A stretch of DNA of 64,000 nt. Origin: an uncultured Poribacteria bacterium. GTDB taxonomy: Bacteria; Poribacteria; WGA-4E; WGA-3G. The notes below the pieces were generated by a model. The model saw nothing but the letters and a program-made list of their open reading frames with translations, was not told where the DNA came from and ran no database searches. The position numbers and the translations under genes were made by a program. Every line of letters begins with the position of its first letter. Positions within the stretch are counted from its first letter, which is position 1. This document shows positions 1 through 64,000 of the stretch, in pieces. The stretch spans positions 4,145,200-4,209,199 of the forward strand of contig OX639973.1 of assembly GCA_951828385.1 (NCBI GenBank), in the 5' to 3' direction.

Positions 1-87
1 CGCTGGGGACAATTTGGGTAATGCTTCGGCACTTAGCGAGGTCAATGTAAACAAAAAAATACCTGCGAGGAGCTGTCGGTACGTCAT
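1..87 (-). CDS. Amino terminus of an exported protein (partial)
   Basis: Read on the minus strand, an ATG at 85-87 is preceded by AAAGGAGA at a good distance. It opens a frame that runs off the left edge with 29 codons visible. The peptide starts MTYRQLLAGIFLFTLTSLSA and continues with EALPKL, which is a typical Sec signal peptide with a likely cleavage after SAEA or nearby. The mature part is outside the window, so the function cannot be given. It follows the two lectin-like genes in the same orientation, but about 290 bases separate them and this gap carries the AT-rich element at 162-232, so it probably has its own promoter. Confidence 0.7.
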   Translation of the reverse strand, partial: MTYRQLLAGIFLFTLTSLSAEALPKLSPA

Positions 88-161
88 GTTTGTCTCCTTT
101 AAGGATGCATCCATTGGATTTTACCCTAAAACGTCATGGTGTATCAAATTCTCTGTTACTT

Positions 162-232
162 CTTAAGACACAATTTTTTGACGGAAAGGGTGCATAATTG
201 GAAAAAAAGTGAAAAAATCTGAATTTCAATCT
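162..232. repeat. AT-rich conserved upstream element, copy 1
   Basis: This stretch is clearly similar over about 70 bases to 8507-8579. Shared blocks in order are AAGACACAATTTTT, CGGAA, TGCA with AATT, a run of A then TG then AAAAA, and TTTNAATCT. Here it lies 75 bases upstream of the minus-strand start at 87. The other copy lies about 105 bases upstream of the minus-strand start at 8401. Position suggests a shared promoter or regulator-binding region for envelope genes, but no consensus sigma site was pinned down. The rest of 88-373 shows no convincing gene. Confidence 0.5.
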
Positions 233-373
233 AATGAAATTGCAAACCCCACCCATTCATCATTGGAAACGAATTTTCTTCTATGTTTAGCCTCAGAGGG
301 ACAACAGGTGTATACAAAAGACGCATTAAAAAAAGAAAGCCCCAGAGGGGCGGTAGGTGTATGGGCACATATA

Positions 374-1801
374 TTATTTTTCTGCGGCGGACGGATTGTC
401 GAGCGCGTCTGCTTTTTCGAGGATCGCCATCTCCGTCATACGCCAGATAACACTGTCAGGACTCACCGCATACCATTTGCCATTGGAGAGCGTCATGACC
501 ACATAGTCTCTTTCATTGGTATCCGAAGCTTCAGAAAAGAACTCGTTGGGTAACCAGTTCGCATAGGTGATAGGGTCCCCGTTATCCCACTGCCACCATT
601 TTTTTGCGCGCTTAGAAAGTGCACCTGTTGTGGGGACGCGGCTGAGTCCGATCCAATAGAATTTGTGTCCAAAAACTGCTTCCAACCACGCCTGTTCTGC
701 TGCATCGTTAATCGCGACGAGATGCGCCTTTTCTTCAGTTGCTTGGACCATCGCGTCGTCGCGAGTTTCGCAGTGAATTCTTTTATAGGCGTGACCATTT
801 TCCGGATTGACAACCCATACGTCATGAGATGCTGCTGGTACTGAAGGTACTTCCCATGCGGGTGAAAGCGGTTCCAACTCGTCAGTTTCGATGTTTTGAG
901 GCGGTCGTTTGGGGGGAATCGGTTCGCTGTCAAACGTCAACGTCAACCCATCGAATCGGTCGCCTGGATCAAGGCGAATCGGCTCTGCTTCCACAGAAAG
1001 ATTCTGGTATTCCACGGAAAACGTGTAGAACGCAGGATCATCCTTCTCATCTATATAAAAAACAAAATGGCCTTCAGTGTCTGTCCACAAGTTTCCACCG
1101 TTGCTGATGAAGCCGCCATGTACAGTACGAGCATGATTGTAGAGGCCGATGCGCGTATTGGCAAGCGGTGTTCCGTCTTTGAAAAGGATACGTCCGCGAA
1201 CCCGCATTCGGGGTTTCACTGTGACTTCCACATCCTTCATAAGCGCGCCGGGTTTGAGACCGAACGCTATTTCAGTAGAATCGGTGCGCGGGTATAGGGT
1301 TAATCCTTGGACGCGAATGAACAAAATTTCAACGTCTGGCTCAAAATCAGCTTGACCCATGCCGAAGTTACTGGAATCGAATGCCTCTATTTCGGCTTCT
1401 GTGGTCTCCCCCCAATCTCTGCCGGATGTGAACGCATCTACAATCTTTTCAAAGTCTTCGGGCAGGCGTTTATCTATATCGTACGGAAGGGCACCGATGG
1501 ACACGGGACCCGAGGGGACATCCGTTATGGAAAATTGACCTTTTCGGTCTGTGCGTGTACGGCGTAACCGTGCGTGCTCATACGGTAAAACGACTGTCCG
1601 CATGTATCCAGTGCCATCAACATCAAGAGGCGCAATAAATATCGGTAACTCGACAACTGGGTTTCCATTGACATCGACAACGCGTCCAGTAACGGTCCCC
1701 GTATTTTTCTGAGCAATAGCGGACGAAACAAAACCTACGAGTGACGCAACTATCATCATTAGGGATAACAAAGTTTGCCTTTTAGAATCCGAACATTTCA
1801 T
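374..1801 (-). CDS. Exported protein with carboxypeptidase-regulatory-like and C-type lectin-like domains
   Basis: The start is the ATG at 1799-1801, with GAGGAG six bases upstream. A longer frame from 1822 lacks this site. The 475-residue product begins with a signal peptide ending near VSSAIAQ. Next comes a carboxypeptidase-regulatory-like (CNA-B type) beta domain (TGTVTGRVVDVNGNPV), then a region repeating the pattern of inner beta domains (ALMKDVEVTVKPRMRVRGRI). The last 130 residues look like a C-type lectin fold: the YWIGLSRV segment, a W-Q-W-x-N-G-x-P-I-T-Y-x-N-W motif, and a final WRMTEMAILEK strand. Such folds bind carbohydrate or protein outside the cell. The neighbour at 1859-3118 is a paralogue in the same orientation 57 bases upstream, so the two are probably co-transcribed. 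Ligand unknown. Confidence 0.8.
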   Translation of the reverse strand: MKCSDSKRQTLLSLMMIVASLVGFVSSAIAQKNTGTVTGRVVDVNGNPVVELPIFIAPLDVDGTGYMRTVVLPYEHARLRRTRTDRKGQFSITDVPSGPVSIGALPYDIDKRLPEDFEKIVDAFTSGRDWGETTEAEIEAFDSSNFGMGQADFEPDVEILFIRVQGLTLYPRTDSTEIAFGLKPGALMKDVEVTVKPRMRVRGRILFKDGTPLANTRIGLYNHARTVHGGFISNGGNLWTDTEGHFVFYIDEKDDPAFYTFSVEYQNLSVEAEPIRLDPGDRFDGLTLTFDSEPIPPKRPPQNIETDELEPLSPAWEVPSVPAASHDVWVVNPENGHAYKRIHCETRDDAMVQATEEKAHLVAINDAAEQAWLEAVFGHKFYWIGLSRVPTTGALSKRAKKWWQWDNGDPITYANWLPNEFFSEASDTNERDYVVMTLSNGKWYAVSPDSVIWRMTEMAILEKADALDNPSAAEK

Positions 1802-1858
1802 AGTTTTCTCCTCACAAAGCATTGTTGGAAACAGCCCCTATAGAATAACGCGTAACGT

Positions 1859-3118
1859 TCATTCCCTCACAGGCAGTTCTTCCTTTTCAAGGAGAACGGA
1901 CTGAATAAAACGCCATTGGACATCTCCGGGACCAATGTCCACCCATTGGTCGGCAAACAAGATGACATAATCTTCATCACCTTTGCCAGTATCCTGTGGT
2001 TCATCCCTTGCCCAATTTGTATATGTGACGGGTTCTCCGCTGTGCCATTGCCAATGCCCCTCCTCCTGAACATCGCTAAGCCCAATTAAGGCGCGATGCG
2101 CGACGAAAACTTGATCCAACCAGTTTTGTTCCGCCTCATCGTTAATTGAGACAAGATAAGCATTTTCTTTCGCTGCTTGCGCGAAAGCATCTTCCACGCC
2201 ACTAAAACGGATTTTTTTGTAGGCGTGACCATTCCCTGGATTGATAACCCATACACCTTTCGCTTCAAGCCCGCCACCAAATCGCGCTGGTGCGCCAGCA
2301 TGGAAATGAGACGGAGCGTTCCGGGGCATATCAGGGGGCAGTGGGACATCGAACGTGAAGACTACCTCGTGTATTAGATCTTCAGGTTTAACTACAATTG
2401 GATCCAATTGTGCTTGATGCTCCTGATACGTCACAGACATAATGTAAAATGCGGGGCCACCCATATACCTATGCATATCTTGTACAAAATTCCCCTCAAT
2501 ATCTGTTTCAATGCGCTGTGAACCACCACCATCGTATTCTCCATCTAAACTGAGTTTCCTTATCCTGAACTTGATACGTTGTGCATTGGCGAGTGGACTC
2601 CCGTCCATCCTTAGAACTTTCCCTCGGAGTTGTAGAAAACGCTGCACCGTAACCTCAACGTCTTCAATGCGGTCACCCGGCTCCGCTGAAAATACAACGC
2701 CACGTCCCCATGATGCTTCAGGTGCATAGAGAAACATGTCGCCGATTTGGACCTTCAAAATCTCCGCCTCCGGACTATTATATGGAAACAACCCTAACAA
2801 TACCGGACCGGTAATGGCATCAGTAATGACAAAACGTCCCTCTGAATCAGTTTCCGCTTGGAACGCTATCGGATCGCCTTGCTGTCCACGTTCTTCGACC
2901 TCAAACTCAATTGGAAACCATGCGCCATGACCGTCTTGGACAGGAACAATAACTACCGTAAGTCCGGCAATTGGCTGTCCTGTTTCATCAATAACGCGAC
3001 CGGAGAGTGTGGTCAACGCATCGTTTTGCGCCCTGCTCTCAGACGTACTTAAAAGGAAAAGTGCGACAATTCCAATAAAAAACGTGAGGATTCTCTTTCC
3101 GAAATACAGACGTGTCAT
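1859..3118 (-). CDS. Exported protein with carboxypeptidase-regulatory-like and C-type lectin-like domains (paralogue)
   Basis: This 419-residue protein has the same plan as its downstream neighbour: signal peptide (hydrophobic FFIGIVALFLLSTSESRAQ), a carboxypeptidase-regulatory-like domain (LSGRVIDETGQPIAGL), a second beta region, and a lectin-like carboxy terminus. Diagnostic lectin pieces are GVWVINPGNGHAYKKI, the ALIGLSDV segment, HWQWHSGEPVTYTNW and a closing WRFIQSVLLEKE strand. The NGHAYK stretch is nearly identical to the paralogue, so the pair arose by tandem duplication. Cysteines typical of animal C-type lectins are largely absent, as is usual for bacterial C-type-lectin-like folds. 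Likely role: surface or periplasmic recognition of glycan or protein. Partner unknown. Confidence 0.8.
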   Translation of the reverse strand: MTRLYFGKRILTFFIGIVALFLLSTSESRAQNDALTTLSGRVIDETGQPIAGLTVVIVPVQDGHGAWFPIEFEVEERGQQGDPIAFQAETDSEGRFVITDAITGPVLLGLFPYNSPEAEILKVQIGDMFLYAPEASWGRGVVFSAEPGDRIEDVEVTVQRFLQLRGKVLRMDGSPLANAQRIKFRIRKLSLDGEYDGGGSQRIETDIEGNFVQDMHRYMGGPAFYIMSVTYQEHQAQLDPIVVKPEDLIHEVVFTFDVPLPPDMPRNAPSHFHAGAPARFGGGLEAKGVWVINPGNGHAYKKIRFSGVEDAFAQAAKENAYLVSINDEAEQNWLDQVFVAHRALIGLSDVQEEGHWQWHSGEPVTYTNWARDEPQDTGKGDEDYVILFADQWVDIGPGDVQWRFIQSVLLEKEELPVRE

Positions 3119-3225
3119 TTTTTTATCCCCTCTGGTTTGAGCTCATTATACACGCCTACAAGGCAAGGTCTCCTTTTTCAGCGGAATGAGAGGGTTTGAT
3201 GCCCCGGTGCAGTTGTAAACCGCAT

Positions 3226-6141
3226 CTACCCCTCTTCTTCAAGTGGGATATGAAATATCCCGCGTTGTTGCGTAGCAATGTAAAGTCTATTGTTACTGAC
3301 GACCAGGGAGACAATTTTATCTGGAACACTTTGCGAAATCTGATCCCACTTGCCATGCGCCTCCAAGCGATAGACACCCGCATCATCAGCACCGTAAACG
3401 TGGGTATGATTAACAGCAAATCTGTCTATCACGATCCGTGTCCCCGTCCCATCAGTTAGCACGCGCCAGTGTTCGCCGTTCTGTGAGACCAAAACCCCTT
3501 CGTCAGTGGCGACGTAAACCGTAGAATTGGCAAACACTATCTCCTTGAAGCGAGTAAATTGAAGAGGGAGGGTGGGTGTAATATTTTTCCAACTCTTTCC
3601 ACCATCAAGCGACTGAAAGAGTTTACCGTTCCGTTTGCCAACGTAGACGGTATCTGCGGATGCGGCTAATTTGAAGCCCCTATCAAGTAATTTGTTAAGT
3701 GGTTCAGTGGTATCAATTAAACCGGTGTCTGTCCATTCTGAGTCCCCGTGTTTCCACTTGAAAAGTCTTCGCTTCCATTCGGCATAGAACGTCTGTCCAG
3801 TAACTGCAAACCCACCAATTTCCTCGTATTTAATACCGATAGATGTATTACTTTTCTGATTATTAGGCGAATGATCCGCTGTCCACAACTCAACGAACGA
3901 AGATTCTCGTTCAAAAGTGGGTGCCCCCTGGAGTGGAACAAGTATATTGTCCCCCGCAGATAACTGGAAAATGCGCAGATGGTCTTTTATAGGCACTTTT
4001 ATAGGCATAGTTTCGTCTATGGATAATTGGAAACTGCTCAGGTCATATTTTTCAGAAACAATTCCGTAGAGAACGTCGTTAGTAACCGCTAACTGCGGAT
4101 CGAAATTAAGGGAAGGAAATATCTTCTGTATAGTTTCAAGCATTTGATTGTTAGAATCAATCCGAACAGTTTCCCATGTCTCTCCACCGTTAACAGATTG
4201 TAAGAAACCGTGACCGGTGTTGGCGTAAAGTGTATCATTCATTGCCACCAGATCATGTATTGCCGTTCCCATTATCCCGTTCATAAATGGATGCCATGAT
4301 TTACCGCCATCAGTTGTGCGGTGGATCCCCAATGGATTGGCTCTGTAAAAAGTATTTTTTTCTGCTGCTACAATTCCCTGTGGTAAAAGTGTTTCACCCG
4401 TATTAGCGGGAAACATCATTCCAAGTGATGGACTCATGAACTGGGATTCATTCTTGTGTGTTATCTCAGTCCAGGACGCTCCCAAGTCGGTTGAGTGGAA
4501 AATTCTGTTTGACCCTACGTCGCTCTGAAATACTAATTGTTCTATATGGTTTTGCTTTGGCTTAAACTCAAGCCATTCTGGTAGCAAAGAATCATGGCTT
4601 ACTTCTATATACAGGTTGTTCTCAAAACCTGACATCCAGTAGATGGGTTCGGATGTATTCACTTGCAATTGTTGCCAAACATCTGAATTAAGGCGGTAAA
4701 GCCCCCCGTTTGTGGAAGCAAACACTGTGTTTTCGATGGCAGCCATTGCATAAATGCGTTTGCCTGGTAACCCATTCTTTAGGAGATTCCATTGTACGCC
4801 AGCATCCGTAGACCGAAAAATACCTTTATCTTGAAGGGCGAGGTACATTACAGGACGAGGGTCTGAGTTACGTCCTTGTATTTCATCCACGACAATGAGT
4901 CCAACAGAATGTCCTTTTGGGCGGGAGCAAAGGATATTCCACGTCTCGCCATTATCGGTTGAAGTGAATATATTATCAGTGGAAACTATATAGAGAGCGT
5001 TGTCATGTTCAGCCATTGGCGTTCTATACAAGCCGTTTGGGAGATTCGTGTTGATAAGTGTCCACGCGGTTGCGTCCGGCGTTAGTCTATAGATCCCTGT
5101 TGGTGCTGCTGCATAGACGGTTTTTTCAGATGTAACGAAAATATCACGGACAGTACCCCCATAGGGGCCATTTGTCGGGTTCCACTGCGAAGCGGAGAAC
5201 TTAGCGAGATCGTCCCGTGTATTAGATGTTGAAGCGATCTCAGTGCTTTGCAGACCGACACTGCTGCTTTTACCGGGGGTAGCGGCACGTCCAACCTGAT
5301 TTCGCACAGCCGGTTTGGCATTAATATCAAGGACGATAGGCACGTCAACGATTTCAATCGTGGGTTCAGATTGTGCCTCGAAACTGTAGGGCTGCTGAAA
5401 CCGAGCGAGATATTGATTGGTCGCACCTAATAGGAGCATAATCAAAACCGTAGCTGCACCAAAAGCCGCCCACGGTAGCATCGGTTTTCCAGCCGGAGAC
5501 GATGTCGGTTTTATATCCGCAACCTGCCTTGTGATGTTTTCCATTAGACTGGCGGGTAATTGAACACCCCCAAGGACTTCGCTAATCAAGAGTTCGTCTT
5601 TCTCTTGCAGACGCTTTCGGGCCCGGTGAAGCCGACTATGCACCGTCTTCACAGACACCCCTAAGAATTTACCAATTTCCTTCGCTGGCATTTCGCCGAG
5701 ATAGTAGAGCGTCATTACTGTGCGTTCGCTCTCTGGGAGTCTTGTCAGAAGTTTTCGGACGATTTCACTCCGATGTTCGGAGGCTTCTGTCTCGCGCTGC
5801 TCTGATACATAATGGGTATAGGAGAATCTTTCTGTGTCTTCCGCGGATGTGCCCTCCAAAGATTGCATCGCTGGTTTTTTCTTGCGCATCCAATTCAGGC
5901 AAAGCCGATTCGCAATAACATAGAGCCATCCGGCAAACTGGTTGGGGTTCTTGAGTGTTGGGAGTTTTTTGTAGACTTGGAGGAAGGTGTCTTGCGTAAT
6001 TTCTTCGGCGTGGTGAAAATCACCGATCTTCCGCCATGCAAGCGCGTGCACGCCCTTTTTGTATTTATGGACTAAGGTACTGAATGCGTCATCGTTGCCT
6101 GACAAGATGCTACGAATCAGTTGAACGTCATCTCTTTCCAT
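3226..6141 (-). CDS. ECF-type sigma factor fused through a membrane helix to an Asp-box beta-propeller
   Basis: The 971-residue frame starts at an ATG preceded by GGAG eight bases upstream. Residues about 10-85 form sigma-70 region 2 (DDAFSTLVHKYKKGVHALAW, AEEITQDTFLQVYKKL, FAGWLYVIANRLCLNWMRKK). About 120-180 form region 4 with its helix-turn-helix (LPESERTVMTLYYLGEMPAKEIGKFLGVSVKTVHSRLHRAR). A single hydrophobic helix follows near 222-242 (AAFGAATVLIMLLLGA), then a linker. From about 320 to the end come repeated Asp-box motifs such as STDNGETW, STDAGVQW, STDLGASW, TTDGGKSW and SLDGGKSW, as in sialidase or sortilin-like propellers. The topology implied is cytoplasmic sigma domains and an extracytoplasmic propeller, so it could act as a one-protein sensor and transcription factor. 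There is no separate anti-sigma gene nearby. The frame is continuous across the junction. Confidence 0.85.
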   Translation of the reverse strand: MERDDVQLIRSILSGNDDAFSTLVHKYKKGVHALAWRKIGDFHHAEEITQDTFLQVYKKLPTLKNPNQFAGWLYVIANRLCLNWMRKKKPAMQSLEGTSAEDTERFSYTHYVSEQRETEASEHRSEIVRKLLTRLPESERTVMTLYYLGEMPAKEIGKFLGVSVKTVHSRLHRARKRLQEKDELLISEVLGGVQLPASLMENITRQVADIKPTSSPAGKPMLPWAAFGAATVLIMLLLGATNQYLARFQQPYSFEAQSEPTIEIVDVPIVLDINAKPAVRNQVGRAATPGKSSSVGLQSTEIASTSNTRDDLAKFSASQWNPTNGPYGGTVRDIFVTSEKTVYAAAPTGIYRLTPDATAWTLINTNLPNGLYRTPMAEHDNALYIVSTDNIFTSTDNGETWNILCSRPKGHSVGLIVVDEIQGRNSDPRPVMYLALQDKGIFRSTDAGVQWNLLKNGLPGKRIYAMAAIENTVFASTNGGLYRLNSDVWQQLQVNTSEPIYWMSGFENNLYIEVSHDSLLPEWLEFKPKQNHIEQLVFQSDVGSNRIFHSTDLGASWTEITHKNESQFMSPSLGMMFPANTGETLLPQGIVAAEKNTFYRANPLGIHRTTDGGKSWHPFMNGIMGTAIHDLVAMNDTLYANTGHGFLQSVNGGETWETVRIDSNNQMLETIQKIFPSLNFDPQLAVTNDVLYGIVSEKYDLSSFQLSIDETMPIKVPIKDHLRIFQLSAGDNILVPLQGAPTFERESSFVELWTADHSPNNQKSNTSIGIKYEEIGGFAVTGQTFYAEWKRRLFKWKHGDSEWTDTGLIDTTEPLNKLLDRGFKLAASADTVYVGKRNGKLFQSLDGGKSWKNITPTLPLQFTRFKEIVFANSTVYVATDEGVLVSQNGEHWRVLTDGTGTRIVIDRFAVNHTHVYGADDAGVYRLEAHGKWDQISQSVPDKIVSLVVSNNRLYIATQQRGIFHIPLEEEG

Positions 6142-6198
6142 TAGGATTCTCCATAATTAATGGGTTGAACGGTATTATACCATTTTATCTGTTTTTCC

Positions 6199-7668
6199 TC
6201 AAATATCCATACGGAAGAATTTCAGGAACGCTACGGTTGTTAGCACGATTGCGAAGAAACAGAGCAGCAGTAGATCGAGGGCAGCATGCTGGAGTGTCTC
6301 TCCTAAGGTCGGTTCTACGAGCGGTGGAGGCGGCATCGTAGACGGGATTTCCTCCATGTTGTGGTGACCAAAACCGCCCTCTGATATTTTGCTGAATATT
6401 TCCGTATCAAGTGTTTCATAGTAGCGAGTTCCTGTTTGAAAGTAGGTGTTTTTTTTCGCCTGACCGGTTTGCGTTGCGTCCGTCGCGAGAAAAATGAAGG
6501 AAGCCGTCGGTGTGATTCGGGAGAAGTTCACGCCGATTGTATCTTGGTATTTTCTTTCTCGCTGATAACGTCTATCGAGTTGCGTCGCGAGACTCCGGTA
6601 TTTTAACCGAGCTTCTTCTTCAAGCGGTGCCATCTTCTCATTCATTTTCTTCATGTGTCCCGGACCCATTGTAAAGACAGCAGTCCCTCCCTGCGTGGGG
6701 TTAGATTTCATCATTTCAGACATCACTTCACTCATCATTTTGCCTCTTTCCGCGTCAAGGCCAGCCCGCAATTCTGCTCGCTTCGCTGTTTTTTCCCTGT
6801 AGACGCTCTCTGCTGTTGAAGTCGGCGCGACGATTTGTGCCGCAAGAAACCCGACACGCGGTAAGATGAGAACAACGAACACCCAGACGGTAAATGCAAC
6901 GATAAGTGCTGTTTTAGCACTGTCGAAATAGATTGAGATTACCGCCCCTACCGCAAAAAAGACGGCAATGTAGAGCAGCGAGGCGCAGATAAGGCAGAAG
7001 ATACGCAGAAAGATGTCCGATTCAGATAGTGGGAAGCCTTGCAAGACGAGCACGAGTAAACCGATGATTACGGAGATTAAGAACGGAAGGATGAAGACGA
7101 AGTATCCACCGATGAGTTTGCTCCACAGAAAGATATCGCGGGGCAGCGCATTGGCGAGCGTTATCCGAAGTGTGCCGGCTTCTCTTTCGCCTGCGACGGC
7201 ATCAAACGTAAACAATAATGCGAGTAGACTAAAGACGGTGCTGACGACAAACACAAAGTCGAGATGCCCCAAAAGAAAGGCGATCGGCGCGGTGGACAGT
7301 GACGCTTCGCCCCGCGTTATGCCGTTGCGGGTCATACCGAGATAACTCGGAAGCGCGGATTCTAAACCCGTCGCGAACACACTTAAAGGTGTCGGTTTAA
7401 GAATCAGCTTAGAAACTTCAAGATTCGTATCTGTTGCCAGTTTAAATTTGATGCTCATACCCTCCAGTTTCTCACTATTTTCGTCTTTGAGGGCGTTTTC
7501 GTCTTCGAGCGTTTCTTGTTCTTGGTAGTCGATTTGGCGTTTGAGATAATGATGGTAATTGATATGCAAGTTGAGCGGGATGAGCAGGACACACATCAGC
7601 AGCAGCGCGACAAACCGCGCACTCAGGATGTGATGCATAATTTCTTTCTGAATTAAGGTCATTAACAT
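6199..7668 (-). CDS. ABC-2 type transporter permease (DUF3526-like)
   Basis: The 489-residue membrane protein opens with a cytoplasmic segment (MTLIQKEIMHHILSARF) and a first helix (VALLLMCVLLIPLNL). A long extracytoplasmic loop follows, then a cluster of helices between about 130 and 280 (FVFVVSTVFSLLALLFTF, FILPFLISVIIGLLVLVL, LIVAFTVWVFVVLILP). A second large loop precedes a last helix near the carboxy terminus (ALDLLLLCFFAIVLTTVAFLKFF). The AGEREAGTLRITLANALPR stretch between helices is the usual ABC-2 signature. Its start at 7668 follows GAGGGTG. No ATP-binding subunit is encoded nearby, so it must borrow one from elsewhere or have been separated from it. The cargo is unknown. Confidence 0.8.
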   Translation of the reverse strand: MLMTLIQKEIMHHILSARFVALLLMCVLLIPLNLHINYHHYLKRQIDYQEQETLEDENALKDENSEKLEGMSIKFKLATDTNLEVSKLILKPTPLSVFATGLESALPSYLGMTRNGITRGEASLSTAPIAFLLGHLDFVFVVSTVFSLLALLFTFDAVAGEREAGTLRITLANALPRDIFLWSKLIGGYFVFILPFLISVIIGLLVLVLQGFPLSESDIFLRIFCLICASLLYIAVFFAVGAVISIYFDSAKTALIVAFTVWVFVVLILPRVGFLAAQIVAPTSTAESVYREKTAKRAELRAGLDAERGKMMSEVMSEMMKSNPTQGGTAVFTMGPGHMKKMNEKMAPLEEEARLKYRSLATQLDRRYQRERKYQDTIGVNFSRITPTASFIFLATDATQTGQAKKNTYFQTGTRYYETLDTEIFSKISEGGFGHHNMEEIPSTMPPPPLVEPTLGETLQHAALDLLLLCFFAIVLTTVAFLKFFRMDI

Positions 7669-7819
7669 TAGTGCACCCTCATTCTATAGTTAAAGTATCG
7701 TAAAATTTGAAACCGAATGATCGTGTAACGTTGGTAAAGTGGTATAGGTAGAGCGTCGGTTCTTTGTTCAATTATACACCACCGGCAGTGAAAGGTTTCC
7801 AAACGGATTTAACAAACAA

Positions 7820-8401
7820 CTACTCTGTTCGCTGAATGACACCGGTTTTGTCTATGATCACGTAGTTGCTGTCCCCGAGACCTTTAATATCAATTATGTC
7901 GCCTGAGCGAAGATCTCCTTTATTGAAGATTTCAATCCAGTCTGATGACTGCGTAGCATCCAACTCGTCAATCACGATAAGACTTGAATCCTTTGCCCAA
8001 GAATTACCGATCTGTTCCTGTAGAAAATCCGCGAAAGTTTCAGTATCTGCCGTGTCAGGGTTCTCAAGCAGTGCGGTAAGTTCCTCGTCTCCAAGTCCGT
8101 CAAGGAACTCCGAGACCTCATCAAGCGATACGTCTTTTCCCGCTGTGTCAGTTATTTCGGGCTCGGTTTCTTGTTGTCTGTCAAGGTCAGATCCCGTTTC
8201 AGTTTCAGATATCGTTGGTGTTTCAGGGAGCGCCTGTTTAGTAAGGTTCACTGTTGGTTCAATTTTTTGTGAAGCGGGTGTATAGGGTTCGCCAAGGGAT
8301 TCCGCGAAACGTTGGACATCCCACTTGGCATAAAAATAAATCCCGACACAAAGCGCGATCATCAAAATGGCTGTGGTACCAAGGAGTTTCCAGTAATTCA
8401 T
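7820..8401 (-). CDS. Membrane-anchored protein of unknown function with an acidic linker
   Basis: The 193-residue product starts with ATG preceded by GAGG six bases upstream. One amino-terminal helix (LLGTTAILMIALCVGIYFYA) anchors it with the rest probably outside the cytoplasm. Residues about 40-95 are rich in Glu, Thr, Asp and Pro and look disordered. Residues about 95-125 are acidic and helical (LDEVSEFLDGLGDEELTALLE). The last 50 residues form a small beta-rich end (DIIDIKGLGDSNYVIIDKTG). No family was recognised. Its upstream region contains the second copy of the AT-rich element (8507-8579). Confidence 0.65.
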   Translation of the reverse strand: MNYWKLLGTTAILMIALCVGIYFYAKWDVQRFAESLGEPYTPASQKIEPTVNLTKQALPETPTISETETGSDLDRQQETEPEITDTAGKDVSLDEVSEFLDGLGDEELTALLENPDTADTETFADFLQEQIGNSWAKDSSLIVIDELDATQSSDWIEIFNKGDLRSGDIIDIKGLGDSNYVIIDKTGVIQRTE

Positions 8402-8506
8402 AGTTTCCTCTTCTTTGGTTGGTAATTATTTTTATTCGCACCATTATAGCACATAATATTCAAGGATTAAATCTACCCCAAATGTAGTGTATTATGTCCT
8501 TCAATC

Positions 8507-8579
8507 ATTAAAGACACAATTTTTCTCGGAATGCTTGCACAATTTTAAAAAAAATGGAAAAAGTTTAGGTTTTAATCTC
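8507..8579. repeat. AT-rich conserved upstream element, copy 2
   Basis: This matches 162-232 block by block (AAGACACAATTTTT, CGGAA, TGCA, AATT, poly-A, TTTTAATCT). It sits between divergent genes, about 105 bases from the minus-strand start at 8401 and 200 bases from the plus-strand start at 8780. Because copy 1 has only a minus-strand gene beside it, the minus direction is the better guess for its target. No function is shown by the sequence alone. Confidence 0.5.
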
Positions 8580-8632
8580 AAAATTGGTAAAATTGCTTGT
8601 AGAGGTGAGAAATGGAGAAAAGCACAAAACAT

Positions 8633-8662
8633 TTGACATTTTTTTGACTTTAGTTGTAAGAT
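8633..8662 (+). promoter_or_regulatory. Sigma-70 type promoter for the DUF1800 operon
   Basis: A perfect TTGACA (8633-8638) is separated by 18 bases from TAAGAT (8657-8662) on the plus strand. It lies about 120 bases upstream of the start at 8780 and is the best promoter match in the divergent gap. The spacer contains a second TTGACT, so the exact -35 choice is not certain. Confidence 0.6.
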
Positions 8663-8779
8663 ATAGACAGTCTTATAGCGGTTTCTCCGAATCCAACGAA
8701 ACCGAAATGTGAGAATGGTATTCCATCGAAAGTTACTAACGTGAGGTCCCTCCTCACAGTGAACGTATCGGAGGTGAAC

Positions 8780-10165
8780 ATGTCACAGAACGATGTTGCG
8801 TTAATGGCGCACCTCATGCGCCGCGCAGGGTTTGGCACAACCCGCACCGAACTGGAAGCCTACGTCGAAAAAGGCTATGAGAACGTAGTTGACGACCTCG
8901 TCCATCCTGAACGCGGTACCCCCATTGATGAAGATATTTTAGAACGCTATTTCGGTAGTGAAGGCGGTTATGTCGGAACTTGGATCTATCGGATGCTGAA
9001 CAGTCGATGTCCGCTCCAAGAGAAGATGGCACTCTTCTGGCATCATGTCTTTGCAACGGGGCTGGGCAAGAATCAGCATATCCTCGCGTCCACAGACCAG
9101 ATTGATATGTTGCGCCGCGTCGGTATGGGGAAAATACGAGACATTCTACTCGAACTCTCCAAAGACCCGGCGATGATCTTCTGGCTCGACAATAACGAAA
9201 ATCGCAAAGGTGAACCCAACGAGAATTATGGGAGAGAACTCCTTGAACTCTTTTCATTAGGTGTCGGGAACTACACAGAAGATGATATTAAGAGCTGCGC
9301 TCGCGCTTTTACGGGCTGGACATTCGGACAACCGATTCCCTTGTATCCACACGGTTATTACGCGCCCCCGTTCCTGTTCGTTGAAGAGGAACATGACGAT
9401 GGGGAAAAAACTTTCTTGGGGCACACCGGGAATCTCAACGGCGATGACATCATCGACATCATTGCTGAGCAACCCGCGTGTGCCAGATTCATCTCCAGGC
9501 ACCTCTACAATTTCTTTGTCGCAGATGAACCACAGGTACCGTCGTGGAATGTAACACCGCCACAGGATCCGGATGCTATTGAAACACTTGCAGACGCATT
9601 CATGGCGTCCGATGGAGATATATCCCATGTGCTTAGTGTCCTCTTCAATGCCGACTTCTTCAAGGAAGCCCGATTCAAGAAAGTAAAAAGCCCGACGGAA
9701 CTCGTCACAGGTATCTTGAAGCTGGTAGGGACGTTCCAAGGTCCGCAACCGGGTATCGGACAATATGCGAGTGCCACCCAATTAATGGGGCAGAAACTGC
9801 TCGATCCGCCTACTGTAGAAGGATGGCACACCGGCAAAGAGTGGATTGACGGCGGATTGCTTACCGCCCGCGTCAACTTCGCCGTTCGCGAAGTTAGCGA
9901 TGCGTCGAAACCGGGCATTCAGGATATGATTACACGATTGAAGGATAACGGAAATCCGCTCTCGCCAGAAGCATTTGTGGAGAGTTGCCTTGAATTTGCG
10001 GGTCCATTGATAGTGGGAGACACGACGCGTCAGTATTTAACCGAATTTGCGGAGGCGAACGGTGAGATTGATTTTGGAAATGATGCTGCTGCAGCGGAGA
10101 ACCAAACCCTGCTCGTCAGTATGCTCCAGTTAATCGTGGCATCAAGGGAGTATCAACTCGGTTAG
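8780..10165 (+). CDS. DUF1800 family protein
   Basis: The start is the ATG at 8780, five bases after GGAGGTGAAC begins. A longer frame from 8741 has no ribosome site. The 461-residue protein matches the DUF1800 pattern: ALMAHLMRRAGFGTT near the start, CPLQEKMALFWHHVFATG, a central NENYGRELLELFSLG and YTEDDIKSCARAFTGW, and PPTVEGWHTGKEWID toward the end. DUF1800 proteins are usually encoded next to DUF1501 proteins, as here (39 bases before the next start). Members often look secreted, but no signal peptide is visible in this copy. The biochemical function of the family is not established. Confidence 0.9.
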   Translation: MSQNDVALMAHLMRRAGFGTTRTELEAYVEKGYENVVDDLVHPERGTPIDEDILERYFGSEGGYVGTWIYRMLNSRCPLQEKMALFWHHVFATGLGKNQHILASTDQIDMLRRVGMGKIRDILLELSKDPAMIFWLDNNENRKGEPNENYGRELLELFSLGVGNYTEDDIKSCARAFTGWTFGQPIPLYPHGYYAPPFLFVEEEHDDGEKTFLGHTGNLNGDDIIDIIAEQPACARFISRHLYNFFVADEPQVPSWNVTPPQDPDAIETLADAFMASDGDISHVLSVLFNADFFKEARFKKVKSPTELVTGILKLVGTFQGPQPGIGQYASATQLMGQKLLDPPTVEGWHTGKEWIDGGLLTARVNFAVREVSDASKPGIQDMITRLKDNGNPLSPEAFVESCLEFAGPLIVGDTTRQYLTEFAEANGEIDFGNDAAAAENQTLLVSMLQLIVASREYQLG

Positions 10166-10203
10166 TTTTTTGTAGCCTTGGACTGAACATAGGAGGCATT
10201 GAC

Positions 10204-11346
10204 ATGCGTACGACGAAGAAAGCTCCAGTCCTCGTCGTTGTCCAGCTGACAGGCGGCAACGACTTTATGAATACCCTTATTCCTTACACGAGCGGGATCT
10301 ATCACGATTCACGACCGGTGGTGGGCATTAAAGCGGAAGATGTGTTCCCGTTAGACGTAGATGATACACTCGGCTGGAACCCGCACGCCGCACCTCTGAA
10401 AGAGATGTTTGATGCCGGTGATGTCGCTGTTGTGCAGGGCATCGGTTACCCAGATTCAAACCGCTCGCATTTCCGGGCGATGGACATCTGGCATACCTGT
10501 GAACCCCTTGAAATCGGCGATGAGGGGTGGGTCGGTAGACTCGTCCGAGAACTCGACCCGCAGAGTCAGAACGTCTTAACGGGTGTCAGTTTCGGACAGG
10601 GGCTCCCGCGCGCGTGTGCCCTTGCGGGTATCCCTGTTACCTCTGTCGGTGATTTGGACAACTACGGTTTGATGACCAGCATCGGTGATGAAGCACAGCG
10701 CACACAAGCACTTGACGTATTCAAGAAGATGTATAGCAGCACGGTCGGCAGCGGAATCGTGATGGACTACCTCAGTCAAACTGGGTTAGATGTCATCAAA
10801 GGCGCGGACGAGCTTAAGAAGGCACCGGAGATGTATACCTCTGAAGTGGCGTACCCACAAAGCTCCATCGCCAAAAGCCTACGGGATGTCGCACGCGTCC
10901 ACCTCGCGGATCTCGGCACGCGCGTTTTTTACACGCAGCACGGTGGATACGACAACCATGCTAACGAGGTACCAGCGCACCCGAAGCTGCTGAAAGATTT
11001 GACAGAAGCGATCCAAGCGTTTTTCACAGATTTACGGGCGCAGAACGCCTCCGAAGAAATTATGATGTACGTTTTCACAGAATTCGGTAGGCGCATCCGG
11101 GATAACGCCAGCGGTACTGACCACGGCACTGGCGGCGGCGCGTTCATCATCGGTGATCGGGTGAAAGGTGGACTCTACTCGGAATACCCGTCTCTTGATC
11201 CGTCCCGATGGGTACATGGCGAGGACCTTGAACACACCATCGACTTCCGCGGCATATACGGAACACTTTTAGAGCAGTGGATGGGCGTTGACCCGACCCA
11301 CATCGTCGGCGGGAATTTTGAACAGATTCATCCCTTTTCAGTGTAG
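10204..11346 (+). CDS. DUF1501 family protein (sulfatase/alkaline-phosphatase-like fold)
   Basis: The 380-residue frame starts at an ATG preceded by AGGAGGCATTGAC. Family features are VVVQLTGGNDFMNTLIPY at the start, the NPHAAPLKEMFDAGDVAVVQGIGYPDSNRSHF stretch, a FYTQHGGYDNHA motif, and a carboxy-terminal VFTEFGRRIRDNASGTDHGTGGGAFIIG with conserved Asp, His and Gly of the alkaline-phosphatase-like superfamily. Many homologues carry an amino-terminal twin-arginine signal, which is absent here, so this copy may stay in the cytoplasm. It is second of three genes in the 8780-12416 operon. No substrate is known. Confidence 0.9.
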   Translation: MRTTKKAPVLVVVQLTGGNDFMNTLIPYTSGIYHDSRPVVGIKAEDVFPLDVDDTLGWNPHAAPLKEMFDAGDVAVVQGIGYPDSNRSHFRAMDIWHTCEPLEIGDEGWVGRLVRELDPQSQNVLTGVSFGQGLPRACALAGIPVTSVGDLDNYGLMTSIGDEAQRTQALDVFKKMYSSTVGSGIVMDYLSQTGLDVIKGADELKKAPEMYTSEVAYPQSSIAKSLRDVARVHLADLGTRVFYTQHGGYDNHANEVPAHPKLLKDLTEAIQAFFTDLRAQNASEEIMMYVFTEFGRRIRDNASGTDHGTGGGAFIIGDRVKGGLYSEYPSLDPSRWVHGEDLEHTIDFRGIYGTLLEQWMGVDPTHIVGGNFEQIHPFSV

Positions 11347-11402
11347 CTTGCAAACTGAAACTTGCTATTCTAATGACGTAGGAGAACGGAAGGAGACATA
11401 TC

Positions 11403-12416
11403 ATGGGTAGACCTTACGGCTTACTGCGTGCCGGGTTTCCATACCTCAAGTGCCTGAGCATGCGGCGCACAACGAATTTTCCAATCGACATCGCAATCGG
11501 AAAAGAGGGACGTATATATATTATGTGCCGGAGCGACGGGACCGCGATGATTCGGAAATATACCGTTGAGGATGAAGACCTCGGCACAATGGGACGTTAT
11601 GGACAAGGTGAAGGGCAATTCACATGGCCCGTAACAATTGTCGCCGATAGCGAAGAGAATATTTATGTGTCTGATGAATACCTGCACCGGATCGTCGCCT
11701 TTAGTAGTGAGGGAGAGCACATCGGTACATGGGGCGAACACGGCACCGACCCCGGACAACTCAACGGACCCGCTGGGATCGCTTTCGATCCGGATGAGAA
11801 TCTCTATGTCGTTGACAGCCTAAGTCATCGGGTACAGAAGTTTACAAAAGATGGTGAATTCCTCCACGGATGGGGTGGTTATGGCGACGGCGACGGTGAA
11901 TTTAACATGCCGTGGGGTGTTGCCGTAGATGAACTTGGTGATGTCTACGTTGTGGATTGGCGAAACGATAGGGTGCAAAAGTTCAATGCCGAGGGAGAAT
12001 TTCTCTTTGCATTCGGTAAATCCGGCAGCGGCAACGGCGAATTCAACCGTCCTGCCGGGATTGATGTTGATTTCCATGGCGATATCTACGTTGCTGACCG
12101 AGGCAACGACCGCATCCAACTCTTCAACGCCGAAGGCAGGTATGTGCAGAAATTCCTCGGCGATGCAACCTTATCAAAAGTGTCGCAGGCTTACATGATG
12201 ACGAACGCGAGTCCGAATCGGATGCGAGACATGGCGGACTTGGAGCCGCAAAAGTACCTGCGTCAACCGAAATCCGTTGCAGTCAGCGATGATGGGCTGA
12301 TGTTCGTGCCGGACTTTGGCTCCTACCGGGTACAGGTTTACCAGAATATGGCAGTGCCGTTGACAGAGCAGGAATTTAGCCCACCTCGCAGGTCGGTTAC
12401 ATTGCATCAGGAATAG
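11403..12416 (+). CDS. NHL-repeat beta-propeller protein
   Basis: The 337-residue product starts at an ATG preceded by GGAAGGAGA. At least five NHL repeats of about 47 residues can be read, each with a G-x-F-N/T-x-P-x-G-I-A-V core followed by IYVADxxNxRIQ-like ends (for example NIYVSDEYLHRIVAF, NLYVVDSLSHRVQKF, DVYVVDWRNDRVQKF, DIYVADRGNDRIQLF). Together these would close a six-bladed propeller. No signal peptide is seen. NHL propellers serve as binding scaffolds for protein, RNA or small ligands, and no catalytic motif is evident. It is the last gene of the DUF1800-DUF1501 operon. Confidence 0.85.
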   Translation: MGRPYGLLRAGFPYLKCLSMRRTTNFPIDIAIGKEGRIYIMCRSDGTAMIRKYTVEDEDLGTMGRYGQGEGQFTWPVTIVADSEENIYVSDEYLHRIVAFSSEGEHIGTWGEHGTDPGQLNGPAGIAFDPDENLYVVDSLSHRVQKFTKDGEFLHGWGGYGDGDGEFNMPWGVAVDELGDVYVVDWRNDRVQKFNAEGEFLFAFGKSGSGNGEFNRPAGIDVDFHGDIYVADRGNDRIQLFNAEGRYVQKFLGDATLSKVSQAYMMTNASPNRMRDMADLEPQKYLRQPKSVAVSDDGLMFVPDFGSYRVQVYQNMAVPLTEQEFSPPRRSVTLHQE

Positions 12417-12458
12417 CCTTTAGGCGAGAGTTGTCGGTTTCCGCCAATCATCAAGGGG

Positions 12459-12480
12459 CGCGACCGGGAGGTCACTCCTA
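12459..12480. repeat. Short palindromic repeat (GACC-GGGA-GGTC type)
   Basis: The sequence GCGACCGGGAGGTCACTCC folds as GACC/GGTC around a GGGA loop and ends in CTCCTAC. The same design is at 51388-51403 (GCGATC-GGGA-GATCGC followed by CTCCTAC). It is one of several dispersed palindromes in this genome. It lies just after the NHL gene but has no T run, so a terminator role is unlikely. Confidence 0.5.
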
Positions 12481-12526
12481 CAGAAAGAAGAGCGAGAATA
12501 ATAATATTAAATATTGAAAAATTCGC

Positions 12527-12555
12527 TTGACTTTTTTTCGTGTATGTGGTAAACT
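12527..12555 (+). promoter_or_regulatory. Promoter of the structured RNA
   Basis: TTGACT at 12527-12532 and TAAACT at 12550-12555 are separated by exactly 17 bases. No coding frame of useful size follows on the plus strand before the terminator at 12853-12877. Transcription should begin near 12562. Confidence 0.6.
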
Positions 12556-12561
12556 AATTAT

Positions 12562-12877
12562 GAAGCTTCTAATGAGACTTGGTGAACGCGGTTGAAAAGG
12601 GTTTCCCGTGTTCGCGGAGGATCCGTCGTCTCATGACTTAGGTAAAACCCTGAATTTATGAGGTTCACAAAATGAAAATGAAACAGGATATATACGCCTA
12701 GATGATTTTAGGCACCGCGTCTCCTTACAGGAAGGCGCGATACCTGATTGCCCCTACACCTATTGCTGCAGAGTCATTCAGTTTTCTGAGTGATTATCAG
12801 GGGTAGGTGCGCACTATTATCGGTAAGAATTGAGGAGTCAAACCTCTCCACAAGAACGGATCGTTCTATTGTTTTTT
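12562..12877 (+). ncRNA. Candidate structured non-coding RNA with a pseudoknot
   Basis: About 315 bases lie between a promoter and an intrinsic terminator and hold no credible gene. Several helices are visible. TGAGAC/GTCTCA closes a 5' domain (12573-12633). Inside it GTGAACGCGG pairs with CCGTGTTCGC. The loop of that hairpin (AGGGTTT, 12598-12604) is exactly complementary to AAACCCT at 12645-12651, making a pseudoknot. A second hairpin spans 12710-12745. A third spans 12750-12810, with a ten-pair inner stem at 12772-12781/12786-12795 around TTTT. A ten-codon frame (MKMKQDIYA and stop, starting 12672) has GAGG in front of it and may be chance. Signatures of tmRNA, RNase P RNA, 6S RNA and SRP RNA were looked for and not found. 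Confidence 0.55.
12853..12877 (+). terminator. Rho-independent terminator of the structured RNA
   Basis: AGAACG, a GAT loop and CGTTCT make a perfect six-pair hairpin (12853-12867), followed by ATTG and six T. It overlaps the stop codon of the convergent FRG-TPR gene, so the two transcripts end on each other. Confidence 0.65.
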
Positions 12878-14398
12878 CGTCAACATTTCGGCGATGTCGT
12901 CCCGCAAAGCTTCCCCGTTTATCTTCTCGAATTCTTCAACACTTTCGTAGTCGTTACGGAATGACCTGACGATATTCATACCCATTTCCTTTGCGGTTTC
13001 CAGGTCCTGTAATGCGTTGTCTTCGTCGAACTTGTGTAAGTAAGCCTCACCGCGATTGTTATAGGCTAGGGCAGTAAATTCATTCTCCTTTCCAATCACA
13101 ATATCGTAGTAACTGATGGCTTGGTCGAAACACTCATCAGCCTTATCCGAATCGCCGCGTCGCCTCGCCAAAACCCCTTTTGATGCGTAAGCATTGCCGC
13201 GATTGTTATCAACTTTGCTAAGTTCATTATCCTCTTGAATCATAGTATCGTAGTCGCTGATGGCTTGGTTATAGTAGCTCTCGGCGTTTTCGTAGTCGCT
13301 GATAGCTTGGTTGAAAAGATCATCAACCTCCGATGCCGTGTTCTCTGCAATTGCCTGTGTCTCGTTCTGTTTCATTATTGCATTCCCTTTTGCTACGCGA
13401 GCAATGCCGAGGCAGTTATACAAATAGGCACGTTCTGTGTTCAAAGTTTCTGGTGTCGACTTTATTGCCCTGTCGAAGTCCTTGATGGCTTTGTCGTAAT
13501 TTTCCGCAGCGTTGTAAGCCAGACCGCGCTCTCTATAATTCTCAGCATTTTCCGTATCTAAATTCATCCCTTCATTTATTTCTATGGCTTCATCAAGGTA
13601 GGCAATAGCCTTTTCTGTATCTCCCTTTTGGCGTGCCTTAATCCCTTTTCGCCTATAAGCTTCCGCAGTGGGTTCAATATAGGATTTATCCCCGGCGTTC
13701 AGCCAAGCATAGCCATAGAAGTCGGCAAACAGTCTCTCGTCGGTGATACCTGATAGGTCTTCCAACGCTTCCAGGATCTCTACCTTCTTGCTCGCTGCGA
13801 TCTCACATTCGCCATCTATTTTAATCGCGGCGCGCCCAAACACGAAAACGGATTGCTGGGCAATAATGCGGTTGTTCTGGTGTTGCGGTTGCCATCGATA
13901 GCGTGGATATCTCCCCATGTCATCGGTTTCGAAAAAGTAATCAATGTTTTTATTCTCGCTCATGTCGTAGTCAACCTCTTTTAAGGGTTTTAGCCCGTCA
14001 CTACGTAGAACGACGACTTTGCCATTTTCCTGTTCTTTTCCAGATTCTTTCTGGCAGGCAAACCAGAGCGCAATCAAGGCACTGTAGGTAAAGTCTATGA
14101 GGCAGGTAGCTGCACCGAAGTGCTGAAGCTCCGCCAATAAATTCAGATCCGAGAGTTTTTTCCCATCTTTTTGATCGTGTCCGATACTGCGGACTTTTTC
14201 CATCAACTCCTCATTGATCTCAAGGAGTTGTTCCGGGCTTATAGGCTTCTCCTCATCCGGTAGGCGGCGCTCAGACGACGTTTCTACTTTCCGGTCTTTT
14301 ATATAAGACGTTTTTTTCACACCTCGAAATAGATATTCACCTTTGTTGAATTCCCGAGCCCAGTCCACGAATCCGGAGAGACTTCTAAGAGTTTTCAC
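12866..14398 (-). CDS. FRG-domain protein with tetratricopeptide repeats
   Basis: The 510-residue protein begins with an FRG domain over about residues 10-210. Its named motif is present (EYLFRGVKK), and so is the family's central LLAELQHFGAATCLIDFTYSALIALWFAC block, which resembles the usual LLxxxQHYGLPTRLLDWT with ALYFA. A later NRIIAQQSVFVFG stretch fits the family's RxxxQxGxF element. From about 230 to 490 come TPR units (AYRRKGIKARQKGDTEKAIAYLDEAIE, NYRERGLAYNAAENYDKAIKDFDRAI and others). FRG domains are frequent in predicted phage-defence and conflict proteins, but their activity is not established. No signal or membrane segment is present. It is transcribed alone and converges on the structured RNA. 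Confidence 0.8.
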   Translation of the reverse strand: MKTLRSLSGFVDWAREFNKGEYLFRGVKKTSYIKDRKVETSSERRLPDEEKPISPEQLLEINEELMEKVRSIGHDQKDGKKLSDLNLLAELQHFGAATCLIDFTYSALIALWFACQKESGKEQENGKVVVLRSDGLKPLKEVDYDMSENKNIDYFFETDDMGRYPRYRWQPQHQNNRIIAQQSVFVFGRAAIKIDGECEIAASKKVEILEALEDLSGITDERLFADFYGYAWLNAGDKSYIEPTAEAYRRKGIKARQKGDTEKAIAYLDEAIEINEGMNLDTENAENYRERGLAYNAAENYDKAIKDFDRAIKSTPETLNTERAYLYNCLGIARVAKGNAIMKQNETQAIAENTASEVDDLFNQAISDYENAESYYNQAISDYDTMIQEDNELSKVDNNRGNAYASKGVLARRRGDSDKADECFDQAISYYDIVIGKENEFTALAYNNRGEAYLHKFDEDNALQDLETAKEMGMNIVRSFRNDYESVEEFEKINGEALRDDIAEMLTKKQ

Positions 14399-14802
14399 TT
14401 TATTTTTACCTTATCCTTTATGAAATATAAGATATATGATACAGACAACCGATCTTTTTGTCAACAGATGTGTCGCCTATGTAGGTGGATTTATAGTAAA
14501 GCCCATAATTATTGAAACACATCAAATCGAAACGATTCCGATCTTATTCCGCCCTGATAACAGGGTGTTTTTGCTGGGGTGTTTCTTCTAGGCGGGTTAT
14601 TTTCTTCCAAGTGTTCACTTATTTTCTGGTGGTATTATCTATGAATTTTAGTTTAGCAATCTTGAGACAACATTTTTTTCTAAGATTTCTCATAATTGCT
14701 CTAAACCTAATAATCATAAGCACATATTCAGAGATTGCTGGTAGGTACTGACATCTCAGTCGTTTTGAGAAATATTAGTACTAATTCCGTTTCTTTTTCG
14801 AG
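14399..14802. other. Intergenic region without a credible gene
   Basis: This gap separates the FRG-TPR gene from the TonB receptor region. It is AT-rich. A 79-codon plus-strand frame (14512-14751) starts with TTG, has no ribosome site and reads as T-rich hydrophobic sequence, so it is not called. No tRNA or clear promoter was found. The terminator-like hairpin at 14803-14836 immediately follows, which leaves open a short unrecognised transcript here. Confidence 0.4.
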
Positions 14803-14836
14803 AGCCAAGCGTGTTTGTGACACGCGCTTGGCTTTT
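14803..14836 (+). terminator. Terminator-like hairpin upstream of the first TonB receptor
   Basis: AGCCAAGCGTGT pairs with ACGCGCTTGGCT over 12 positions (one G-U) around a seven-base loop, followed by four T. The same hairpin family with the same 5' flank (TTAAT/TCCGTTT then CGAG) occurs at 17509-17544. There is no plus-strand gene upstream for it to terminate, and it lies upstream of the receptor promoter at 14987-15015. Confidence 0.5.
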
Positions 14837-14986
14837 CTGCGTCTGAGAAAGAACACGTCTGAGGTACACAAGAAGCCCCTCCAATCCTGTAAATCTTTGA
14901 ATCCCATCAATCATAGTTCAGGCAATGAACACCACACATGACCGAATTAAAATCTGAATTTTCGTATAGTTTGCGCTACAATAGTG

Positions 14987-15015
14987 TTGAAAGTAATCAT
15001 AGGCTTTACTATAAT
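14987..15015 (+). promoter_or_regulatory. Promoter of the first TonB-dependent receptor
   Basis: TTGAAA (14987-14992), a 17-base spacer and a perfect TATAAT (15010-15015) lie 28 bases upstream of the ATG at 15043. The 5' untranslated region would be only about 20 bases and contains GGAGGT. The aligned region before the second receptor is homologous. Confidence 0.7.
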
Positions 15016-15042
15016 ACTCAAAGCGGAGGTCTAAACGACTGC

Positions 15043-17442
15043 ATGAAATTAAAATTCGTCATTGCTCTGTTTACGTTTACCACTATATCTATACCCCTTG
15101 TTGCTCAGACAGGTGATATTCGGGGAACTGTCTATCAGCAAAGTACTGGAAAACCACTCGCGGGTGCTGACGTTCACATTATCAAGACCGACCAGCACCA
15201 GAAAACCGAGGAAAACGGTGGTTTTGGCTTTACAGAACTCCCTGAAGGCACTTATGTTTTTATCATAACACACCCCTCGGAAGCGACATCAACAAAAGTC
15301 TCCATAGACATCAGCAGTGGCGATATGACCGAAGTTAAGATACACCTCGGTGCAGCCTTTAAACTCGAAACAGTCGTAGTGGAAGGGCAACGCCTCCCAC
15401 CGACGGTGAGCCGCACGGAAATCCGTGGTAGTGAACTGCTACGGATTCCCGGTACCACCAACGACGTACTCAAAGGATTAACAACGCTCCCAAGCATCGG
15501 CATTCCAAATGACTACTTCGGCATCCTCTATATTCGCGGCAGTGGTCCCGGAGACACGCTTTACTATTTTGACAGAACGCCGCTCGGTTATCCGTTTCAT
15601 TATGGTGGACTTGCTTCCACCCTTAGTACTCACATCCTTGACAATGTCCGTATCTATGCAGGGGGTTACGGTGCCGAATTCGGATTAGATTCACAAACTG
15701 TGCTTGACATCTACTCCCAATCCGAAACTGATGAGCAGACGTTAACCGGTAAACTCAACCTTAACGTCCTCTATTCTGAGGGAATGCTTGAAGGTAGAAT
15801 TGGAAATAAAGGCTACTTTCATGCCGCAGGCAGACGGAGTTATCTGGACCTCATTGCGGAACCGATTATTGAATCGCGGACAGAACAGAAGTATCAGGTT
15901 CCCTACTTCTCCGATTACCAGTTCAAACTTGCCTACGAACTCGGTGAAAGACATCACCTTACGCTCAATGCCTTCGGCGCGAATGACCACTTTAATATTG
16001 TATCTGTTACAGGCGGAACAACTGATTTTTCTGCCTACTTTAGAAATGGTTTTGAAGCACAAGGCGTTCATTTCCGGTCCGAGTTCACTGAAAACTTGAT
16101 ATCCCATTTCTCTTTTACCCGCGCCTTCACTTTTCTCAATATGGACTTCAGCGGAATTCTCAGCCAATCTTTTTTAATAGAAGACGAAACCGGTACGGAA
16201 TTAGAACCAGAACTTATATCCGAAAAATCCACGTACGACAACATAAGGGCTAATGTTCCTGTCTATACCCTCCGCGAAGATATATCCTACAAACTGACAC
16301 CGAAGTTTCAACTTGAATCCGGATTTCTCTTCACATTCAGCTCGGCAAATAGTTTTGAGGACCGGGGTGTACGCTATAAGGGGTTCATCGATTCAGATGT
16401 GGATTCCATATTGAATGAAGATGTGGAGTTAGTAACTCACAACAATCGGACTTACCAAGTTGTTCGTCCTCAAGCAACTTATGATGAATTCTGGTACGAT
16501 TTTCAACGCTCAGAAGGGTATCTACAGGGACGCTATGATCCGCTTCCGTTTCTTTCATTCGCGCTCGGGATACGACTCGACTATTTCAATCTAACGGAGG
16601 AACTCTCTGTTCAACCGCGTAGCAGCTTGAGCGTAAAGTTGCCGAATAACGCTACACTCCGCTTTGCTTATGGAACTTATGAACAGAGTCCGTTGGCGTA
16701 TCAGGTGCTTGCGGAAAATGGAAACAGAGACTTAAAATCGAGTCTGGCGCGGCACTATATCATGGAGTTTGAACACCGACTCTCATCACAAACAGAGTTG
16801 AAGTTCGCGACCTACTACAAGAGTCTATTGGACCTGGTAACAACAGATGTAGTTGAATTCACTAATGATTTCGACTTACAAACTACAGTTAGTTACCATA
16901 ACCAGGGCACAGGATACATCAGTGGTGCAGAGGCATTCCTACGGCACCGCGTCAACGAAAAGTTTTTCGGTTGGCTCTCTTACGCATGGACACATCGAGA
17001 GCATCGCACCCATCCTGATGCGCCTTATGAGCCCTATATCTTTGATAATACACACATTATCAGCCTTGTTGGTAACTATAACATCCGTCCAACTTTAGAG
17101 ATTGGTGCCAAGTGGCAGTATTCGAGCGGGACAACAGGGGCGCATGTGAGCGAAATTCTGCTCATCCAAGATCCGATGACACGTGGCATGCAACCTATCT
17201 TTCATGATGTTCAGGGCGAGCGGCAGGTGTCTATGGCATCGTTACCGTCTTATCACCGGTTAGATGTGGGTGTGCGTAAAATATGGCATCGTAAAGGGTG
17301 GCAAATAAGCGGATTTCTCGAAATTCTAAATGTATACAACCGCAAAAATATCATCAAGCTTTATAATCCCGCGGGTGACGATGTACAGGAAGCACGGCAA
17401 TTTCCCATTGTCCCTTATATCGGTTTGACTATTGAATTTTGA
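15043..17442 (+). CDS. TonB-dependent outer-membrane receptor
   Basis: The start is the ATG at 15043: it opens a signal peptide (MKLKFVIALFTFTTISIPL, cut after VAQ), and the promoter at 14987-15015 excludes the longer frame from 14938. GGAGGT is 12 bases upstream, a long spacing also seen in the paralogue. The 799-residue protein has a carboxypeptidase-regulatory-like domain (GDIRGTVYQQSTGKPLAGADV), then a plug domain (LETVVVEGQRLPP, PSIGIPNDYFGILYIRGSG, VRIYAGGYGAEFGLDSQTVLDI). A 22-strand-type barrel follows, ending in the outer-membrane signal GLTIEF. Such receptors use TonB and proton-motive force to import large or scarce ligands. The ligand is not evident. No periplasmic binding protein or ABC importer is adjacent. 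Confidence 0.9.
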   Translation: MKLKFVIALFTFTTISIPLVAQTGDIRGTVYQQSTGKPLAGADVHIIKTDQHQKTEENGGFGFTELPEGTYVFIITHPSEATSTKVSIDISSGDMTEVKIHLGAAFKLETVVVEGQRLPPTVSRTEIRGSELLRIPGTTNDVLKGLTTLPSIGIPNDYFGILYIRGSGPGDTLYYFDRTPLGYPFHYGGLASTLSTHILDNVRIYAGGYGAEFGLDSQTVLDIYSQSETDEQTLTGKLNLNVLYSEGMLEGRIGNKGYFHAAGRRSYLDLIAEPIIESRTEQKYQVPYFSDYQFKLAYELGERHHLTLNAFGANDHFNIVSVTGGTTDFSAYFRNGFEAQGVHFRSEFTENLISHFSFTRAFTFLNMDFSGILSQSFLIEDETGTELEPELISEKSTYDNIRANVPVYTLREDISYKLTPKFQLESGFLFTFSSANSFEDRGVRYKGFIDSDVDSILNEDVELVTHNNRTYQVVRPQATYDEFWYDFQRSEGYLQGRYDPLPFLSFALGIRLDYFNLTEELSVQPRSSLSVKLPNNATLRFAYGTYEQSPLAYQVLAENGNRDLKSSLARHYIMEFEHRLSSQTELKFATYYKSLLDLVTTDVVEFTNDFDLQTTVSYHNQGTGYISGAEAFLRHRVNEKFFGWLSYAWTHREHRTHPDAPYEPYIFDNTHIISLVGNYNIRPTLEIGAKWQYSSGTTGAHVSEILLIQDPMTRGMQPIFHDVQGERQVSMASLPSYHRLDVGVRKIWHRKGWQISGFLEILNVYNRKNIIKLYNPAGDDVQEARQFPIVPYIGLTIEF

Positions 17443-17508
17443 TATTTGTTTCCCGATAGGTATCAGTTGCACAAGTAATAATTAATCCCGTTTTCACCTT
17501 TTGACGAG

Positions 17509-17544
17509 AGCCAAACGTATGTATACCATACGCTTGGCTTTTTT
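17509..17544 (+). terminator. Intrinsic terminator between the two receptor genes
   Basis: AGCCAAACGTATG pairs with CATACGCTTGGCT over 13 positions with one A-C mismatch, five-base loop, then a run of six T. It lies 67 bases after the stop of the first receptor and 40 bases before the promoter of the second, so it fits as a terminator that separates two transcription units. Confidence 0.7.
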
Positions 17545-17583
17545 CATGCCGCTGATAAATTAATGCTTAGGTAAACTAAAAAT

Positions 17584-17613
17584 TTGAAGTTTGCGTTAAA
17601 TGGTGATGTTAAT
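17584..17613 (+). promoter_or_regulatory. Probable promoter of the second TonB-dependent receptor
   Basis: TTGAAG (17584-17589), an 18-base spacer and GTTAAT (17608-17613) align with the stronger promoter of the first receptor. The following bases (AATACACCAAACGGAGGTC) are also homologous. The -10 is weaker than in the paralogue. Confidence 0.5.
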
Positions 17614-17641
17614 ACACCAAACGGAGGTCAAACTGACTACT

Positions 17642-20041
17642 ATGAAATTACAGTTAATCGTTGGTCTACTTGTGTTCTTGGTATCCTTGCCTGCATACGC
17701 GCAGAACGGTGATGTTGAAGGGACGGTCTATCAGCGAAGCACGGAGAAGTCCTTAGCAGGAGCTGATGTCCGCATTACCGAAACAGAACAGACCCAAAAA
17801 ACCGATAAAAATGGTGTCTTCCGATTTACCGAACTCCCCGAAGGTACCTATACTTTTGTTGTTACACATCCACTTGAAACCACACCTACCTCAATCTCAG
17901 TTGCCATCAGCAGCGGGGATACCACCGAAATCAAAATATATTTAGGCGAGGCAGTTAAGTTAGAAACAATCGTTGTGGAGGGGAAACGCCTCCCACCGAC
18001 GATCAGCCGCACGGAGATTCGCGGCAGTGAACTCCTACGGATTCCGGGGGCTGCCAACGACGCACTCAAAGGGTTGACGACGCTTCCGAGCATCGGCATT
18101 CCGAACGATTACTTCGGTATCCTCTATATCCGGGGGAGTGAACCGGGGTCTAACCTCTACTATCTTGACCGGACCCCGCTCGGTTATCCTTTTCACTGGG
18201 GCGGTTTACTGTCAACGATCAGTTCAGAAACGATTGAAACAATTGACATCTATGCTGGCGGATACGGTGCGGAATTCGGATTGGATTCGCAGGCGGTGCT
18301 TGACATCCACGCACGCGACAGCCTCGACGAACGGTTCGATGGAAAGTTCAACCTGAATATCCTCTATTCTGAAGGGTTGCTTGAAGGTAGGATCGGAGAT
18401 AGCGGCTATATTTCTGTTTCTGGACGGCGAAGTTACTTAGACCTCATCGCTGGACCGATTGTTGAACAGCAGACAGGACAAGAGCAGCAGCTGCCTTACT
18501 TTTCAGATTATCAACTTAAATTTGCGCACCCGCTCGGCGAAAAACATCATCTCATTCTCAACGCCTTCGCTGCAACTGACCATTTTAGGATTGAGGAAGA
18601 GGACAGTGAATTCAGTATTGAAGACGAAACGGGAGTTCAGATGGCTGAAGGCGCGCTCGCCACTGTCCTTTTCAAAAACGGTTTTGATGGGCAAGGGGTC
18701 CATCTCCGTTCAAACTTCACCGAAGATCTGACCTCACATTTATCGCTGACCCGTTCCTTTAATTTCCTGACCATCGATTTTGAAATCCCTGTCAGTGAGC
18801 GGTTTTCGCGGAACTCCGAAGGCGAGTGGGTACTTGAGTCTGCTGACTATGGCCACTACGATGTCCAGATTAACGTGCCGGTTTATACACTTCGCGAGGA
18901 TGTCTCTTACCGACTAACACCTCAATTTCAATTGGAGCCGGGCTTCCTCTTCTCGTTTAGTCCTGCCAACAGCTTCGAGGATGGCAGGTTTCCAGAGTCC
19001 GAGACGGGAACAGTCGTTACGCTTGAAGATGGGACGGAAATAGGAGAGCTTTCTGGACCCGAGTCAACCGGTGTCGAAGAGATACACGACGAGTTCGGAC
19101 ACGATTTTTACCGTGCTGAAGGTTACGTACAAGGCCGCTATGATCCGCTTTCGTTCTTGTCGGTAGCACTCGGCGTTCGTCTCGATTATTTGAATGTGAC
19201 AGAGGAACTCTCTATTCAACCGCGCGGAAGTGTAAACTTCAAAATGCCGAACGGTTCCAATCTCCGTTTCGCGTATGGGCATTATGAACAGAGCCCGCAA
19301 CCCGCTCAATTGTTAGCAGAAGACGGCAACCGTGCATTGGAATCAAGTCTCACACGGCACTATATCATGGAGTTAGAGTATCCGATCTTCTCACGCACCG
19401 AACTTAAGTTCGCTACCTATTACAAAGGCGCGCGGCAATTGGTAACGCCCGATAAGGTATCTAATTATCTCAATCAAGGGGTTGCGTACGTCGGGGGCGC
19501 GGAGGTATTCTTGCGGCATCGGATTCCAGATAGGTTCTTCGGTTGGCTCTCCTACGCCTATACGCACGCTGAGCGGCGTGAGACTCCTGATGCCGCTTAT
19601 CACCCGCACCTATTTGACAATACACACATCGTCAGTATTGTTGCGAATTATAGTTTCAGTCCGAATTTTGAGATAGGCGCGAAGTGGCAGTATTTAAGCG
19701 GCACTTCCGAAGTTCCTGTCAGCTCCGTTTTCCTTGTTCAGGATCCGGTGACGCGCGGTTTGAACCCGCTTTTGGCGAGTGCTGACGAACAATTAACCAC
19801 AGAGTTGCTACCGTATCACAAATTAGACTTTCGGCTGAGTTATAAATGGAATATGTGGGGTATGCGGGTAGGCGGTTTCATTGATATTCTGAATGTCTAC
19901 AACCGTAAAAACAAGATAAAATTCGTTTTTGAAGAGGCAACGCTTGATGTACAAGGGGAGGAAATTGAGATTGAACGCGAAGCCTTTGAAGCAGAACAAT
20001 TGCCTCGGCTCCCCTATTTTGGACTGACGGTTGAATTTTAA
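17642..20041 (+). CDS. TonB-dependent outer-membrane receptor (paralogue)
   Basis: The ATG at 17642 opens a signal peptide (MKLQLIVGLLVFLVSLPAYA). GGAGGT lies 13 bases upstream, and a longer frame from 17600 would start inside the promoter. The 799-residue product repeats the plan of its neighbour: carboxypeptidase-regulatory-like domain (GDVEGTVYQRSTEKSLAGADV), plug (PSIGIPNDYFGILYIRGSEPG, IDIYAGGYGAEFGLDSQAVLDI) and barrel ending GLTVEF. The plug is almost unchanged between the two, while the barrel loops differ, so the receptors probably arose by tandem duplication and now recognise related but different ligands. It is followed 67 bases later by the first of three lipoprotein genes, perhaps in the same transcript. 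Confidence 0.9.
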   Translation: MKLQLIVGLLVFLVSLPAYAQNGDVEGTVYQRSTEKSLAGADVRITETEQTQKTDKNGVFRFTELPEGTYTFVVTHPLETTPTSISVAISSGDTTEIKIYLGEAVKLETIVVEGKRLPPTISRTEIRGSELLRIPGAANDALKGLTTLPSIGIPNDYFGILYIRGSEPGSNLYYLDRTPLGYPFHWGGLLSTISSETIETIDIYAGGYGAEFGLDSQAVLDIHARDSLDERFDGKFNLNILYSEGLLEGRIGDSGYISVSGRRSYLDLIAGPIVEQQTGQEQQLPYFSDYQLKFAHPLGEKHHLILNAFAATDHFRIEEEDSEFSIEDETGVQMAEGALATVLFKNGFDGQGVHLRSNFTEDLTSHLSLTRSFNFLTIDFEIPVSERFSRNSEGEWVLESADYGHYDVQINVPVYTLREDVSYRLTPQFQLEPGFLFSFSPANSFEDGRFPESETGTVVTLEDGTEIGELSGPESTGVEEIHDEFGHDFYRAEGYVQGRYDPLSFLSVALGVRLDYLNVTEELSIQPRGSVNFKMPNGSNLRFAYGHYEQSPQPAQLLAEDGNRALESSLTRHYIMELEYPIFSRTELKFATYYKGARQLVTPDKVSNYLNQGVAYVGGAEVFLRHRIPDRFFGWLSYAYTHAERRETPDAAYHPHLFDNTHIVSIVANYSFSPNFEIGAKWQYLSGTSEVPVSSVFLVQDPVTRGLNPLLASADEQLTTELLPYHKLDFRLSYKWNMWGMRVGGFIDILNVYNRKNKIKFVFEEATLDVQGEEIEIEREAFEAEQLPRLPYFGLTVEF

Positions 20042-20108
20042 ATTGCCTTTTGGTATCATACTACTGTGCCCTGAAAGGATGCACGAACCTACAACAAGGA
20101 GAAACCTG

Positions 20109-20738
20109 ATGAAAATCCTGATAACCTTTGGTATCTGCGTTCTGACGGTTGCTGGTTGCACAACGGTTGAGTCCCAAAAGATGCGGGCAGAACGCGATCA
20201 ACTGCTCCAGAATTATGAGGACCTCCGCGAGGAGAACAGTGAACTGAAGGTAAAAAACAGCATCACCGATACAGTTCTTGGGAAGTGGAGATTCCTGAGC
20301 CTTGAAATGGCGGAGAGCGCTGTCACCCAAGAGGTTGCGGAAGCCAAAGCAGCGCTTTACGCCCTTGAGCTGAAAAATCTCACACTCGAATTCTTTGAAG
20401 AAAAAGATATCTACCATTACCGAGGTAGAAGGGGTGGGACAGAGGTCTTCGGTCAATGGACTGTGATTACGATTCGGTACGGCGATGAACCCTTCCCGTT
20501 CATCCGATTTATCAGGCGCACCGGTCCAGAGATGGAAAAGTTGCTTTTCGCAGCGAGTGCGGATGGAAGGGCACTTGGGTTGTCGAGCGCACCAGGGTTT
20601 GACACAGCCAGAGATATTAGTATTTCCGTTACGCCTGACAGGTTCTACCTTACAATGCACGGTAAGATGCAATCAGGGCCCGATGGCTGGGTACAGAGTG
20701 GTGGCGTGCGTTGTTATTTTGAGAGGATTGAAGAATGA
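20109..20738 (+). CDS. Lipoprotein of unknown function, family member 1 of 3
   Basis: The start at 20109 follows CAAGGAGAAACCTG. The first residues MKILITFGICVLTVAGC end in a lipobox with Cys 17, so this is a lipoprotein. A coiled-coil segment follows (MRAERDQLLQNYEDLREENSELK). The globular part carries features shared with the next two genes: GKWRFLSLEMAE, a KNLTLEFFEEKDIYHYRG strand, a GQWTVITIRYGDEPFPFIRFIRRTGPEMEKLLF block and a carboxy end GWVQSGGVRCYFERIEE. The fold looks like a small beta sandwich or lipocalin-like barrel, but no known family was recognised. Its stop overlaps the next start by four bases. Confidence 0.75.
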   Translation: MKILITFGICVLTVAGCTTVESQKMRAERDQLLQNYEDLREENSELKVKNSITDTVLGKWRFLSLEMAESAVTQEVAEAKAALYALELKNLTLEFFEEKDIYHYRGRRGGTEVFGQWTVITIRYGDEPFPFIRFIRRTGPEMEKLLFAASADGRALGLSSAPGFDTARDISISVTPDRFYLTMHGKMQSGPDGWVQSGGVRCYFERIEE

Positions 20739-21343
20739 AAATATTAGTTACCTTTGGTTTGATAACACTGGTTTTCGTAGGTTGTACCTCCGTGGAATAT
20801 CAGCAGATGCAGAACGAGCGGGAACGACTCCGTGCGGCTTACGAGGAGGCGCGGCTAAAAAACGACAGACAGACCCCTAAGGACACGCTTGCGCGCGAAA
20901 TGTTGGGGACATGGCAATTTCTCGGTATAGAGGTCTTAGAAAGCGATTTGAGTAATGAAATTGTGCGTGCTGCTGTTGCGCTTGATGAATCGAGTCGTAA
21001 AAACTTGACGATCCGATTTTTTGAACAGAACGGCATCCGTTTTTACGAGGGTAATAACGGTAGTATTCGGGTTACCGGTAAGTTCTCGATCTACGTTGAA
21101 CGGATCGCTGAGATTCTATATCCCGAGCTTGGCATGAATCAGCGTTCAGGCATTAAGCCTGGGGAGTTCTTATTCAATCGTCCTGGGGTATTCGGGGGTC
21201 TGCCCGGAACGTCCAATGTTTTAATTTCTGTCCAGGGGGATCAACTTCACCTGACGTTAGGCGCGGGTGTATCAGCGACTCCGACTCCTGAGGGGTGGGT
21301 ACAGAGCGACGGCATCAGATATTCCTTTGAACGGGTGAAATAA
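20735..21343 (+). CDS. Lipoprotein of unknown function, family member 2 of 3
   Basis: The start overlaps the previous stop as ATGA, so translation is probably coupled. MKILVTFGLITLVFVGC gives a lipobox with Cys 17, followed by a short coiled coil (QQMQNERERLRAAYEEARLKN). The core matches its neighbours (GTWQFLGIEVLESDL, RKNLTIRFFEQNGIRFYEG, GWVQSDGIRYSFERVK). The middle RYGDEPF-like segment of member 1 is replaced by SIYVERIAEILYPELG. Function unknown. The tandem arrangement suggests copies that diverged inside one operon. Confidence 0.75.
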   Translation: MKILVTFGLITLVFVGCTSVEYQQMQNERERLRAAYEEARLKNDRQTPKDTLAREMLGTWQFLGIEVLESDLSNEIVRAAVALDESSRKNLTIRFFEQNGIRFYEGNNGSIRVTGKFSIYVERIAEILYPELGMNQRSGIKPGEFLFNRPGVFGGLPGTSNVLISVQGDQLHLTLGAGVSATPTPEGWVQSDGIRYSFERVK

Positions 21344-21373
21344 AAAATCAGAAAGTAGAGGAGGAAAATTGCG

Positions 21374-22297
21374 ATGAAAACGTTAATACTGTTCAGTATT
21401 GTCGTGATGGTTTTTACGAGTTGTGCGATCTTTACGCCGCAAGAGGCGCAGGAAGAGCGACAGCGTTTGCTCGCGATGCGTGACGCTGCACGCGAGCGGC
21501 ACAACCCGGAAAGAGTTAAACAGGCGGTAAAGGATCTTCTCGTCGGCAAGTGGCAGTATGTCGAGTTAGAGGTTGCAGAGGGGAATGTTTACGCAAATAG
21601 GACGAAGCCGATGCCGCAACAGGTGATGGATTCGCTAAATACGGCTATAGTGGGACTTGCTAAAGGTGTTGCCGGTGAACAGACAGCGGCACCTAATGCG
21701 GCTGAACAGGCGACACCACCAAATTCAAACGCCACCACGCCAGGAAAAGACAAGCAGCAATCGGAGGGAAACCAACAGAACCCACAAGCAGAAGCAACGC
21801 GCCTGCCATCTATTGAGGTTAGAGATGAAAAATCAAATCAACGGATATTGGGGGCGAAAGCGGCACTCGTTGCGTCTACTCGCAAAAATCTTATACTCGA
21901 ATTTACAGAGGATCGCAGTTCTTACTATTACAGCGGTAGCAATCGCGGCACGAACGTCACCGGGCAGTGTTATGTTACCACGAAGCGATACGGAGATGAT
22001 CCGATGGCATTTATCCGTTTTAATCAGCGGACAGGACCAGAATTGCTCGAATTCCTTTTCGGTTCCGAAGCCATAAAACAGATAACAGCGAAACAAAAAC
22101 TGAGACGGGCTGCGATGACACAAAATTTCAATCGAAAAGGTGCTTTAAGGGCGACATCGCGCTCAATATCTTCGATGCCAAGTATTACGGTGACGGATGA
22201 TACCCTCTCTTTAGTCCTCTACGGGGATATGCAATTAACACCGACAGGGTGGATGCGAACCGGAGGGTTGAGATGTACTTTCAAACGAATTGAGTAA
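21374..22297 (+). CDS. Lipoprotein of unknown function, family member 3 of 3, with a low-complexity insert
   Basis: The ATG at 21374 follows GTAGAGGAGGAAAATTGCG, so the ribosome site is strong. MKTLILFSIVVMVFTSC gives a lipobox with Cys 17. The 307-residue product is about 100 residues longer than members 1 and 2. The extra length is an insert after GKWQYVELEVAEGN that is rich in Ala, Pro, Asn, Gln and Thr (about residues 95-150). The shared core then continues: AKAALVASTRKNLILEFTED, QCYVTTKRYGDDPMAFIRFNQRTGPELLEFLF and the end GWMRTGGLRCTFKRIE. No function is evident. Confidence 0.75.
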   Translation: MKTLILFSIVVMVFTSCAIFTPQEAQEERQRLLAMRDAARERHNPERVKQAVKDLLVGKWQYVELEVAEGNVYANRTKPMPQQVMDSLNTAIVGLAKGVAGEQTAAPNAAEQATPPNSNATTPGKDKQQSEGNQQNPQAEATRLPSIEVRDEKSNQRILGAKAALVASTRKNLILEFTEDRSSYYYSGSNRGTNVTGQCYVTTKRYGDDPMAFIRFNQRTGPELLEFLFGSEAIKQITAKQKLRRAAMTQNFNRKGALRATSRSISSMPSITVTDDTLSLVLYGDMQLTPTGWMRTGGLRCTFKRIE

Positions 22298-22361
22298 GGA
22301 TTTCGCTTTGCAAGCAGCTTTGGATGGTATTAAGCCCCGACGGTTGGCTACGCCGTGGGAA

Positions 22362-22386
22362 AATCCGCTGTTCGTTTCAGCGGATT
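22362..22386. repeat. Perfect nine-pair palindrome between lipoprotein and propeller genes
   Basis: AATCCGCTG, a seven-base loop and CAGCGGATT form a perfect hairpin. There is no T run after it, so it is not a standard intrinsic terminator. It may slow or end transcription after the lipoprotein operon, or be a dispersed repeat. Confidence 0.45.
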
Positions 22387-22424
22387 GAATAGTTTATGTG
22401 TGGGACCTGATGGGAGGACTTTTG

Positions 22425-23408
22425 ATGAGAAGTATTCGTATCTTTATTCTCTGTTGTGTTACTTTAATAGTGATGCTCGCTATGGTGCAGGCGTTGGCAG
22501 CTGCACCAGCCACTGCCAAAATCGCATTTGCCTCAAGTTTGAATGTGAAAGCGAAAGGTGGTAGTGATATCTACATCATGAATCCTGACGGGACTGGACG
22601 CGTCAATTTGACCCGTCATAATGCGAAGGACTCGGAACCGGCTTGGTCGCCTTCAGGAAGGCATATTCTTTTTACGTCGGACCGAGATGGCGGCAATGAC
22701 ATTTACCGCATGAACGCGGATGGAACGAATGTCAGGCGGATTTTCAAGAAATGGGCAAAACGATCAAATCCGGCGTGGGCCCCGGATGGTCGACAGATTG
22801 CGTACTTCCGTGAAGACGAGCAGGCTATCTATATCGCCGACATTGACGGTGCAAATGAGAAGCGTCTTGTCAACGGTTGGCATCCGACATGGTCACCCGA
22901 CGGCACCGAAATTGCCTTTGTTTCGCTTGCGGAGGGGCTTGATATTCGTGTCATTGACTTAAAAACCCGTTTGGAAAGAGTCCTTGTCCCGATGGAACAG
23001 TCACTACTTCACGAACCTGTATGGTCGCCAGATGGAACCAAAATCGCTTTCAATCGCAGCAATTTCTTATTGTTTATTCTTAAGGTGCTGTTTAATGCTA
23101 AGGGTAATCCGCCTATACAGACCATTGATATTGTTAATAGCGATGGCACCGAGATAGAGGCTATCGTTGTTGATGGATCGCAAGTTTCCGACCCGGCATG
23201 GTCGCCACAAAGCGATGCCTTAATCTACAGCCAACTTTCTGGAAAAGAACGGCATCTCTTTACAATCTCTTTAGGGAGTCGTGTTTCGGAACAAATCACA
23301 CGCGCTGGGAGCAGCTATAGTTCAGATTGGTTTGACCCGACAGCCTTGCCTGTCCAGCCACAATCCCACTTGCTCACAACGGTGTGGGGAAAAATCAAAG
23401 CGAATTAG
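22425..23408 (+). CDS. TolB-like WD40/PD40 beta-propeller protein, exported
   Basis: The ATG at 22425 follows GGAGGACTTTTG. The longer frame from 22398 has no ribosome site. A signal peptide (MRSIRIFILCCVTLIVMLAM, ending near QALAAAP) precedes repeated PD40 units: DIYIMNPDGTGRVNLT, EPAWSPSGRHILFTSDRDGGNDIYRMNADG, NPAWAPDGRQIAYFRED, HPTWSPDGTEIAFVS, EPVWSPDGTKIAF and DPAWSPQSDALIYSQ. These close a six-bladed propeller of the TolB carboxy-terminal type. The TolB amino-terminal domain is absent and no Pal, TolA or TolQ gene is near, so this is a TolB-like binding protein rather than TolB itself. Its stop overlaps the stop of the convergent hrpB gene by three bases. Confidence 0.8.
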   Translation: MRSIRIFILCCVTLIVMLAMVQALAAAPATAKIAFASSLNVKAKGGSDIYIMNPDGTGRVNLTRHNAKDSEPAWSPSGRHILFTSDRDGGNDIYRMNADGTNVRRIFKKWAKRSNPAWAPDGRQIAYFREDEQAIYIADIDGANEKRLVNGWHPTWSPDGTEIAFVSLAEGLDIRVIDLKTRLERVLVPMEQSLLHEPVWSPDGTKIAFNRSNFLLFILKVLFNAKGNPPIQTIDIVNSDGTEIEAIVVDGSQVSDPAWSPQSDALIYSQLSGKERHLFTISLGSRVSEQITRAGSSYSSDWFDPTALPVQPQSHLLTTVWGKIKAN

Positions 23409-25789
23409 GACCGCACCGTCCGCACCTGTCCACGGAGATCAAGTTGCACCTTCCAATTATTCCAGCGAGGTAGTAGTACTGTACTCAATGTTGGTTGCCG
23501 GATGCCGCGCTGCCACCGCAGCGTGACCAATTTTTGGGCGGGATCGTACTCCACGTCGAATTTAGCACCGTTGACAGAAAATTCTTTGGGATACTGCGCC
23601 TCAATTTCAGCGATAGTGTCGGGGTTTATCTCTGTAAAGACGAGATCGTCTGGAGAGAGGAGTTGCCAGTCCTCGGCGACCTCTACACCCAAGACATCGA
23701 GCCGTGAAACTAACCATGTGTGCGGTGTTAAATCCGCTATTTCCAGTGTCTCCATATCAGAGTTGAGTGCAGAGTGAAGTATCCAAGCGTTAATCGCACG
23801 GGTGAGCTGCTCACCGACTTCTGGGAATACCGAACCAGAGAGAGTGAGGGATGCCAATGCCTCTCTCAGCAGCGTGCCACTCAGCGGTTGGCGGCTGCGT
23901 CCGATCTCTCGTCCTGCGTATTCAGTTACCACCTCTGCTACAATGTCTTCGCCTTCCAATCTCGGAGTGGTGAGTTGCGTCGTTCCGATGCCAGCGTTCA
24001 CCAAATCCTCAAAAGTGCAGGGCATAGCCGTGCGTCCCATTAACTGCACGCGCGTGCCTTTCGCAATACCGACGGTCTCCAAAATCAAGGCAGCGTGCCG
24101 CTCTTCAGGAAGCAGCGAATCGGAGTCGAGTAGGACCTCTTCCTGTCCATTTCCCCATCCTTTACCTTTCCGCCGCCGTACGTAAGCACAAATGTTCCAT
24201 TCACGCAAGAGATACGCGATCAAAGCGTTACGGTTGGGTTGTGTCGGTGCTTTATCTTTCATCACAGGTGGTAACTCGAAGAAATCTCTGAGCTGCGTCG
24301 CGATTCTGCGGCATTCGGCGAGGGCAGTTTTATGGAGATGATGTCGTTTTTCATTGCCGCATCGCAGCGTTCGGATTGCTGTCGTAGCATCGCATCCATC
24401 GCGAAAAAGCTCTTTTTGACGGGCTTCGCGAACCGTGTCCTGCCGTTCAGTTGGCAAGCGGTCGATGCGCTGCCATAAGGCGGCAGGACGTTCCAGCGTC
24501 GCAATCAGATCAATCAGATCGCGTCGCAGAGAAGATGGTGCTTTTACTAACAATCGGGCGTGAAGTGGGTTGATAGGTAGCGCACAAATCTTTGCACCCT
24601 CCGTTGTGAGTGCGCCATCATCTGAGAGAACACCCCAGCTTTTCAGCGCGGTTTGCGCGCGTTCCACGGCGAAATCTGGGGGCGCGTCGAGAAACGTCAG
24701 ATCTTGCGGACGATAGCCGGTTGCAGCGACAGTGAGCACGAATTGCGTTAAATCCTCCCGTCGAATCTCTGGCAGCGTTTCCTGCTCAAGTTGACCGTGT
24801 GCCTCCCAGAGTCTATAGCAGATACCCGGTCCAAGGCGACCTGCGCGGCCGCGGCGTTGTTCGGCTGAGGCTTGCGAAATCGGGCGTAGCGCAAGCACAA
24901 TACGTCGGTTTTGATGGATGCGTTGGCGGACTAAACCGGTATCCACCACGGCAGTGATACCAGGAAGCGTGATTGATGTTTCTGCGACGTTGGTCGCAAG
25001 AATGACGCGGCGGCGTTGGGATTGCGTGTCAAATGCTTTGTCCTGTGCATCGGGGGGTAGATCACCGTGTAGCGGGATAACTTCGAGATGTCGCCGCTTG
25101 TGCAGTGCGTCATGGCATGCGTTAATCTCACCCTTTCCGGGTAGAAATACCAAGATATTCCCCACGGTCTCTTTGACAGCGCGATGAATCCCTTTTTCGA
25201 CGCGTTCTACTAAGTTATCAGATGTAGGGACCACTACCCCGCCAAGGTGTCGGATTTCAACAGGATAGACGCGCCCTTCCGCGCGTAGCACCTGTCCACC
25301 AATAAACCGGGCGAGTTGTTGTGCCGCTATCGTGGCAGACATGATAATAAGCCTCGCGTCGGGTCGTTTCTTTTGGCAGATCGCGAGAAAGAGGTCGGTT
25401 TCCACACCGCGTTCGTGGAATTCGTCCAAAATGATAGTGCCATACGGGTCTAACTCCTGTCCGGCAGCATATTTTAAAGCGATGCCGGGCGTAACGAAAC
25501 GGATACGGGTTAAAGCGTCAGAGCTGACATCTTCAAACCGTACCGTGTAGCCAACCGAATGTCCCAGGGGTTCGCCGAGTTGTTGTGCCACCCATCGTGC
25601 AAGTGAACGGCATGCGACGCGACGCGGTTCCACGACGAGTACAGGTGCGTCTGATCGCGCGGCACACCACGGTGGAATTTGTGTTGATTTTCCGCTGCCA
25701 GTCGGTGCCACAATCACCACAGGGTTCATTGTGATTGCGTCGTGAAATGTCGCCTTTAATTCTGTGATTGGTAAGTTGATTTCGTTCAT
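23405..25789 (-). CDS. hrpB: ATP-dependent helicase HrpB
   Basis: The product is a full-length HrpB-like DEAH-family helicase of about 794 residues. Motif I is APTGSGKST, motif II is LDEFHERGVETD (the DExH box), motif III is SATI, and motif VI is QRRGRAGRLGPG. The second RecA domain contains HGDLPPDAQDKAF and TNVAETSITLPGI. The helicase-associated and HrpB-specific carboxy domains follow, ending with VQLDLRGQVRTV. The start is given at 25789 because MNEINLPITELK matches where such proteins begin. Neither this site nor the upstream one at 25825 has a good ribosome site. HrpB is widespread in bacteria, with a role in RNA metabolism that is not fully defined. Confidence 0.9.
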   Translation of the reverse strand: MNEINLPITELKATFHDAITMNPVVIVAPTGSGKSTQIPPWCAARSDAPVLVVEPRRVACRSLARWVAQQLGEPLGHSVGYTVRFEDVSSDALTRIRFVTPGIALKYAAGQELDPYGTIILDEFHERGVETDLFLAICQKKRPDARLIIMSATIAAQQLARFIGGQVLRAEGRVYPVEIRHLGGVVVPTSDNLVERVEKGIHRAVKETVGNILVFLPGKGEINACHDALHKRRHLEVIPLHGDLPPDAQDKAFDTQSQRRRVILATNVAETSITLPGITAVVDTGLVRQRIHQNRRIVLALRPISQASAEQRRGRAGRLGPGICYRLWEAHGQLEQETLPEIRREDLTQFVLTVAATGYRPQDLTFLDAPPDFAVERAQTALKSWGVLSDDGALTTEGAKICALPINPLHARLLVKAPSSLRRDLIDLIATLERPAALWQRIDRLPTERQDTVREARQKELFRDGCDATTAIRTLRCGNEKRHHLHKTALAECRRIATQLRDFFELPPVMKDKAPTQPNRNALIAYLLREWNICAYVRRRKGKGWGNGQEEVLLDSDSLLPEERHAALILETVGIAKGTRVQLMGRTAMPCTFEDLVNAGIGTTQLTTPRLEGEDIVAEVVTEYAGREIGRSRQPLSGTLLREALASLTLSGSVFPEVGEQLTRAINAWILHSALNSDMETLEIADLTPHTWLVSRLDVLGVEVAEDWQLLSPDDLVFTEINPDTIAEIEAQYPKEFSVNGAKFDVEYDPAQKLVTLRWQRGIRQPTLSTVLLPRWNNWKVQLDLRGQVRTVRS

Positions 25790-25973
25790 GGTAAATATTA
25801 TAACTGATAGTGGTATTGGTATCAAGTCAGAGGTTGTCAGTTATCAGTTAGTGATCGGTAGAAATGCTACTCGGAGTTGCTCGTACAGAAGCATGGCTAA
25901 ACATTCTTGACATTTCCAGAAGTTTCTGATATTATAACCATCATATCTAAAGCTCGTATTTTGAAGGTAAATC

Positions 25974-28013
25974 ATGTTCTACCAAAAATTCGTAAAACAG
26001 ATACATACAAAAAAACAAAAGACGCACTGCCTATTTGCCTTAATAGCGTTTACCGGTTTGTTTTTCTACCAACACTTGGCACATAGTCAGCAATATGTCA
26101 TCGTTGACAGTGAAAACGGCGATAGATTCACCGGTACGTGGCGCGGTGCCACTGACACTCACTTTGAAATTGAATACCAAGGACAAGTTTTAAGATTCCC
26201 ATTGACCGGACATACCCTTAGTTTTACATCGGACATAGCGAATGTGCCGGATCGCACGGCTGCGAAGTATTATCGCAATGGGCTGGCACTGCTGGAGTTA
26301 GGGCTCCCTGAATTAGCACAACGGCGGTTTGAATATGCTATTGAAGAATTTCCGAGATATCCGGCTGCGCATTATCAACTCGGTTTACTTCACGAAACAA
26401 ATGGCGATAATGCGAAAGCGTTGGAACGTTTCCGTTCTGTGGCGATCCTTGATGCGGCGAATTTTGATTTGGTCCCACATCTTCAAGAGTTGGGAAACGC
26501 AGCCCTCGTCAACGAGGCTTATGCGGAAGCTGTGGATAGTTACCAACTGATTCTAAGATATTATCCGGAACAGGCATTGATACCAGAATTGCGTTACATC
26601 ACTGGATTTCTGCTTATTGAGGAATTAGAGGATTATGATACAGGACTGCCCCTCCTTGAATCGGCAATCCAACAAAACCCCGATACGCCGTTCCATGAAA
26701 AGGCGTTTTTCCTCATTGGAAAACTGAAAGCGAAAACCAATCGATTGGAAGATGCGCTCTATACTTTACAAGGGTTTGTTATGCGTTATCCAGTGAGCGA
26801 GTGGGTTTATGAGGCGCGTCTCACCCGTGCTGAGGTCAACTTGAAATTGGGTAGAACGGCGGAAGCGGGGAATGAAGCATCTCAAGTCCACGGTATGAGT
26901 GCAGATGAGGCGATAAAGGAACGCGCAAAACAGATTTTGGATCAAACCCGATGGAAGGTCTACACAGTCGCAGATGGTCTCCCTGACAACCGTGTGCAAG
27001 TCATTGCTTCCGATGATGATACGCAGTTATGGGTCGGTACGCCGAACGGTGTAATGCTATTTGAGACAGCTTTCAATAACTGGATACCGATTGCAGCCGT
27101 GCCGCAGCTGATTAATAGCGCAACGGCACAGGTCCCAGATGTGCAAGCGATTGCGGTGAGCTCAGAAGATGTGTGGATCGGCACGCGTTCTCAAGGCGCG
27201 ATCCATTACAACAAGTTGACCGGCGAAATCCAGCACCCGATAGCCGATGGATTCCCTGCCTGGGTCAAGGACATCAAGATGGATGACGCTGAGATATGGT
27301 TTGCTACGGATGAGGGCGTTGTTCGTAAGATTCGGGGCCCCGTTGACCGATCGTTTGTTTACAACAGACAACAAAGTTTCATTCCGGCAGATGACATTGA
27401 GACCTTGTTGTTGATGCCGACAACTGTTTGGGGTGCCTCGGCAAAAGGAGACATCGTAGTGACATTTGACCGTAAAACGGAGGAGTGGGGTTCCCATCGT
27501 TTTACGGAAATCCAAGACGCAACGATTGTTGGCTTTGATACTGCAGAAGATCAGATACTTTTGACATGGTATAATGCCACTGAAAAGACTAACGGTTATT
27601 TTCGAGCAGATTTGGATGGATTGAACGGGAAATCGACGACGCTTGACACAGGCATAGAGGATGAGAATGACTTGAGAAACATTTATATCAGAGGGATTTT
27701 GGACGATTCACCGATAGTCCCGGCAGTCAATGAGATACTGCCTGTAGAAACACCGGATCCGCTAACATCTGAAGATTCTTCGGAAACCGACGCATTAGAA
27801 GTGGAAGCCCCACCGCCGCCGCCTACGCCTTTAGTGCTGTGGATCGCAACGAACGAATCTTTTTACACGCATCACACACGTCCTGATGAATGGGAAGATA
27901 CGACGACCCCGCAAATAGTATCAGGTAAATTAATAATACATGCCCTCATCGTGGCAAACAACAAGGTATGGATAGCGACCCGCAACGGTTTGGCATCTAT
28001 GGACATCCGGTAA
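25974..28013 (+). CDS. Exported TPR and two-component-regulator-type propeller protein
   Basis: The 679-residue product starts with a signal-like segment (HCLFALIAFTGLFFYQHLAHSQQ). A small beta module follows (YVIVDSENGDRFTGTWRGATD). Residues about 95-325 are TPR-like helices (YYRNGLALLELGLPELAQRRFEYAIEEFP, AAHYQLGLLHETNGDNAKALERFR). From about 330 come propeller repeats typical of two-component regulator propellers, with VYTVADGLPDNRVQVIASDDDTQLWVGTPNGVMLF as the clearest. Later copies are VWIGTRSQGAIHYN, IWFATDEGVVRK and VWIATRNGLASMD. A Pro-rich linker (APPPPPTP) precedes the last blade. No kinase or output domain is attached, so this may be a periplasmic sensor or scaffold. Confidence 0.75.
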   Translation: MFYQKFVKQIHTKKQKTHCLFALIAFTGLFFYQHLAHSQQYVIVDSENGDRFTGTWRGATDTHFEIEYQGQVLRFPLTGHTLSFTSDIANVPDRTAAKYYRNGLALLELGLPELAQRRFEYAIEEFPRYPAAHYQLGLLHETNGDNAKALERFRSVAILDAANFDLVPHLQELGNAALVNEAYAEAVDSYQLILRYYPEQALIPELRYITGFLLIEELEDYDTGLPLLESAIQQNPDTPFHEKAFFLIGKLKAKTNRLEDALYTLQGFVMRYPVSEWVYEARLTRAEVNLKLGRTAEAGNEASQVHGMSADEAIKERAKQILDQTRWKVYTVADGLPDNRVQVIASDDDTQLWVGTPNGVMLFETAFNNWIPIAAVPQLINSATAQVPDVQAIAVSSEDVWIGTRSQGAIHYNKLTGEIQHPIADGFPAWVKDIKMDDAEIWFATDEGVVRKIRGPVDRSFVYNRQQSFIPADDIETLLLMPTTVWGASAKGDIVVTFDRKTEEWGSHRFTEIQDATIVGFDTAEDQILLTWYNATEKTNGYFRADLDGLNGKSTTLDTGIEDENDLRNIYIRGILDDSPIVPAVNEILPVETPDPLTSEDSSETDALEVEAPPPPPTPLVLWIATNESFYTHHTRPDEWEDTTTPQIVSGKLIIHALIVANNKVWIATRNGLASMDIR

Positions 28014-28047
28014 GATCTATTCATGGGCGTGTACGGACTTAAAAATC

Positions 28048-28887
28048 ATGCTACCGACATCCACAAAACTTATTACACGCTGGGCAGCTGCCGAACCTAT
28101 GCGGGTCGAAGATGAATTGGTTGTTGAAGAACCGCTTGAGATCCGGGTCGGACAACAGAGTTTAATCGTTGTGATGCGGACCCCGGGACACGATTTTGAA
28201 CTCGCGGCGGGTTTTCTTTATACGGAAAGCCTCATAACTTCCGGCGATGACATCGAAATTATTGCATATTGCGAGGAAGATGTTCAGGAAACGCAAGATG
28301 GCAGTTTATCGTCGTTAGAGAACATTGTCAATGTGCAGCTCACGGAAGAATTGGATCTTGATACGCAATCGGGCTGGCAGCGCAACTTTCACGCGAATGC
28401 GAGCTGTGGGCTCTGTGGCAAGATGACGATTGAATCTGTTAGACAGCAAGTATCTCCGCTGGATTCGGGGTTTTGTGTGAATCAAGGGGTGCTCTATCAG
28501 CTCAATGACCGATTAAGGGAAGCACAATCGGTTTTTGAAAAGACGGGTGGGCTTCACGCCGCTGGATTGTTCAGTGAAACAGGTGAACTGCTGATTGTTA
28601 GAGAAGACATCGGCAGACACAACGCTGTTGATAAGGTGATCGGTCAGGCGTTACTGTCTGACTTGGTGCCACTTGAGCGACATATTTTGATGGTCAGCGG
28701 TCGCGCCAGTTTTGAGATTGTGCAGAAGGCACTTTTCGCGCGCATTCCAGTTGTCGTCGCTGTTTCCGCGGCATCTACACTCGCTGTTGACCTTGCACAG
28801 GAAGGGAATCTCACGCTGGTCGGTTTCATGCGGGGACAGAGTATGGCCGTCTATAGTCGTCCAGCGCGCATTCGCCGCGAGTCCTGA
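28048..28887 (+). CDS. fdhD: Formate dehydrogenase accessory sulfurtransferase FdhD
   Basis: The 279-residue protein has the FdhD hallmarks: the paired cysteines in NASCGLCGKMTIES (persulfide transfer from cysteine desulfurase to the molybdenum cofactor), TGGLHAAGLFSETGELLIVREDIGRHNAVDKVIG, and VSGRASFEIVQKALFARIPVVVAVSA. FdhD sulfurates the bis-MGD cofactor of formate dehydrogenase. No formate dehydrogenase subunit is encoded in the window, so its client lies elsewhere. The ATG at 28048 has only a weak ribosome site. A later start is possible but would remove conserved sequence only if placed after residue 20. Confidence 0.92.
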   Translation: MLPTSTKLITRWAAAEPMRVEDELVVEEPLEIRVGQQSLIVVMRTPGHDFELAAGFLYTESLITSGDDIEIIAYCEEDVQETQDGSLSSLENIVNVQLTEELDLDTQSGWQRNFHANASCGLCGKMTIESVRQQVSPLDSGFCVNQGVLYQLNDRLREAQSVFEKTGGLHAAGLFSETGELLIVREDIGRHNAVDKVIGQALLSDLVPLERHILMVSGRASFEIVQKALFARIPVVVAVSAASTLAVDLAQEGNLTLVGFMRGQSMAVYSRPARIRRES

Positions 28888-28970
28888 GAAAACAAGAGAA
28901 AATGCACATTTTACTATCTTTTTTAAATGGTATGTCTCTATAATAGCAAGTAAAACTTAATAAGGATAGG

Positions 28971-29088
28971 ACTTACGCAAACGTCATTTCGGATGAAAGC
29001 GGACGCTTCGGATTCTGTGAGCGAAACCGTGAAAAGAGAGGTCGCCGAGGCACGGGGACCTCGGCGAACAGATGCTTGCTGCGTAAGT
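28971..29088. mobile_element. MITE-like element with ACTTACGCA terminal inverted repeats
   Basis: A stretch of 118 bases is bounded by ACTTACGCA (28971-28979) and its exact complement TGCGTAAGT (29080-29088). Inside is a perfect hairpin CGCCGAGG / CCTCGGCG (29043-29068). It encodes no protein. The size, ends and non-coding interior fit a miniature inverted-repeat transposable element. Target duplications are not clear at the edges. It ends 19 bases before the next start codon, so it may supply or disturb the 5' region of that gene. Confidence 0.6.
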
Positions 29089-29107
29089 TATGAAGGAGTA
29101 AATTCTC

Positions 29108-29392
29108 ATGTTAAGCATTTTAAACGGCATCCAAGGGCTCGTTAATTTACTATTTTTTCTGGCGATTGTTGGTACTTTAGGGGTTTCGTGGCTATATGCC
29201 AGTAGGTTGAAAAAGCAGTACGGTGCGGACTTTCCGTGGAGCAAAACAGCGATGATCGTTGGAATTGAAGTCCTGCTTTGGATCGGATTTACCATTTTCT
29301 GGGGATTCGTTAAAGCGTTTTGGGTGCCAATTGTCGTCATTGCTATTATTGCGATTGTGCTCATCTCGCGAAAAAAGCGAAAATACGTTTGA
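29108..29392 (+). CDS. Small membrane protein of unknown function
   Basis: The 94-residue product starts at an ATG preceded by GAAGGAGTAAATTCTC. It has an amino-terminal helix (GLVNLLFFLAIVGTLGVSWLYA), a basic turn (SRLKKQYGADFPW), and a second hydrophobic stretch long enough for two passes (MIVGIEVLLWIGFTIFWGFVKAFWVPIVVIAIIAIVLI), ending in RKKRKY. Positive residues suggest the carboxy end is cytoplasmic. No family was recognised. The 250 bases after it contain no gene. Confidence 0.6.
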   Translation: MLSILNGIQGLVNLLFFLAIVGTLGVSWLYASRLKKQYGADFPWSKTAMIVGIEVLLWIGFTIFWGFVKAFWVPIVVIAIIAIVLISRKKRKYV

Positions 29393-29642
29393 TACAAATG
29401 GCTGTGACGGGTCAGTTTTTCAAAGTTGAAACAGATTTTAGTTTGCTGGATGCCTTTTAGGCTGACCCCGGCCCCGGATCGAAATTGAACCTCAGGTAGT
29501 GACCCAAAGCACTCATCGGCTCCAAAACCAAGTCGCCACCTAAATTTTCTAAGATTGAAGCCATCTATCGCAAATAGGGGCGAGCGTATAGTAGTAGTGG
29601 TTTGTCTATTGATGCCCCGCAGCTGATGAAAGGGAAAACATA

Positions 29643-30695
29643 ATGAGTCGAACAGGGAGAGCCGTGGTCGCGTACGGTCAGGATTTTGAGATTCGTGAGT
29701 ACCCGGTCCCCGCACCTGCGCCTAATACGATACTGCTCCGTCAAGAGTTAGCTGGTATCTGTGGGACAGACCTGCATAACTGGCAGAATGGTTTCCAAAC
29801 AGAGGTGCTATTGGGGCATGAAAACGTCGGCATTATTGAGGCACTTGGTGAAGGTGTGAAGACCGATTATGTCGGAAAGCCGATTAAGGAAGGGGACCGG
29901 CTTATCTTCGCGCCTGGAACGAATTACGGCGGTTACGGATTCCAGTGGAACCCCGATGAAGCCCCCCATTTTCGCGGTGGATTTGCGGATTATATGTATC
30001 TCACGTATCCGAATACCTGTTTTATGAAGACTGAAACTTCTCCTGAGGTTGCAGTACTCACAGAGCCTTTTACTGTGGGTGTTCACGCCGCAATGCGCGG
30101 TGAAATAAAACTCGGTGATACCGTTGTTGTGCAAGGTTCAGGTGCTATTGGGCTTGTAACGCTTGCGTGTGCGAAATTGAGCGGTGCTGCGAAAGCGATC
30201 ATGGTTGGCGGCCCTGCTGGACGGCTGGAACTTGCGAAACGGCTCGGTGCGGACGTAACAATAGATATTGAAGCGGTCACCTCTGTTGAAGAGCGGACGG
30301 AACTTGTGAAAGCGGAAACGCCGCGCCAAGAAGGGGCGGACGTTGTTTTTGAATGTGCAGGTTTTCTCCCTGCTACGCCAGAAGGGTTGGGGTACACCCG
30401 CCGCAGCGGCACTTTTGTTGAGGTCGGTCACTTTGTGGATATGGGGTCAATTGACTTCAACATTAACCAGTTACTGATGCGCAAAAACCTTCGGGTCGAG
30501 GCAATTTGGGGGAGCAGTTACGAACATTTCGTTCGCGGCTTACCGCTTCTGGAACAGAGTGGACTGCCCTTTGCTGATATGATTAGTCACCAGCTGCCAC
30601 TTTCACAGGTCGAAGACGGTTTTAAAGCACTTGATGGTGGCTACCGTATTAACGGCGAAACAGCGATTAAAATTGCGGTTCGCGCTGAACAATAG
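29643..30695 (+). CDS. Zinc-dependent medium-chain dehydrogenase
   Basis: The 350-residue protein has the medium-chain dehydrogenase pattern: GICGTDLHNW (first zinc ligand), LLGHENVGII (His-Glu), a variant structural-zinc region without the usual four closely spaced cysteines, and a Rossmann segment VVVQGSGAIGLVTLACAKLSGA with AKRLGADVTID. The EPFTVGVHAAMRGEIKLGD stretch is typical of sorbitol or threonine dehydrogenase relatives. It probably oxidises a polyol or sugar alcohol with NAD(P). It heads a run of plus-strand genes (dehydrogenase, Gfo/Idh oxidoreductase, epimerase) that looks like a sugar-catabolism operon. Substrate not determined. Confidence 0.85.
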   Translation: MSRTGRAVVAYGQDFEIREYPVPAPAPNTILLRQELAGICGTDLHNWQNGFQTEVLLGHENVGIIEALGEGVKTDYVGKPIKEGDRLIFAPGTNYGGYGFQWNPDEAPHFRGGFADYMYLTYPNTCFMKTETSPEVAVLTEPFTVGVHAAMRGEIKLGDTVVVQGSGAIGLVTLACAKLSGAAKAIMVGGPAGRLELAKRLGADVTIDIEAVTSVEERTELVKAETPRQEGADVVFECAGFLPATPEGLGYTRRSGTFVEVGHFVDMGSIDFNINQLLMRKNLRVEAIWGSSYEHFVRGLPLLEQSGLPFADMISHQLPLSQVEDGFKALDGGYRINGETAIKIAVRAEQ

Positions 30696-30783
30696 ACGCA
30701 TGTTGAAAAATTGAGAAATTGTAGACGCGCTTTTGCGCGTGCTATTGCGTGCTGATACGGCGCGCCTATAGGAGGTATAATTG

Positions 30784-31803
30784 ATGGCAAAAACATATCG
30801 CATTGGCTTCGCGTCGCTTGTCCATGATCATGTTTGGGGCGAGCTTCGCCATTGGAAATCACATCCAAACGTTGAAGTCGTCGCGGCGGGTGATGTCAAT
30901 GCGGAATTACGTACACAATTTAGTAACGAAACGGGTGTTGAAAACGTCTATGATTCTTGGCAAGAGATGATAGAAAACGAAGCATTAGACATTATCCAAG
31001 CATCGGCAGAGAACAGTGCGGGTGCCGACATCGTTGAAGCTGCGGCTGCGAAGGGTATCCACGTTGTTTCAGAAAAGCCGATGGCTGCGCGCCTGTCGCA
31101 AGCGGAGCGGATGGTTGCTGCTGCTGAAAATGCCGGTACTTTACTCATGGTGAATTGGCCCACGGCGTGGAGTCCCGCGCTCAATACAGCGATGAATCTC
31201 ATCAAAGACGGCGCAATCGGTGATGTTTTCTATTTTAAGTGGCGTTCTGCGCACAACGGACCGAAAGAAATCGGCTGCTCTCGTTATTTCTACGAATGGC
31301 TCTACGATGAGGAGAAAAATGGTGCTGGGGCGTTGATGGATTATTGCTGTTATTGTGCTGATATGTGTGCCTATCTCCTCGGTTCCCCGCAGCAGGTGAC
31401 GGCGTTCCGCGGCACTTTCGTGAAAGACTATCCGATTCCTGATGATAATGCTGTCATCGTCATGAAATACGGGAACGCTTTTGGAATTACAGAAGCGTCT
31501 TGGACACAAAAGGTCGGTTATGTTACACCGAATCCAGTGGTTTATGGCACTGAAGGTGCGTTGATGGTCAGTGGTAACGAAGTGCATTTGCATCCTGCAG
31601 GCAGTGATGCCGAGGTGGTAACGCCTGAGCAACTTCCAGAAGGTCGGCGCAACGCTGCAGAATATTTTATCCACTGCTTAGAGACGGGCGCACCCATTGA
31701 AGGCTTGTGTAGTCCGAAAGTGAGTCGGGATGCTCAAGAAATCCTTGAAGCGGGATTGGTATCAGCAGATAGTGGGCAGGTCGTTAACTTGCCGATATCA
31801 TAA
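30784..31803 (+). CDS. Gfo/Idh/MocA family oxidoreductase
   Basis: The ATG at 30784 lies eight bases after GGAGG. A TTG just before it is less likely. Unlike many family members it lacks a clear GxGxxG at the start (YRIGFASLVHDHVWGELRHW). The family catalytic EKP motif is present (VVSEKPMAARLSQAERMV), followed by a MVNWPTAWSPAL block where LLMVNWPTAWSP replaces the common VGFNxR. The carboxy half contains KWRSAHNGPKEIGCSRYFYEWLYDEEKNGAGALMDYCCYCADMCAYLLG. It probably acts with the neighbouring dehydrogenase and epimerase on a sugar or inositol-like substrate. Confidence 0.85.
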   Translation: MAKTYRIGFASLVHDHVWGELRHWKSHPNVEVVAAGDVNAELRTQFSNETGVENVYDSWQEMIENEALDIIQASAENSAGADIVEAAAAKGIHVVSEKPMAARLSQAERMVAAAENAGTLLMVNWPTAWSPALNTAMNLIKDGAIGDVFYFKWRSAHNGPKEIGCSRYFYEWLYDEEKNGAGALMDYCCYCADMCAYLLGSPQQVTAFRGTFVKDYPIPDDNAVIVMKYGNAFGITEASWTQKVGYVTPNPVVYGTEGALMVSGNEVHLHPAGSDAEVVTPEQLPEGRRNAAEYFIHCLETGAPIEGLCSPKVSRDAQEILEAGLVSADSGQVVNLPIS

Positions 31804-31826
31804 AAATTTTGGAGAAACAAGACGCA

Positions 31827-32585
31827 ATGAGCGATAGAATTCCGATTGCATTACAGTTGTATTCCGTCAGAGACGATTGTGCTGGCGACCTATCTTTAAC
31901 GCTCCAAGCCGTCGCACAGATGGGTTATGAAGGCGTTGAGTTTGCGGGTTACTATGACCGGACTGCCGAAGAATTACGCGGGATGTGCGATGACCTTGGC
32001 TTGAAAGTTGCTGGGACGCATACAGGGATAAACACACTTCTCGGTGATGAACTCGCTAAAACGGTCGAGTTCAACCAGATCCTCGGCAACCCGTATCTGA
32101 TTGTACCCGGATTACCCGGAGAATACCAAGGTTCTCAACAAGCATGGTTCGATACAGCCGAAGTTTTCAACGGCATTGCTGAAAAAATCGCTGACCACGG
32201 GATGTTCACCGGTTATCACAACCACACGGGTGAATTTACACCCATGGATGGCGAGATCCCATGGGATATATTCGGCAGTAACACCCGCGACGATGTTGTC
32301 ATGCAAATTGACATCGGTCATGCCCTTCGCGCCGGTGCCGATCCTGTATCCTTTATTGAACGCTACCCCGGTAGATCCAAAGTGGTGCATCTTAAAGAAT
32401 ATTCCGCCACGAATGACAAAGCAAACGTCGGTGAAGGCGAAATCCCTTGGGACGCTGTGTTCCGTGCCTGCGAAACCGTCGGTGGCACCGAATGGTACAT
32501 CGTTGAGCAGGAAAGTTACGCCTATCCGCCGATTGAATGTGCTGAACGTTGCATTGAAAATCTACGAAAGATGGGGAAAATTTAG
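31827..32585 (+). CDS. Sugar phosphate isomerase/epimerase family protein
   Basis: The ATG at 31827 is preferred. A TTG at 31809 lies inside the region that carries the GGAGA ribosome site. The 252-residue TIM barrel matches the xylose-isomerase-like family: IALQLYSVRDDCAGDLSLTLQAVAQMGYEGVEFAGYYDR, then GTHTG, YHNHTGEF, VVMQIDIGHALRAGADPVSFIERYPGRSKVVHLKEY and a final WYIVEQESY. Metal ligands Glu, Asp, His and Glu are present in these blocks. It follows the Gfo/Idh gene by 23 bases, and such pairs are common in sugar or inositol degradation. Confidence 0.9.
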   Translation: MSDRIPIALQLYSVRDDCAGDLSLTLQAVAQMGYEGVEFAGYYDRTAEELRGMCDDLGLKVAGTHTGINTLLGDELAKTVEFNQILGNPYLIVPGLPGEYQGSQQAWFDTAEVFNGIAEKIADHGMFTGYHNHTGEFTPMDGEIPWDIFGSNTRDDVVMQIDIGHALRAGADPVSFIERYPGRSKVVHLKEYSATNDKANVGEGEIPWDAVFRACETVGGTEWYIVEQESYAYPPIECAERCIENLRKMGKI

Positions 32586-32587
32586 GT

Positions 32588-33316
32588 TTGCTGGCATCTG
32601 AGGCACCGCGTTCCGATACCGTTGAAACAGATCTCCTGCTCTGGTGGGAAGATTTTTATCTTCCCGTTTTCGAGTACGTCCTCCCGAAAATGGGGAATCT
32701 GGAAGGGAAAAAGGTCCTTGAACTCGGTACCGGCACTGGAGGTACCGCAACACTACTGGCGAAACGCGGTGCCTCTGTCGTTGGGATTGATCTACTGCCG
32801 TTTCGGCTCGCTGAAGCACAGGCGCGCGCCGCGGAGCACAACGTCGGTGCGTCGATTGATTTTGCGCTGATGGATGCGATGGATCTCGCGTTTCCGGACA
32901 ATACTTTCGATTTCATAATCTCCAAATCTGTGTTGGTGTTTACAGAACATGCGCGGACGGCTCAAGAGTGTTACCGAGTTCTCAAGCCGGGGGGTAAGGC
33001 GATTTTCATTGAGAATATGCGCCATCACCCTGTAGTATGGCTCTATCGCAAAGTGTTTCTTAAGTATTCCGGCAAGTTGCGCTATTTTTCAGTCAGCGAT
33101 ATTGAGACAGTCGGTGCTGAATTTGAGAGGTTGGAGCATCGTGAGTTTCATCTCTCCGCGGTGAGCGCGCTGTTCTGGCAGAAATGCCTCCCTGTTCCAG
33201 TCCTTTATAGAGGCTCCCTCCGTTTCCTTAAAGCGATTGATACATTTCTTCTTAAATGCTTCCCCTTCCTTAAACGGCTCTGCTGGATCACGGCAATGGT
33301 CTGCCACAAAGATTAG
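32588..33316 (+). CDS. Class I SAM-dependent methyltransferase
   Basis: The frame begins at a TTG three bases after the previous stop. Homologous sequence (LLWWEDFYLPVFEYVLPKMG) begins close to it, so the TTG is plausible though the ribosome site is weak. SAM-binding motif I is VLELGTGTGGTATLLAKRG. The next motifs are VVGIDLLPFRLAEAQARA, FALMDAMDLAFPDNTFDFIISKSVLVF and CYRVLKPGGKAIFIENM. This is the Methyltransf_11 pattern used for small molecules or lipids. The last 80 residues contain hydrophobic and aromatic stretches that may touch the membrane. Its tight spacing to the epimerase suggests co-transcription, yet a functional link is not evident. Confidence 0.82.
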   Translation: MLASEAPRSDTVETDLLLWWEDFYLPVFEYVLPKMGNLEGKKVLELGTGTGGTATLLAKRGASVVGIDLLPFRLAEAQARAAEHNVGASIDFALMDAMDLAFPDNTFDFIISKSVLVFTEHARTAQECYRVLKPGGKAIFIENMRHHPVVWLYRKVFLKYSGKLRYFSVSDIETVGAEFERLEHREFHLSAVSALFWQKCLPVPVLYRGSLRFLKAIDTFLLKCFPFLKRLCWITAMVCHKD

Positions 33317-33333
33317 TGCTCTGTCTGTCCCGA

Positions 33334-34128
33334 TTATCCGTATTTTAACCAATTGTCAAAAAGTGGCTTGAGTCGAGGCGGAAGACTGCCAAGAAAATTA
33401 GGTTCGTTGAGCCATGCTTGACTCTCTACACCTTTATCGTTTGGTGGTGTCCCTTCCGGTGGTGCAACGAGGACGGCGTAGTGTAACGTCTGTCGCTTCG
33501 CACCGGTAAGGTTGTAGCCCTTGTGAATTATCCTCGAATTGTAAAAGACAATATCACCTGCTTTCAATTTGACGGCGAGTTGATTAGGCATTTCTGTCAT
33601 CGGTGTCTCTTGTAGTACCTTGCGTTCAGCGTCTGTGAGTTCGCGCCGATGACTGCCGGGAACGATGTAGAGGGTTTCATCGTCGTAGAGTGCACCGTTG
33701 AGCTGCACGTGGTTTCTCAAGCCGTTCAGGAGCTGTTCAAGCGGGATTTCCCCATCTGCTGCGGTATCTCGGTGCCATCTGATGTGGTAGGGTTTCTGCT
33801 CGGAGTTGACAAGCAGGGTGCAGAGATGATACCTTAACCGTTTCCCAATGAGTGCTTCGATAACGTCAAGTATCTGTGGATGTGCAAGCGCGTCCACAAG
33901 TGCTAGCTCACGAATGCTGGGATGAAAAATGTTATTAACACCCCAGATGTCATCGCGTTCGCCATCTATATAGCGCAGATGATCGGCGTGTAAACCTTCA
34001 ACACGGCACTTGTAGAGTATCCGATCAATAGCACTTTGGTAGGATTCGATGTCTGTTGTGGACAAAGCATTTTTACGGATGATATATCCGTTTTCAACAA
34101 AGGCGTTGATTTCTGGAGGCGTTAGCAT
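33334..34128 (-). CDS. Phytanoyl-CoA dioxygenase (PhyH) family protein
   Basis: The 264-residue protein has the Fe(II)/2-oxoglutarate dioxygenase residues: HxD in RWHRDTA, the distal His in IIHKGYN, and a 2-oxoglutarate Arg in AKRQTLHYAV. The start (LTPPEINAFVENGYIIRKNALS) and YIVPGSHRREL are typical PhyH sequence. The convergent methyltransferase stops 18 bases away. Substrates of bacterial PhyH proteins are diverse (lipids, amino acids, natural products). Three PhyH-like genes occur within 9 kb here. Confidence 0.88.
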   Translation of the reverse strand: MLTPPEINAFVENGYIIRKNALSTTDIESYQSAIDRILYKCRVEGLHADHLRYIDGERDDIWGVNNIFHPSIRELALVDALAHPQILDVIEALIGKRLRYHLCTLLVNSEQKPYHIRWHRDTAADGEIPLEQLLNGLRNHVQLNGALYDDETLYIVPGSHRRELTDAERKVLQETPMTEMPNQLAVKLKAGDIVFYNSRIIHKGYNLTGAKRQTLHYAVLVAPPEGTPPNDKGVESQAWLNEPNFLGSLPPRLKPLFDNWLKYG

Positions 34129-34213
34129 TTCAGTTCCCTCGCAATATAGTGGTGATTTTTAAAGGGAGTTGTCCGGGTAGTAACCTTCCATTGTGTGTTC
34201 CTCTGATACTGTG

Positions 34214-35359
34214 TTATTGTTGTGCCTCTGCATGATACACTAACTCATCGCCAATAATTGTCGCAATCAGATTGATTTCGCATTCTGCTGTGTCCCACTC
34301 AAAGAGAATCAGGTTCGTTTTCGTTTCTACGTGTGCTTTCGCGTTGAGCAGATGCATGGGTTGTAATGTGGCGAGTGTCATTGCTGCTTTAAGTGAGATG
34401 CCCGCAAATCGGACGCTGTTCTCGATGCCGCGTGCCAACTCAATAGCGGAACCGGCGAGATATTCAGTGCCGACTAATCGGACACACCGCTCCTCCGTCA
34501 ACTCCACCGATTTTCCTGCAAACTGATAGATACCGGGTTTCATGCCTGCCAAAGCCACTGCATCGCTGACGAGGATGCATCGGTCAAGTGTTTTTGCACG
34601 CATCATTGACTTGGCGACAGAGGGGGGTAGGTGATGTCCATCAACGATGAGGCTCGCCCAGAGGTTATCGGCACCGAGTTGTTCCCAGATATAGTTAGGG
34701 TGCCGTCGGATGCGTGCATGTGCACCGTTGCCGAGATGTGTTGAAAGTTTCGCACCAGCGTCAATTGCGGCTTGAATATCATCTGCTGAGGCATTTGTAT
34801 GCCCCAATGCGACGACAATTCCATTCGCGACCAGTTTTTCAATAAACGGAATAGCGTTCTTTTTCTCTGGTGCGAGGGTTACGATAGAGATTTGACCTTC
34901 GGCGATGTGCTGCCACCGTTGAAATTCGTCCCAATCCGGTTCTCTGATGTGTTCCAATGGGTGCGCGCCGCGCGGTCCGTCTTCAGCAGAGATGTAGGGG
35001 CCCTCAAGGTGAATCCCAAGCATAGAGTGAGCAACCCCTGCGTCTGCTTTGCATGCTTCTACGATGGCACGCAGCGAATTGCCAATCGCGTCGAAAGAAG
35101 CGGTCACGACCGTTGGACATAAGAAACCCGTGCCGACTCGCCAGAGGGCACGTACCATCGCACAGACATCCTCCGGTGTGACAGTCGCAACGTTGAGATC
35201 GAATCCTGCGAAGCCGTTCACCTGAATGTCTATGGGTGCTGGTGCGATCTGTAGGGTGCTATCAGCAGCGGTTACTTCACGCATTGACTGAACTCGGTCA
35301 TTGACGATGGTAATTTCAACAGATGTATTATTGAAAAGTGTCTGTCCAATGAATTTCAT
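34214..35359 (-). CDS. nagA: N-acetylglucosamine-6-phosphate deacetylase-like amidohydrolase
   Basis: The product has the NagA signatures: IDIQVNGFAGFDLN, LGIHLEGPYISAEDGPRGAHP (metal-binding Glu), VVALGHTNASADDI and LSTHLGNGAHARIRRH (His ligands), SLIVDGHHL and CILVSDAVALAG (catalytic Asp). Family members remove the acetyl group from GlcNAc-6-phosphate. The start at 35359 is chosen because MKFIGQTLFNN opens the small amino-terminal beta domain. It lacks a ribosome site, 35380 is an alternative, and the frame extends open to 35545. The THLGNG variant of the usual THLFNA leaves some doubt about the exact substrate. No nagB or nagE is adjacent. Confidence 0.78.
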   Translation of the reverse strand: MKFIGQTLFNNTSVEITIVNDRVQSMREVTAADSTLQIAPAPIDIQVNGFAGFDLNVATVTPEDVCAMVRALWRVGTGFLCPTVVTASFDAIGNSLRAIVEACKADAGVAHSMLGIHLEGPYISAEDGPRGAHPLEHIREPDWDEFQRWQHIAEGQISIVTLAPEKKNAIPFIEKLVANGIVVALGHTNASADDIQAAIDAGAKLSTHLGNGAHARIRRHPNYIWEQLGADNLWASLIVDGHHLPPSVAKSMMRAKTLDRCILVSDAVALAGMKPGIYQFAGKSVELTEERCVRLVGTEYLAGSAIELARGIENSVRFAGISLKAAMTLATLQPMHLLNAKAHVETKTNLILFEWDTAECEINLIATIIGDELVYHAEAQQ

Positions 35360-35656
35360 TTTTTTATAGCGGTCAGCCATCAGCAGAGAGCGAAAGGTTA
35401 AAGATTTTTGGATAGAAGAATGGAAAGATGAGTGCCACCCTTGCAACCTTCCAACCCAACATTGAAGATTTCCGATGTTTTCTTTATCATACCCGAAAAC
35501 TGATTTATTGCCAAGACGAAATAGCAAAGAGAAAAAAAGTTGCATTTTTTGCTGGAATTCGGTTAAAGTATGTTAAAGGACATCTGAACCAGTTTATAAA
35601 ATCATAGTCATACAAGCATCTGCTGGAGAAACCAACGATTGGATGTGGAGGGCACC

Positions 35657-36439
35657 ATGGAATATTTAGCGTACGGAAAAACGGGTTTAGAAATCTCACG
35701 GCTCTGTTTCGGTGCAGGACGGATCAAGGACACTTGCGATACCATCGAAGCGGGTAGCAAACTGATTTTGAAGGCACTTGACGAAGGTGTTACCTTCTGG
35801 GATACCGCGGAAGGGTACGGGACGCAACCCCATCTCGGGGAGGCTATTCGCCAGATTCGTAGAGAAGAGGTTGTCATTCAGACGAAAACTGCCGTGAAAA
35901 ATTACGATAGTGCTTCTAATAGTATTGAGAAGGCACTGCGCGAGCTGCAGACTCGGTATGTGGATGTCATGTTGCTGCACGCAATAGCTTCGCCGGAGGA
36001 CTTGGCCGCGCGAGAGCGTGAGGGTGTGCTTGATGCATTCCGAGAGGCGAAAGCTGCTGGGAAAATCCGAGTCATTGGCTGCTCAACGCATACCTATACC
36101 GGGCCTGTGATGGATGCGGTGATAGACCATCCTGAAATTGAGGTTATCCTGACGACTGCGAATAAACAAGGTAGAATGTTAGAGGGGGGTTCGATCGACC
36201 GGCATCTCGAATACATCCAACGTGCGTATGATGTCGGAAAAGGCATTAGTATCATGAAGGTTGTTGTAGCCGGTGGTATTCCAGAGGCAGCTATGCCGGA
36301 ATGGATCGAGTGGGGTTTCAACCTCGAGACGGCACATGCGATCAATCTCGGTATGACGGATTATCCTCATATTACGTTAGATGTTGGGCTCGCACGTGCA
36401 AGTGCAAGGCGACGCTTGATACAACGCAAAGCGGCATAA
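35657..36439 (+). CDS. Aldo/keto reductase
   Basis: The ATG at 35657 follows GGAGGGCACC. The 260-residue TIM barrel carries the aldo/keto reductase catalytic set: Asp49 and Tyr54 in FWDTAEGYG, Lys77 in VIQTKT and His108 in VMLLHAI. The start MEYLAYGKTGLEISRLCFGAGRI is typical of the YakC/Tas-like subgroup. It would use NADPH to reduce aldehydes or ketones, probably on sugars. The protein is slightly short at the carboxy end, where the NADPH-binding part is reduced to LDVGLARASARRR. Confidence 0.85.
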   Translation: MEYLAYGKTGLEISRLCFGAGRIKDTCDTIEAGSKLILKALDEGVTFWDTAEGYGTQPHLGEAIRQIRREEVVIQTKTAVKNYDSASNSIEKALRELQTRYVDVMLLHAIASPEDLAAREREGVLDAFREAKAAGKIRVIGCSTHTYTGPVMDAVIDHPEIEVILTTANKQGRMLEGGSIDRHLEYIQRAYDVGKGISIMKVVVAGGIPEAAMPEWIEWGFNLETAHAINLGMTDYPHITLDVGLARASARRRLIQRKAA

Positions 36440-36443
36440 CCGA

Positions 36444-36522
36444 TCTCTTGTGGGAAGGGTTTGTAACTCTGACGTTTTCGTCATCTATCTTTTGTGGGAG
36501 GGGTTTGTAACCCCGATGTTTT
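36444..36522. repeat. Two-copy direct repeat with an inner GGGGTT-TGT-AACCCC hairpin
   Basis: Two units of about 36 bases share the pattern CTTGTGGGAAGGGTTTGTAA then CTCTGACGTTTT (36444-36478) and TTTTGTGGGAGGGGTTTGTA then ACCCCGATGTTTTT (36486-36522). The second forms a perfect hairpin GGGGTT-TGT-AACCCC with a T-rich tail, so it could also end transcription of the aldo/keto reductase gene. It lies just before the TrmH-like gene. Confidence 0.55.
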
Positions 36523-36530
36523 TATAGGAT

Positions 36531-37043
36531 ATGAAACAATTACGCGGCAAGCCGCTCAAAGATTTCCTGAAGCAGTCGGAACTGCCAGAGAAGGAACTGA
36601 TTTTTATCCTACAAGATGTGCAGGATCCAATCAATGTCGGGTCCGCATTTCGAATAGCGGATGCGTGCCGCGTGAAAGAACTGATCCTGACCGGCATCAG
36701 TGCGCAACCGCCTCACCCGCTTGTCCGCAAAGTTGCGCGAGGCAAGCATCGACGGGTAAAATGGCGGTATGTAGAGCAGGCGGTAGACGCTATCGTATCA
36801 CTCAAAGCGGATGGCTACACGGGTTGCGCCTTGGAGGTTACTGCACAGTCAATCCGCTACGATGCGGTAGACTATCCGGATAAGATCTGCCTTGTCGTGG
36901 GGCACGAGGACCACGGCGTAACAAAACGGACGCTTGCTGCCTGCGATATGGTGGTTTTCCTTCCGATGTATGGGGCGGGTGCCTCGCTGAACGTTCATGT
37001 CTCGTTAGGTATTGCTGCCTATCATATCTTGCACCATTTTTAA
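36531..37043 (+). CDS. TrmH/SpoU family RNA 2'-O-methyltransferase
   Basis: The 170-residue protein has the three SPOUT motifs: DVQDPINVGSAFRIADACRV with the catalytic Arg, LVVGHEDHGVTKRTLAACD, and FLPMYGAGASLNVHVSLGIAAY, which form the trefoil-knot SAM site. Length and composition fit single-domain members (TrmL or TrmH-like) that methylate tRNA or rRNA ribose. The exact target cannot be read from sequence. The start follows a TAGGAT site. Confidence 0.88.
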   Translation: MKQLRGKPLKDFLKQSELPEKELIFILQDVQDPINVGSAFRIADACRVKELILTGISAQPPHPLVRKVARGKHRRVKWRYVEQAVDAIVSLKADGYTGCALEVTAQSIRYDAVDYPDKICLVVGHEDHGVTKRTLAACDMVVFLPMYGAGASLNVHVSLGIAAYHILHHF

Positions 37044-37141
37044 TAGTTATCAGTTATCGGTCAACCATAAAGAGATGCATATTTAATCAGAGAACGACGA
37101 TTGACCTGTTGGGTTGATCATAAGAGGTCCATAGTTAAAAA

Positions 37142-38215
37142 ATGCCGAAAACGATGCGCGCGATTATGTGTCGTGAACCGTGGGATTATCGTCTTGAAGA
37201 GGTTCCAATGCCGGAGGCGGGTTCCGGTGAAGTCGTTATTAAGGTAGATGCCTGCGGTGTGTGCGCGAGCGATATCAAGTGCTACACGGGCGCGCCGCTT
37301 TTCTGGGGCGACGAACACCGCAAGCCGTACGTGGAAGCACCCGTCATCGCTGGTCATGAATTCATAGGTGAAGTCGTAGCACTCGGTCCCGGAGCAGGCG
37401 AGAAATACAATCTCGAAATCGGTGACCGTGCCATCGCGGAGCAGATCGTTCCGTGTTGGGAATGCCGATACTGCCGAACAGGAAAATATTGGCTCTGTCA
37501 AGTCCACAATATCTACGGGTTCCAACCGGTTGTCAACGGTGGTATGGCGGACTATATGAAGTTTCCAGCGCGTTCGCTTGTCTACAAGGTCCCCTCCGAT
37601 ATTCCAGTAGCGAATGCAGCGGTGATTGAACCACTCGCTTGTTCTATTCATGCTGTACAACGGGGCAACATTGAGTTTGGTGATGTTGTCGTGGTTGCAG
37701 GTGCCGGAACACTCGGTCTCGGTATGATTGGCGCGGCGAAGTTGAAAAATCCGGGTGTGCTGATTTCTATTGACTTGATGCCGAACCGGTTAGCGGTTGC
37801 CAAGAAGTTGGGCGCGGATATTGGGATTAACCCATCGGAAACGGATGCTGTCCAAGAAGTGTTGGATTTGACGGAAGGCTACGGATGTGATGTTTATATT
37901 GAGGCGACGGGGCATCCGAAGGCAGTTGAACAGGGACTACACATGATTCGGAAGGCAGGCACCTTTGTCGAATTCAGTGTGATGCGGGAGCCGGTGACTG
38001 TGGATTGGACGATTATTGGCGACACAAAGGAACTGAATATCCACGGCTCACATTTGGGTCCCTATGCGTATCCGTTGGCGATTGATTATATCCACCGCGG
38101 TTTAATTGATGTGAGTCATATTGTGACACATCAACTGCCATTGGAGGACTATCTGACAGGGTTTGAGATGGTTCAGAAGGGAACGGATTCGATTAAGGTG
38201 CAGCTGGTGCCGTGA
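37142..38215 (+). CDS. Zinc-dependent alcohol (polyol) dehydrogenase
   Basis: The 357-residue protein has both zinc sites of the family. The catalytic site is DACGVCASDIKCY with GHEFIGEV. The structural site has four cysteines in CWECRYCRTGKYWLC. The Rossmann motif is VVVAGAGTLGLGMIGAAKLKNPG followed by SIDLMPNRLAVAKKLGAD. It resembles erythritol, threonine or sorbitol dehydrogenases. The other dehydrogenase in the window (29643-30695) lacks the structural zinc cysteines, so the two are not simple copies. No operon partner is evident. Confidence 0.88.
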   Translation: MPKTMRAIMCREPWDYRLEEVPMPEAGSGEVVIKVDACGVCASDIKCYTGAPLFWGDEHRKPYVEAPVIAGHEFIGEVVALGPGAGEKYNLEIGDRAIAEQIVPCWECRYCRTGKYWLCQVHNIYGFQPVVNGGMADYMKFPARSLVYKVPSDIPVANAAVIEPLACSIHAVQRGNIEFGDVVVVAGAGTLGLGMIGAAKLKNPGVLISIDLMPNRLAVAKKLGADIGINPSETDAVQEVLDLTEGYGCDVYIEATGHPKAVEQGLHMIRKAGTFVEFSVMREPVTVDWTIIGDTKELNIHGSHLGPYAYPLAIDYIHRGLIDVSHIVTHQLPLEDYLTGFEMVQKGTDSIKVQLVP

Positions 38216-38244
38216 ATCACAAGAGAGTTCTCTATTTGGTTGGT

Positions 38245-38748
38245 TTATTGGGTAGCGACCCAATTCAGCAACACCTGTTGTGAATCGGTTTCTGGATTGA
38301 AACACAAAAGTCCTTCAGTCTGAGCGGCTCGCAGCAAACGTTGGTCTGACGCGATAAGGACAAGTTCGTTTTTCTCATTGCGGAGGTTGGTTGCAATATC
38401 CAATGCCGAACACAATAGAATTGCATCAACACTGTTAATCGAGTGGGTCTCCATCAAACCTATTGATTCCCAGATCAGTACGTTTTCTGCTGGTACCGTT
38501 TCAAAATCCGATTCGATATTGATAACTTCAGAGTCCAAGTAACCAACAGCCTGCTCAAAGTGGGGTCTTGTAATTCGACCGTCATTTCTTTTTCTTACAC
38601 AAATCGAAAAGACTTCCGCTACACCAATCGCTAAGCACATCAAACGATTCAATGGAACGTTCTGAAAAATAAAATCAATTTTGTTACTGCCGACTTCTTC
38701 AGTATATCGCTTGATAAGCGCACTGGCATCAAAGTAAAAATAATACAC
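38245..38748 (-). CDS. PIN-domain protein, probable toxin ribonuclease
   Basis: The 167-residue protein has a PIN fold. The first acidic residue is in YFYFDASALIKRY, then Glu in IGVAEVFSI, an Asp in NSVDAILLCSALDIA and a last Asp in LIASDQRLLRAA. This is the four-acid metal site of VapC-type RNases. The length is larger than the 130 residues of classical VapC. The upstream gene at 38751-39050 ends two bases before this start, the typical antitoxin-toxin order. Function as a toxin is inferred, not shown. Confidence 0.8.
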   Translation of the reverse strand: MYYFYFDASALIKRYTEEVGSNKIDFIFQNVPLNRLMCLAIGVAEVFSICVRKRNDGRITRPHFEQAVGYLDSEVINIESDFETVPAENVLIWESIGLMETHSINSVDAILLCSALDIATNLRNEKNELVLIASDQRLLRAAQTEGLLCFNPETDSQQVLLNWVATQ

Positions 38749-38750
38749 AC

Positions 38751-39050
38751 CTATTTCTCGCGTTCTTCAATAATTGCGCGGCTAAACTCGTTATCCTCCG
38801 CACGAATGCCGTGGCGTGCCATACTCTTGCGAAGTTCTTCAAGCGGCATGAGTTCTATATCGGCAATTCCGAGATGTTCACGCATTTTCTGAATGATTTG
38901 TGTCTCATACTGCTTATCCATTGTCTTGTGGTTCTTCGGATCCGCAGGCTTCGACGCATCAACGAACTCAGAGAGTTGCAGCGTCATCTCAGCAACCACT
39001 TTTTCTAACTGATTTACCCTTTTTGCTAATGTTTCAAGCGTTTCTGCCAT
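38751..39050 (-). CDS. Probable antitoxin partner of the PIN protein, unfamiliar type
   Basis: The 99-residue protein starts at an ATG preceded by GAAGGGGGA. It has an amino-terminal coiled coil (LETLAKRVNQLEKVVAEMTLQLSEF), a short basic linker (PADPKNHKTMDKQYE), and a carboxy-terminal helical region that ends NEFSRAIIEEREK. There is no visible AbrB, ribbon-helix-helix, Phd or MerR DNA-binding motif, which VapB-like antitoxins normally have. The coupling to the PIN gene (two-base gap) supports an antitoxin role. The HicB-like pseudogene just upstream overlaps its start. Confidence 0.55.
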   Translation of the reverse strand: MAETLETLAKRVNQLEKVVAEMTLQLSEFVDASKPADPKNHKTMDKQYETQIIQKMREHLGIADIELMPLEELRKSMARHGIRAEDNEFSRAIIEEREK

Positions 39051-39230
39051 AAGAAATATCCCCCTTCGCTTTTAATCTCAATGTCTCAATATGAAATTCA
39101 ATTGCAGAGGTTACGTCAGCCACAGCATCTTCGTAGATATTCCGTTCCCCGACGACAACACTTTCAGACCGAGAGGATAGGCAACATAACCTTCCTTGTG
39201 CCTTTCAACGATAATTTTGAATGATCGCAT
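39034..39230 (-). pseudogene. HicB-like antitoxin gene broken by a one-base deletion
   Basis: An ATG at 39228-39230 follows AGGAAGATTCCAA and encodes MRSFKIIVERHKEGYVAYPL followed by GLK, a HicB-family start. The frame then shifts. In the other frame the sequence continues VVVGERNIYEDAVADVTSAI and EFHIETLRLKAKGD, also HicB-like. Restoring one G near 39159-39162 (AAAGTG to AAAGGTG) joins them as GLKGVVVGE, the usual family sequence. As it stands, translation ends after 39 codons at 39111. The restored frame ends at 39034, inside the next gene. It may be a true pseudogene or an assembly error. Confidence 0.7.
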
Positions 39231-39333
39231 TTGGAATCTTCCTCACTTTTCTACCGTCTGAGGTAAAAGTTTAGACATTCTGTTGCTGCTTAACCTCTCT
39301 TACTTTTTTGTCTAACATCAACTGTTCACTTCA

Positions 39334-39363
39334 ATTGTACTACACCTTAGCCTAAAAAAGCAA
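39334..39363 (-). promoter_or_regulatory. Probable promoter of the HicB-like/PIN gene group
   Basis: On the minus strand TTGCTT (39358-39363) and TACAAT (39334-39339) are 18 bases apart. They lie about 105 bases upstream of the HicB-like start. No other minus-strand gene is near. The -35 box is imperfect. Confidence 0.4.
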
Positions 39364-39607
39364 ATCTTTTCAGGTAGCAAGGTGTATGATAAGATACTTT
39401 TGACACACTGTTTCGGATGGAACGTGAGTGTAATTACAGAATTCCACACCTACGCGAAGAAGAGTAAACCCATTTTAGTTTTGACTCTTTTCACTGGCTT
39501 TGGTAGAATACCGAGGACGCAAACAGTAAGAATAATCTAAAGCGAAAGATGGTTCCCCAAAATACAAGGAGATAGGCAATTCCTCCAGTCTCTTGCCTAA
39601 TTTTTCA
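39364..39607. other. Intergenic gap before the enolase-superfamily gene
   Basis: About 240 bases show no coding frame of note and no hairpin with a T run. A TTGACA (39399-39404) has no -10 box at proper distance. An AAGGAG at about 39568 is paired with CCTCC fifteen bases later and may form a small hairpin in the leader of the next gene. Confidence 0.3.
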
Positions 39608-40873
39608 ATGAAAATTACCGAGATTGAAGCAATTCCATTGCGTGTACCTTATGAGGAACGGATTCGTAAGAGATACTATCACTTTGCGATGACCGAGTTG
39701 GTCACGGTTTATAAATTTCATACCGATACGGGTCTCATCGGTCTTGGAGAAAACCCCGGACCGCCCTTTGATCAGGACGTGTTGGACACCTATCTCGGCA
39801 CAAACCCGTTTGATCACGTCATGGGTGAAGGGCGTTTTAATCTTGACATGGCGTGTTACGACCTAATGGGGAAACACCTCGGTTTGCCGGCGTGGAAACT
39901 GATGGGGCAGCAGGTTCGGCAGTGGGTTGCGATGGGGTGGTGGATGCCGTGTATGTCCCCTGAAGATACCATCGTTGAGGTTCAGACTGCTGTTAAACGT
40001 GGGTATCGGGGTCTCAAGTGCAAGGCACGTGCCTTTTACGATGTCGTTGAGCAATCGAAAGCGATTCAGAGGGTAGCACCTCCGGACTTTCGTGTGGAGT
40101 TTGACTTCAACGGCTCGCTCATCAATGTTGAGAAGGCACTGCCTATCCTGCGCGAACTGGAGAAAATTCCGGTTGTCAAGGGTCTTGAGGAACCGATCTT
40201 CGCGTATGATGTGGAGGGTTGGCGACGGTTGCATCAGGCGATTCGGATCCCGTTTTATCTGCACGGTGTCGGTGTTATCCGGGAAGGTGCATCGCGTCAA
40301 CCTTCGGGGCCTTGGATTGGACTTCGAGCAGGTGATTTCGACGGTGCGCTATGTAGCCACGAGACTATCAAAAGCGCGTTGGCATCGGGTTGGGCATTTG
40401 CCGCCGCGAACACACCGATTCTGCTACAGTATGTCGGCACCGGTATCACAGCAGCATTTGCGTGTCATCTGGGCGCGGTGATGCCGACTGCGACACTACC
40501 CGGTGTTACTGCGAGTCACGCTTATGAAGACGACTTGATTCTTACGCCGCATAAAGTCCAGCGTGGATTTATGCAGGTGCCAGAAGGTGCTGGTTTGGGT
40601 GTAGCGTTAGATGAAGATGCTGTGAAACGGTATTCTCAAACACCTGAGCCGAAATGGGAGCGGCATATTTCTGTTATCACTTTACCGGGTGGTATAAAGC
40701 ACTACTATCGAAATCTGCAACAGGCGGAACGTCTCATGAAAGAAGGTGTGGACGAATCTTATGCGCCGGGTGTACGTCTGGATGAATGGGAAGATGATGG
40801 TAGCGAAGCGTTTGACACGCTATTCAAAAGGTTACAGGAGAATGATTGGCCCGTGTGGGACGCATCGGTTTAA
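39608..40873 (+). CDS. Mandelate racemase/muconate lactonizing enzyme family (enolase superfamily)
   Basis: The ATG at 39608 starts MKITEIEAIPLRVPYEERI, where family members begin. A TTG at 39593 is less likely. The amino-terminal capping domain is followed by a barrel with GYRGLKCKARAF (the catalytic K-x-K region), VEFDFNGSL and GLEEPIFAYDVEGWRRL (metal-binding Asp and Glu). The third metal residue is probably in LRAGDFDGALCSHE. Enzymes of this family remove the alpha proton of a carboxylate, and here a sugar acid is likely. The ribosome site is poor. The following PhyH gene is 142 bases downstream. Confidence 0.85.
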   Translation: MKITEIEAIPLRVPYEERIRKRYYHFAMTELVTVYKFHTDTGLIGLGENPGPPFDQDVLDTYLGTNPFDHVMGEGRFNLDMACYDLMGKHLGLPAWKLMGQQVRQWVAMGWWMPCMSPEDTIVEVQTAVKRGYRGLKCKARAFYDVVEQSKAIQRVAPPDFRVEFDFNGSLINVEKALPILRELEKIPVVKGLEEPIFAYDVEGWRRLHQAIRIPFYLHGVGVIREGASRQPSGPWIGLRAGDFDGALCSHETIKSALASGWAFAAANTPILLQYVGTGITAAFACHLGAVMPTATLPGVTASHAYEDDLILTPHKVQRGFMQVPEGAGLGVALDEDAVKRYSQTPEPKWERHISVITLPGGIKHYYRNLQQAERLMKEGVDESYAPGVRLDEWEDDGSEAFDTLFKRLQENDWPVWDASV

Positions 40874-41015
40874 TGTTGGATTTCACTACGATACCGATAA
40901 CCTCAACGGACATGAAAAGTCGAAAATCAATTCTTGCTTGTGCGTTTTCGGTGGTTTCCGTTCAACCCAACCTACGTATTATTTGTTCTATGTGTGAGAC
41001 AAGGAGAAAAACAGG

Positions 41016-41825
41016 ATGATGACCCCTGAACAGCGGTATCTATTTGATGTTACTGGATACCTTCACCTGAAGAATGTCCTGAGTGCGGAAGAACTGAAAG
41101 CGGCGCAAGCAGCGGCAAATGAATACATCAATACGCCCACCGAAGAACTCCCACCCGGATTTGACTCCAGCAATAAAAACCTCCCCAACGGCTTTGCCTT
41201 CGCGAAACCCTTGGAAGCACTCACACTGCACCGATCGACGTGGCCCATCATCAAAGAGTTGACGCGGGATAAACCGCAACTCTTTCGCGGCACGATGATT
41301 GCGGATCGGGCGGGTGTGTCGGAGTCTGCGGAAGGATTGCGCTTGCATTGCGCGCGCGAAGATTTTGGATGGCACTGCAATCGTTATGAGGTTCGGGAGG
41401 GTCGCATCTTTTGCGATGATTTTGTCGTTTTTCCGTACCTGTATGATGTACATCCCGGAGATGGTGGGTTGCTTGTTGTTCCCGGTACACACAAAACCGT
41501 TTTCGATCGACCGGAACACCTCTTCAACAACGGAAAGATTGAAGATACCGATGACATTCCACCGGGGGTCCTTAATATCACACCAAAAGCAGGGGATGTG
41601 GTGATTATCTCTGAACTCCTGACGCACGGCGCGTTGCCTTGGAAACCGAAGGATCGGTATCGTTGCATCCTGACCTTACGCTACAGACCGCAACACCGTG
41701 GTGAGAGTCGCGTGCCTGAAGAGGTGAGAGGACGGTTATCGCCGGAAACGTTGGAACTCATCTCCCGTGCCGACCATTACCACACGAAAGAGATTGTTAA
41801 GAAGGAAGTCGTCACGTTGACGTAA
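41016..41825 (+). CDS. PhyH-like protein with an altered metal-site region
   Basis: The 269-residue protein begins RYLFDVTGYLHLKNVLSAEEL, the usual PhyH start, and has GGLLVVPGTHK and LLTHGALPWKP near the end, the second matching the distal His region. The place where HxD normally sits reads GWHCNRYEVREGRIFCDD, in which His is followed by Cys-Asn rather than x-Asp. The canonical HxD is therefore missing or shifted, which casts doubt on ordinary iron binding. AAGGAG precedes the start by nine to twelve bases, with two adjacent ATG codons. Confidence 0.78.
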   Translation: MMTPEQRYLFDVTGYLHLKNVLSAEELKAAQAAANEYINTPTEELPPGFDSSNKNLPNGFAFAKPLEALTLHRSTWPIIKELTRDKPQLFRGTMIADRAGVSESAEGLRLHCAREDFGWHCNRYEVREGRIFCDDFVVFPYLYDVHPGDGGLLVVPGTHKTVFDRPEHLFNNGKIEDTDDIPPGVLNITPKAGDVVIISELLTHGALPWKPKDRYRCILTLRYRPQHRGESRVPEEVRGRLSPETLELISRADHYHTKEIVKKEVVTLT

Positions 41826-41830
41826 GCAAG

Positions 41831-42706
41831 TTAAGAAACCTGTCTTACTGCTGGCGCACCATGCTGCTCACACCATGCAGCGAGTGGACTTTCGCTGCCG
41901 CTGGGAATAAATTCTTTCGTTTTTGTGAAGGGTTCACCCACCAAATACTGCTCAAGTGGCGATAGTTTATCTAACAACATCTGTTCCTGCGTCCGATAGT
42001 CCATCGGCATCAACCACCGGTATCCGTAGCCAAACATCACGCCTTTACGGGTCTGGTCCGTTAAATTTGCAGCCCCCGCATGAAAGGTACGGTTTTCAAA
42101 CAGTAGGCAATCCCCAGGTTGTAAACTTGCTTCAAGTGCACCATCGGGATCCGCTTGTCCTTTTGGTATGGGCACCCGTTCCAGTAGGTGGTTGCTACCG
42201 GGTGCGACAAGTGTTACGCCGGAATTGGGTTCACTCAGATCAGTGAAATAGTAGGCACATTTTAGCAAGATGCGTGGCACCTTGTTGCCGTGTGTTGTCG
42301 TTGCCATGGCGTAGTCGCGATGCCAACCGGGGCTGCGAGTGGTATCGGGTGTGCCCGGTGGATCTGGGTGTTTGTATATCAGGTGTGAAGTCATGAGTTG
42401 CAAGTGCGCGCCGAGCAATTGGACGACGACAGGGAGGATGGTTTTCTGCGTGAGTAGCGGAATGAAGGCATCGTCAATGGAGATGCTATTTCGGAAACTG
42501 TCGTATAATCCGTTGAAATTTTGTTGACGATTCTCGCGCCGATCGCTTGCTATGAGCCGATCGCTTGCTTCGATGAGTACGCCGATAGCATCTGAGTCCA
42601 GCACGTTCCGGACGATGAGATAGCCGTGATCGTCAAAGTGGCGTATCTCGTCGTCAGAGAGTGGGTGCCAGTCGAGGTTGATTGGTGATTCGTTTGTGTG
42701 TGCCAT
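41831..42706 (-). CDS. Phytanoyl-CoA dioxygenase (PhyH) family protein
   Basis: The 291-residue protein has a complete Fe(II)/2-oxoglutarate site: GWHRDYA (HxD), FHAGAANLTDQTRKGVMFGYGYR (distal His and Arg). The amino end (HPLSDDEIRHFDDHGYLIVRNVLD) and LVAPGSNHLLER are typical. It is convergent with the PhyH-like gene at 41016, five bases apart. Substrate unknown. It marks the end of the metabolic region. The next gene belongs to the defence-like block, 23 bases upstream on the same strand. Confidence 0.88.
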   Translation of the reverse strand: MAHTNESPINLDWHPLSDDEIRHFDDHGYLIVRNVLDSDAIGVLIEASDRLIASDRRENRQQNFNGLYDSFRNSISIDDAFIPLLTQKTILPVVVQLLGAHLQLMTSHLIYKHPDPPGTPDTTRSPGWHRDYAMATTTHGNKVPRILLKCAYYFTDLSEPNSGVTLVAPGSNHLLERVPIPKGQADPDGALEASLQPGDCLLFENRTFHAGAANLTDQTRKGVMFGYGYRWLMPMDYRTQEQMLLDKLSPLEQYLVGEPFTKTKEFIPSGSESPLAAWCEQHGAPAVRQVS

Positions 42707-42729
42707 TGCTTTTCCTTCTGTGCTTTATA

Positions 42730-43299
42730 TCAGGGTGCCAGATTAATCAACTTACGAAAATAAATCGTAGGACTCCGTGAGATTTTCAGAAAAAGGTCAG
42801 GACGATTGTGCAATTCGCCCGGGGAATGAAAAGGTTGTGTTCTTCGCCTGCTCCTGTTAAAGTTAAGGTCTGTGATACTTACAAACCGATATTGATAATC
42901 ATCAAGAAATTCTTCCAATTCCCAAAATGACTTTCCTATACATCTGCAATAACTTACAAAACAGGATGCTCCTTTTAGTTGTTGAATAACATGTGATGCC
43001 AGTTTAGAGTCCATTTCTTGTGTCTCAATACAGATAATCCACTTTTTTCCGCGCTCGTCGTTGGATACGATCACAAAGTCAGCTCGCTTGCGTTCGCCTC
43101 TTGATCCATTAAAGATAGTAAGCGGATTCTCAAAATCTTCAGCTCGGATAACAATAGAGTTATGAGGTAACCCTTTTATTTCCACAGTTGTACCAGATTG
43201 CGAATCCGTTAATTGAACGGAAGGTCTACCCTGTCTTGATTGTAACATAACTTGAGCATCAGGATTGAGCATTTCCTGTAATATCTGTATATCATTCAC
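42730..43299 (-). CDS. Small protein of the defence-like block, possible PD-(D/E)xK-type fold
   Basis: A GTG at 43299 with AAGAG upstream avoids overlap with the ATPase gene. A GTG at 43320 would extend it by seven residues and overlap by 16 bases. The middle reads GERKRADFVIVSNDERGKKWIICIETQEM then HVIQQLKGASCFVSYC. The spacing of Asp, then Glu-x-Gln, resembles a PD-(D/E)xK nuclease core with Gln in place of the usual Lys, followed by a QQLKG helix. This is a weak match and catalysis is not proven. It is the last gene of the block, directly behind the ATPase gene, the arrangement of two-gene ATPase/effector systems. Confidence 0.5.
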   Translation of the reverse strand: MNDIQILQEMLNPDAQVMLQSRQGRPSVQLTDSQSGTTVEIKGLPHNSIVIRAEDFENPLTIFNGSRGERKRADFVIVSNDERGKKWIICIETQEMDSKLASHVIQQLKGASCFVSYCRCIGKSFWELEEFLDDYQYRFVSITDLNFNRSRRRTQPFHSPGELHNRPDLFLKISRSPTIYFRKLINLAP

Positions 43300-43304
43300 G
43301 AGAC

Positions 43305-44696
43305 TTACTCTTCTCCCCACACAATGTCATCCTGAATCCTGTTCATGTCATCAATCGTATTGTCAAAGCTGCTGACCCCGATGCCGAACTCGGAATGGAC
43401 CTTAGCCTTTACGAGTGTGTGCCCCCTTCTTCGTCTCTTTTGTCCTTCTTCTAATGGCAGTAATGCTTTTTCCGCCACATATACTTTGACTTGATCGGCA
43501 TGAATCAACTCACTGTCACGATAGCCATTTTCCTCGGCTATTCTTTTCAAGTGTGGCTTATCGTGGTTGAGCATGATAAGCGTATTCAATTCCTTAATAA
43601 TGTAATCGCTGTGGGTGGTTACAAAGACTTTAACGCCTATATTCGCGAGTCGTGCAAAGAGTCTGGCGATGCGGCGTTGGTTTTCTGGATGCAGGCTTAA
43701 CTCCGGTTCGTCTACCATAAGCAAATCGCCTTTTTCAGCGACGTGACGCAGATAAAAACCGATGTCCAAGAGTGAACGGACAGCACTTGAACTTTGGTCC
43801 ATCGTCAGTTTTAACTTCGTGCCTTTGGGGCTATAGTAGAGTTGATCGTTTTGTGTAATAGTATATTTACCACCAATAATGTCTGCGAAATCGTCCAAGA
43901 CTTCAGGGTATTCTTTGGCGATGAAACTTTTACTTTTGGCGATATCTTCAAAACCTCGAGCAAAGTCAACATTGTCTTCTACCGGCGAAGGGTAAGTTTG
44001 GTGGACTTTGAATAATAATTCTAGCGGATCAATTTTTTGGCCCGCTCGCCCCATTTCCTCAACCAGTCGGTTCCGAGCAAAATCGAGTTCCCTCCGAAAA
44101 ATCGCGACACCAGTGCGCTCAGCTGAAGATATAAATGGTTTGGGCAGAGAATCAGAAAAAATAACGTCGGTAATAATGCTCTCAACAACCATTCTTGCAA
44201 AGTGGGAGTCAATTTTTCTTTCTTCTTTTTCAATCCCTATAGTAACTGTTAGCACCTCACTGCCCTTGTGCTTTGAATACTCGAAATTTCCTCTTTGAGG
44301 AGGTTCAATCCTTTGATTGATTTCTTTGTCACGAATATCGTTTTCACTTGTATGAAGGTGAAATTCGCTAGACTGAAACATACCCTCAGGTGCTGCAAAA
44401 ATTTGATCCAATCGCTCAACATAGTCTTCGCATGCTTCTGCAAGCATCTGATTTACCTTTCTGACATATTGCGCCAGATCAATCTTAAGGGCACCATCTG
44501 TAAGCAAACTACGGGGTTGGCGACGATCAATCGGAATGTTAATTAATTTACGCCAAGACTTTAAGAAACCGTACAGCGCATAGGTGGCATAGGTTTTGCC
44601 GGTGTTGTTTTCACCACAAATAAGCGTCAAATCGCCGAGCGAAAATTCTGCCTGCTTCAAAATTCCGATGTTTTTTAAGCGTACTGTCAAACTCAT
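43305..44696 (-). CDS. SMC/ABC-type AAA ATPase of the defence-like block
   Basis: The 463-residue protein starts MSLTVRLKNIGILKQAEFSLGDLTLI, with Walker A GENNTGKT near residues 28-35. The region about 60-270 is an insertion with a helical pattern, as in OLD and RloA-like ATPases. The degenerate signature SSSAVRSLLDIGFYLR leads to Walker B LLMVDEPELSLHPENQ (Asp329, Glu330) and a switch His in VTTHSDYI. The carboxy end is basic (GQKRRRRGHT) and may touch nucleic acid. No Toprim domain is attached. It is coupled to the small gene downstream, and its start overlaps the stop of the Mod-tail remnant. Confidence 0.85.
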   Translation of the reverse strand: MSLTVRLKNIGILKQAEFSLGDLTLICGENNTGKTYATYALYGFLKSWRKLINIPIDRRQPRSLLTDGALKIDLAQYVRKVNQMLAEACEDYVERLDQIFAAPEGMFQSSEFHLHTSENDIRDKEINQRIEPPQRGNFEYSKHKGSEVLTVTIGIEKEERKIDSHFARMVVESIITDVIFSDSLPKPFISSAERTGVAIFRRELDFARNRLVEEMGRAGQKIDPLELLFKVHQTYPSPVEDNVDFARGFEDIAKSKSFIAKEYPEVLDDFADIIGGKYTITQNDQLYYSPKGTKLKLTMDQSSSAVRSLLDIGFYLRHVAEKGDLLMVDEPELSLHPENQRRIARLFARLANIGVKVFVTTHSDYIIKELNTLIMLNHDKPHLKRIAEENGYRDSELIHADQVKVYVAEKALLPLEEGQKRRRRGHTLVKAKVHSEFGIGVSSFDNTIDDMNRIQDDIVWGEE

Positions 44697-44743
44697 AATG
44701 ATACCTCTACAATTGTCGTTATGTCATCGTCATCATCGCCCAT
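44693..44743 (-). pseudogene. Remnant of a methyltransferase (Mod) carboxy terminus
   Basis: A 17-codon frame reads MGDDDDDITTIVEVSL and stops in a TGA that overlaps the ATG of the ATPase gene. Its end matches the last residues of the Mod protein at 46730 (GNDTMTIVEVLV). The DNA is also shared: ACAATTGTAGAGGT is identical in both places, and both are followed within ten bases by the start of an ATPase gene. It looks like a scar left when other genes were inserted behind mod, or by duplication of the junction. Confidence 0.6.
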
Positions 44744-44770
44744 GGTTTCTCGGACTGCTTGGTTGAATCT

Positions 44771-45082
44771 CTAAGGATCTTTGAAATACAATTTGGCATT
44801 ATCAACAACGCGCTTTAACAACGCAAGATCGTTTTGCTCTACATCCTCAACTTTCAACAAGTCTCGGATGTGCTTTTCGTTGAAGGTTCCATATAATTGA
44901 CCAATAGAGGCGTTTAGGAAAGCCGCTGTCAGTGTTGTGACGTTGCGAAATGAGAGCAAGATATCTCGATCTGCTTTAAGCGCAGCTGCAAGTCGTTGAT
45001 AAACTTTCTGTCCATCACTGGAAGTGACGCACAAAGGACTCCCCACGACTTCAAATATGGATATTCTAATATATTTTCGCAC
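44771..45082 (-). CDS. STAS-like domain protein (DUF4325)
   Basis: The GTG start at 45082 follows AAGGA. The 103-residue product matches DUF4325: GSPLCVTSSDGQKVYQRLAAALKADRDILLSFRNVTTLTAAFLNASIGQLYGTF, then DLLKVEDVEQNDLALLKRVVDNAKLYF. This is a small alpha/beta domain related to STAS, used for protein-protein contact. It is encoded between the two ATPase genes, so it probably regulates one of them. It has no catalytic motif of its own. Confidence 0.75.
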   Translation of the reverse strand: MRKYIRISIFEVVGSPLCVTSSDGQKVYQRLAAALKADRDILLSFRNVTTLTAAFLNASIGQLYGTFNEKHIRDLLKVEDVEQNDLALLKRVVDNAKLYFKDP

Positions 45083-45194
45083 AGTTATGTCCTTAAAAGA
45101 TGTTTCCCGCTTCCATTCCGGAAGTAGGTCTGCAAGGATGTATGTTTACCGTTGGGACTATTTTCTACCTGAGGTCATTGTGCCTTCCTCTACG

Positions 45195-46733
45195 TTAAGT
45201 CCCAAAAATATCTTTTTCCAATTCTTGATAAACAGTCATATCTTCACTGAACAAAGGAGCAAGCACATCAGACAGAAATTCTTCTCTATCGTCTCCAACG
45301 ATCAATCCGTATCCCTTACTAATTTTTTGATATATTTGTCCGCTCTTTGCTTTAGCATCGTTTCCGGTAATGCCTTTTAATTCTTGCAATTGGCACGCAT
45401 CTAAACCGTTCTCATCAGCGAATTTTTTCAGCACTTCGTCATCAATAAGATAATCTTCTATACGGCGGTGAGTCAAAACACGGATTCCTTCTTGGATGAG
45501 TTCATCACGTTTTTCATCAAGCAAACCATTGCGATCTCGTACAACGAAGATTTCTGCTTTTTGTATGACATCCTGAAGTACAGGAATGATTTTATTTAAT
45601 TCCGATTTGCCTCCGGCTGAAACAAACAAAGCGTCAGGATAACTTTTAGCGAAAATCTTATTGTAGCAACGGGCATCAAAAGCTGCACTATTTGGATCTG
45701 ATTCGCAAACAATAATTTTCTCTGGTGCCAACAAGCCGGAAAGATCCTCTAAAACGCTCTGATGGAGCTTTTGCCAAAGTTCACGGTCCGGTCTTGTAAT
45801 CGGTTCTATGTTGACTTCCTTGTCAAAATTGCGATCAGAGAGATCCAAGTAGACTACTTCTCCCGGATTTTCCTCTAAGATTTTTTTTGATGCCCGTAAA
45901 ATTCCAATGGAGTGTGTGCCAAGCCAAAGTTGTGACTTCTCAGGAATCAAGTCATACAAAATCTTGAGTAATTCGCTTTGGGCACTCAACCCCATATGTG
46001 CTTCCGGTTCGTCAATACACATTGCTGCATTCGGGTAATATTCTCTCCTGACGATAAAATCAAGAAGCAAATCAAAAGCTGCTTTCTCGCCTCCTGATAG
46101 ATTGACGTAATTATACTTTTTAGCCTCTCCTTTTTCAAAATAGAAAGTACCTTTACCCTCGGGATCTTCCAAAGAATGCAATCTCAAGTCAGGAAAGACA
46201 GATTGTAAGGAATCACGAACCTGACCTATAACCTGTTCCCTAATCTCCACATTATCGCGAACTTGACTGTCAAAGACTTTTTCCATTATCTGTCCATATA
46301 TTCTTTGATAATTTCTTTGAACTTCAGCATCGGATGTGGAAAAATTACGCCCTGCGCTGCGTCCATATTCGCTCTCATCAATTTTTTCCACCGTAGAAAC
46401 ACTAAATTTTGAAGTATGCCGATACGCCGAGCGCATATAACAAGCTTCTCCCAAATTTGAAGGAGGATCATCAGCCTCAATAGTTACGCCGAGACTGCTA
46501 AAGCGCGGGTTTGAACGAGAAGCTGCAGGCTGTCCGTCTTTCTGATGGTATTCAGGATCGTACCTAACAAAATTGTGATCTTTTCCCCAGGCATTAATGG
46601 CCTCAAACAAGGATGATTTTCCGCTTCCACTGGGACCAACTAAAATAACAAGTTTCGCTGTGTCCGGAATATCTTCAATTATTAGGTTAGTAAATCGCTT
46701 ATAACCTTCCAAACGTATGGATCTGATTCTCAC
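45195..46733 (-). CDS. AAA ATPase fused to a Toprim-like (DUF4435-like) domain
   Basis: The start is a GTG that overlaps the mod stop as GTGA, with AGAGG upstream, so translation is coupled. The 512-residue protein has Walker A GPSGSGKSS (33-41), a central helical part, signature LSGGEKAAFDLL (212-223), Walker B MCIDEPEAHM (238-247) and a switch His in LGTHSIGIL. From about 338 a second domain reads KIIVCESDPNSAAFDARCYNKIF, FVSAGGKSELNKI, EIFVVRDRNG and RRIEDYLIDDEVL. It keeps the Toprim Glu (344) and Asp (400), but D-R-N replaces DxD. ATPase plus DUF4435-like Toprim is the composition of the PARIS defence system (AriA and AriB), here in one chain. OLD nucleases are another relative. Confidence 0.8.
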   Translation of the reverse strand: MRIRSIRLEGYKRFTNLIIEDIPDTAKLVILVGPSGSGKSSLFEAINAWGKDHNFVRYDPEYHQKDGQPAASRSNPRFSSLGVTIEADDPPSNLGEACYMRSAYRHTSKFSVSTVEKIDESEYGRSAGRNFSTSDAEVQRNYQRIYGQIMEKVFDSQVRDNVEIREQVIGQVRDSLQSVFPDLRLHSLEDPEGKGTFYFEKGEAKKYNYVNLSGGEKAAFDLLLDFIVRREYYPNAAMCIDEPEAHMGLSAQSELLKILYDLIPEKSQLWLGTHSIGILRASKKILEENPGEVVYLDLSDRNFDKEVNIEPITRPDRELWQKLHQSVLEDLSGLLAPEKIIVCESDPNSAAFDARCYNKIFAKSYPDALFVSAGGKSELNKIIPVLQDVIQKAEIFVVRDRNGLLDEKRDELIQEGIRVLTHRRIEDYLIDDEVLKKFADENGLDACQLQELKGITGNDAKAKSGQIYQKISKGYGLIVGDDREEFLSDVLAPLFSEDMTVYQELEKDIFGT

Positions 46734-48850
46734 ACCAACACCTCTACAATTGTCATTGTATCATTGCCAAAAATATCTACTACTTTGATAGCGAGTTTGC
46801 GGGGGCCGGGTTCGCATTCGTGGGCGACGCTGGTTAGTTCTAACGAGCGGTCTTTCTTGGTACGGAAACTTTGCCACTCATTTTCAAAAACATAGTCGCC
46901 TGTCCACTGTTCTTCCCACTCGCCTGTTTGTGAATCTTGCATGCGGATAATTTCTTGTTTGCTCTCAAAGTCGAAATCGACTGACCAGTAATCAATCCAG
47001 TCTGTCCAGTGTTTGGTTAGCATCTCGCGACTCACAATTCCATCTGCGTCTTTGCTGACCTTTGCGACCTGCCCCTTCTCCACGACGATTCGACTGCTCC
47101 TGTTTTTGAGTGTCTGCTCAGCGTGGGAGATGGAATCCTGTGAGTAAAAGACAGAAAAATCGGTTAACTCTACTGCGATGGTTGTGGGTTTGTGTCTCTC
47201 TCCTGCTGTGATGTGCGGTTTGACTTCAATAAACGCCATGTCGTGGAACACCACCTGTCCTTGCTCTACTGCGCGTTTGTCGAAAACTTCAGCAGGGATG
47301 AATTTGGGTGCGATATTGATGCCTTTGCTTTTTGCTTCATCCAGCACATTGGGAAACAGTCCCATCTCAAACTCAAAACCGAGAACGTCCACGCGCGTGA
47401 TCTGATGCCTACGACATTCAAGGATAATTTCTTCGACGAACAGACGCGTCACCGGCAGGTTAACGGGACCGACTGCGACAAGTCTTCCTGCTTTTTTACC
47501 CTGAAAATTGGTGAAACTGTCTGTTTTCTCGGCAGCGTAAGCGCGCAAGATGAGATCAGTAAACGCTTTTTCCCTCTCTACCGATTGCTTCTGCTGTTCA
47601 GCCTGACGTAGGTTCGGATTGACACCGATGTAGTGCTGCCGTTCGTATTTGCCGAGGTTAAGGATTTCAAAGGCGCGGTAGTTTTCGCCATTCGCTTTTA
47701 GTTGACGCTGTACGCCTATCATCCGCTTGCGTGTGGTATGGATGGCAAACTTGCCGAGGTCTGTGGCAATCCATTTGCGTCCCAGTTTTTCGGCAACGGC
47801 AGCAGTGGTACCGGAACCGCAGAAGAAGTCAGCGACGAGATCGCCTTCGTTTGAAGAAGCTTTAATGATACGCTCAAGAAGAGTTTCCGGTTTTTGGGTG
47901 GGGTAACCGAGAATCTCACCTCCAATATTCAACATAGGAATTCGCCAAACACTATTCACAAGTTTATCAACTACTTCAACATACAGAATCTTGCCATCTT
48001 GATTTCGCACAACGTCCGCTTTTTTAGTGGTAGAATTAAATTTTCGCATGGGTTGCCGTTTAACTTTACCGTCATCAAACGGCTCACGCTGCTCGTTCCA
48101 AACAAAATTATTGCTTTTAATGAAATGAAAAAGCACATCATGCACTTGATGGAATTTTTTTGATTTTGCCTTTAATCCAGAGTTTGGATAGAACCATATA
48201 ATTTCGTTACGAAAATTCCCAAAAATCTCATCTAACACCGATCTGATATAATTATTAACCCGCCAATCACAATGCACGTAGATGCTCCCGTCGTCTGCAA
48301 GTAAATCTCGCATTAGGATCAAACGCTCGTAAATCATGGCTAAAAACGAATCCGCCCCTCTGCCCCAGGTGTCGCGATAGGCGATCTCTTCAAGGATATT
48401 GGGATCTTTAGTAAAGACTTCCTCACCAATCTCAATATTCATAGAAAAATCCGCACCTACGTCAAAGGGTGGATCGATATAGATGAGTTTGAGTCCGCCT
48501 TGTGCTTCTATCTCGTCGCGCAGGGGCCCGTTCTTGAGGGATGACAAGACCAATTTGTTGTCGCCCCAGATAAGTTTGTTTGTCCAACCCTTGCGTTGAC
48601 GACCGCGTGTATCAAATAAACCGAGTTGCATATTGTCTTCAGAGGGTTTTTCGGCGCGGGGTTCGTCTACCTGCTCGATTGTCTGAAATGGCAGGACGAT
48701 GTTACAGACTTCGTTGGTTTTTCCGTTCCAGACGAGTTCTACCTCGCGTTTGTCTTCAAACAGAAGAAAGCGGTATTTGTCGGGCAACGGTTTGTCTGCC
48801 TCAATGAAGCGGATGATTTCTTGTTGTTCTTGTTCGGTGAGTCTTGGCAT
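46730..48850 (-). CDS. mod: DNA N6-adenine methyltransferase, type III-like Mod
   Basis: The 706-residue protein is a beta-class amino-methyltransferase: catalytic motif IV (DPPF, KLIYIDPPFDVGADF, near 126-129) precedes SAM motif I (VADFFCGSGTTAAVAEKLGRKW), the order typical of Mod subunits. An amino-terminal LFEDKREVELVWNGKT segment and the long carboxy half (VLGFEFEMGLFPNV, EVKPHITAG) are usual in Mod proteins paired with Res helicases. It would set the recognition sequence, and with Res it forms a restriction-modification pair. In contrast to common type III operons, Res is not next to it: three other genes and a repeat cluster lie between. Confidence 0.9.
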   Translation of the reverse strand: MPRLTEQEQQEIIRFIEADKPLPDKYRFLLFEDKREVELVWNGKTNEVCNIVLPFQTIEQVDEPRAEKPSEDNMQLGLFDTRGRQRKGWTNKLIWGDNKLVLSSLKNGPLRDEIEAQGGLKLIYIDPPFDVGADFSMNIEIGEEVFTKDPNILEEIAYRDTWGRGADSFLAMIYERLILMRDLLADDGSIYVHCDWRVNNYIRSVLDEIFGNFRNEIIWFYPNSGLKAKSKKFHQVHDVLFHFIKSNNFVWNEQREPFDDGKVKRQPMRKFNSTTKKADVVRNQDGKILYVEVVDKLVNSVWRIPMLNIGGEILGYPTQKPETLLERIIKASSNEGDLVADFFCGSGTTAAVAEKLGRKWIATDLGKFAIHTTRKRMIGVQRQLKANGENYRAFEILNLGKYERQHYIGVNPNLRQAEQQKQSVEREKAFTDLILRAYAAEKTDSFTNFQGKKAGRLVAVGPVNLPVTRLFVEEIILECRRHQITRVDVLGFEFEMGLFPNVLDEAKSKGINIAPKFIPAEVFDKRAVEQGQVVFHDMAFIEVKPHITAGERHKPTTIAVELTDFSVFYSQDSISHAEQTLKNRSSRIVVEKGQVAKVSKDADGIVSREMLTKHWTDWIDYWSVDFDFESKQEIIRMQDSQTGEWEEQWTGDYVFENEWQSFRTKKDRSLELTSVAHECEPGPRKLAIKVVDIFGNDTMTIVEVLV

Positions 48851-48858
48851 AGGCTGTC

Positions 48859-49383
48859 TTATCCTTCACTATTTTTTCTTAGGGCTGCCTGCTTTGTTTT
48901 GTTTGCTTCAAGGGCTTGCACTGCCGGATCGCTGATCTTGTCTGCTCCGTCTACTTCAAGGACCTGCACAACAGGATCACCTGTTTGAACTGAACTGTTA
49001 TCCTCATCAAGCATATCAGGAGTGTCGCCTGATTTTTTCAATGACTCATACTTTGTCACCCAATTGGGTGGCATAAGAGCTCGAGCGATCGGTCCATATC
49101 CCAGAGCGGGATATAAAGCAACTCCCCCGATATTAATTTGTTTTGATCTGTATGTAGATGCCACAGCCAATCTATCTTGAACATAGGTGATCTTCACTCT
49201 GACTCTTGGACGTTCAATAGAACCTAACACTTCATCTGTATCCGGATCTTTTATATCTTGCCCTTGAGCATCCATCACATCAAAATACATACCAACATCT
49301 ACGCCGTGTGCTGTTCCGATGTTTATTGCTATTTCCCGCTCGTTAAGCACGCGTGCGACTTTTCCGCGAATAGGTTCAGTCAT
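48859..49383 (-). CDS. FlgT_C-like small protein
   Basis: The ATG at 49383 overlaps the stop of the previous gene (ATGACTGA) and follows GGGGGACAACA. A longer frame to 49413 is less likely. The 174-residue product starts GKVARVLNEREIAINIGTAHGVDVGMYFDVM, then IKDPDTDEVLGSIERPRVRVKITYVQDRLAVAST, which is the pattern of the FlgT carboxy-terminal domain family, a small beta barrel. No signal peptide is seen, so the flagellar role of FlgT does not apply. The remaining 90 residues are low in pattern. It is translationally linked to the membrane protein and precedes mod by nine bases. Confidence 0.65.
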   Translation of the reverse strand: MTEPIRGKVARVLNEREIAINIGTAHGVDVGMYFDVMDAQGQDIKDPDTDEVLGSIERPRVRVKITYVQDRLAVASTYRSKQINIGGVALYPALGYGPIARALMPPNWVTKYESLKKSGDTPDMLDEDNSSVQTGDPVVQVLEVDGADKISDPAVQALEANKTKQAALRKNSEG

Positions 49384-49945
49384 TGTTGTCCCCCAATGTC
49401 TGGTCAGGTACAAGTGTCTGTATCAAATTTTGTAACTCTTCAGATGTTATGGTTTCTTCTCGGAGTTTTTGTATCAAATCTTCCAATTCTTCTTTGAGGA
49501 TGTCACGCCAATTTTCAATTGCATCATCTGCGGTAGCCAACTGTTCGCCAAAGATACCTAAAAGATATGCACGGATAATGTTGTAATTCTCACGTGATTC
49601 AAAATTCTGCGATGATTCGGTTACCGCGGCTGCACGAGTAACGCTTTTATATAAAGATACAAGGTAGCGGACAGCATTCCGCGCGTGTGGTTTGAGAATT
49701 TCATCTCTTGCCTTTTCAACTGACTGTTTCCCAACCCAATACGAAACACCGCACCCGATTGATAAAAAAATGAATTGCAATAAGACATTTTCCATGCTGC
49801 TCAAATCTCGTATTGCTGCAATGATCACGAAAACAACCGTCGATCCAAAGACAATTAAACCGATTAAACCTGGCCAAATCCATTGCGATTTTTTTTGTTT
49901 GTCGTAATTATTTTTTTGTTTTTCCAATTTAATGCCTCTTATCAA
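49376..49945 (-). CDS. Two-helix membrane protein of the defence-like block
   Basis: The 189-residue product has a basic start (LEKQKNNYDKQKKSQ), helix one (WIWPGLIGLIVFGSTVVFVIIAAI) and helix two (VLLQFIFLSIGCGVSYWVG). About 120 cytoplasmic residues are helical and end in a Glu-rich coiled coil (DILKEELEDLIQKLREETITSEELQNL). No family was recognised. Between a ParA-like gene and the FlgT_C-like gene, it may serve as a membrane anchor or effector of a defence complex. The function is inferred only from place. Confidence 0.6.
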   Translation of the reverse strand: MIRGIKLEKQKNNYDKQKKSQWIWPGLIGLIVFGSTVVFVIIAAIRDLSSMENVLLQFIFLSIGCGVSYWVGKQSVEKARDEILKPHARNAVRYLVSLYKSVTRAAAVTESSQNFESRENYNIIRAYLLGIFGEQLATADDAIENWRDILKEELEDLIQKLREETITSEELQNLIQTLVPDQTLGDNND

Positions 49946-49977
49946 ATATCGATCATGACTAATGACACAAGAAACCT

Positions 49978-51003
49978 CTAAAGATACGCCACAAAATTGG
50001 CAAGTGCATCCTGAAACTGCCTCAATGCCTCGGGCTCAAGTTGGACTTGCCTACCTCGAAACTTATTGAGTCCGGGTTGAAGGCGATATAAGGGGATTCC
50101 TGTTGTTATCATCATACATGCACTGTGATAATCAGGTATTTCTATGAACCTCTCGCTCGGTAATGCTCTTGGGGTTGCATAGACTTGACGGTGTTTTTTG
50201 TGAAGAACATCCAAAGTTTTCTTGATAGATACACTCACAGCCTCGAAAGCCTTGCTTGCCTTGTCTTCATGGAGCATGATACGGTTACTGACGAAAGTGT
50301 GAAGTTTCGGAATTGCGAGTCCCTCTTCTTTCGCCCTTTTGGCAAAGTTGAGTCGGGCGTAAGTTTCCATTTTTGGGTTACCCATACCGTTGCCATAGAG
50401 CAGCGCGATGACATTCTCCACAGCCCGACGTGAACCATCATCAGAGGTAAAAGGCACGACAACGTTCTCTGCGGCAGCGAGTGCCAGTTGGGTATAGATA
50501 GCAAAACTCGGACTACAGTCAATGATAAAAATCATATCTCTGTTTCCACTCCGCTGACGCAAGGCAACGGTCAAGTCTTTGATCCAACCAAGTACCTGTT
50601 TCCACGCGTCTTCTGGAAGATCAAACTGAGATGTCTGGCGAATTGCTCCTGAGAGAATTTCCAGCAGATTATCACCAGACACTAAAAGCAAATTGACCGG
50701 AAGTTTTGCATTAAAGTCCCGAGGACGACACACGTAGGAGGACACATCCTTGAGGGGCCGGAAAGGTGAATTTAGGCGTGCTTCAAGGTAACCTGCAACT
50801 GTAGCACGGGGTGTTTGCCCTATCAGTTTATGAATCACATCCGGATTAGAGAGCAAAGTTTCAGAGATGTTCGCTTGTGGGCAGAGGTCTATAACATACA
50901 CATCTGTGTCTGGATAAGTACGGGCATATTCGGTTGCTGCAACAAAGCTTAAGAAACTCTTGCCAACCCCTCCTTTATTGTTCCAGAACGCGTAAGCTGT
51001 CAT
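49978..51003 (-). CDS. ParA/MinD-like P-loop ATPase
   Basis: The 341-residue protein starts MTAYAFWNNKGGVGKSFLSF, with the deviant Walker A KGGVGKS (10-16) that defines the ParA/MinD group. DVYVIDLCPQANISE is the A' motif and MIFIIDCSPSFAIY the Walker B. LLYGNGMGNPKMET and the FVSNRIMLHEDKA segment are less usual. AGGGGAGTTGCATT precedes the ATG. No ParB gene or parS-like site is next to it, so it is probably not for chromosome partition. It lies between Res and Mod. Confidence 0.85.
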   Translation of the reverse strand: MTAYAFWNNKGGVGKSFLSFVAATEYARTYPDTDVYVIDLCPQANISETLLSNPDVIHKLIGQTPRATVAGYLEARLNSPFRPLKDVSSYVCRPRDFNAKLPVNLLLVSGDNLLEILSGAIRQTSQFDLPEDAWKQVLGWIKDLTVALRQRSGNRDMIFIIDCSPSFAIYTQLALAAAENVVVPFTSDDGSRRAVENVIALLYGNGMGNPKMETYARLNFAKRAKEEGLAIPKLHTFVSNRIMLHEDKASKAFEAVSVSIKKTLDVLHKKHRQVYATPRALPSERFIEIPDYHSACMMITTGIPLYRLQPGLNKFRGRQVQLEPEALRQFQDALANFVAYL

Positions 51004-51185
51004 AATGCAACTCCCCTCTCAGAAATGAGAAAAATTGTAAAAGATGTCTAATATTCTAACATCAATTGGTATGGTGTGTCAAGTAGTTTTCGCGTTTTGC
51101 GTGTGTAAATATTTTGTCAATTGTCGTCTGAATGCAGGTCGCATTTGGGCGAGTGCGCAGCAAATCACGGATTGGAAAATACCTG

Positions 51186-51342
51186 CCACAGACTAACAGT
51201 CTATGCTACAGGAAGACCATAAGAAACCAACGGTCTCCTATGCTACAGCGGATGCGTGCCACAGACCAACAGTCTATGCTATAAGAAGACCACAGGCTAA
51301 CAGCCTATGGTACAGCACACAGACTAACAGTCTATGCTACAG
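51186..51342. repeat. Cluster of five palindromic ACAGACTAACAGTCT-type units
   Basis: Five imperfect copies of a short palindromic unit (CACAGACTAACAGTCTATGC then TACAG) lie in tandem at about 51186-51211, 51212-51247, 51257-51286, 51289-51314 and 51316-51342. Each pairs AGACT with AGTCT (or AGGCT with AGCCT). Some copies carry compensating changes, for example GGCTAACAGCC in the fourth, so base pairing is kept. Spacers are short and irregular. The cluster fills the gap between Res and the ParA-like gene. The rest of 51004-51423 shows nothing else besides the palindrome at 51388. Confidence 0.7.
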
Positions 51343-51387
51343 GGCCTCATTTTTATTTATCGCTGTCAAAAACTTTGCACACCCGTC

Positions 51388-51403
51388 GCGATCGGGAGAT
51401 CGC
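51388..51403. repeat. Short palindromic repeat GCGATC-GGGA-GATCGC
   Basis: A perfect six-pair hairpin with a GGGA loop followed by TCCTACC. It is the same type as 12459-12480 and ends 21 bases before the Res stop codon. No T run follows it on either strand, so it is a dispersed repeat rather than a standard terminator. Confidence 0.6.
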
Positions 51404-51423
51404 TCCTACCCCATAAATGCATT

Positions 51424-54198
51424 TCAGGTCTTGTATTCCGTGAAGCCGTCAAGCAGTTGCTGAAATGTTTGCGGTTTATACACATCAAAACTCTCTTGAT
51501 CCACATAGACAAAATCATAGGTAACATCTGTTGCGATTCTGTTGACATCTTCACACCATTGGGATAAGCGTTGCATCTTGAGAGGGACATCCAGATCTTC
51601 TCTGCCTTTGGTCTCGACGACAATCACACGTCCATCTGTCAACTTGACAAGGAAATCGGGATAGTAGTTGCTGATGTCGCCATCGGCGTTGATATAGTCG
51701 AGTTTGAAGGACACCCCGGGATAGTTTTTAGTATAAGAGACCACATCGGGGCAGTTTTCGAGGAATGCAGCAAACTCTAATTCAAAATGGCTATCGCCAG
51801 TGATTCTGTTGAATACAGATTTTTGGGGAATCAGGGACTCCTGCTCTTTAACCATAAAGGGACGTGCGTCCTGGGCTCGCGTTGTCTCGCTCAACTCTGC
51901 TTCTTCTCTGTCTTGTATCGTGAGGTCGTTGATGGCGTACTTGAAGGTTTCCATGACGGTTTTTGTGGCAGGGAGTTCCGACAGATTTTGTAGGGTATTC
52001 GGATCCTCTAACATCACCGTTTCACCGAAAAGTTGGTGTTGGACGAAGTCTTTCACCTTTCCATACAAGACATCGTAGCCGCTGACAAGCCGCAAGTCCT
52101 TACGGATCGTTTCGGCAAAATAGCCGACCACGCTGCGGTAATCTGCGACTCCGTTACTATCCATCACCGTGGTGTGTGTGACCTCGCCTGTCGTCATGTC
52201 CTTAAACACAATTTCCCGTATTTCCGCTTCGCCAAACGCCTGATAGGTTACAGGAGAAAAATCGAGGTGTGTAACGTCCAAGTCTGTTAGGTTCGTGTAC
52301 TCGCGGTAGATGCGGCGTGTGAGTATCGGGATTTCAATATCAAGTGCGTCAATATCTTTGTTCACATTGGTTTTATCCACTTCAATGACGATGGGTGCTT
52401 TCGGTTTCGTGCCTTCGCCCATGGGTTGGCGTTCCAACTCGACCCCTTCCGATTTAATGGATTCAACAAATTCCATGAACTCTTTAGTGCCGATAACGCT
52501 CACTGTCTCCTCCGCTGTACCGGCGTACATCAGACGTAGCCCGCGCCCCAAAGTCTGCTCCGGTAAGATATTGGGTTTAGCCGAATACGCGCGCAGCCCG
52601 ACAATAGTCGTTACATTCTTGACATCCCATCCTTCTTTGAGCATCAGGACGGAGACGATAGCCTTATATGGACTGTCCAGTGAATCAATGTCATTTGCCT
52701 GTTTACGGAGTTTCTCCAATTCTGCTTGCTTCTTGCTGGATTTCGCTTCAGAGATTTCACCACTTTTGTTGGTATGAATCACCAATACGGCATCTTTGAG
52801 AGCAGGATGCAGGTTTTCGAGGGACGCTGCCACCTCGTCGCAGTTCTGGGTATTGTCGGTCATTACAAACAAGATGGCTTTCTTCCCTAATTTTTCGTGT
52901 TCTGCATAAGCTTTACGCCACTCCACAACACCGAGCTCAAGATAGTCGGCGTATTTTTCAGTGTATTTTACACTCTGCCGTTCAACAAGTTTTGCCCGGC
53001 TCTCAGCATCAGGGAGGACAGGGTGTTTGACGACATTTTGTGAAATCGCCTCTACGAGGGGATAATCCGAGACTGTTTGCGCGAAAATTGCACCGTTGCT
53101 ATGTTTGGGGGTGGCGGTTACGTCTACTTGCAACGCCAACTCACTGCCTTTCTGCAGGAGGCGGTTATGAATATCCTCAATAGACTTGAACCACGCCAGT
53201 TTGGGATCGTGGACGTGATGTGCCTCATCGTTAAGGATCATCAGTTCGTCAATGTCGCGGACAATGTCTCCGAGGTCTACTTTAGAATCTGTTGTTGCCC
53301 CCGTCGGTTTATTCCCCAAGAAGTAGTCCATACTATTTTCATCATCGGGTGCTGGTGGAGATTGATCACTGGAATAGACGCGGTGGATATTGGTGAGAAA
53401 GATATTGCCGGTGGGACGGACGGTACGTACCTCGTCTTGGACATGCAAGGTGAGTTGAAAATCGTTTCGCCAATCGTGACCCTCAAAACCGTTATCGGGT
53501 AGCACCGGATCTTCAAAGAAAATGCGTAATCCTTGAAAATCGTGGTAGAGACGGTCAAGCACAATGATATTAGGGGCAATGACGAGGAAGTTCCGCGAGA
53601 GTTCAGAATCAGATTCATACAACTTATGAAAGAAACTCCACGCGATGGCGAGGCTCATCACCTTTGTTTTTCCTGTGCCAGTCGCCATCTTTATCACAAA
53701 TCGTCGCCAATTTTCGTCAAACATATTTGCCGAGACAGCACCGGAACTGTCAAAACGCATCAGATCGAATTCATCCCTTACCTTGACGACATCGTATAGG
53801 TAGATAATGGTTTCGATTGCCTCACGTTGCGCGAAGTAATACTGAAACTCGCTCACCGTGTTGTCAGACTGTTCTTGTAGGTGCCGAGTATTGAACCACC
53901 AATTGAGGAGTGCTTTGCTTGTTTCGGAAGCACCGCTGTAGTTGTCATCTCGCCACGTCTTGACTTGCTCACGAATCTTTTGCACGAGTGGCGGGAGTAG
54001 CATTCCGTAGTCCAAATCGAACAGCAGTGATTGATCTGGAAGCCAACGCACCGAAGGATCAATGATTTCGTGTGGAGATTCAGGGAAGTCGGGGTGTAAA
54101 GCCATGATTGCCGGTTCTGCTTCTAATGCTTCATCAAGTTTGAACTTAAGGGTAGGTTCGTAGTCGTGCGATTTTGCGGCGTACTCGCCCAAATGCAA
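51424..54198 (-). CDS. res: Type III-like restriction helicase-endonuclease (Res)
   Basis: The 924-residue protein carries Walker A MATGTGKTKV (near 172-178), a DEAH-type box in MILNDEAHHVHD, motif III-like DVTATPKH, and later helicase parts YKAIVSVLMLKEGWDVKNVTTIVGLR and EQTLGRGLRLM. Near the end NYYPDFLVKLTDGRVIVVETKG gives the PD...ExK endonuclease site. This is the full set of a Res subunit that cuts DNA with ATP-driven motion. The TTG start at 54198 has no good ribosome site, and the palindrome at 54209-54245 lies immediately in front, so the true amino end may be altered. Partner Mod lies about 2.6 kb downstream of its stop. Confidence 0.88.
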   Translation of the reverse strand: MHLGEYAAKSHDYEPTLKFKLDEALEAEPAIMALHPDFPESPHEIIDPSVRWLPDQSLLFDLDYGMLLPPLVQKIREQVKTWRDDNYSGASETSKALLNWWFNTRHLQEQSDNTVSEFQYYFAQREAIETIIYLYDVVKVRDEFDLMRFDSSGAVSANMFDENWRRFVIKMATGTGKTKVMSLAIAWSFFHKLYESDSELSRNFLVIAPNIIVLDRLYHDFQGLRIFFEDPVLPDNGFEGHDWRNDFQLTLHVQDEVRTVRPTGNIFLTNIHRVYSSDQSPPAPDDENSMDYFLGNKPTGATTDSKVDLGDIVRDIDELMILNDEAHHVHDPKLAWFKSIEDIHNRLLQKGSELALQVDVTATPKHSNGAIFAQTVSDYPLVEAISQNVVKHPVLPDAESRAKLVERQSVKYTEKYADYLELGVVEWRKAYAEHEKLGKKAILFVMTDNTQNCDEVAASLENLHPALKDAVLVIHTNKSGEISEAKSSKKQAELEKLRKQANDIDSLDSPYKAIVSVLMLKEGWDVKNVTTIVGLRAYSAKPNILPEQTLGRGLRLMYAGTAEETVSVIGTKEFMEFVESIKSEGVELERQPMGEGTKPKAPIVIEVDKTNVNKDIDALDIEIPILTRRIYREYTNLTDLDVTHLDFSPVTYQAFGEAEIREIVFKDMTTGEVTHTTVMDSNGVADYRSVVGYFAETIRKDLRLVSGYDVLYGKVKDFVQHQLFGETVMLEDPNTLQNLSELPATKTVMETFKYAINDLTIQDREEAELSETTRAQDARPFMVKEQESLIPQKSVFNRITGDSHFELEFAAFLENCPDVVSYTKNYPGVSFKLDYINADGDISNYYPDFLVKLTDGRVIVVETKGREDLDVPLKMQRLSQWCEDVNRIATDVTYDFVYVDQESFDVYKPQTFQQLLDGFTEYKT

Positions 54199-54208
54199 AG
54201 TGCATTAT

Positions 54209-54245
54209 CGTAGGTCAGCAACGGGCAATGAATTGCCCTACTACG
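54209..54245. repeat. Palindromic repeat directly upstream of res
   Basis: GGGCAAT and ATTGCCC form a perfect seven-pair stem with a two-base centre (54223-54238), inside an outer pairing CGTAG / CTACG (54209-54213 with 54241-54245). It lies 10 bases from the proposed res start. The 200 bases from here to 54398 contain no gene. Confidence 0.6.
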
Positions 54246-54398
54246 AACCGGATCACCTATAAACTGAAACTTACCAATATGCATCAGGAAGATTTTGTTT
54301 TTCGTGGCTATATTCTATCAAAGGTGGCTTGGAATTACAAGCAAAATGTCGGAGTGGCGAAGTTGAGGAACCTCGCCAATAGAAAAAAGAAAGAACGG

Positions 54399-56462
54399 TT
54401 ATTGAAGCAATGTCACAAACGCTTCGACATCTGTTGTGGGGGCTTGACAGGTGTAGTTCTCACAGACATAAGCCGTTGCGGTGTTGTCAACTTGGGTTTT
54501 GCCGGTGAGAAGGGGTAACGTCTGTCCATCGGAGGATTCGCTTAAGGCGACGATTTTGTTGGGTTGGTACGTGCCGTGTAATGCTGCTAACATCGCCTCT
54601 GTTTTGGCATCGCCTTTTTCACCGACGATGGCGACCTCTTTTGGTGTTGACAGTAGGAAGGCTAACTCACAGAGGAGCTGCCCTGACCCTGTTGGCATCC
54701 CTTCCATCTGATGAAAATAAAGCTTCAAGGTTTCCACGGCTTTGTCATGGAATTCGGGGGTGTCGAGGTGTTTGGCGAGTCGTAAGAGGCTATGGATCGC
54801 CATGGATGCCCCGGAAGGTGTGGCACCGTCGTAAGCGGATTTGGATTGGACGATCAACGTTTCGTGTGCCTTGCCGGTGAAGAAGAATCCGTCGCCAGCG
54901 TCGTCTCCGAATTGCTCAATCATGATTTGTGCGAGACGTTCGGCTTCGGTGAGCCATCGCGGTTCAAAACTGGCTTCATAGAGCGCGATTAACCCGGCGA
55001 TGAAGTAGGCGTAATCCTCAAGATAGGCGTTAAGGTGGCTTTTGCCCGCACGGTAGGTACGTAGCAGGAGTCCGTTGTCTTGGGATAGCGTCGTCAAGAC
55101 GAATTCGGCGGACTTTTCGCATGCCTCAAGGTATTCAGGTTTACCCGTGAGTTGGTAACCCATCGCCATGCCGCGAATCATAATGCCGTTCCAACTAGTC
55201 AGGATTTTGTCGTCGAGTCCGGGTTTAATCCGCTTCTCTCTCTCTTCAAAGAGTTTCTGTTTCCCGTCTGTGAGGAGAGTCTCCAGCTCTCCGACATCCA
55301 TTTGCAGCTTTCGAGCAAAGATGTCAGATGGCACTTGGACGTGGAGGATATTTTCACCTTCAAAGTTGCCGTGCGGTGTGATGTCGTAATACTCGCAGAA
55401 GATTTCGGCGTTCTCTTCGCCGATGACATCTTCAACATCGTTTGGTTCCCAGACGAAGAATTTACCTTCTACGCCTTCGCTATCTGCGTCTTGTGTGGAA
55501 TAGAAACCGCCGTTTTCTGCGTCGTACATCTCGCGGAGGACGTAATCAAGCGTTTCGGTGGCGATGTGGCGATAGAACGGTTTTTGGGTGGCTTGGTACG
55601 CCTCGAAATAGGCGACGACGAGTTGGGCGTTATCATACAGCATCTTCTCGAAGTGTGGGACGAGCCAGTGTGCATCGGTGGAGTATCGGTGGAAACCGCC
55701 GCCGAGTTGGTCGTACATACCGCCGCGTGCCATTTTTTCTAAGGTGAGTTCTACCATCTCTAACGCATTGGTGGTCCCGGTGTGGTGCCAATAGCGGAGG
55801 AGGAAAGGCAATCCCATGCTGGGTGGAAATTTGGGAGCGTTGCCGAATCCGCCGTGTTGTGCATCGAATTGCGATCGATATTGTTGGAACGCGTGGGTCA
55901 TCAGTTCTTCTGTGAGTTCGTGTTCATGTGGATCGACGACATTGCTTATCTGATTGAGCTGCGTCGTGAGTTGATCTGCCTGTTCTAAAACCTGTACCTT
56001 CTTTTCGTTGAACGCCTCTGCTACGGCTTCCATCACCTTTGGGAATCCGGGTCTGCCGTATCGGTCAGTGGGCGGATAATAGGTGCCGCCGTAGAAGGGT
56101 TTGAGATCCGGTGTGAGGAAAACGGTCATGGGCCACCCGCCTTGACGGGTCATGACTTGGACGGCGTTCATGTAGATTTCGTCTAAATCAGGACGTTCTT
56201 CTCGGTCAACTTTGATGTTGATGAAGCGTTCGTTCATGACGGCGGCGATTTCCTCGTTTTCAAAGGATTCGCGCTCCATGACGTGGCACCAGTGGCATGC
56301 GGAGTAGCCGATGCTCAGGAGAATAGGCTTCTGCTCTTGTTTGGCGCGCGCTATCGCTTCTTCGCCCCACGGATACCAGTCAACGGGATTGTGTGCGTGC
56401 TGGAGTAGATAGGGGCTTGTTTCATGGATAAGGCGGTTGGTGTGTGTCGGAGTGTCGTGCAT
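54399..56462 (-). CDS. YyaL-type thioredoxin-domain protein (DUF255/SPATA20 family)
   Basis: The 687-residue protein starts with the family hallmark [24 protein letters not shown], followed by a thioredoxin-like domain with CxxC in [18 protein letters not shown] and the segment [46 protein letters not shown]. The remainder is an (alpha/alpha)6 barrel as in glycoside-hydrolase-like folds ([45 protein letters not shown]). The family is widespread and its reaction is not established. Length is normal. It lies between the defence block and the tRNA genes and seems unrelated to either. Confidence 0.9.
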
Positions 56463-56523
56463 TTGTGTATGTCTCCAATGTATAGGATGCTATATCAGAA
56501 GGCATTCGCGCGCTTAAGACGAT

Positions 56524-56548
56524 GGGCGGGTAGTATGCACGCCCGCCC
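56524..56548. repeat. Palindrome GGGCGGG / CCCGCCC
   Basis: A perfect seven-pair stem with an 11-base loop lies 16 bases after the 3' end of tRNA-Glu on the minus strand. No T run is present. It may act on the end of the tRNA transcript or be a dispersed repeat. Confidence 0.45.
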
Positions 56549-56563
56549 TTACAAGTGAAGAGA

Positions 56564-56635
56564 TACCGCTACGGGGATTCGAACCCCGGTTTGATGGCTG
56601 AGAACCATCCGTCCTAACCCCTAGACGATAGCGGC
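56564..56635 (-). tRNA. tRNA-Glu (anticodon CTC)
   Basis: On the minus strand the 72 bases fold as a complete cloverleaf. The acceptor pairs GCCGCTA with TAGCGGT (one G-U), discriminator A. The anticodon arm is GATGG-TTCTCAG-CCATC, giving CTC. The T arm is CGGGG-TTCGAAT-CCCCG. No CCA is encoded. It lies 22 bases downstream of tRNA-Gln, so the two are probably transcribed together. Confidence 0.93.
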
Positions 56636-56657
56636 ACATTGATATAATAATAGAGAA

Positions 56658-56729
56658 CTGCCCGGGAAGGACTCGAACCTTCACTACATGGTCCAGAGCC
56701 ATGCGTCCTACCCATTAGACGACCGGGCA
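56658..56729 (-). tRNA. tRNA-Gln (anticodon CTG)
   Basis: On the minus strand the acceptor TGCCCGG pairs with CCGGGCA, discriminator G. The anticodon arm is CATGG-CTCTGGA-CCATG, giving CTG. The T arm is GAAGG-TTCGAGT-CCTTC. All arms are perfect. No CCA is encoded. Confidence 0.93.
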
Positions 56730-56802
56730 TCAACATGCATTTGTAAGTGCGCTACATTTAAGTATACCTTAAGAAATCGCGTTTGTCAATTTATTCAATC
56801 AT

Positions 56803-58284
56803 CTACTGGATCGGTAGCACCGAAACCGAGATATTGGAGAAGGTATAGAAGATATTCAGGAATCCGATAAAAATTGTTGGGATAACGAATACACTCAGCA
56901 ATGCAAAGGTGCCGGTAGAGAAGGAGACGCTATCGGTTTCCTCGTCTGCCTCTTCAAAAAACATCGCTTTCACAATACGCGCGTAGTAGTAGAGCGAAAC
57001 GACACTGTTTAGTAAACCGACAAGGGCGAGCCAATAATACCCTTGTTCAAGGACGGCGGTGAAGAGGAGCCATTTTCCGAAGAACCCAGCGAACGGCGGA
57101 ATTCCAGCCAGGGAAACGAGAAAGATCATCATTGCAACAGCAACTACGGGGGCACGTGAGGAGAGTCCGCGGTACCCGTCAACCATTTCACTACCCACCT
57201 CATTCGCGATGAGGACAACGACATAAAATGCCCCCAGGTTCATAAAGAGATAGACGACGAGGTAGAAGAGGATTGCACCGATACCTTCGGAGGTGAGGAG
57301 GATACCCCCCATCAAGAGGTAACCCCCGTGTGCGATGCTTGAATACGCCAATAGACGTTTGACGTTTTGCTGAGGGAGTGCGGCAAGGTTTCCTACGGTC
57401 ATCGTCAATGCGGAGATTATTGCCAGCATAAAGGGCCAATCAACTGCTTGCATCAGTTCGGTGCTGCCAAACCCGGTATAGAAGAACCGGATGAATAGGG
57501 CAAACCCTGCGGATTTTGAGGCAACGGATAAGAAAGCGGTTATCGGGATAGGTGCGCCTTCATAAACATCGGGGGACCACATGTGAAACGGTACAGATGC
57601 TATCTTATAGCCGACACCTGCGAGAACAAAAGTTATCGCAATTAGCACAGCGATCGGTGCTATATCTCCGGCTGCGAGGAGTTCTGTGAGTCGTCCGGCA
57701 ATTTGCGCCAGATCCCCTGTGCCTGTCATTCCGAATAGGAAGGAGAGCCCGAAAAGCATTGTTCCAGATGCGACTGCGCCGTAGGTGATGTATTTAAAAG
57801 CGGCTTCACTTGAGCGCGGGTTATGCGTCAAGAACCCAGCGAGAATATAGGACGTAAGGCTTACTGTCTCCAAGGAGATGAATATCATCAAGAGGTTGGT
57901 TGACGATGCCATGAGGAACATGCCGAGGGTGATGGCTAACAAGAGGGCATAGTATTCGCCCTTCAAGCGTGCGTCGAGTTCCTCAGAGCGGAGTGAAAAA
58001 AGGATCGTTGCAGCAGTTGCGAGTAGCAGCAAAATCTTGAAGAAGCTGGAAAATGCATCGAGTCGGATCATCCCCAGAAAAAGGGAGATAGGCCCTTCAT
58101 CGCCGAAAGAGAAGTGTAAAAAAAGAACAGCAGCAAAAGTGCAAATACATCCTACGAGCGAAAGATGTGCAACAGCGGAACTTTCCCTATTTTTCACAAC
58201 GAGATCAAGGAGAATGACGGCAACGGCAAAAATTACCAACAAGATTTCCGGGGTGAAATAGAGGAGGCTATCAATATTTTTCAT
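56803..58284 (-). CDS. nuoN: NADH-quinone oxidoreductase subunit N
   Basis: The 493-residue membrane protein has the proton-pumping antiporter-like fold with about 14 helices. Marker stretches are LLMIFISLETVSLTSYILAGFL, the conserved Lys in VGYKIASVPFHMWSPDVYEGAPIPITAFLSVASKSAGFAL, and NVKRLLAYSSIAHGGYLLMG. Length is normal. It is the last gene of the complex I operon, 17 bases after nuoM, as in most bacteria. Confidence 0.95.
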   Translation of the reverse strand: MKNIDSLLYFTPEILLVIFAVAVILLDLVVKNRESSAVAHLSLVGCICTFAAVLFLHFSFGDEGPISLFLGMIRLDAFSSFFKILLLLATAATILFSLRSEELDARLKGEYYALLLAITLGMFLMASSTNLLMIFISLETVSLTSYILAGFLTHNPRSSEAAFKYITYGAVASGTMLFGLSFLFGMTGTGDLAQIAGRLTELLAAGDIAPIAVLIAITFVLAGVGYKIASVPFHMWSPDVYEGAPIPITAFLSVASKSAGFALFIRFFYTGFGSTELMQAVDWPFMLAIISALTMTVGNLAALPQQNVKRLLAYSSIAHGGYLLMGGILLTSEGIGAILFYLVVYLFMNLGAFYVVVLIANEVGSEMVDGYRGLSSRAPVVAVAMMIFLVSLAGIPPFAGFFGKWLLFTAVLEQGYYWLALVGLLNSVVSLYYYARIVKAMFFEEADEETDSVSFSTGTFALLSVFVIPTIFIGFLNIFYTFSNISVSVLPIQ

Positions 58285-58301
58285 ACTTTCCTCAAAACCT
58301 C

Positions 58302-59831
58302 CTATATTGCGTGCAGGACATCTATGAGATTGGTAACGGATTCTCTGAACATATCAATGGCGAAGTTGGGCCAGACACCGAGCACGATGGTTAAGATGCC
58401 GAGTGGTACAAGTGTCAGAATTTCACGACCGTTGATTTCAGGAAGTGCTTCATATTTGGGGTTGAGTGTCCCTAAGAAGACCCTTTGAAGTGTCCAGAGG
58501 AAATATGCGGCACCGACAACAATACCTATTGTGGACAAGATGGTCAAGAACTTGAATCTATCATAGGCACCGAGTAGGGAGAGTGCCTCTCCGACAAATC
58601 CGCTTAAGCCGGGCAACCCTAAAGAAGCCATGAACGCGAGCGTCGTGATGCCGGTATAGATGGGCATTCTGGTTCCGAGACCGCCGAAGCCGTTGATCTC
58701 ACGGTGGTGTGCCCTATCGTAGAGGACACCGACGAGTAGGAAGAGCATCGCACTGATGACACCGTGGTTGAACATCTGGAGGATCGCACCGGTGATCCCC
58801 TCTGAATTTCGTGCGGCAAGCCCTAAGATGACGAAACCCATGTGTCCGATACTGGAATACGCGACCAACTTCTTAAAGTCGGTTTGTGCCAATGCACAGA
58901 AGGATCCGTAGACGATGTTAATAAACCCAAGCAGGGCGAGGCTATTGCCCCAGAAACCTATCCCATCGGTAAAATGGGCTAAACCTTGTGGGAACATCGC
59001 CATGTTCACTCGAACCAATCCGTAAGTCCCCATCTTTAGGAGGATGCCTGCGAGGATAACGCTAATGGCAGTCGGTGCTTCGACGTGTGCATCGGGGAGC
59101 CATGTATGGAAGGGGAAGATCGGTACCTTAACGGCAAACCCGATAAAAAAGCCGACGAATACCCACACTTGGAAGTCTGGATCAGCGAGCGCGTGTCCTT
59201 GTGTAGCGGCTAAGGTGATGAGCGTAGGAATATCGAATGTTCGAGCACCTTCAGCCACTCCGTTAACAATATTGCTGTTGAGATAGACGGCTATCATTGC
59301 AACCAGCATCAGCACACTGCCGAAGAGGGTGTAGAGAAAAAACTTAATGGCAGCATATTCTCGCCGCGGGCCGCCCCAGACACCGATGAGGAAATACATC
59401 GGTAACAACGTGAGTTCAAAGAAGACGTAGAACAAGAACAGATCTAACGCAGCGAAAAAACCGAGCATCCCTGTCTCAAGCAACAGGAACAGTGCCATAT
59501 ATGCCTTGATGCCCTTTTCAATGTTGCGCCAGGAGGCGATAACGCAGATCGGACCGAGAAGTGCTGTGAGAAGCAGCAACGTCACACTGAGACCGTCAAT
59601 GCCGACGTGATATTGGATATTGAAGGCATCAATCCAAGGAACAGGGCCGTGGAAAAACTGCGTTCCTGCAGTTGATCGGTCATAAGATATAAATAAATAT
59701 ACTGCAAGTGCAAGCGGGATAAGCGTAAAAATGAGTGTAACGCGCTTAACCAGTTCCTCCGATTCGCGCGGCAGCAGTAAAACAACAACCATCCCGAGCA
59801 ACGGGATAAAAATCATTAGGGACAATAACAT
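58302..59831 (-). CDS. nuoM: NADH-quinone oxidoreductase subunit M
   Basis: The 509-residue antiporter-like subunit contains the typical NuoM sequences ELTLLPMYFLIGVWGG, FAVKVPIFPFHTWLPDAHVEAPTAISVILAGILLKMGTYGLVRV (with conserved Lys and His) and KLVAYSSIGHMGFVILG. About 14 membrane helices and normal length. It pumps protons as part of the membrane arm. It lies between nuoL and nuoN in the usual order. Confidence 0.95.
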   Translation of the reverse strand: MLLSLMIFIPLLGMVVVLLLPRESEELVKRVTLIFTLIPLALAVYLFISYDRSTAGTQFFHGPVPWIDAFNIQYHVGIDGLSVTLLLLTALLGPICVIASWRNIEKGIKAYMALFLLLETGMLGFFAALDLFLFYVFFELTLLPMYFLIGVWGGPRREYAAIKFFLYTLFGSVLMLVAMIAVYLNSNIVNGVAEGARTFDIPTLITLAATQGHALADPDFQVWVFVGFFIGFAVKVPIFPFHTWLPDAHVEAPTAISVILAGILLKMGTYGLVRVNMAMFPQGLAHFTDGIGFWGNSLALLGFINIVYGSFCALAQTDFKKLVAYSSIGHMGFVILGLAARNSEGITGAILQMFNHGVISAMLFLLVGVLYDRAHHREINGFGGLGTRMPIYTGITTLAFMASLGLPGLSGFVGEALSLLGAYDRFKFLTILSTIGIVVGAAYFLWTLQRVFLGTLNPKYEALPEINGREILTLVPLGILTIVLGVWPNFAIDMFRESVTNLIDVLHAI

Positions 59832-59867
59832 CTCGTGGGAATCCTCCTTCTCCCATCAAAAGGGCAG

Positions 59868-62075
59868 CTACAACGCCCGGAAAATTAAGATTAACAATAC
59901 AATCCCAGCCAGCACGACAAAAAGATACGTTTGGATTGCGCCGGTTTGAATACGGCGGATTCTGCCGCCGACTGCCCATGTAACTTGCGCAACGCGATTG
60001 ACGATACCGTCAACAACGCGGTTGTCAAAAGCCCCTGTGAACGCAGCAAGCAGATCTCGCGTTACAAAGCCAACACCGTTAACGATGCCATCAACGACAC
60101 TTCCATCAAATTTGGCAAAAAGCCGTGCTTTCCACACCGTGAGCGCGACCAGTACACCGTCGTAAAATTCGTCAAAGTAGTATTTATGCCAGAACAGGTT
60201 ATAGAGCGGTCGGCAAGTCGTTGCGACGGATTCAGCAGACAAGGTTCGTCTATGGTAGAACAGCCATGAGAGGAATATACCTAAGCCAGCGACAAAGATG
60301 GATAGCACCATCGCGATGGCATGTGCAGGACCGTGTCCGTGATGACCGTCGTCTGTGTGTGTGCCATCTGTGCCGTGTCCACCTTCTTCCTCAGCCGCGG
60401 CTGCTTCAGACACGCCAAAGAGTGATACTGTGTAACCCTTTCCGCCTATATTGCTGTCAGGGGAAACATAAGCGTGTTGTGGTGCGTGCAGATGGGGTTG
60501 GGGTGGCGGTTTAACGTAGGTGTCGTTAAACCAGAGTATATTAACAACAGGCAGACTCAGCGCAGCCAGAATTAGAAGCGGCACGGTCATTGATTTCGGA
60601 GACTCGTGTGCCATGTCGTGCATCTCTTGATTGCGCGGTTCACCGAAAAAGGTCATAAAGATCAGACGGAACATATAGAAGGCAGTAATTCCAGCGGCAC
60701 AGAGTGCCATCCCGAACAGGATATAGTGATGGGCAGAGTTCCATTCCATTGCGCGTCCCAACACACCGCCTAAGATAGCATCTTTGCTCCAGAACCCGGA
60801 GAAGATGAACGGCACGCCAGAGATAGACAGTGTAGCGATGAGCATCGTGATGAAAGTAATCGGCATTTTGTGGCGGAGTCCGCCCATGTTTCGCATATCT
60901 TGGTCTGGCGGAATCTCAGCGCCGAGAATATGTTCGTCGCTGTGTTCATGATCGTCTGCATGTTCGTGATCGTGTTCATCGTCATGCGCGTGGTGCATGG
61001 CGTGGAAGGCGTGAATGACGCTGCCTGAACCGAGAAAGAGCAGTGCCTTGAAAAAGGCGTGCGTTGTCAGGTGAAAAAGTCCAGCGACGTAACTCCCGGC
61101 TCCAATCGCCAGCATCATGTATCCCAATTGGCTGATTGTGGAATATGCCAAAACGCGCTTGATGTCGAACCGAACGATAGCGATCGTTGCGGCGACCAAA
61201 GCCGTAATGCCCCCGACATAGGCGATGACGAGAGACGATGTTTCTGTCAAGATCGGGAACATCCGAGCCGTGAGGTAGACCCCAGCGGCGACCATCGTAG
61301 CCGCGTGAATCAATGCGCTGACAGGTGTGGGACCTTCCATTGCATCTGGGAGCCATGTATGCAGTGGCATCTGGGCGGATTTACCGATAGCACCGCAAAA
61401 GATGAGCACACCCGCAATAGAGAGCCAGACCATATCGCCCGTGGTGAGTTGGGAAGCGGCGAGGGCAAAAATGCCGCCTTCTCCGTAGAGCGAGAGTGTC
61501 TGAAATTTGGTGAAGAGCATCATCATGCCGATAAACATGCCGACATCACCGACACGCGTCGTCAAAAACGCCTTTTTACACGCATTCGCGGCGGAGTCTT
61601 TTTCAAACCAGAAGCCGATGAGCAGATAGGAGCAGAGTCCGACGAGTTCCCAACCGATATAGATGCCGAGGAGGTTGTCCGACACAACCAGAAAGAGCAT
61701 TGAGAAGGAGAAAAGCGATAAGTAGGCAAAGAACCGTGGATACCGTGGATCACCGTGCATGTAGCCCATAGAGAAAATATGGACGAGGCTACTGACGAGC
61801 GTCACAACAATCAGCATGATTACGGTGACACTGTCCAGGTAGAAGCCCATAGAGAACGTAACACCACCGAGTGAAAGCCAATCGACGGTATGTGCTTCTG
61901 GACTGGGAACCACCTCTCGTAAGAGCAGGAACGAACAGGCGAGTGCAATGAGCATTGCTGCGGTGGACAAGTAGTCCTGCCGAGGAAAACGCCGATTCGC
62001 TAAACCCAGAAGCCCGAAAATCGCAAAAGCGGCAAGAGGGCAAAGCAAGATGATACGTATTAAAGAAACAACCAT
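59868..62075 (-). CDS. nuoL: NADH-quinone oxidoreductase subunit L with histidine-rich stretches
   Basis: The 735-residue product is longer than common NuoL (about 610-660). Core motifs are normal: YIGWELVGLCSYLLIGFWFE, GKSAQMPLHTWLPDAMEGPTPVSALIHAATMVAAGVYL, and KRVLAYSTISQLGYMMLAIG. The extra length includes a His/Asp/Glu-rich loop after FHAMHHAH (HDDEHDHEHADDHEHSDEH, coded at about 60914-61010) and another (EEEGGHGTDGTHTDDGHHGH, coded at about 60336-60400) before the late helices. The carboxy end includes the long lateral-helix region and a last helix (TYLFVVLAGIVLLILIF). The loops may bind metal or only be variable surface. Confidence 0.92.
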   Translation of the reverse strand: MVVSLIRIILLCPLAAFAIFGLLGLANRRFPRQDYLSTAAMLIALACSFLLLREVVPSPEAHTVDWLSLGGVTFSMGFYLDSVTVIMLIVVTLVSSLVHIFSMGYMHGDPRYPRFFAYLSLFSFSMLFLVVSDNLLGIYIGWELVGLCSYLLIGFWFEKDSAANACKKAFLTTRVGDVGMFIGMMMLFTKFQTLSLYGEGGIFALAASQLTTGDMVWLSIAGVLIFCGAIGKSAQMPLHTWLPDAMEGPTPVSALIHAATMVAAGVYLTARMFPILTETSSLVIAYVGGITALVAATIAIVRFDIKRVLAYSTISQLGYMMLAIGAGSYVAGLFHLTTHAFFKALLFLGSGSVIHAFHAMHHAHDDEHDHEHADDHEHSDEHILGAEIPPDQDMRNMGGLRHKMPITFITMLIATLSISGVPFIFSGFWSKDAILGGVLGRAMEWNSAHHYILFGMALCAAGITAFYMFRLIFMTFFGEPRNQEMHDMAHESPKSMTVPLLILAALSLPVVNILWFNDTYVKPPPQPHLHAPQHAYVSPDSNIGGKGYTVSLFGVSEAAAAEEEGGHGTDGTHTDDGHHGHGPAHAIAMVLSIFVAGLGIFLSWLFYHRRTLSAESVATTCRPLYNLFWHKYYFDEFYDGVLVALTVWKARLFAKFDGSVVDGIVNGVGFVTRDLLAAFTGAFDNRVVDGIVNRVAQVTWAVGGRIRRIQTGAIQTYLFVVLAGIVLLILIFRAL

Positions 62076-62089
62076 ATTTTTTTATGAGT

Positions 62090-62274
62090 TATTAGTTATC
62101 AGTTGTCAGTTCGGTTTTTCTGCGAAAAACCTTTCAGTTGTCAGTTAAGAGGTTTGCGAAACAATAACGTTTTTTGGTAACCGTTATATCTGATTTGGGT
62201 AACGACGGTTACCAGAAAATGTTCCTTCATCAAAAACCAGACTGAAAACTAATAACCGATAACTGCAAACTGTT
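62090..62274. repeat. Cluster of AGTTATCAGTTGTCAGTT-type repeats and an inverted repeat
   Basis: Between nuoK and nuoL the non-coding gap holds repeated TTATCAGTTGTCAGTT-like words and a perfect inverted repeat GGTAACCGT / ACGGTTACC (62176-62184 and 62205-62213). Similar TTATCAGTTATCGGT words occur at about 37047 and 25838. In an otherwise tight operon the 199-base gap is exceptional, so these look like inserted repeat elements. Confidence 0.6.
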
Positions 62275-62583
62275 TCATCCTTTCAAGGTATCCACTTCGT
62301 CGGGACGTATGCTACCGAATTCGCGGTAAATCGCAAGGATAATCGCTAAAAAGACAGCGGCTTCTGCTGCAGCGAGCACAATCCCAAAGATTGCGATAAT
62401 TTGTCCGCTGATGTCCTCCGGCGGTGTCATAAAACGCGAAAACGCGGCGAAGTTCAGATTACACGAATTAAGAATAAGTTCAATGCCCATCAAAATACTG
62501 ATAGCGTTCGGACGCGTCAAGACAGCAAAAATGCCGAGTGTGAATAGAATTGCGCTGATAACGAGATAATGTTGTAAGGTCAT
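62275..62583 (-). CDS. nuoK: NADH-quinone oxidoreductase subunit K
   Basis: The 102-residue protein has three membrane helices and the family motif GIELILNSCNLNFAAFSRF with the conserved Glu, then a second Glu in AAAEAAVFLAIILAIYRE. Normal length. Its start lies three bases after the nuoJ stop. Confidence 0.95.
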   Translation of the reverse strand: MTLQHYLVISAILFTLGIFAVLTRPNAISILMGIELILNSCNLNFAAFSRFMTPPEDISGQIIAIFGIVLAAAEAAVFLAIILAIYREFGSIRPDEVDTLKG

Positions 62584-62586
62584 TTT

Positions 62587-63105
62587 TTAGTCCCTAACCT
62601 CCTTTCGGGAAATCAGGGCGGCTCCGATTAACGCGACTAACAGCAACACGGAGACGACCTCAAACGGAAGGAGGAACGGTCCATTCAGAATGAGTTCGCC
62701 GATTTTCTCAGTGGTTGGTGGCAGTTCTGTGCCATCATCGGTGAGATTTTTCCACGCAGGCGTATTGGCAATAACAGTCAAGAGGAGCGTAAGGAGTGCC
62801 AGCGCGACAACGCCGCCAAGCAGGAGCTGCCCGCGCTCAATATGGATGCGCATCTCCAAGCGTCCACTTGTCATCATGACACCGAATAAGATAAGGACGA
62901 GAATACCGCCGACATAGACAATCACTTGCGTTGCGGCGAGAAAATCAGCTTGTAGAAAGACGTAAAGCCCGGCGACACCGAAGAGCGTTACCATCAGCGA
63001 AAATGCCGCGTGGACGATGTTTCGCACTGTCACGACAAGGAGTGCCGAGCCGACTGTCATCAGGGCAAAGCCGTAAAAGATAAAGTTTGTAAGTGTAAAA
63101 TCCAT
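62587..63105 (-). CDS. nuoJ: NADH-quinone oxidoreductase subunit J
   Basis: The 172-residue membrane protein has five helices with the usual NuoJ pattern: FIFYGFALMTVGSALLVVTVRNIVHAAFSLMVTLFGVAGLYVFLQADFLAATQVIVYVGGILVLILFGVMM. The carboxy end (FLLPFEVVSVLLLVALIGAALIS) is also typical. It lies between nuoI and nuoK. Confidence 0.95.
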   Translation of the reverse strand: MDFTLTNFIFYGFALMTVGSALLVVTVRNIVHAAFSLMVTLFGVAGLYVFLQADFLAATQVIVYVGGILVLILFGVMMTSGRLEMRIHIERGQLLLGGVVALALLTLLLTVIANTPAWKNLTDDGTELPPTTEKIGELILNGPFLLPFEVVSVLLLVALIGAALISRKEVRD

Positions 63106-63171
63106 TTTTCTAACTTACCTTGCGGTTAAAGGACGGTGGTTTGACTTATAACAGTCCTTTCTTAAATCCGC

Positions 63172-63891
63172 CTAATCTGCGGCTTCCACGTCTTCAACAC
63201 CATCTTTACCGTACATCTCCTGCTTGTCGAAACTGAAGATGAGGTCTGACCGGTCGAATTTGGAGTACTCGATACCTTCGAGTGAATCCTTCATGGTAAG
63301 GCACTCTGTCGGACAGACTTCCGTGCAAAGTCCACAATACATGCAGAGGGACATATCGATATCAAACTTGTCGAGGTAAAAGACGACCGGGTTTCGCGTA
63401 ACAACCCGCGATATCTCGTCGCTCGCAAAGGTCTGGGTTCGGCTATCATCCGCCGATGCTTCAAGGCGATCTATGACTTCCTGTGAACCTTGGCGAGAGG
63501 TGATATTCGTGAGAGTTACTGAATCTTCCGATTTTATCTTTTTGTCATCGCCTTCAATGAGACCGATGATTTCTCGTCCGTCTTTGAGATGAACGACGTT
63601 CATGCTATCCCAGAGTTGCTCGCCTTTTGGGAGTTTAGTGGCATCAATCATAATACAATCGACGGGACAGATCATTTCGCATTTTTTGCATCCGATACAG
63701 TCCTCAGTGCGGTTGTAAAGCTGCCCACGATATCCTTTCGGAATCTCTCGGACGTTTTGCTTCTTTTCGTAGTCGTGTTCGTATGGGTATTGATGTGTGA
63801 CATTCGGTTCAAAGAACTGCTTGATTGTCACCCGCATACCGACGAGTACGGTATAAACGCCTCTGTAGATGTTTCGTATGTATTTCTCCAT
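63172..63891 (-). CDS. nuoI: NADH-quinone oxidoreductase subunit I with an inserted domain
   Basis: The 239-residue protein has two 4Fe-4S motifs: CIGCKKCEMICP (Cys 65, 68, 71, 75) and CMYCGLCTEVCP (Cys 183, 186, 189, 193). In usual NuoI about 30 residues lie between the two motifs, whereas here 107 do. The extra part, about 97-163, reads VVHLKDGREIIGLIEGDDKKI then SVTLTNI and FASDEISRVV. It looks like a small SH3 or Sm-like beta barrel, but this is only by pattern. The amino end (YRGVYTVLVGMRVTIKQFFEPNVTHQYP) is normal. The subunit carries electrons from the NADH arm toward the quinone site. Confidence 0.9.
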   Translation of the reverse strand: MEKYIRNIYRGVYTVLVGMRVTIKQFFEPNVTHQYPYEHDYEKKQNVREIPKGYRGQLYNRTEDCIGCKKCEMICPVDCIMIDATKLPKGEQLWDSMNVVHLKDGREIIGLIEGDDKKIKSEDSVTLTNITSRQGSQEVIDRLEASADDSRTQTFASDEISRVVTRNPVVFYLDKFDIDMSLCMYCGLCTEVCPTECLTMKDSLEGIEYSKFDRSDLIFSFDKQEMYGKDGVEDVEAAD

Positions 63892-63917
63892 TTAGATGTT
63901 CCTCCCAACAGGTAACC

Positions 63918-64000
63918 CTAACTCGGTTGTGGTTCTGGCTTTTGCGCGAGCGTCCGTCCAGCAATCGTATACGCGATAATAAGTCCAATGTAGATAATCG
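63918..64000 (-). CDS. Carboxy terminus of a membrane protein, probably NuoH (partial)
   Basis: The minus strand at the right edge encodes IIYIGLIIAYTIAGRTLAQK then PEPQPS and stop (TAG at 63918-63920). This is a hydrophobic helix and a short tail. nuoH precedes nuoI in nearly all complex I operons, so NuoH is the most likely identity. The fragment is too short for proof by sequence. Confidence 0.45.
   Translation of the reverse strand, partial: IIYIGLIIAYTIAGRTLAQKPEPQPS

What the first reader, a model, noticed from the sequence alone, without database searches (positions are those of the whole stretch)
44693..44743. Scar of a mod 3' end before the second ATPase gene
The frame MGDDDDDITTIVEVSL ends exactly like Mod (GNDTMTIVEVLV), shares ACAATTGTAGAGGT at the DNA level, and overlaps the next ATPase start as the real mod end does. 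The simplest reading is that mod was once followed directly by the ATPase/small-protein pair, and the ATPase-Toprim and STAS-like genes entered at this junction while duplicating the mod tail. This would be a trace of module exchange at a fixed site behind mod.
Basis: seen in the sequence. Interest (0 to 1): 0.62.

Follow-up and report, generated by a model that had tools for sequence, protein, structure and literature searches.

The report
Severed STAS tail joined to mod relic
The short frame is the cut-off end of the STAS-like gene next to it, joined to about 30 bases left over from the methyltransferase gene mod; relatives show that defence genes have repeatedly been exchanged in the slot behind mod and left such remnants.

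Summary
The frame is real, overlaps the ATPase start by ATGA, and shares 15 identical bases in register with the mod end. Of 69,598 possible start codons in Poribacteria loci, 31 match the window's mod end as well; on inspection all are gene starts abutting a mod end or starts of this ATPase or of one HATPase gene.
The frame is not purely a mod tail. It continues the STAS-like (DUF4325) ORF in phase past a TAG...YFKDP*RFNQAVRETMGDDDDDITTIVEVSL. Homologues read Q/E/K there, and two relatives carry the intact fusion. So a CAG-to-TAG change severed the STAS C-terminus, and only the last ~9 codons, holding the ATPase's Shine-Dalgarno, are mod-like.
That part is a true mod relic. A model of genuine mod ends finds decayed mod tails abutting this ATPase in most relatives (best E 3e-8). 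One relative has a (deleted) mod running directly into the ATPase. Others carry OLD, HATPase-STAS-PIN or STAS between mod and ATPase.
Verdict: reader partly right. There is module exchange behind mod with mod-tail scars, but this frame is STAS plus scar. The recombination mechanism is inferred.

The parts
44771..45082 (-). STAS-like (DUF4325) gene, first 103 codons, ending in an in-frame TAG (44773-44771) where homologues have Q, E or K codons
   Evidence: Pfam DUF4325 E 3.3e-13; homologues read through this position
44723..44770 (-). severed C-terminal codons of the STAS-like protein (RFNQAVRETMGDDDDD)
   Evidence: in-phase translation; own-genome paralogue ...YFKDPQRFNQIFQEVLGDNDDEG*; intact fusions in L049 and L139
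44695..44728 (-). relic of the 3' end of mod (codes ITTIVEVSL in the STAS frame)
   Evidence: mod-tail profile hit at model positions 118-151; 15-nt run and 19/25 identity in register
44703..44707 (-). GAGGT, likely Shine-Dalgarno of the ATPase, lying inside the relic
   Evidence: sequence; role inferred
46730..48850 (-). mod (type III-like DNA methyltransferase); its last 152 nt (46731-46882) are the source type of the relic
   Evidence: PF01555 5.9e-45; PADLOC MTase_III 1.5e-114
45195..46733 (-). ATPase-Toprim-like (OLD/AriA-like) cargo gene, start overlaps mod stop (GTGA)
43305..44696 (-). AAA ATPase, PDC-M47A / PD-T4-4_A-like
   Evidence: PADLOC PDC-M47A 1.9e-206
42730..43320 (-). partner of the ATPase, PDC-M47B
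   Evidence: PADLOC PDC-M47B 3.2e-58
51424..54198 (-). restriction helicase (Res) of the same locus
   Evidence: PF04851 1.4e-17; REase_III 2.7e-24

Best explanation
The marked frame is a composite. Its first part is the C-terminus of the STAS-like DUF4325 protein encoded just upstream, cut off in this genome by one CAG-to-TAG change. Its last ~9 codons (about 30 nt) are a relic of the mod 3' end that stayed attached to the front of the PDC-M47A/B ATPase pair and still supplies that ATPase's Shine-Dalgarno and start overlap. Inferred history: the ATPase pair once sat directly behind mod; cargo (HATPase-STAS-PIN, or OLD in place of the HATPase) entered between mod and ATPase so that the living mod kept a complete end and the old end remained as a scar before the ATPase; PIN and most of the scar were lost, fusing STAS in frame to the scar; finally the TAG truncated STAS. 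The likeliest mechanism is homologous or homeologous recombination between mod ends of different loci. Shown: the severed STAS tail, the mod homology, the alternative cargo, and a direct (deleted) mod-ATPase junction. Inferred: the order of events, the Shine-Dalgarno role and the mechanism.
For: In-phase read-through. Own-genome paralogue and most of the Poribacteria homologues continue past the TAG position. L049 and L139 carry the intact STAS-relic fusion, L127 a STAS-deleted form with the same junction. A profile built from 19 genuine mod ends only: in 807 kb every sub-genic hit with E<0.1 abuts this ATPase's start except two, and both of those are also relics, L192 behind an OLD gene and L140 before an HATPase. 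In a small database of leaders, 28 of 36 ATPase leaders match with E<1. The only matches among 383 leaders of long ORFs are genes behind mod, this ATPase, or the gene after the L192 relic. Direct mod-ATPase overlap in L134. Mod tail on both sides of HATPase-STAS-PIN in L118. A second 152-nt mod tail downstream of the intact mod in L142, 133/154 aligned columns identical to its own mod. The tail is native to mod: it is present in a 61%-identical mod followed by res, not by the ATPase (L141).
Against: The window's relic alone is not significant (E 1.5). L134's mod is internally deleted, so it could be an excision product rather than the ancestral order. Several ATPase orthologues lack a relic (L186, L190, L125; L129, L119 and L138 keep only a GAGGT-like end). 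In the ATPase tree the STAS-fusion loci are not one clade, so the junction and the ATPase alleles have been reshuffled or the fusion arose more than once. A sequencing error at the TAG cannot be excluded.
Confidence: 0.82

Rival explanations
1. One reading: the whole 16-codon frame is a duplicated mod tail left when OLD and STAS entered together.
For: Shared tail and ATGA overlap; mod relics before the ATPase in relatives.
Against: MGDDDDD and the upstream codons align with the STAS C-terminus in homologues; STAS is linked to HATPase/PIN rather than to OLD in many genomes.
Confidence: 0.06
2. Convergence: mod end and ATPase leader resemble each other only because both must carry GAGGT plus an overlapping start codon.
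For: The shared word contains a Shine-Dalgarno-like GAGGT; window copy alone scores E 1.5.
Against: Of 1,933 start codons with GAGG, the only ones reaching the same identity are mod-abutting, ATPase or HATPase starts; relics in L126, L114, L121, L132 extend 60-90 nt with frameshifts, well outside any SD.
Confidence: 0.04
3. Site-specific integration into the 3' end of mod by an integrative element that restores the gene end and leaves the displaced end as an attR-like scar.
For: Geometry fits: complete mod end, cargo, remnant of the old end; cargo starts directly at the mod stop in many loci.
Against: No integrase among the cargo genes typed; relic length varies from about 30 to 122 nt with no constant core.
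Confidence: 0.12
4. The ATPase gained its mod-like leader once and carries it as a functional leader when it moves, so the leader at any one locus does not mark a former neighbouring mod at that locus.
For: Relics also precede ATPase copies with no mod found within the fetched flanks (L111, L126, L136) and copies upstream of res (L142, L143).
Against: In L134 mod and ATPase are physically joined; HATPase cassettes can carry the relic too (L140, L234). Not exclusive with the best explanation.
Confidence: 0.3

Closest known systems
PDC-M47 / PD-T4-4 / WonAB (OLD-type ABC ATPase plus nuclease) defence pairs
   Same: Both genes match PADLOC PDC-M47A and M47B; the ATPase also matches PD-T4-4_A. WonAB is reported as similar to PD-T4-4 (PMC12137116).
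   Different: Here the pair lies behind a type III-like mod and carries a mod relic as leader; a distant homologue (L074) sits in another setting.
Defence genes embedded in restriction-modification loci (e.g. prrC in a type IC locus) and defence-island hotspots such as the E. coli ICR
   Same: Accessory defence genes in, or exchanged next to, an RM locus (PMC12707154).
   Different: Here the slot is the mod 3' end itself and leaves recognisable mod-tail scars.
Integration into gene 3' ends with restoration of the end (e.g. prophage e14 in icd; from general knowledge)
   Same: Resident gene keeps a full end while a duplicate of the end marks the far junction.
   Different: No integrase and no constant core seen; scars are variable and decayed.

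Membership tests
PDC-M47 (PD-T4-4-like) defence pair | ATPase component A | tested here: met
   PDC-M47A E 1.9e-206 over residues 4-463
PDC-M47 (PD-T4-4-like) defence pair | adjacent B component | tested here: met
   PDC-M47B E 3.2e-58, genes overlap
PDC-M47 (PD-T4-4-like) defence pair | anti-phage activity | not testable with these tools
   needs an experiment
Type III restriction-modification | Mod methyltransferase | tested here: met
   MTase_III E 1.5e-114
Type III restriction-modification | Res helicase-nuclease | tested here: inconclusive
   REase_III partial matches E 2.7e-24; NCBIfam BPTD_3080 279 bits, below its cut-off of 800
DUF4325 (STAS-like) | Pfam domain match | tested here: met
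   E 3.3e-13, residues 23-85, domain lies before the truncation
Integrase-mediated insertion at a gene 3' end | recombinase encoded by the insert | tested here: not met
   window cargo is OLD plus STAS; cargo typed in other loci are OLD, HATPase, STAS, PIN, Rce1-like
Integrase-mediated insertion at a gene 3' end | constant duplicated core | tested here: not met
   relics start anywhere from model position 31 to 123 of 152

The most novel reading that the evidence does not exclude
In Poribacteria the 3' end of a type III-like mod gene acts as a recombination hook: defence cassettes enter behind it, carry or leave behind mod tails, and later move to mod-free loci still tagged by the mod relic that serves as their translation leader, so that the tags record past neighbours.
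Probability: 0.4. Interest if true: 0.68.

Novelty: new variant of a known kind. Interest (0 to 1): 0.48.

Why it matters
Defence genes gather in islands, but how single cassettes are swapped without a recombinase is seldom visible. Here decayed pieces of one gene end mark former junctions, so the order of gains and losses can be read from sequence and tested across many genomes. The case also shows that a tiny mixed frame can be explained by a severed neighbour plus a relic.

Tried and rejected
Idea that the OLD C-terminus (DIFG) is itself a mod relic: rejected in general, since ELxxxIFG is conserved at the end of both OLD types; only L192 shows OLD fused to a mod relic. A 150-nt hand-written consensus found the window junction at E 2.4e-4, but I had ended it with the ATPase-type GTGTCAGTATGA, which favours ATPase leaders, so I rely on the profile of genuine mod ends and on the window's own mod tail. 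Viral contigs gave one distant ATPase pair (42%), starting 58 nt from the end of the fetched contig, so uninformative for the leader. Literature searches found no description of this slot; only two papers held the word DUF4325. One family search failed on wrong coordinates and was repeated.

Full report
What was claimed. The frame, the overlap and the shared word exist. In register, the 25 nt before the ATPase start match the 25 nt before the ATPase-Toprim start (the mod end) at 19 positions, with a 15-nt identical run. I compared the window's mod end with the 25 nt before every ATG/GTG/TTG in about 0.8 Mb of Poribacteria loci (69,598 sites; 1,933 with GAGG at Shine-Dalgarno distance). Thirty-one sites reach 19/25; reading the list, all are starts abutting mod ends, starts of this ATPase, or the start of one HATPase gene.

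What the frame is. The STAS-like ORF (45082-44771) ends in TAG and the frame continues it without a shift...VVDNAKLYFKDP*RFNQAVRETMGDDDDDITTIVEVSL*. A paralogue in the same genome reads ...VVRDVKLYFKDPQRFNQIFQEVLGDNDDEG*. Homologues from relatives nearly all continue with Q, E or K plus RFNQ-like residues and an acidic end. A few have other breaks: L046 an earlier stop, L005 and L038 changed ends. L049 (Candidatus Poribacteria SB0668_bin_37; its contig starts within STAS) reads ...YFKDPQRFNQVVRKIIDDDDITTIVEVSI* and L139 reads ...CFKDPQRFNQVVREVMGDDDDDTTTIIEVSV*, both overlapping the ATPase start. So the frame is the STAS C-terminus cut off by a nonsense codon. The DUF4325 domain (residues 23-85) lies before the cut.

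The mod-like end. Most STAS homologues stop near the acidic stretch and lack ITTIVEVS; it was seen only in loci with STAS next to the ATPase. I built a profile from the last 153 nt of 19 mod genes and searched 807 kb. Besides mod genes and long mod tails, hits with E<0.1 abut this ATPase's start (L126 3e-8, L114 3e-7, L121 4e-6, L132 8e-6, L130 3e-5 and others), except L192:5164-5093, where an OLD-type gene behind mod runs into a decayed mod tail, and L140:5127-5166, before an HATPase gene at a site with no mod nearby. The window's own copy scores 7.2 bits (E 1.5) and would not stand alone. Against a small database of 36 ATPase leaders, 28 match with E<1; L129, L119, L138, L112, L186, L190 and L125 have no hit. 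The only matches among 383 leaders of long ORFs in the same loci are genes behind mod, this ATPase, or the gene after the L192 relic. The longer relics are frameshifted relative to mod (L114, L132, L126), as expected of decayed coding sequence. The end is native to mod, as it also occurs in L141, a 61%-identical mod followed by res.

The simpler order and the cargo. In L134 a mod frame with a large in-frame deletion (133 aa, keeping both ends) overlaps the ATPase directly. No intact mod directly before the ATPase was seen among 34 ATPase-bearing genomes of the order. Behind mod the map shows OLD-STAS-ATPase (window, L139 with another OLD type; G014 on two contigs, L093 and L049), OLD-STAS remnant-ATPase (L127), HATPase-STAS-PIN-ATPase (L129, L138, L132, L118), STAS-PIN-ATPase (L114, L119, L124, L182), STAS-ATPase (L121, L130), and OLD2-STAS without the ATPase behind it (L142, L143, L133). 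L118 carries a 92%-identical mod tail before HATPase-STAS-PIN and a decayed one after it. L142 has a second mod tail about 3 kb downstream (133 of 154 aligned columns identical to its own mod end). HATPase genes at mod-free loci L016/L140 and L234 also begin behind mod-like relics, while L036, L042 and L044 do not.

Reading. The slot behind mod exchanges defence-type cassettes and the joints keep pieces of the mod end. The piece before the ATPase contains GAGGT a few bases from the ATG and probably serves as its Shine-Dalgarno (inferred). The most economical history is mod-ATPase, insertion of HATPase-STAS-PIN, replacement of HATPase by OLD, deletion of PIN with most of the scar (fusing STAS to the rest), then the TAG. 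This order is inferred. The ATPase tree does not group the four STAS-fusion loci (window with L127, 97/97; L049 with L119, 100/99), so alleles have been reshuffled or the fusion happened more than once. In keeping with mosaicism, window and L049 are 92-98% identical in SMALL but mostly 72-87% in the ATPase, lower in one stretch. Because relics also precede ATPase copies without a mod in the fetched flanks (L111, L126, L136), the tag may travel with the ATPase; a relic at one site does not prove a former mod at that site.

Known context. The ATPase pair matches PDC-M47A/B and PD-T4-4_A; WonAB is a published relative of PD-T4-4 (PMC12137116). Defence genes within RM loci and in hotspots are known (PMC12707154). 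I found no report of mod-tail scars at such a slot in the library searched. I rate it a new variant of a known kind.

Noticed in passing
window 44771-44773: TAG in the STAS-like gene where homologues have Q, E or K; other STAS copies are broken elsewhere (L046 early stop, L005 and L038 changed ends).
   Followed up: partly
L049:201-2170 versus window 42730-44696: SMALL is 92-98% identical at DNA level but the ATPase mostly 72-87%, with a stretch near 44170-44350 at 45-73%: mosaic.
   Followed up: partly
L142:4398-9054 and L143:11956-16605: In a related family the ATPase pair lies upstream of res instead of behind mod, still with a mod-like leader.
   Followed up: partly
L192:9759-9851: Fragment of a second mod start (residues 1-31) with its own upstream genes beside the intact mod: sign of a tandem or rearranged locus.
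   Followed up: no
L118:211-669: DUF4231/SLATT-type small protein gene directly before a mod tail that has lost the mod body.
   Followed up: no
window 48859-51003: A ParA-like gene and two small genes lie between res and mod, and are kept in many relatives; role unknown.
   Followed up: no
L074:2-2778: Distant ATPase/partner pair followed by a DNA methylase-like gene in another family of the class.
   Followed up: no
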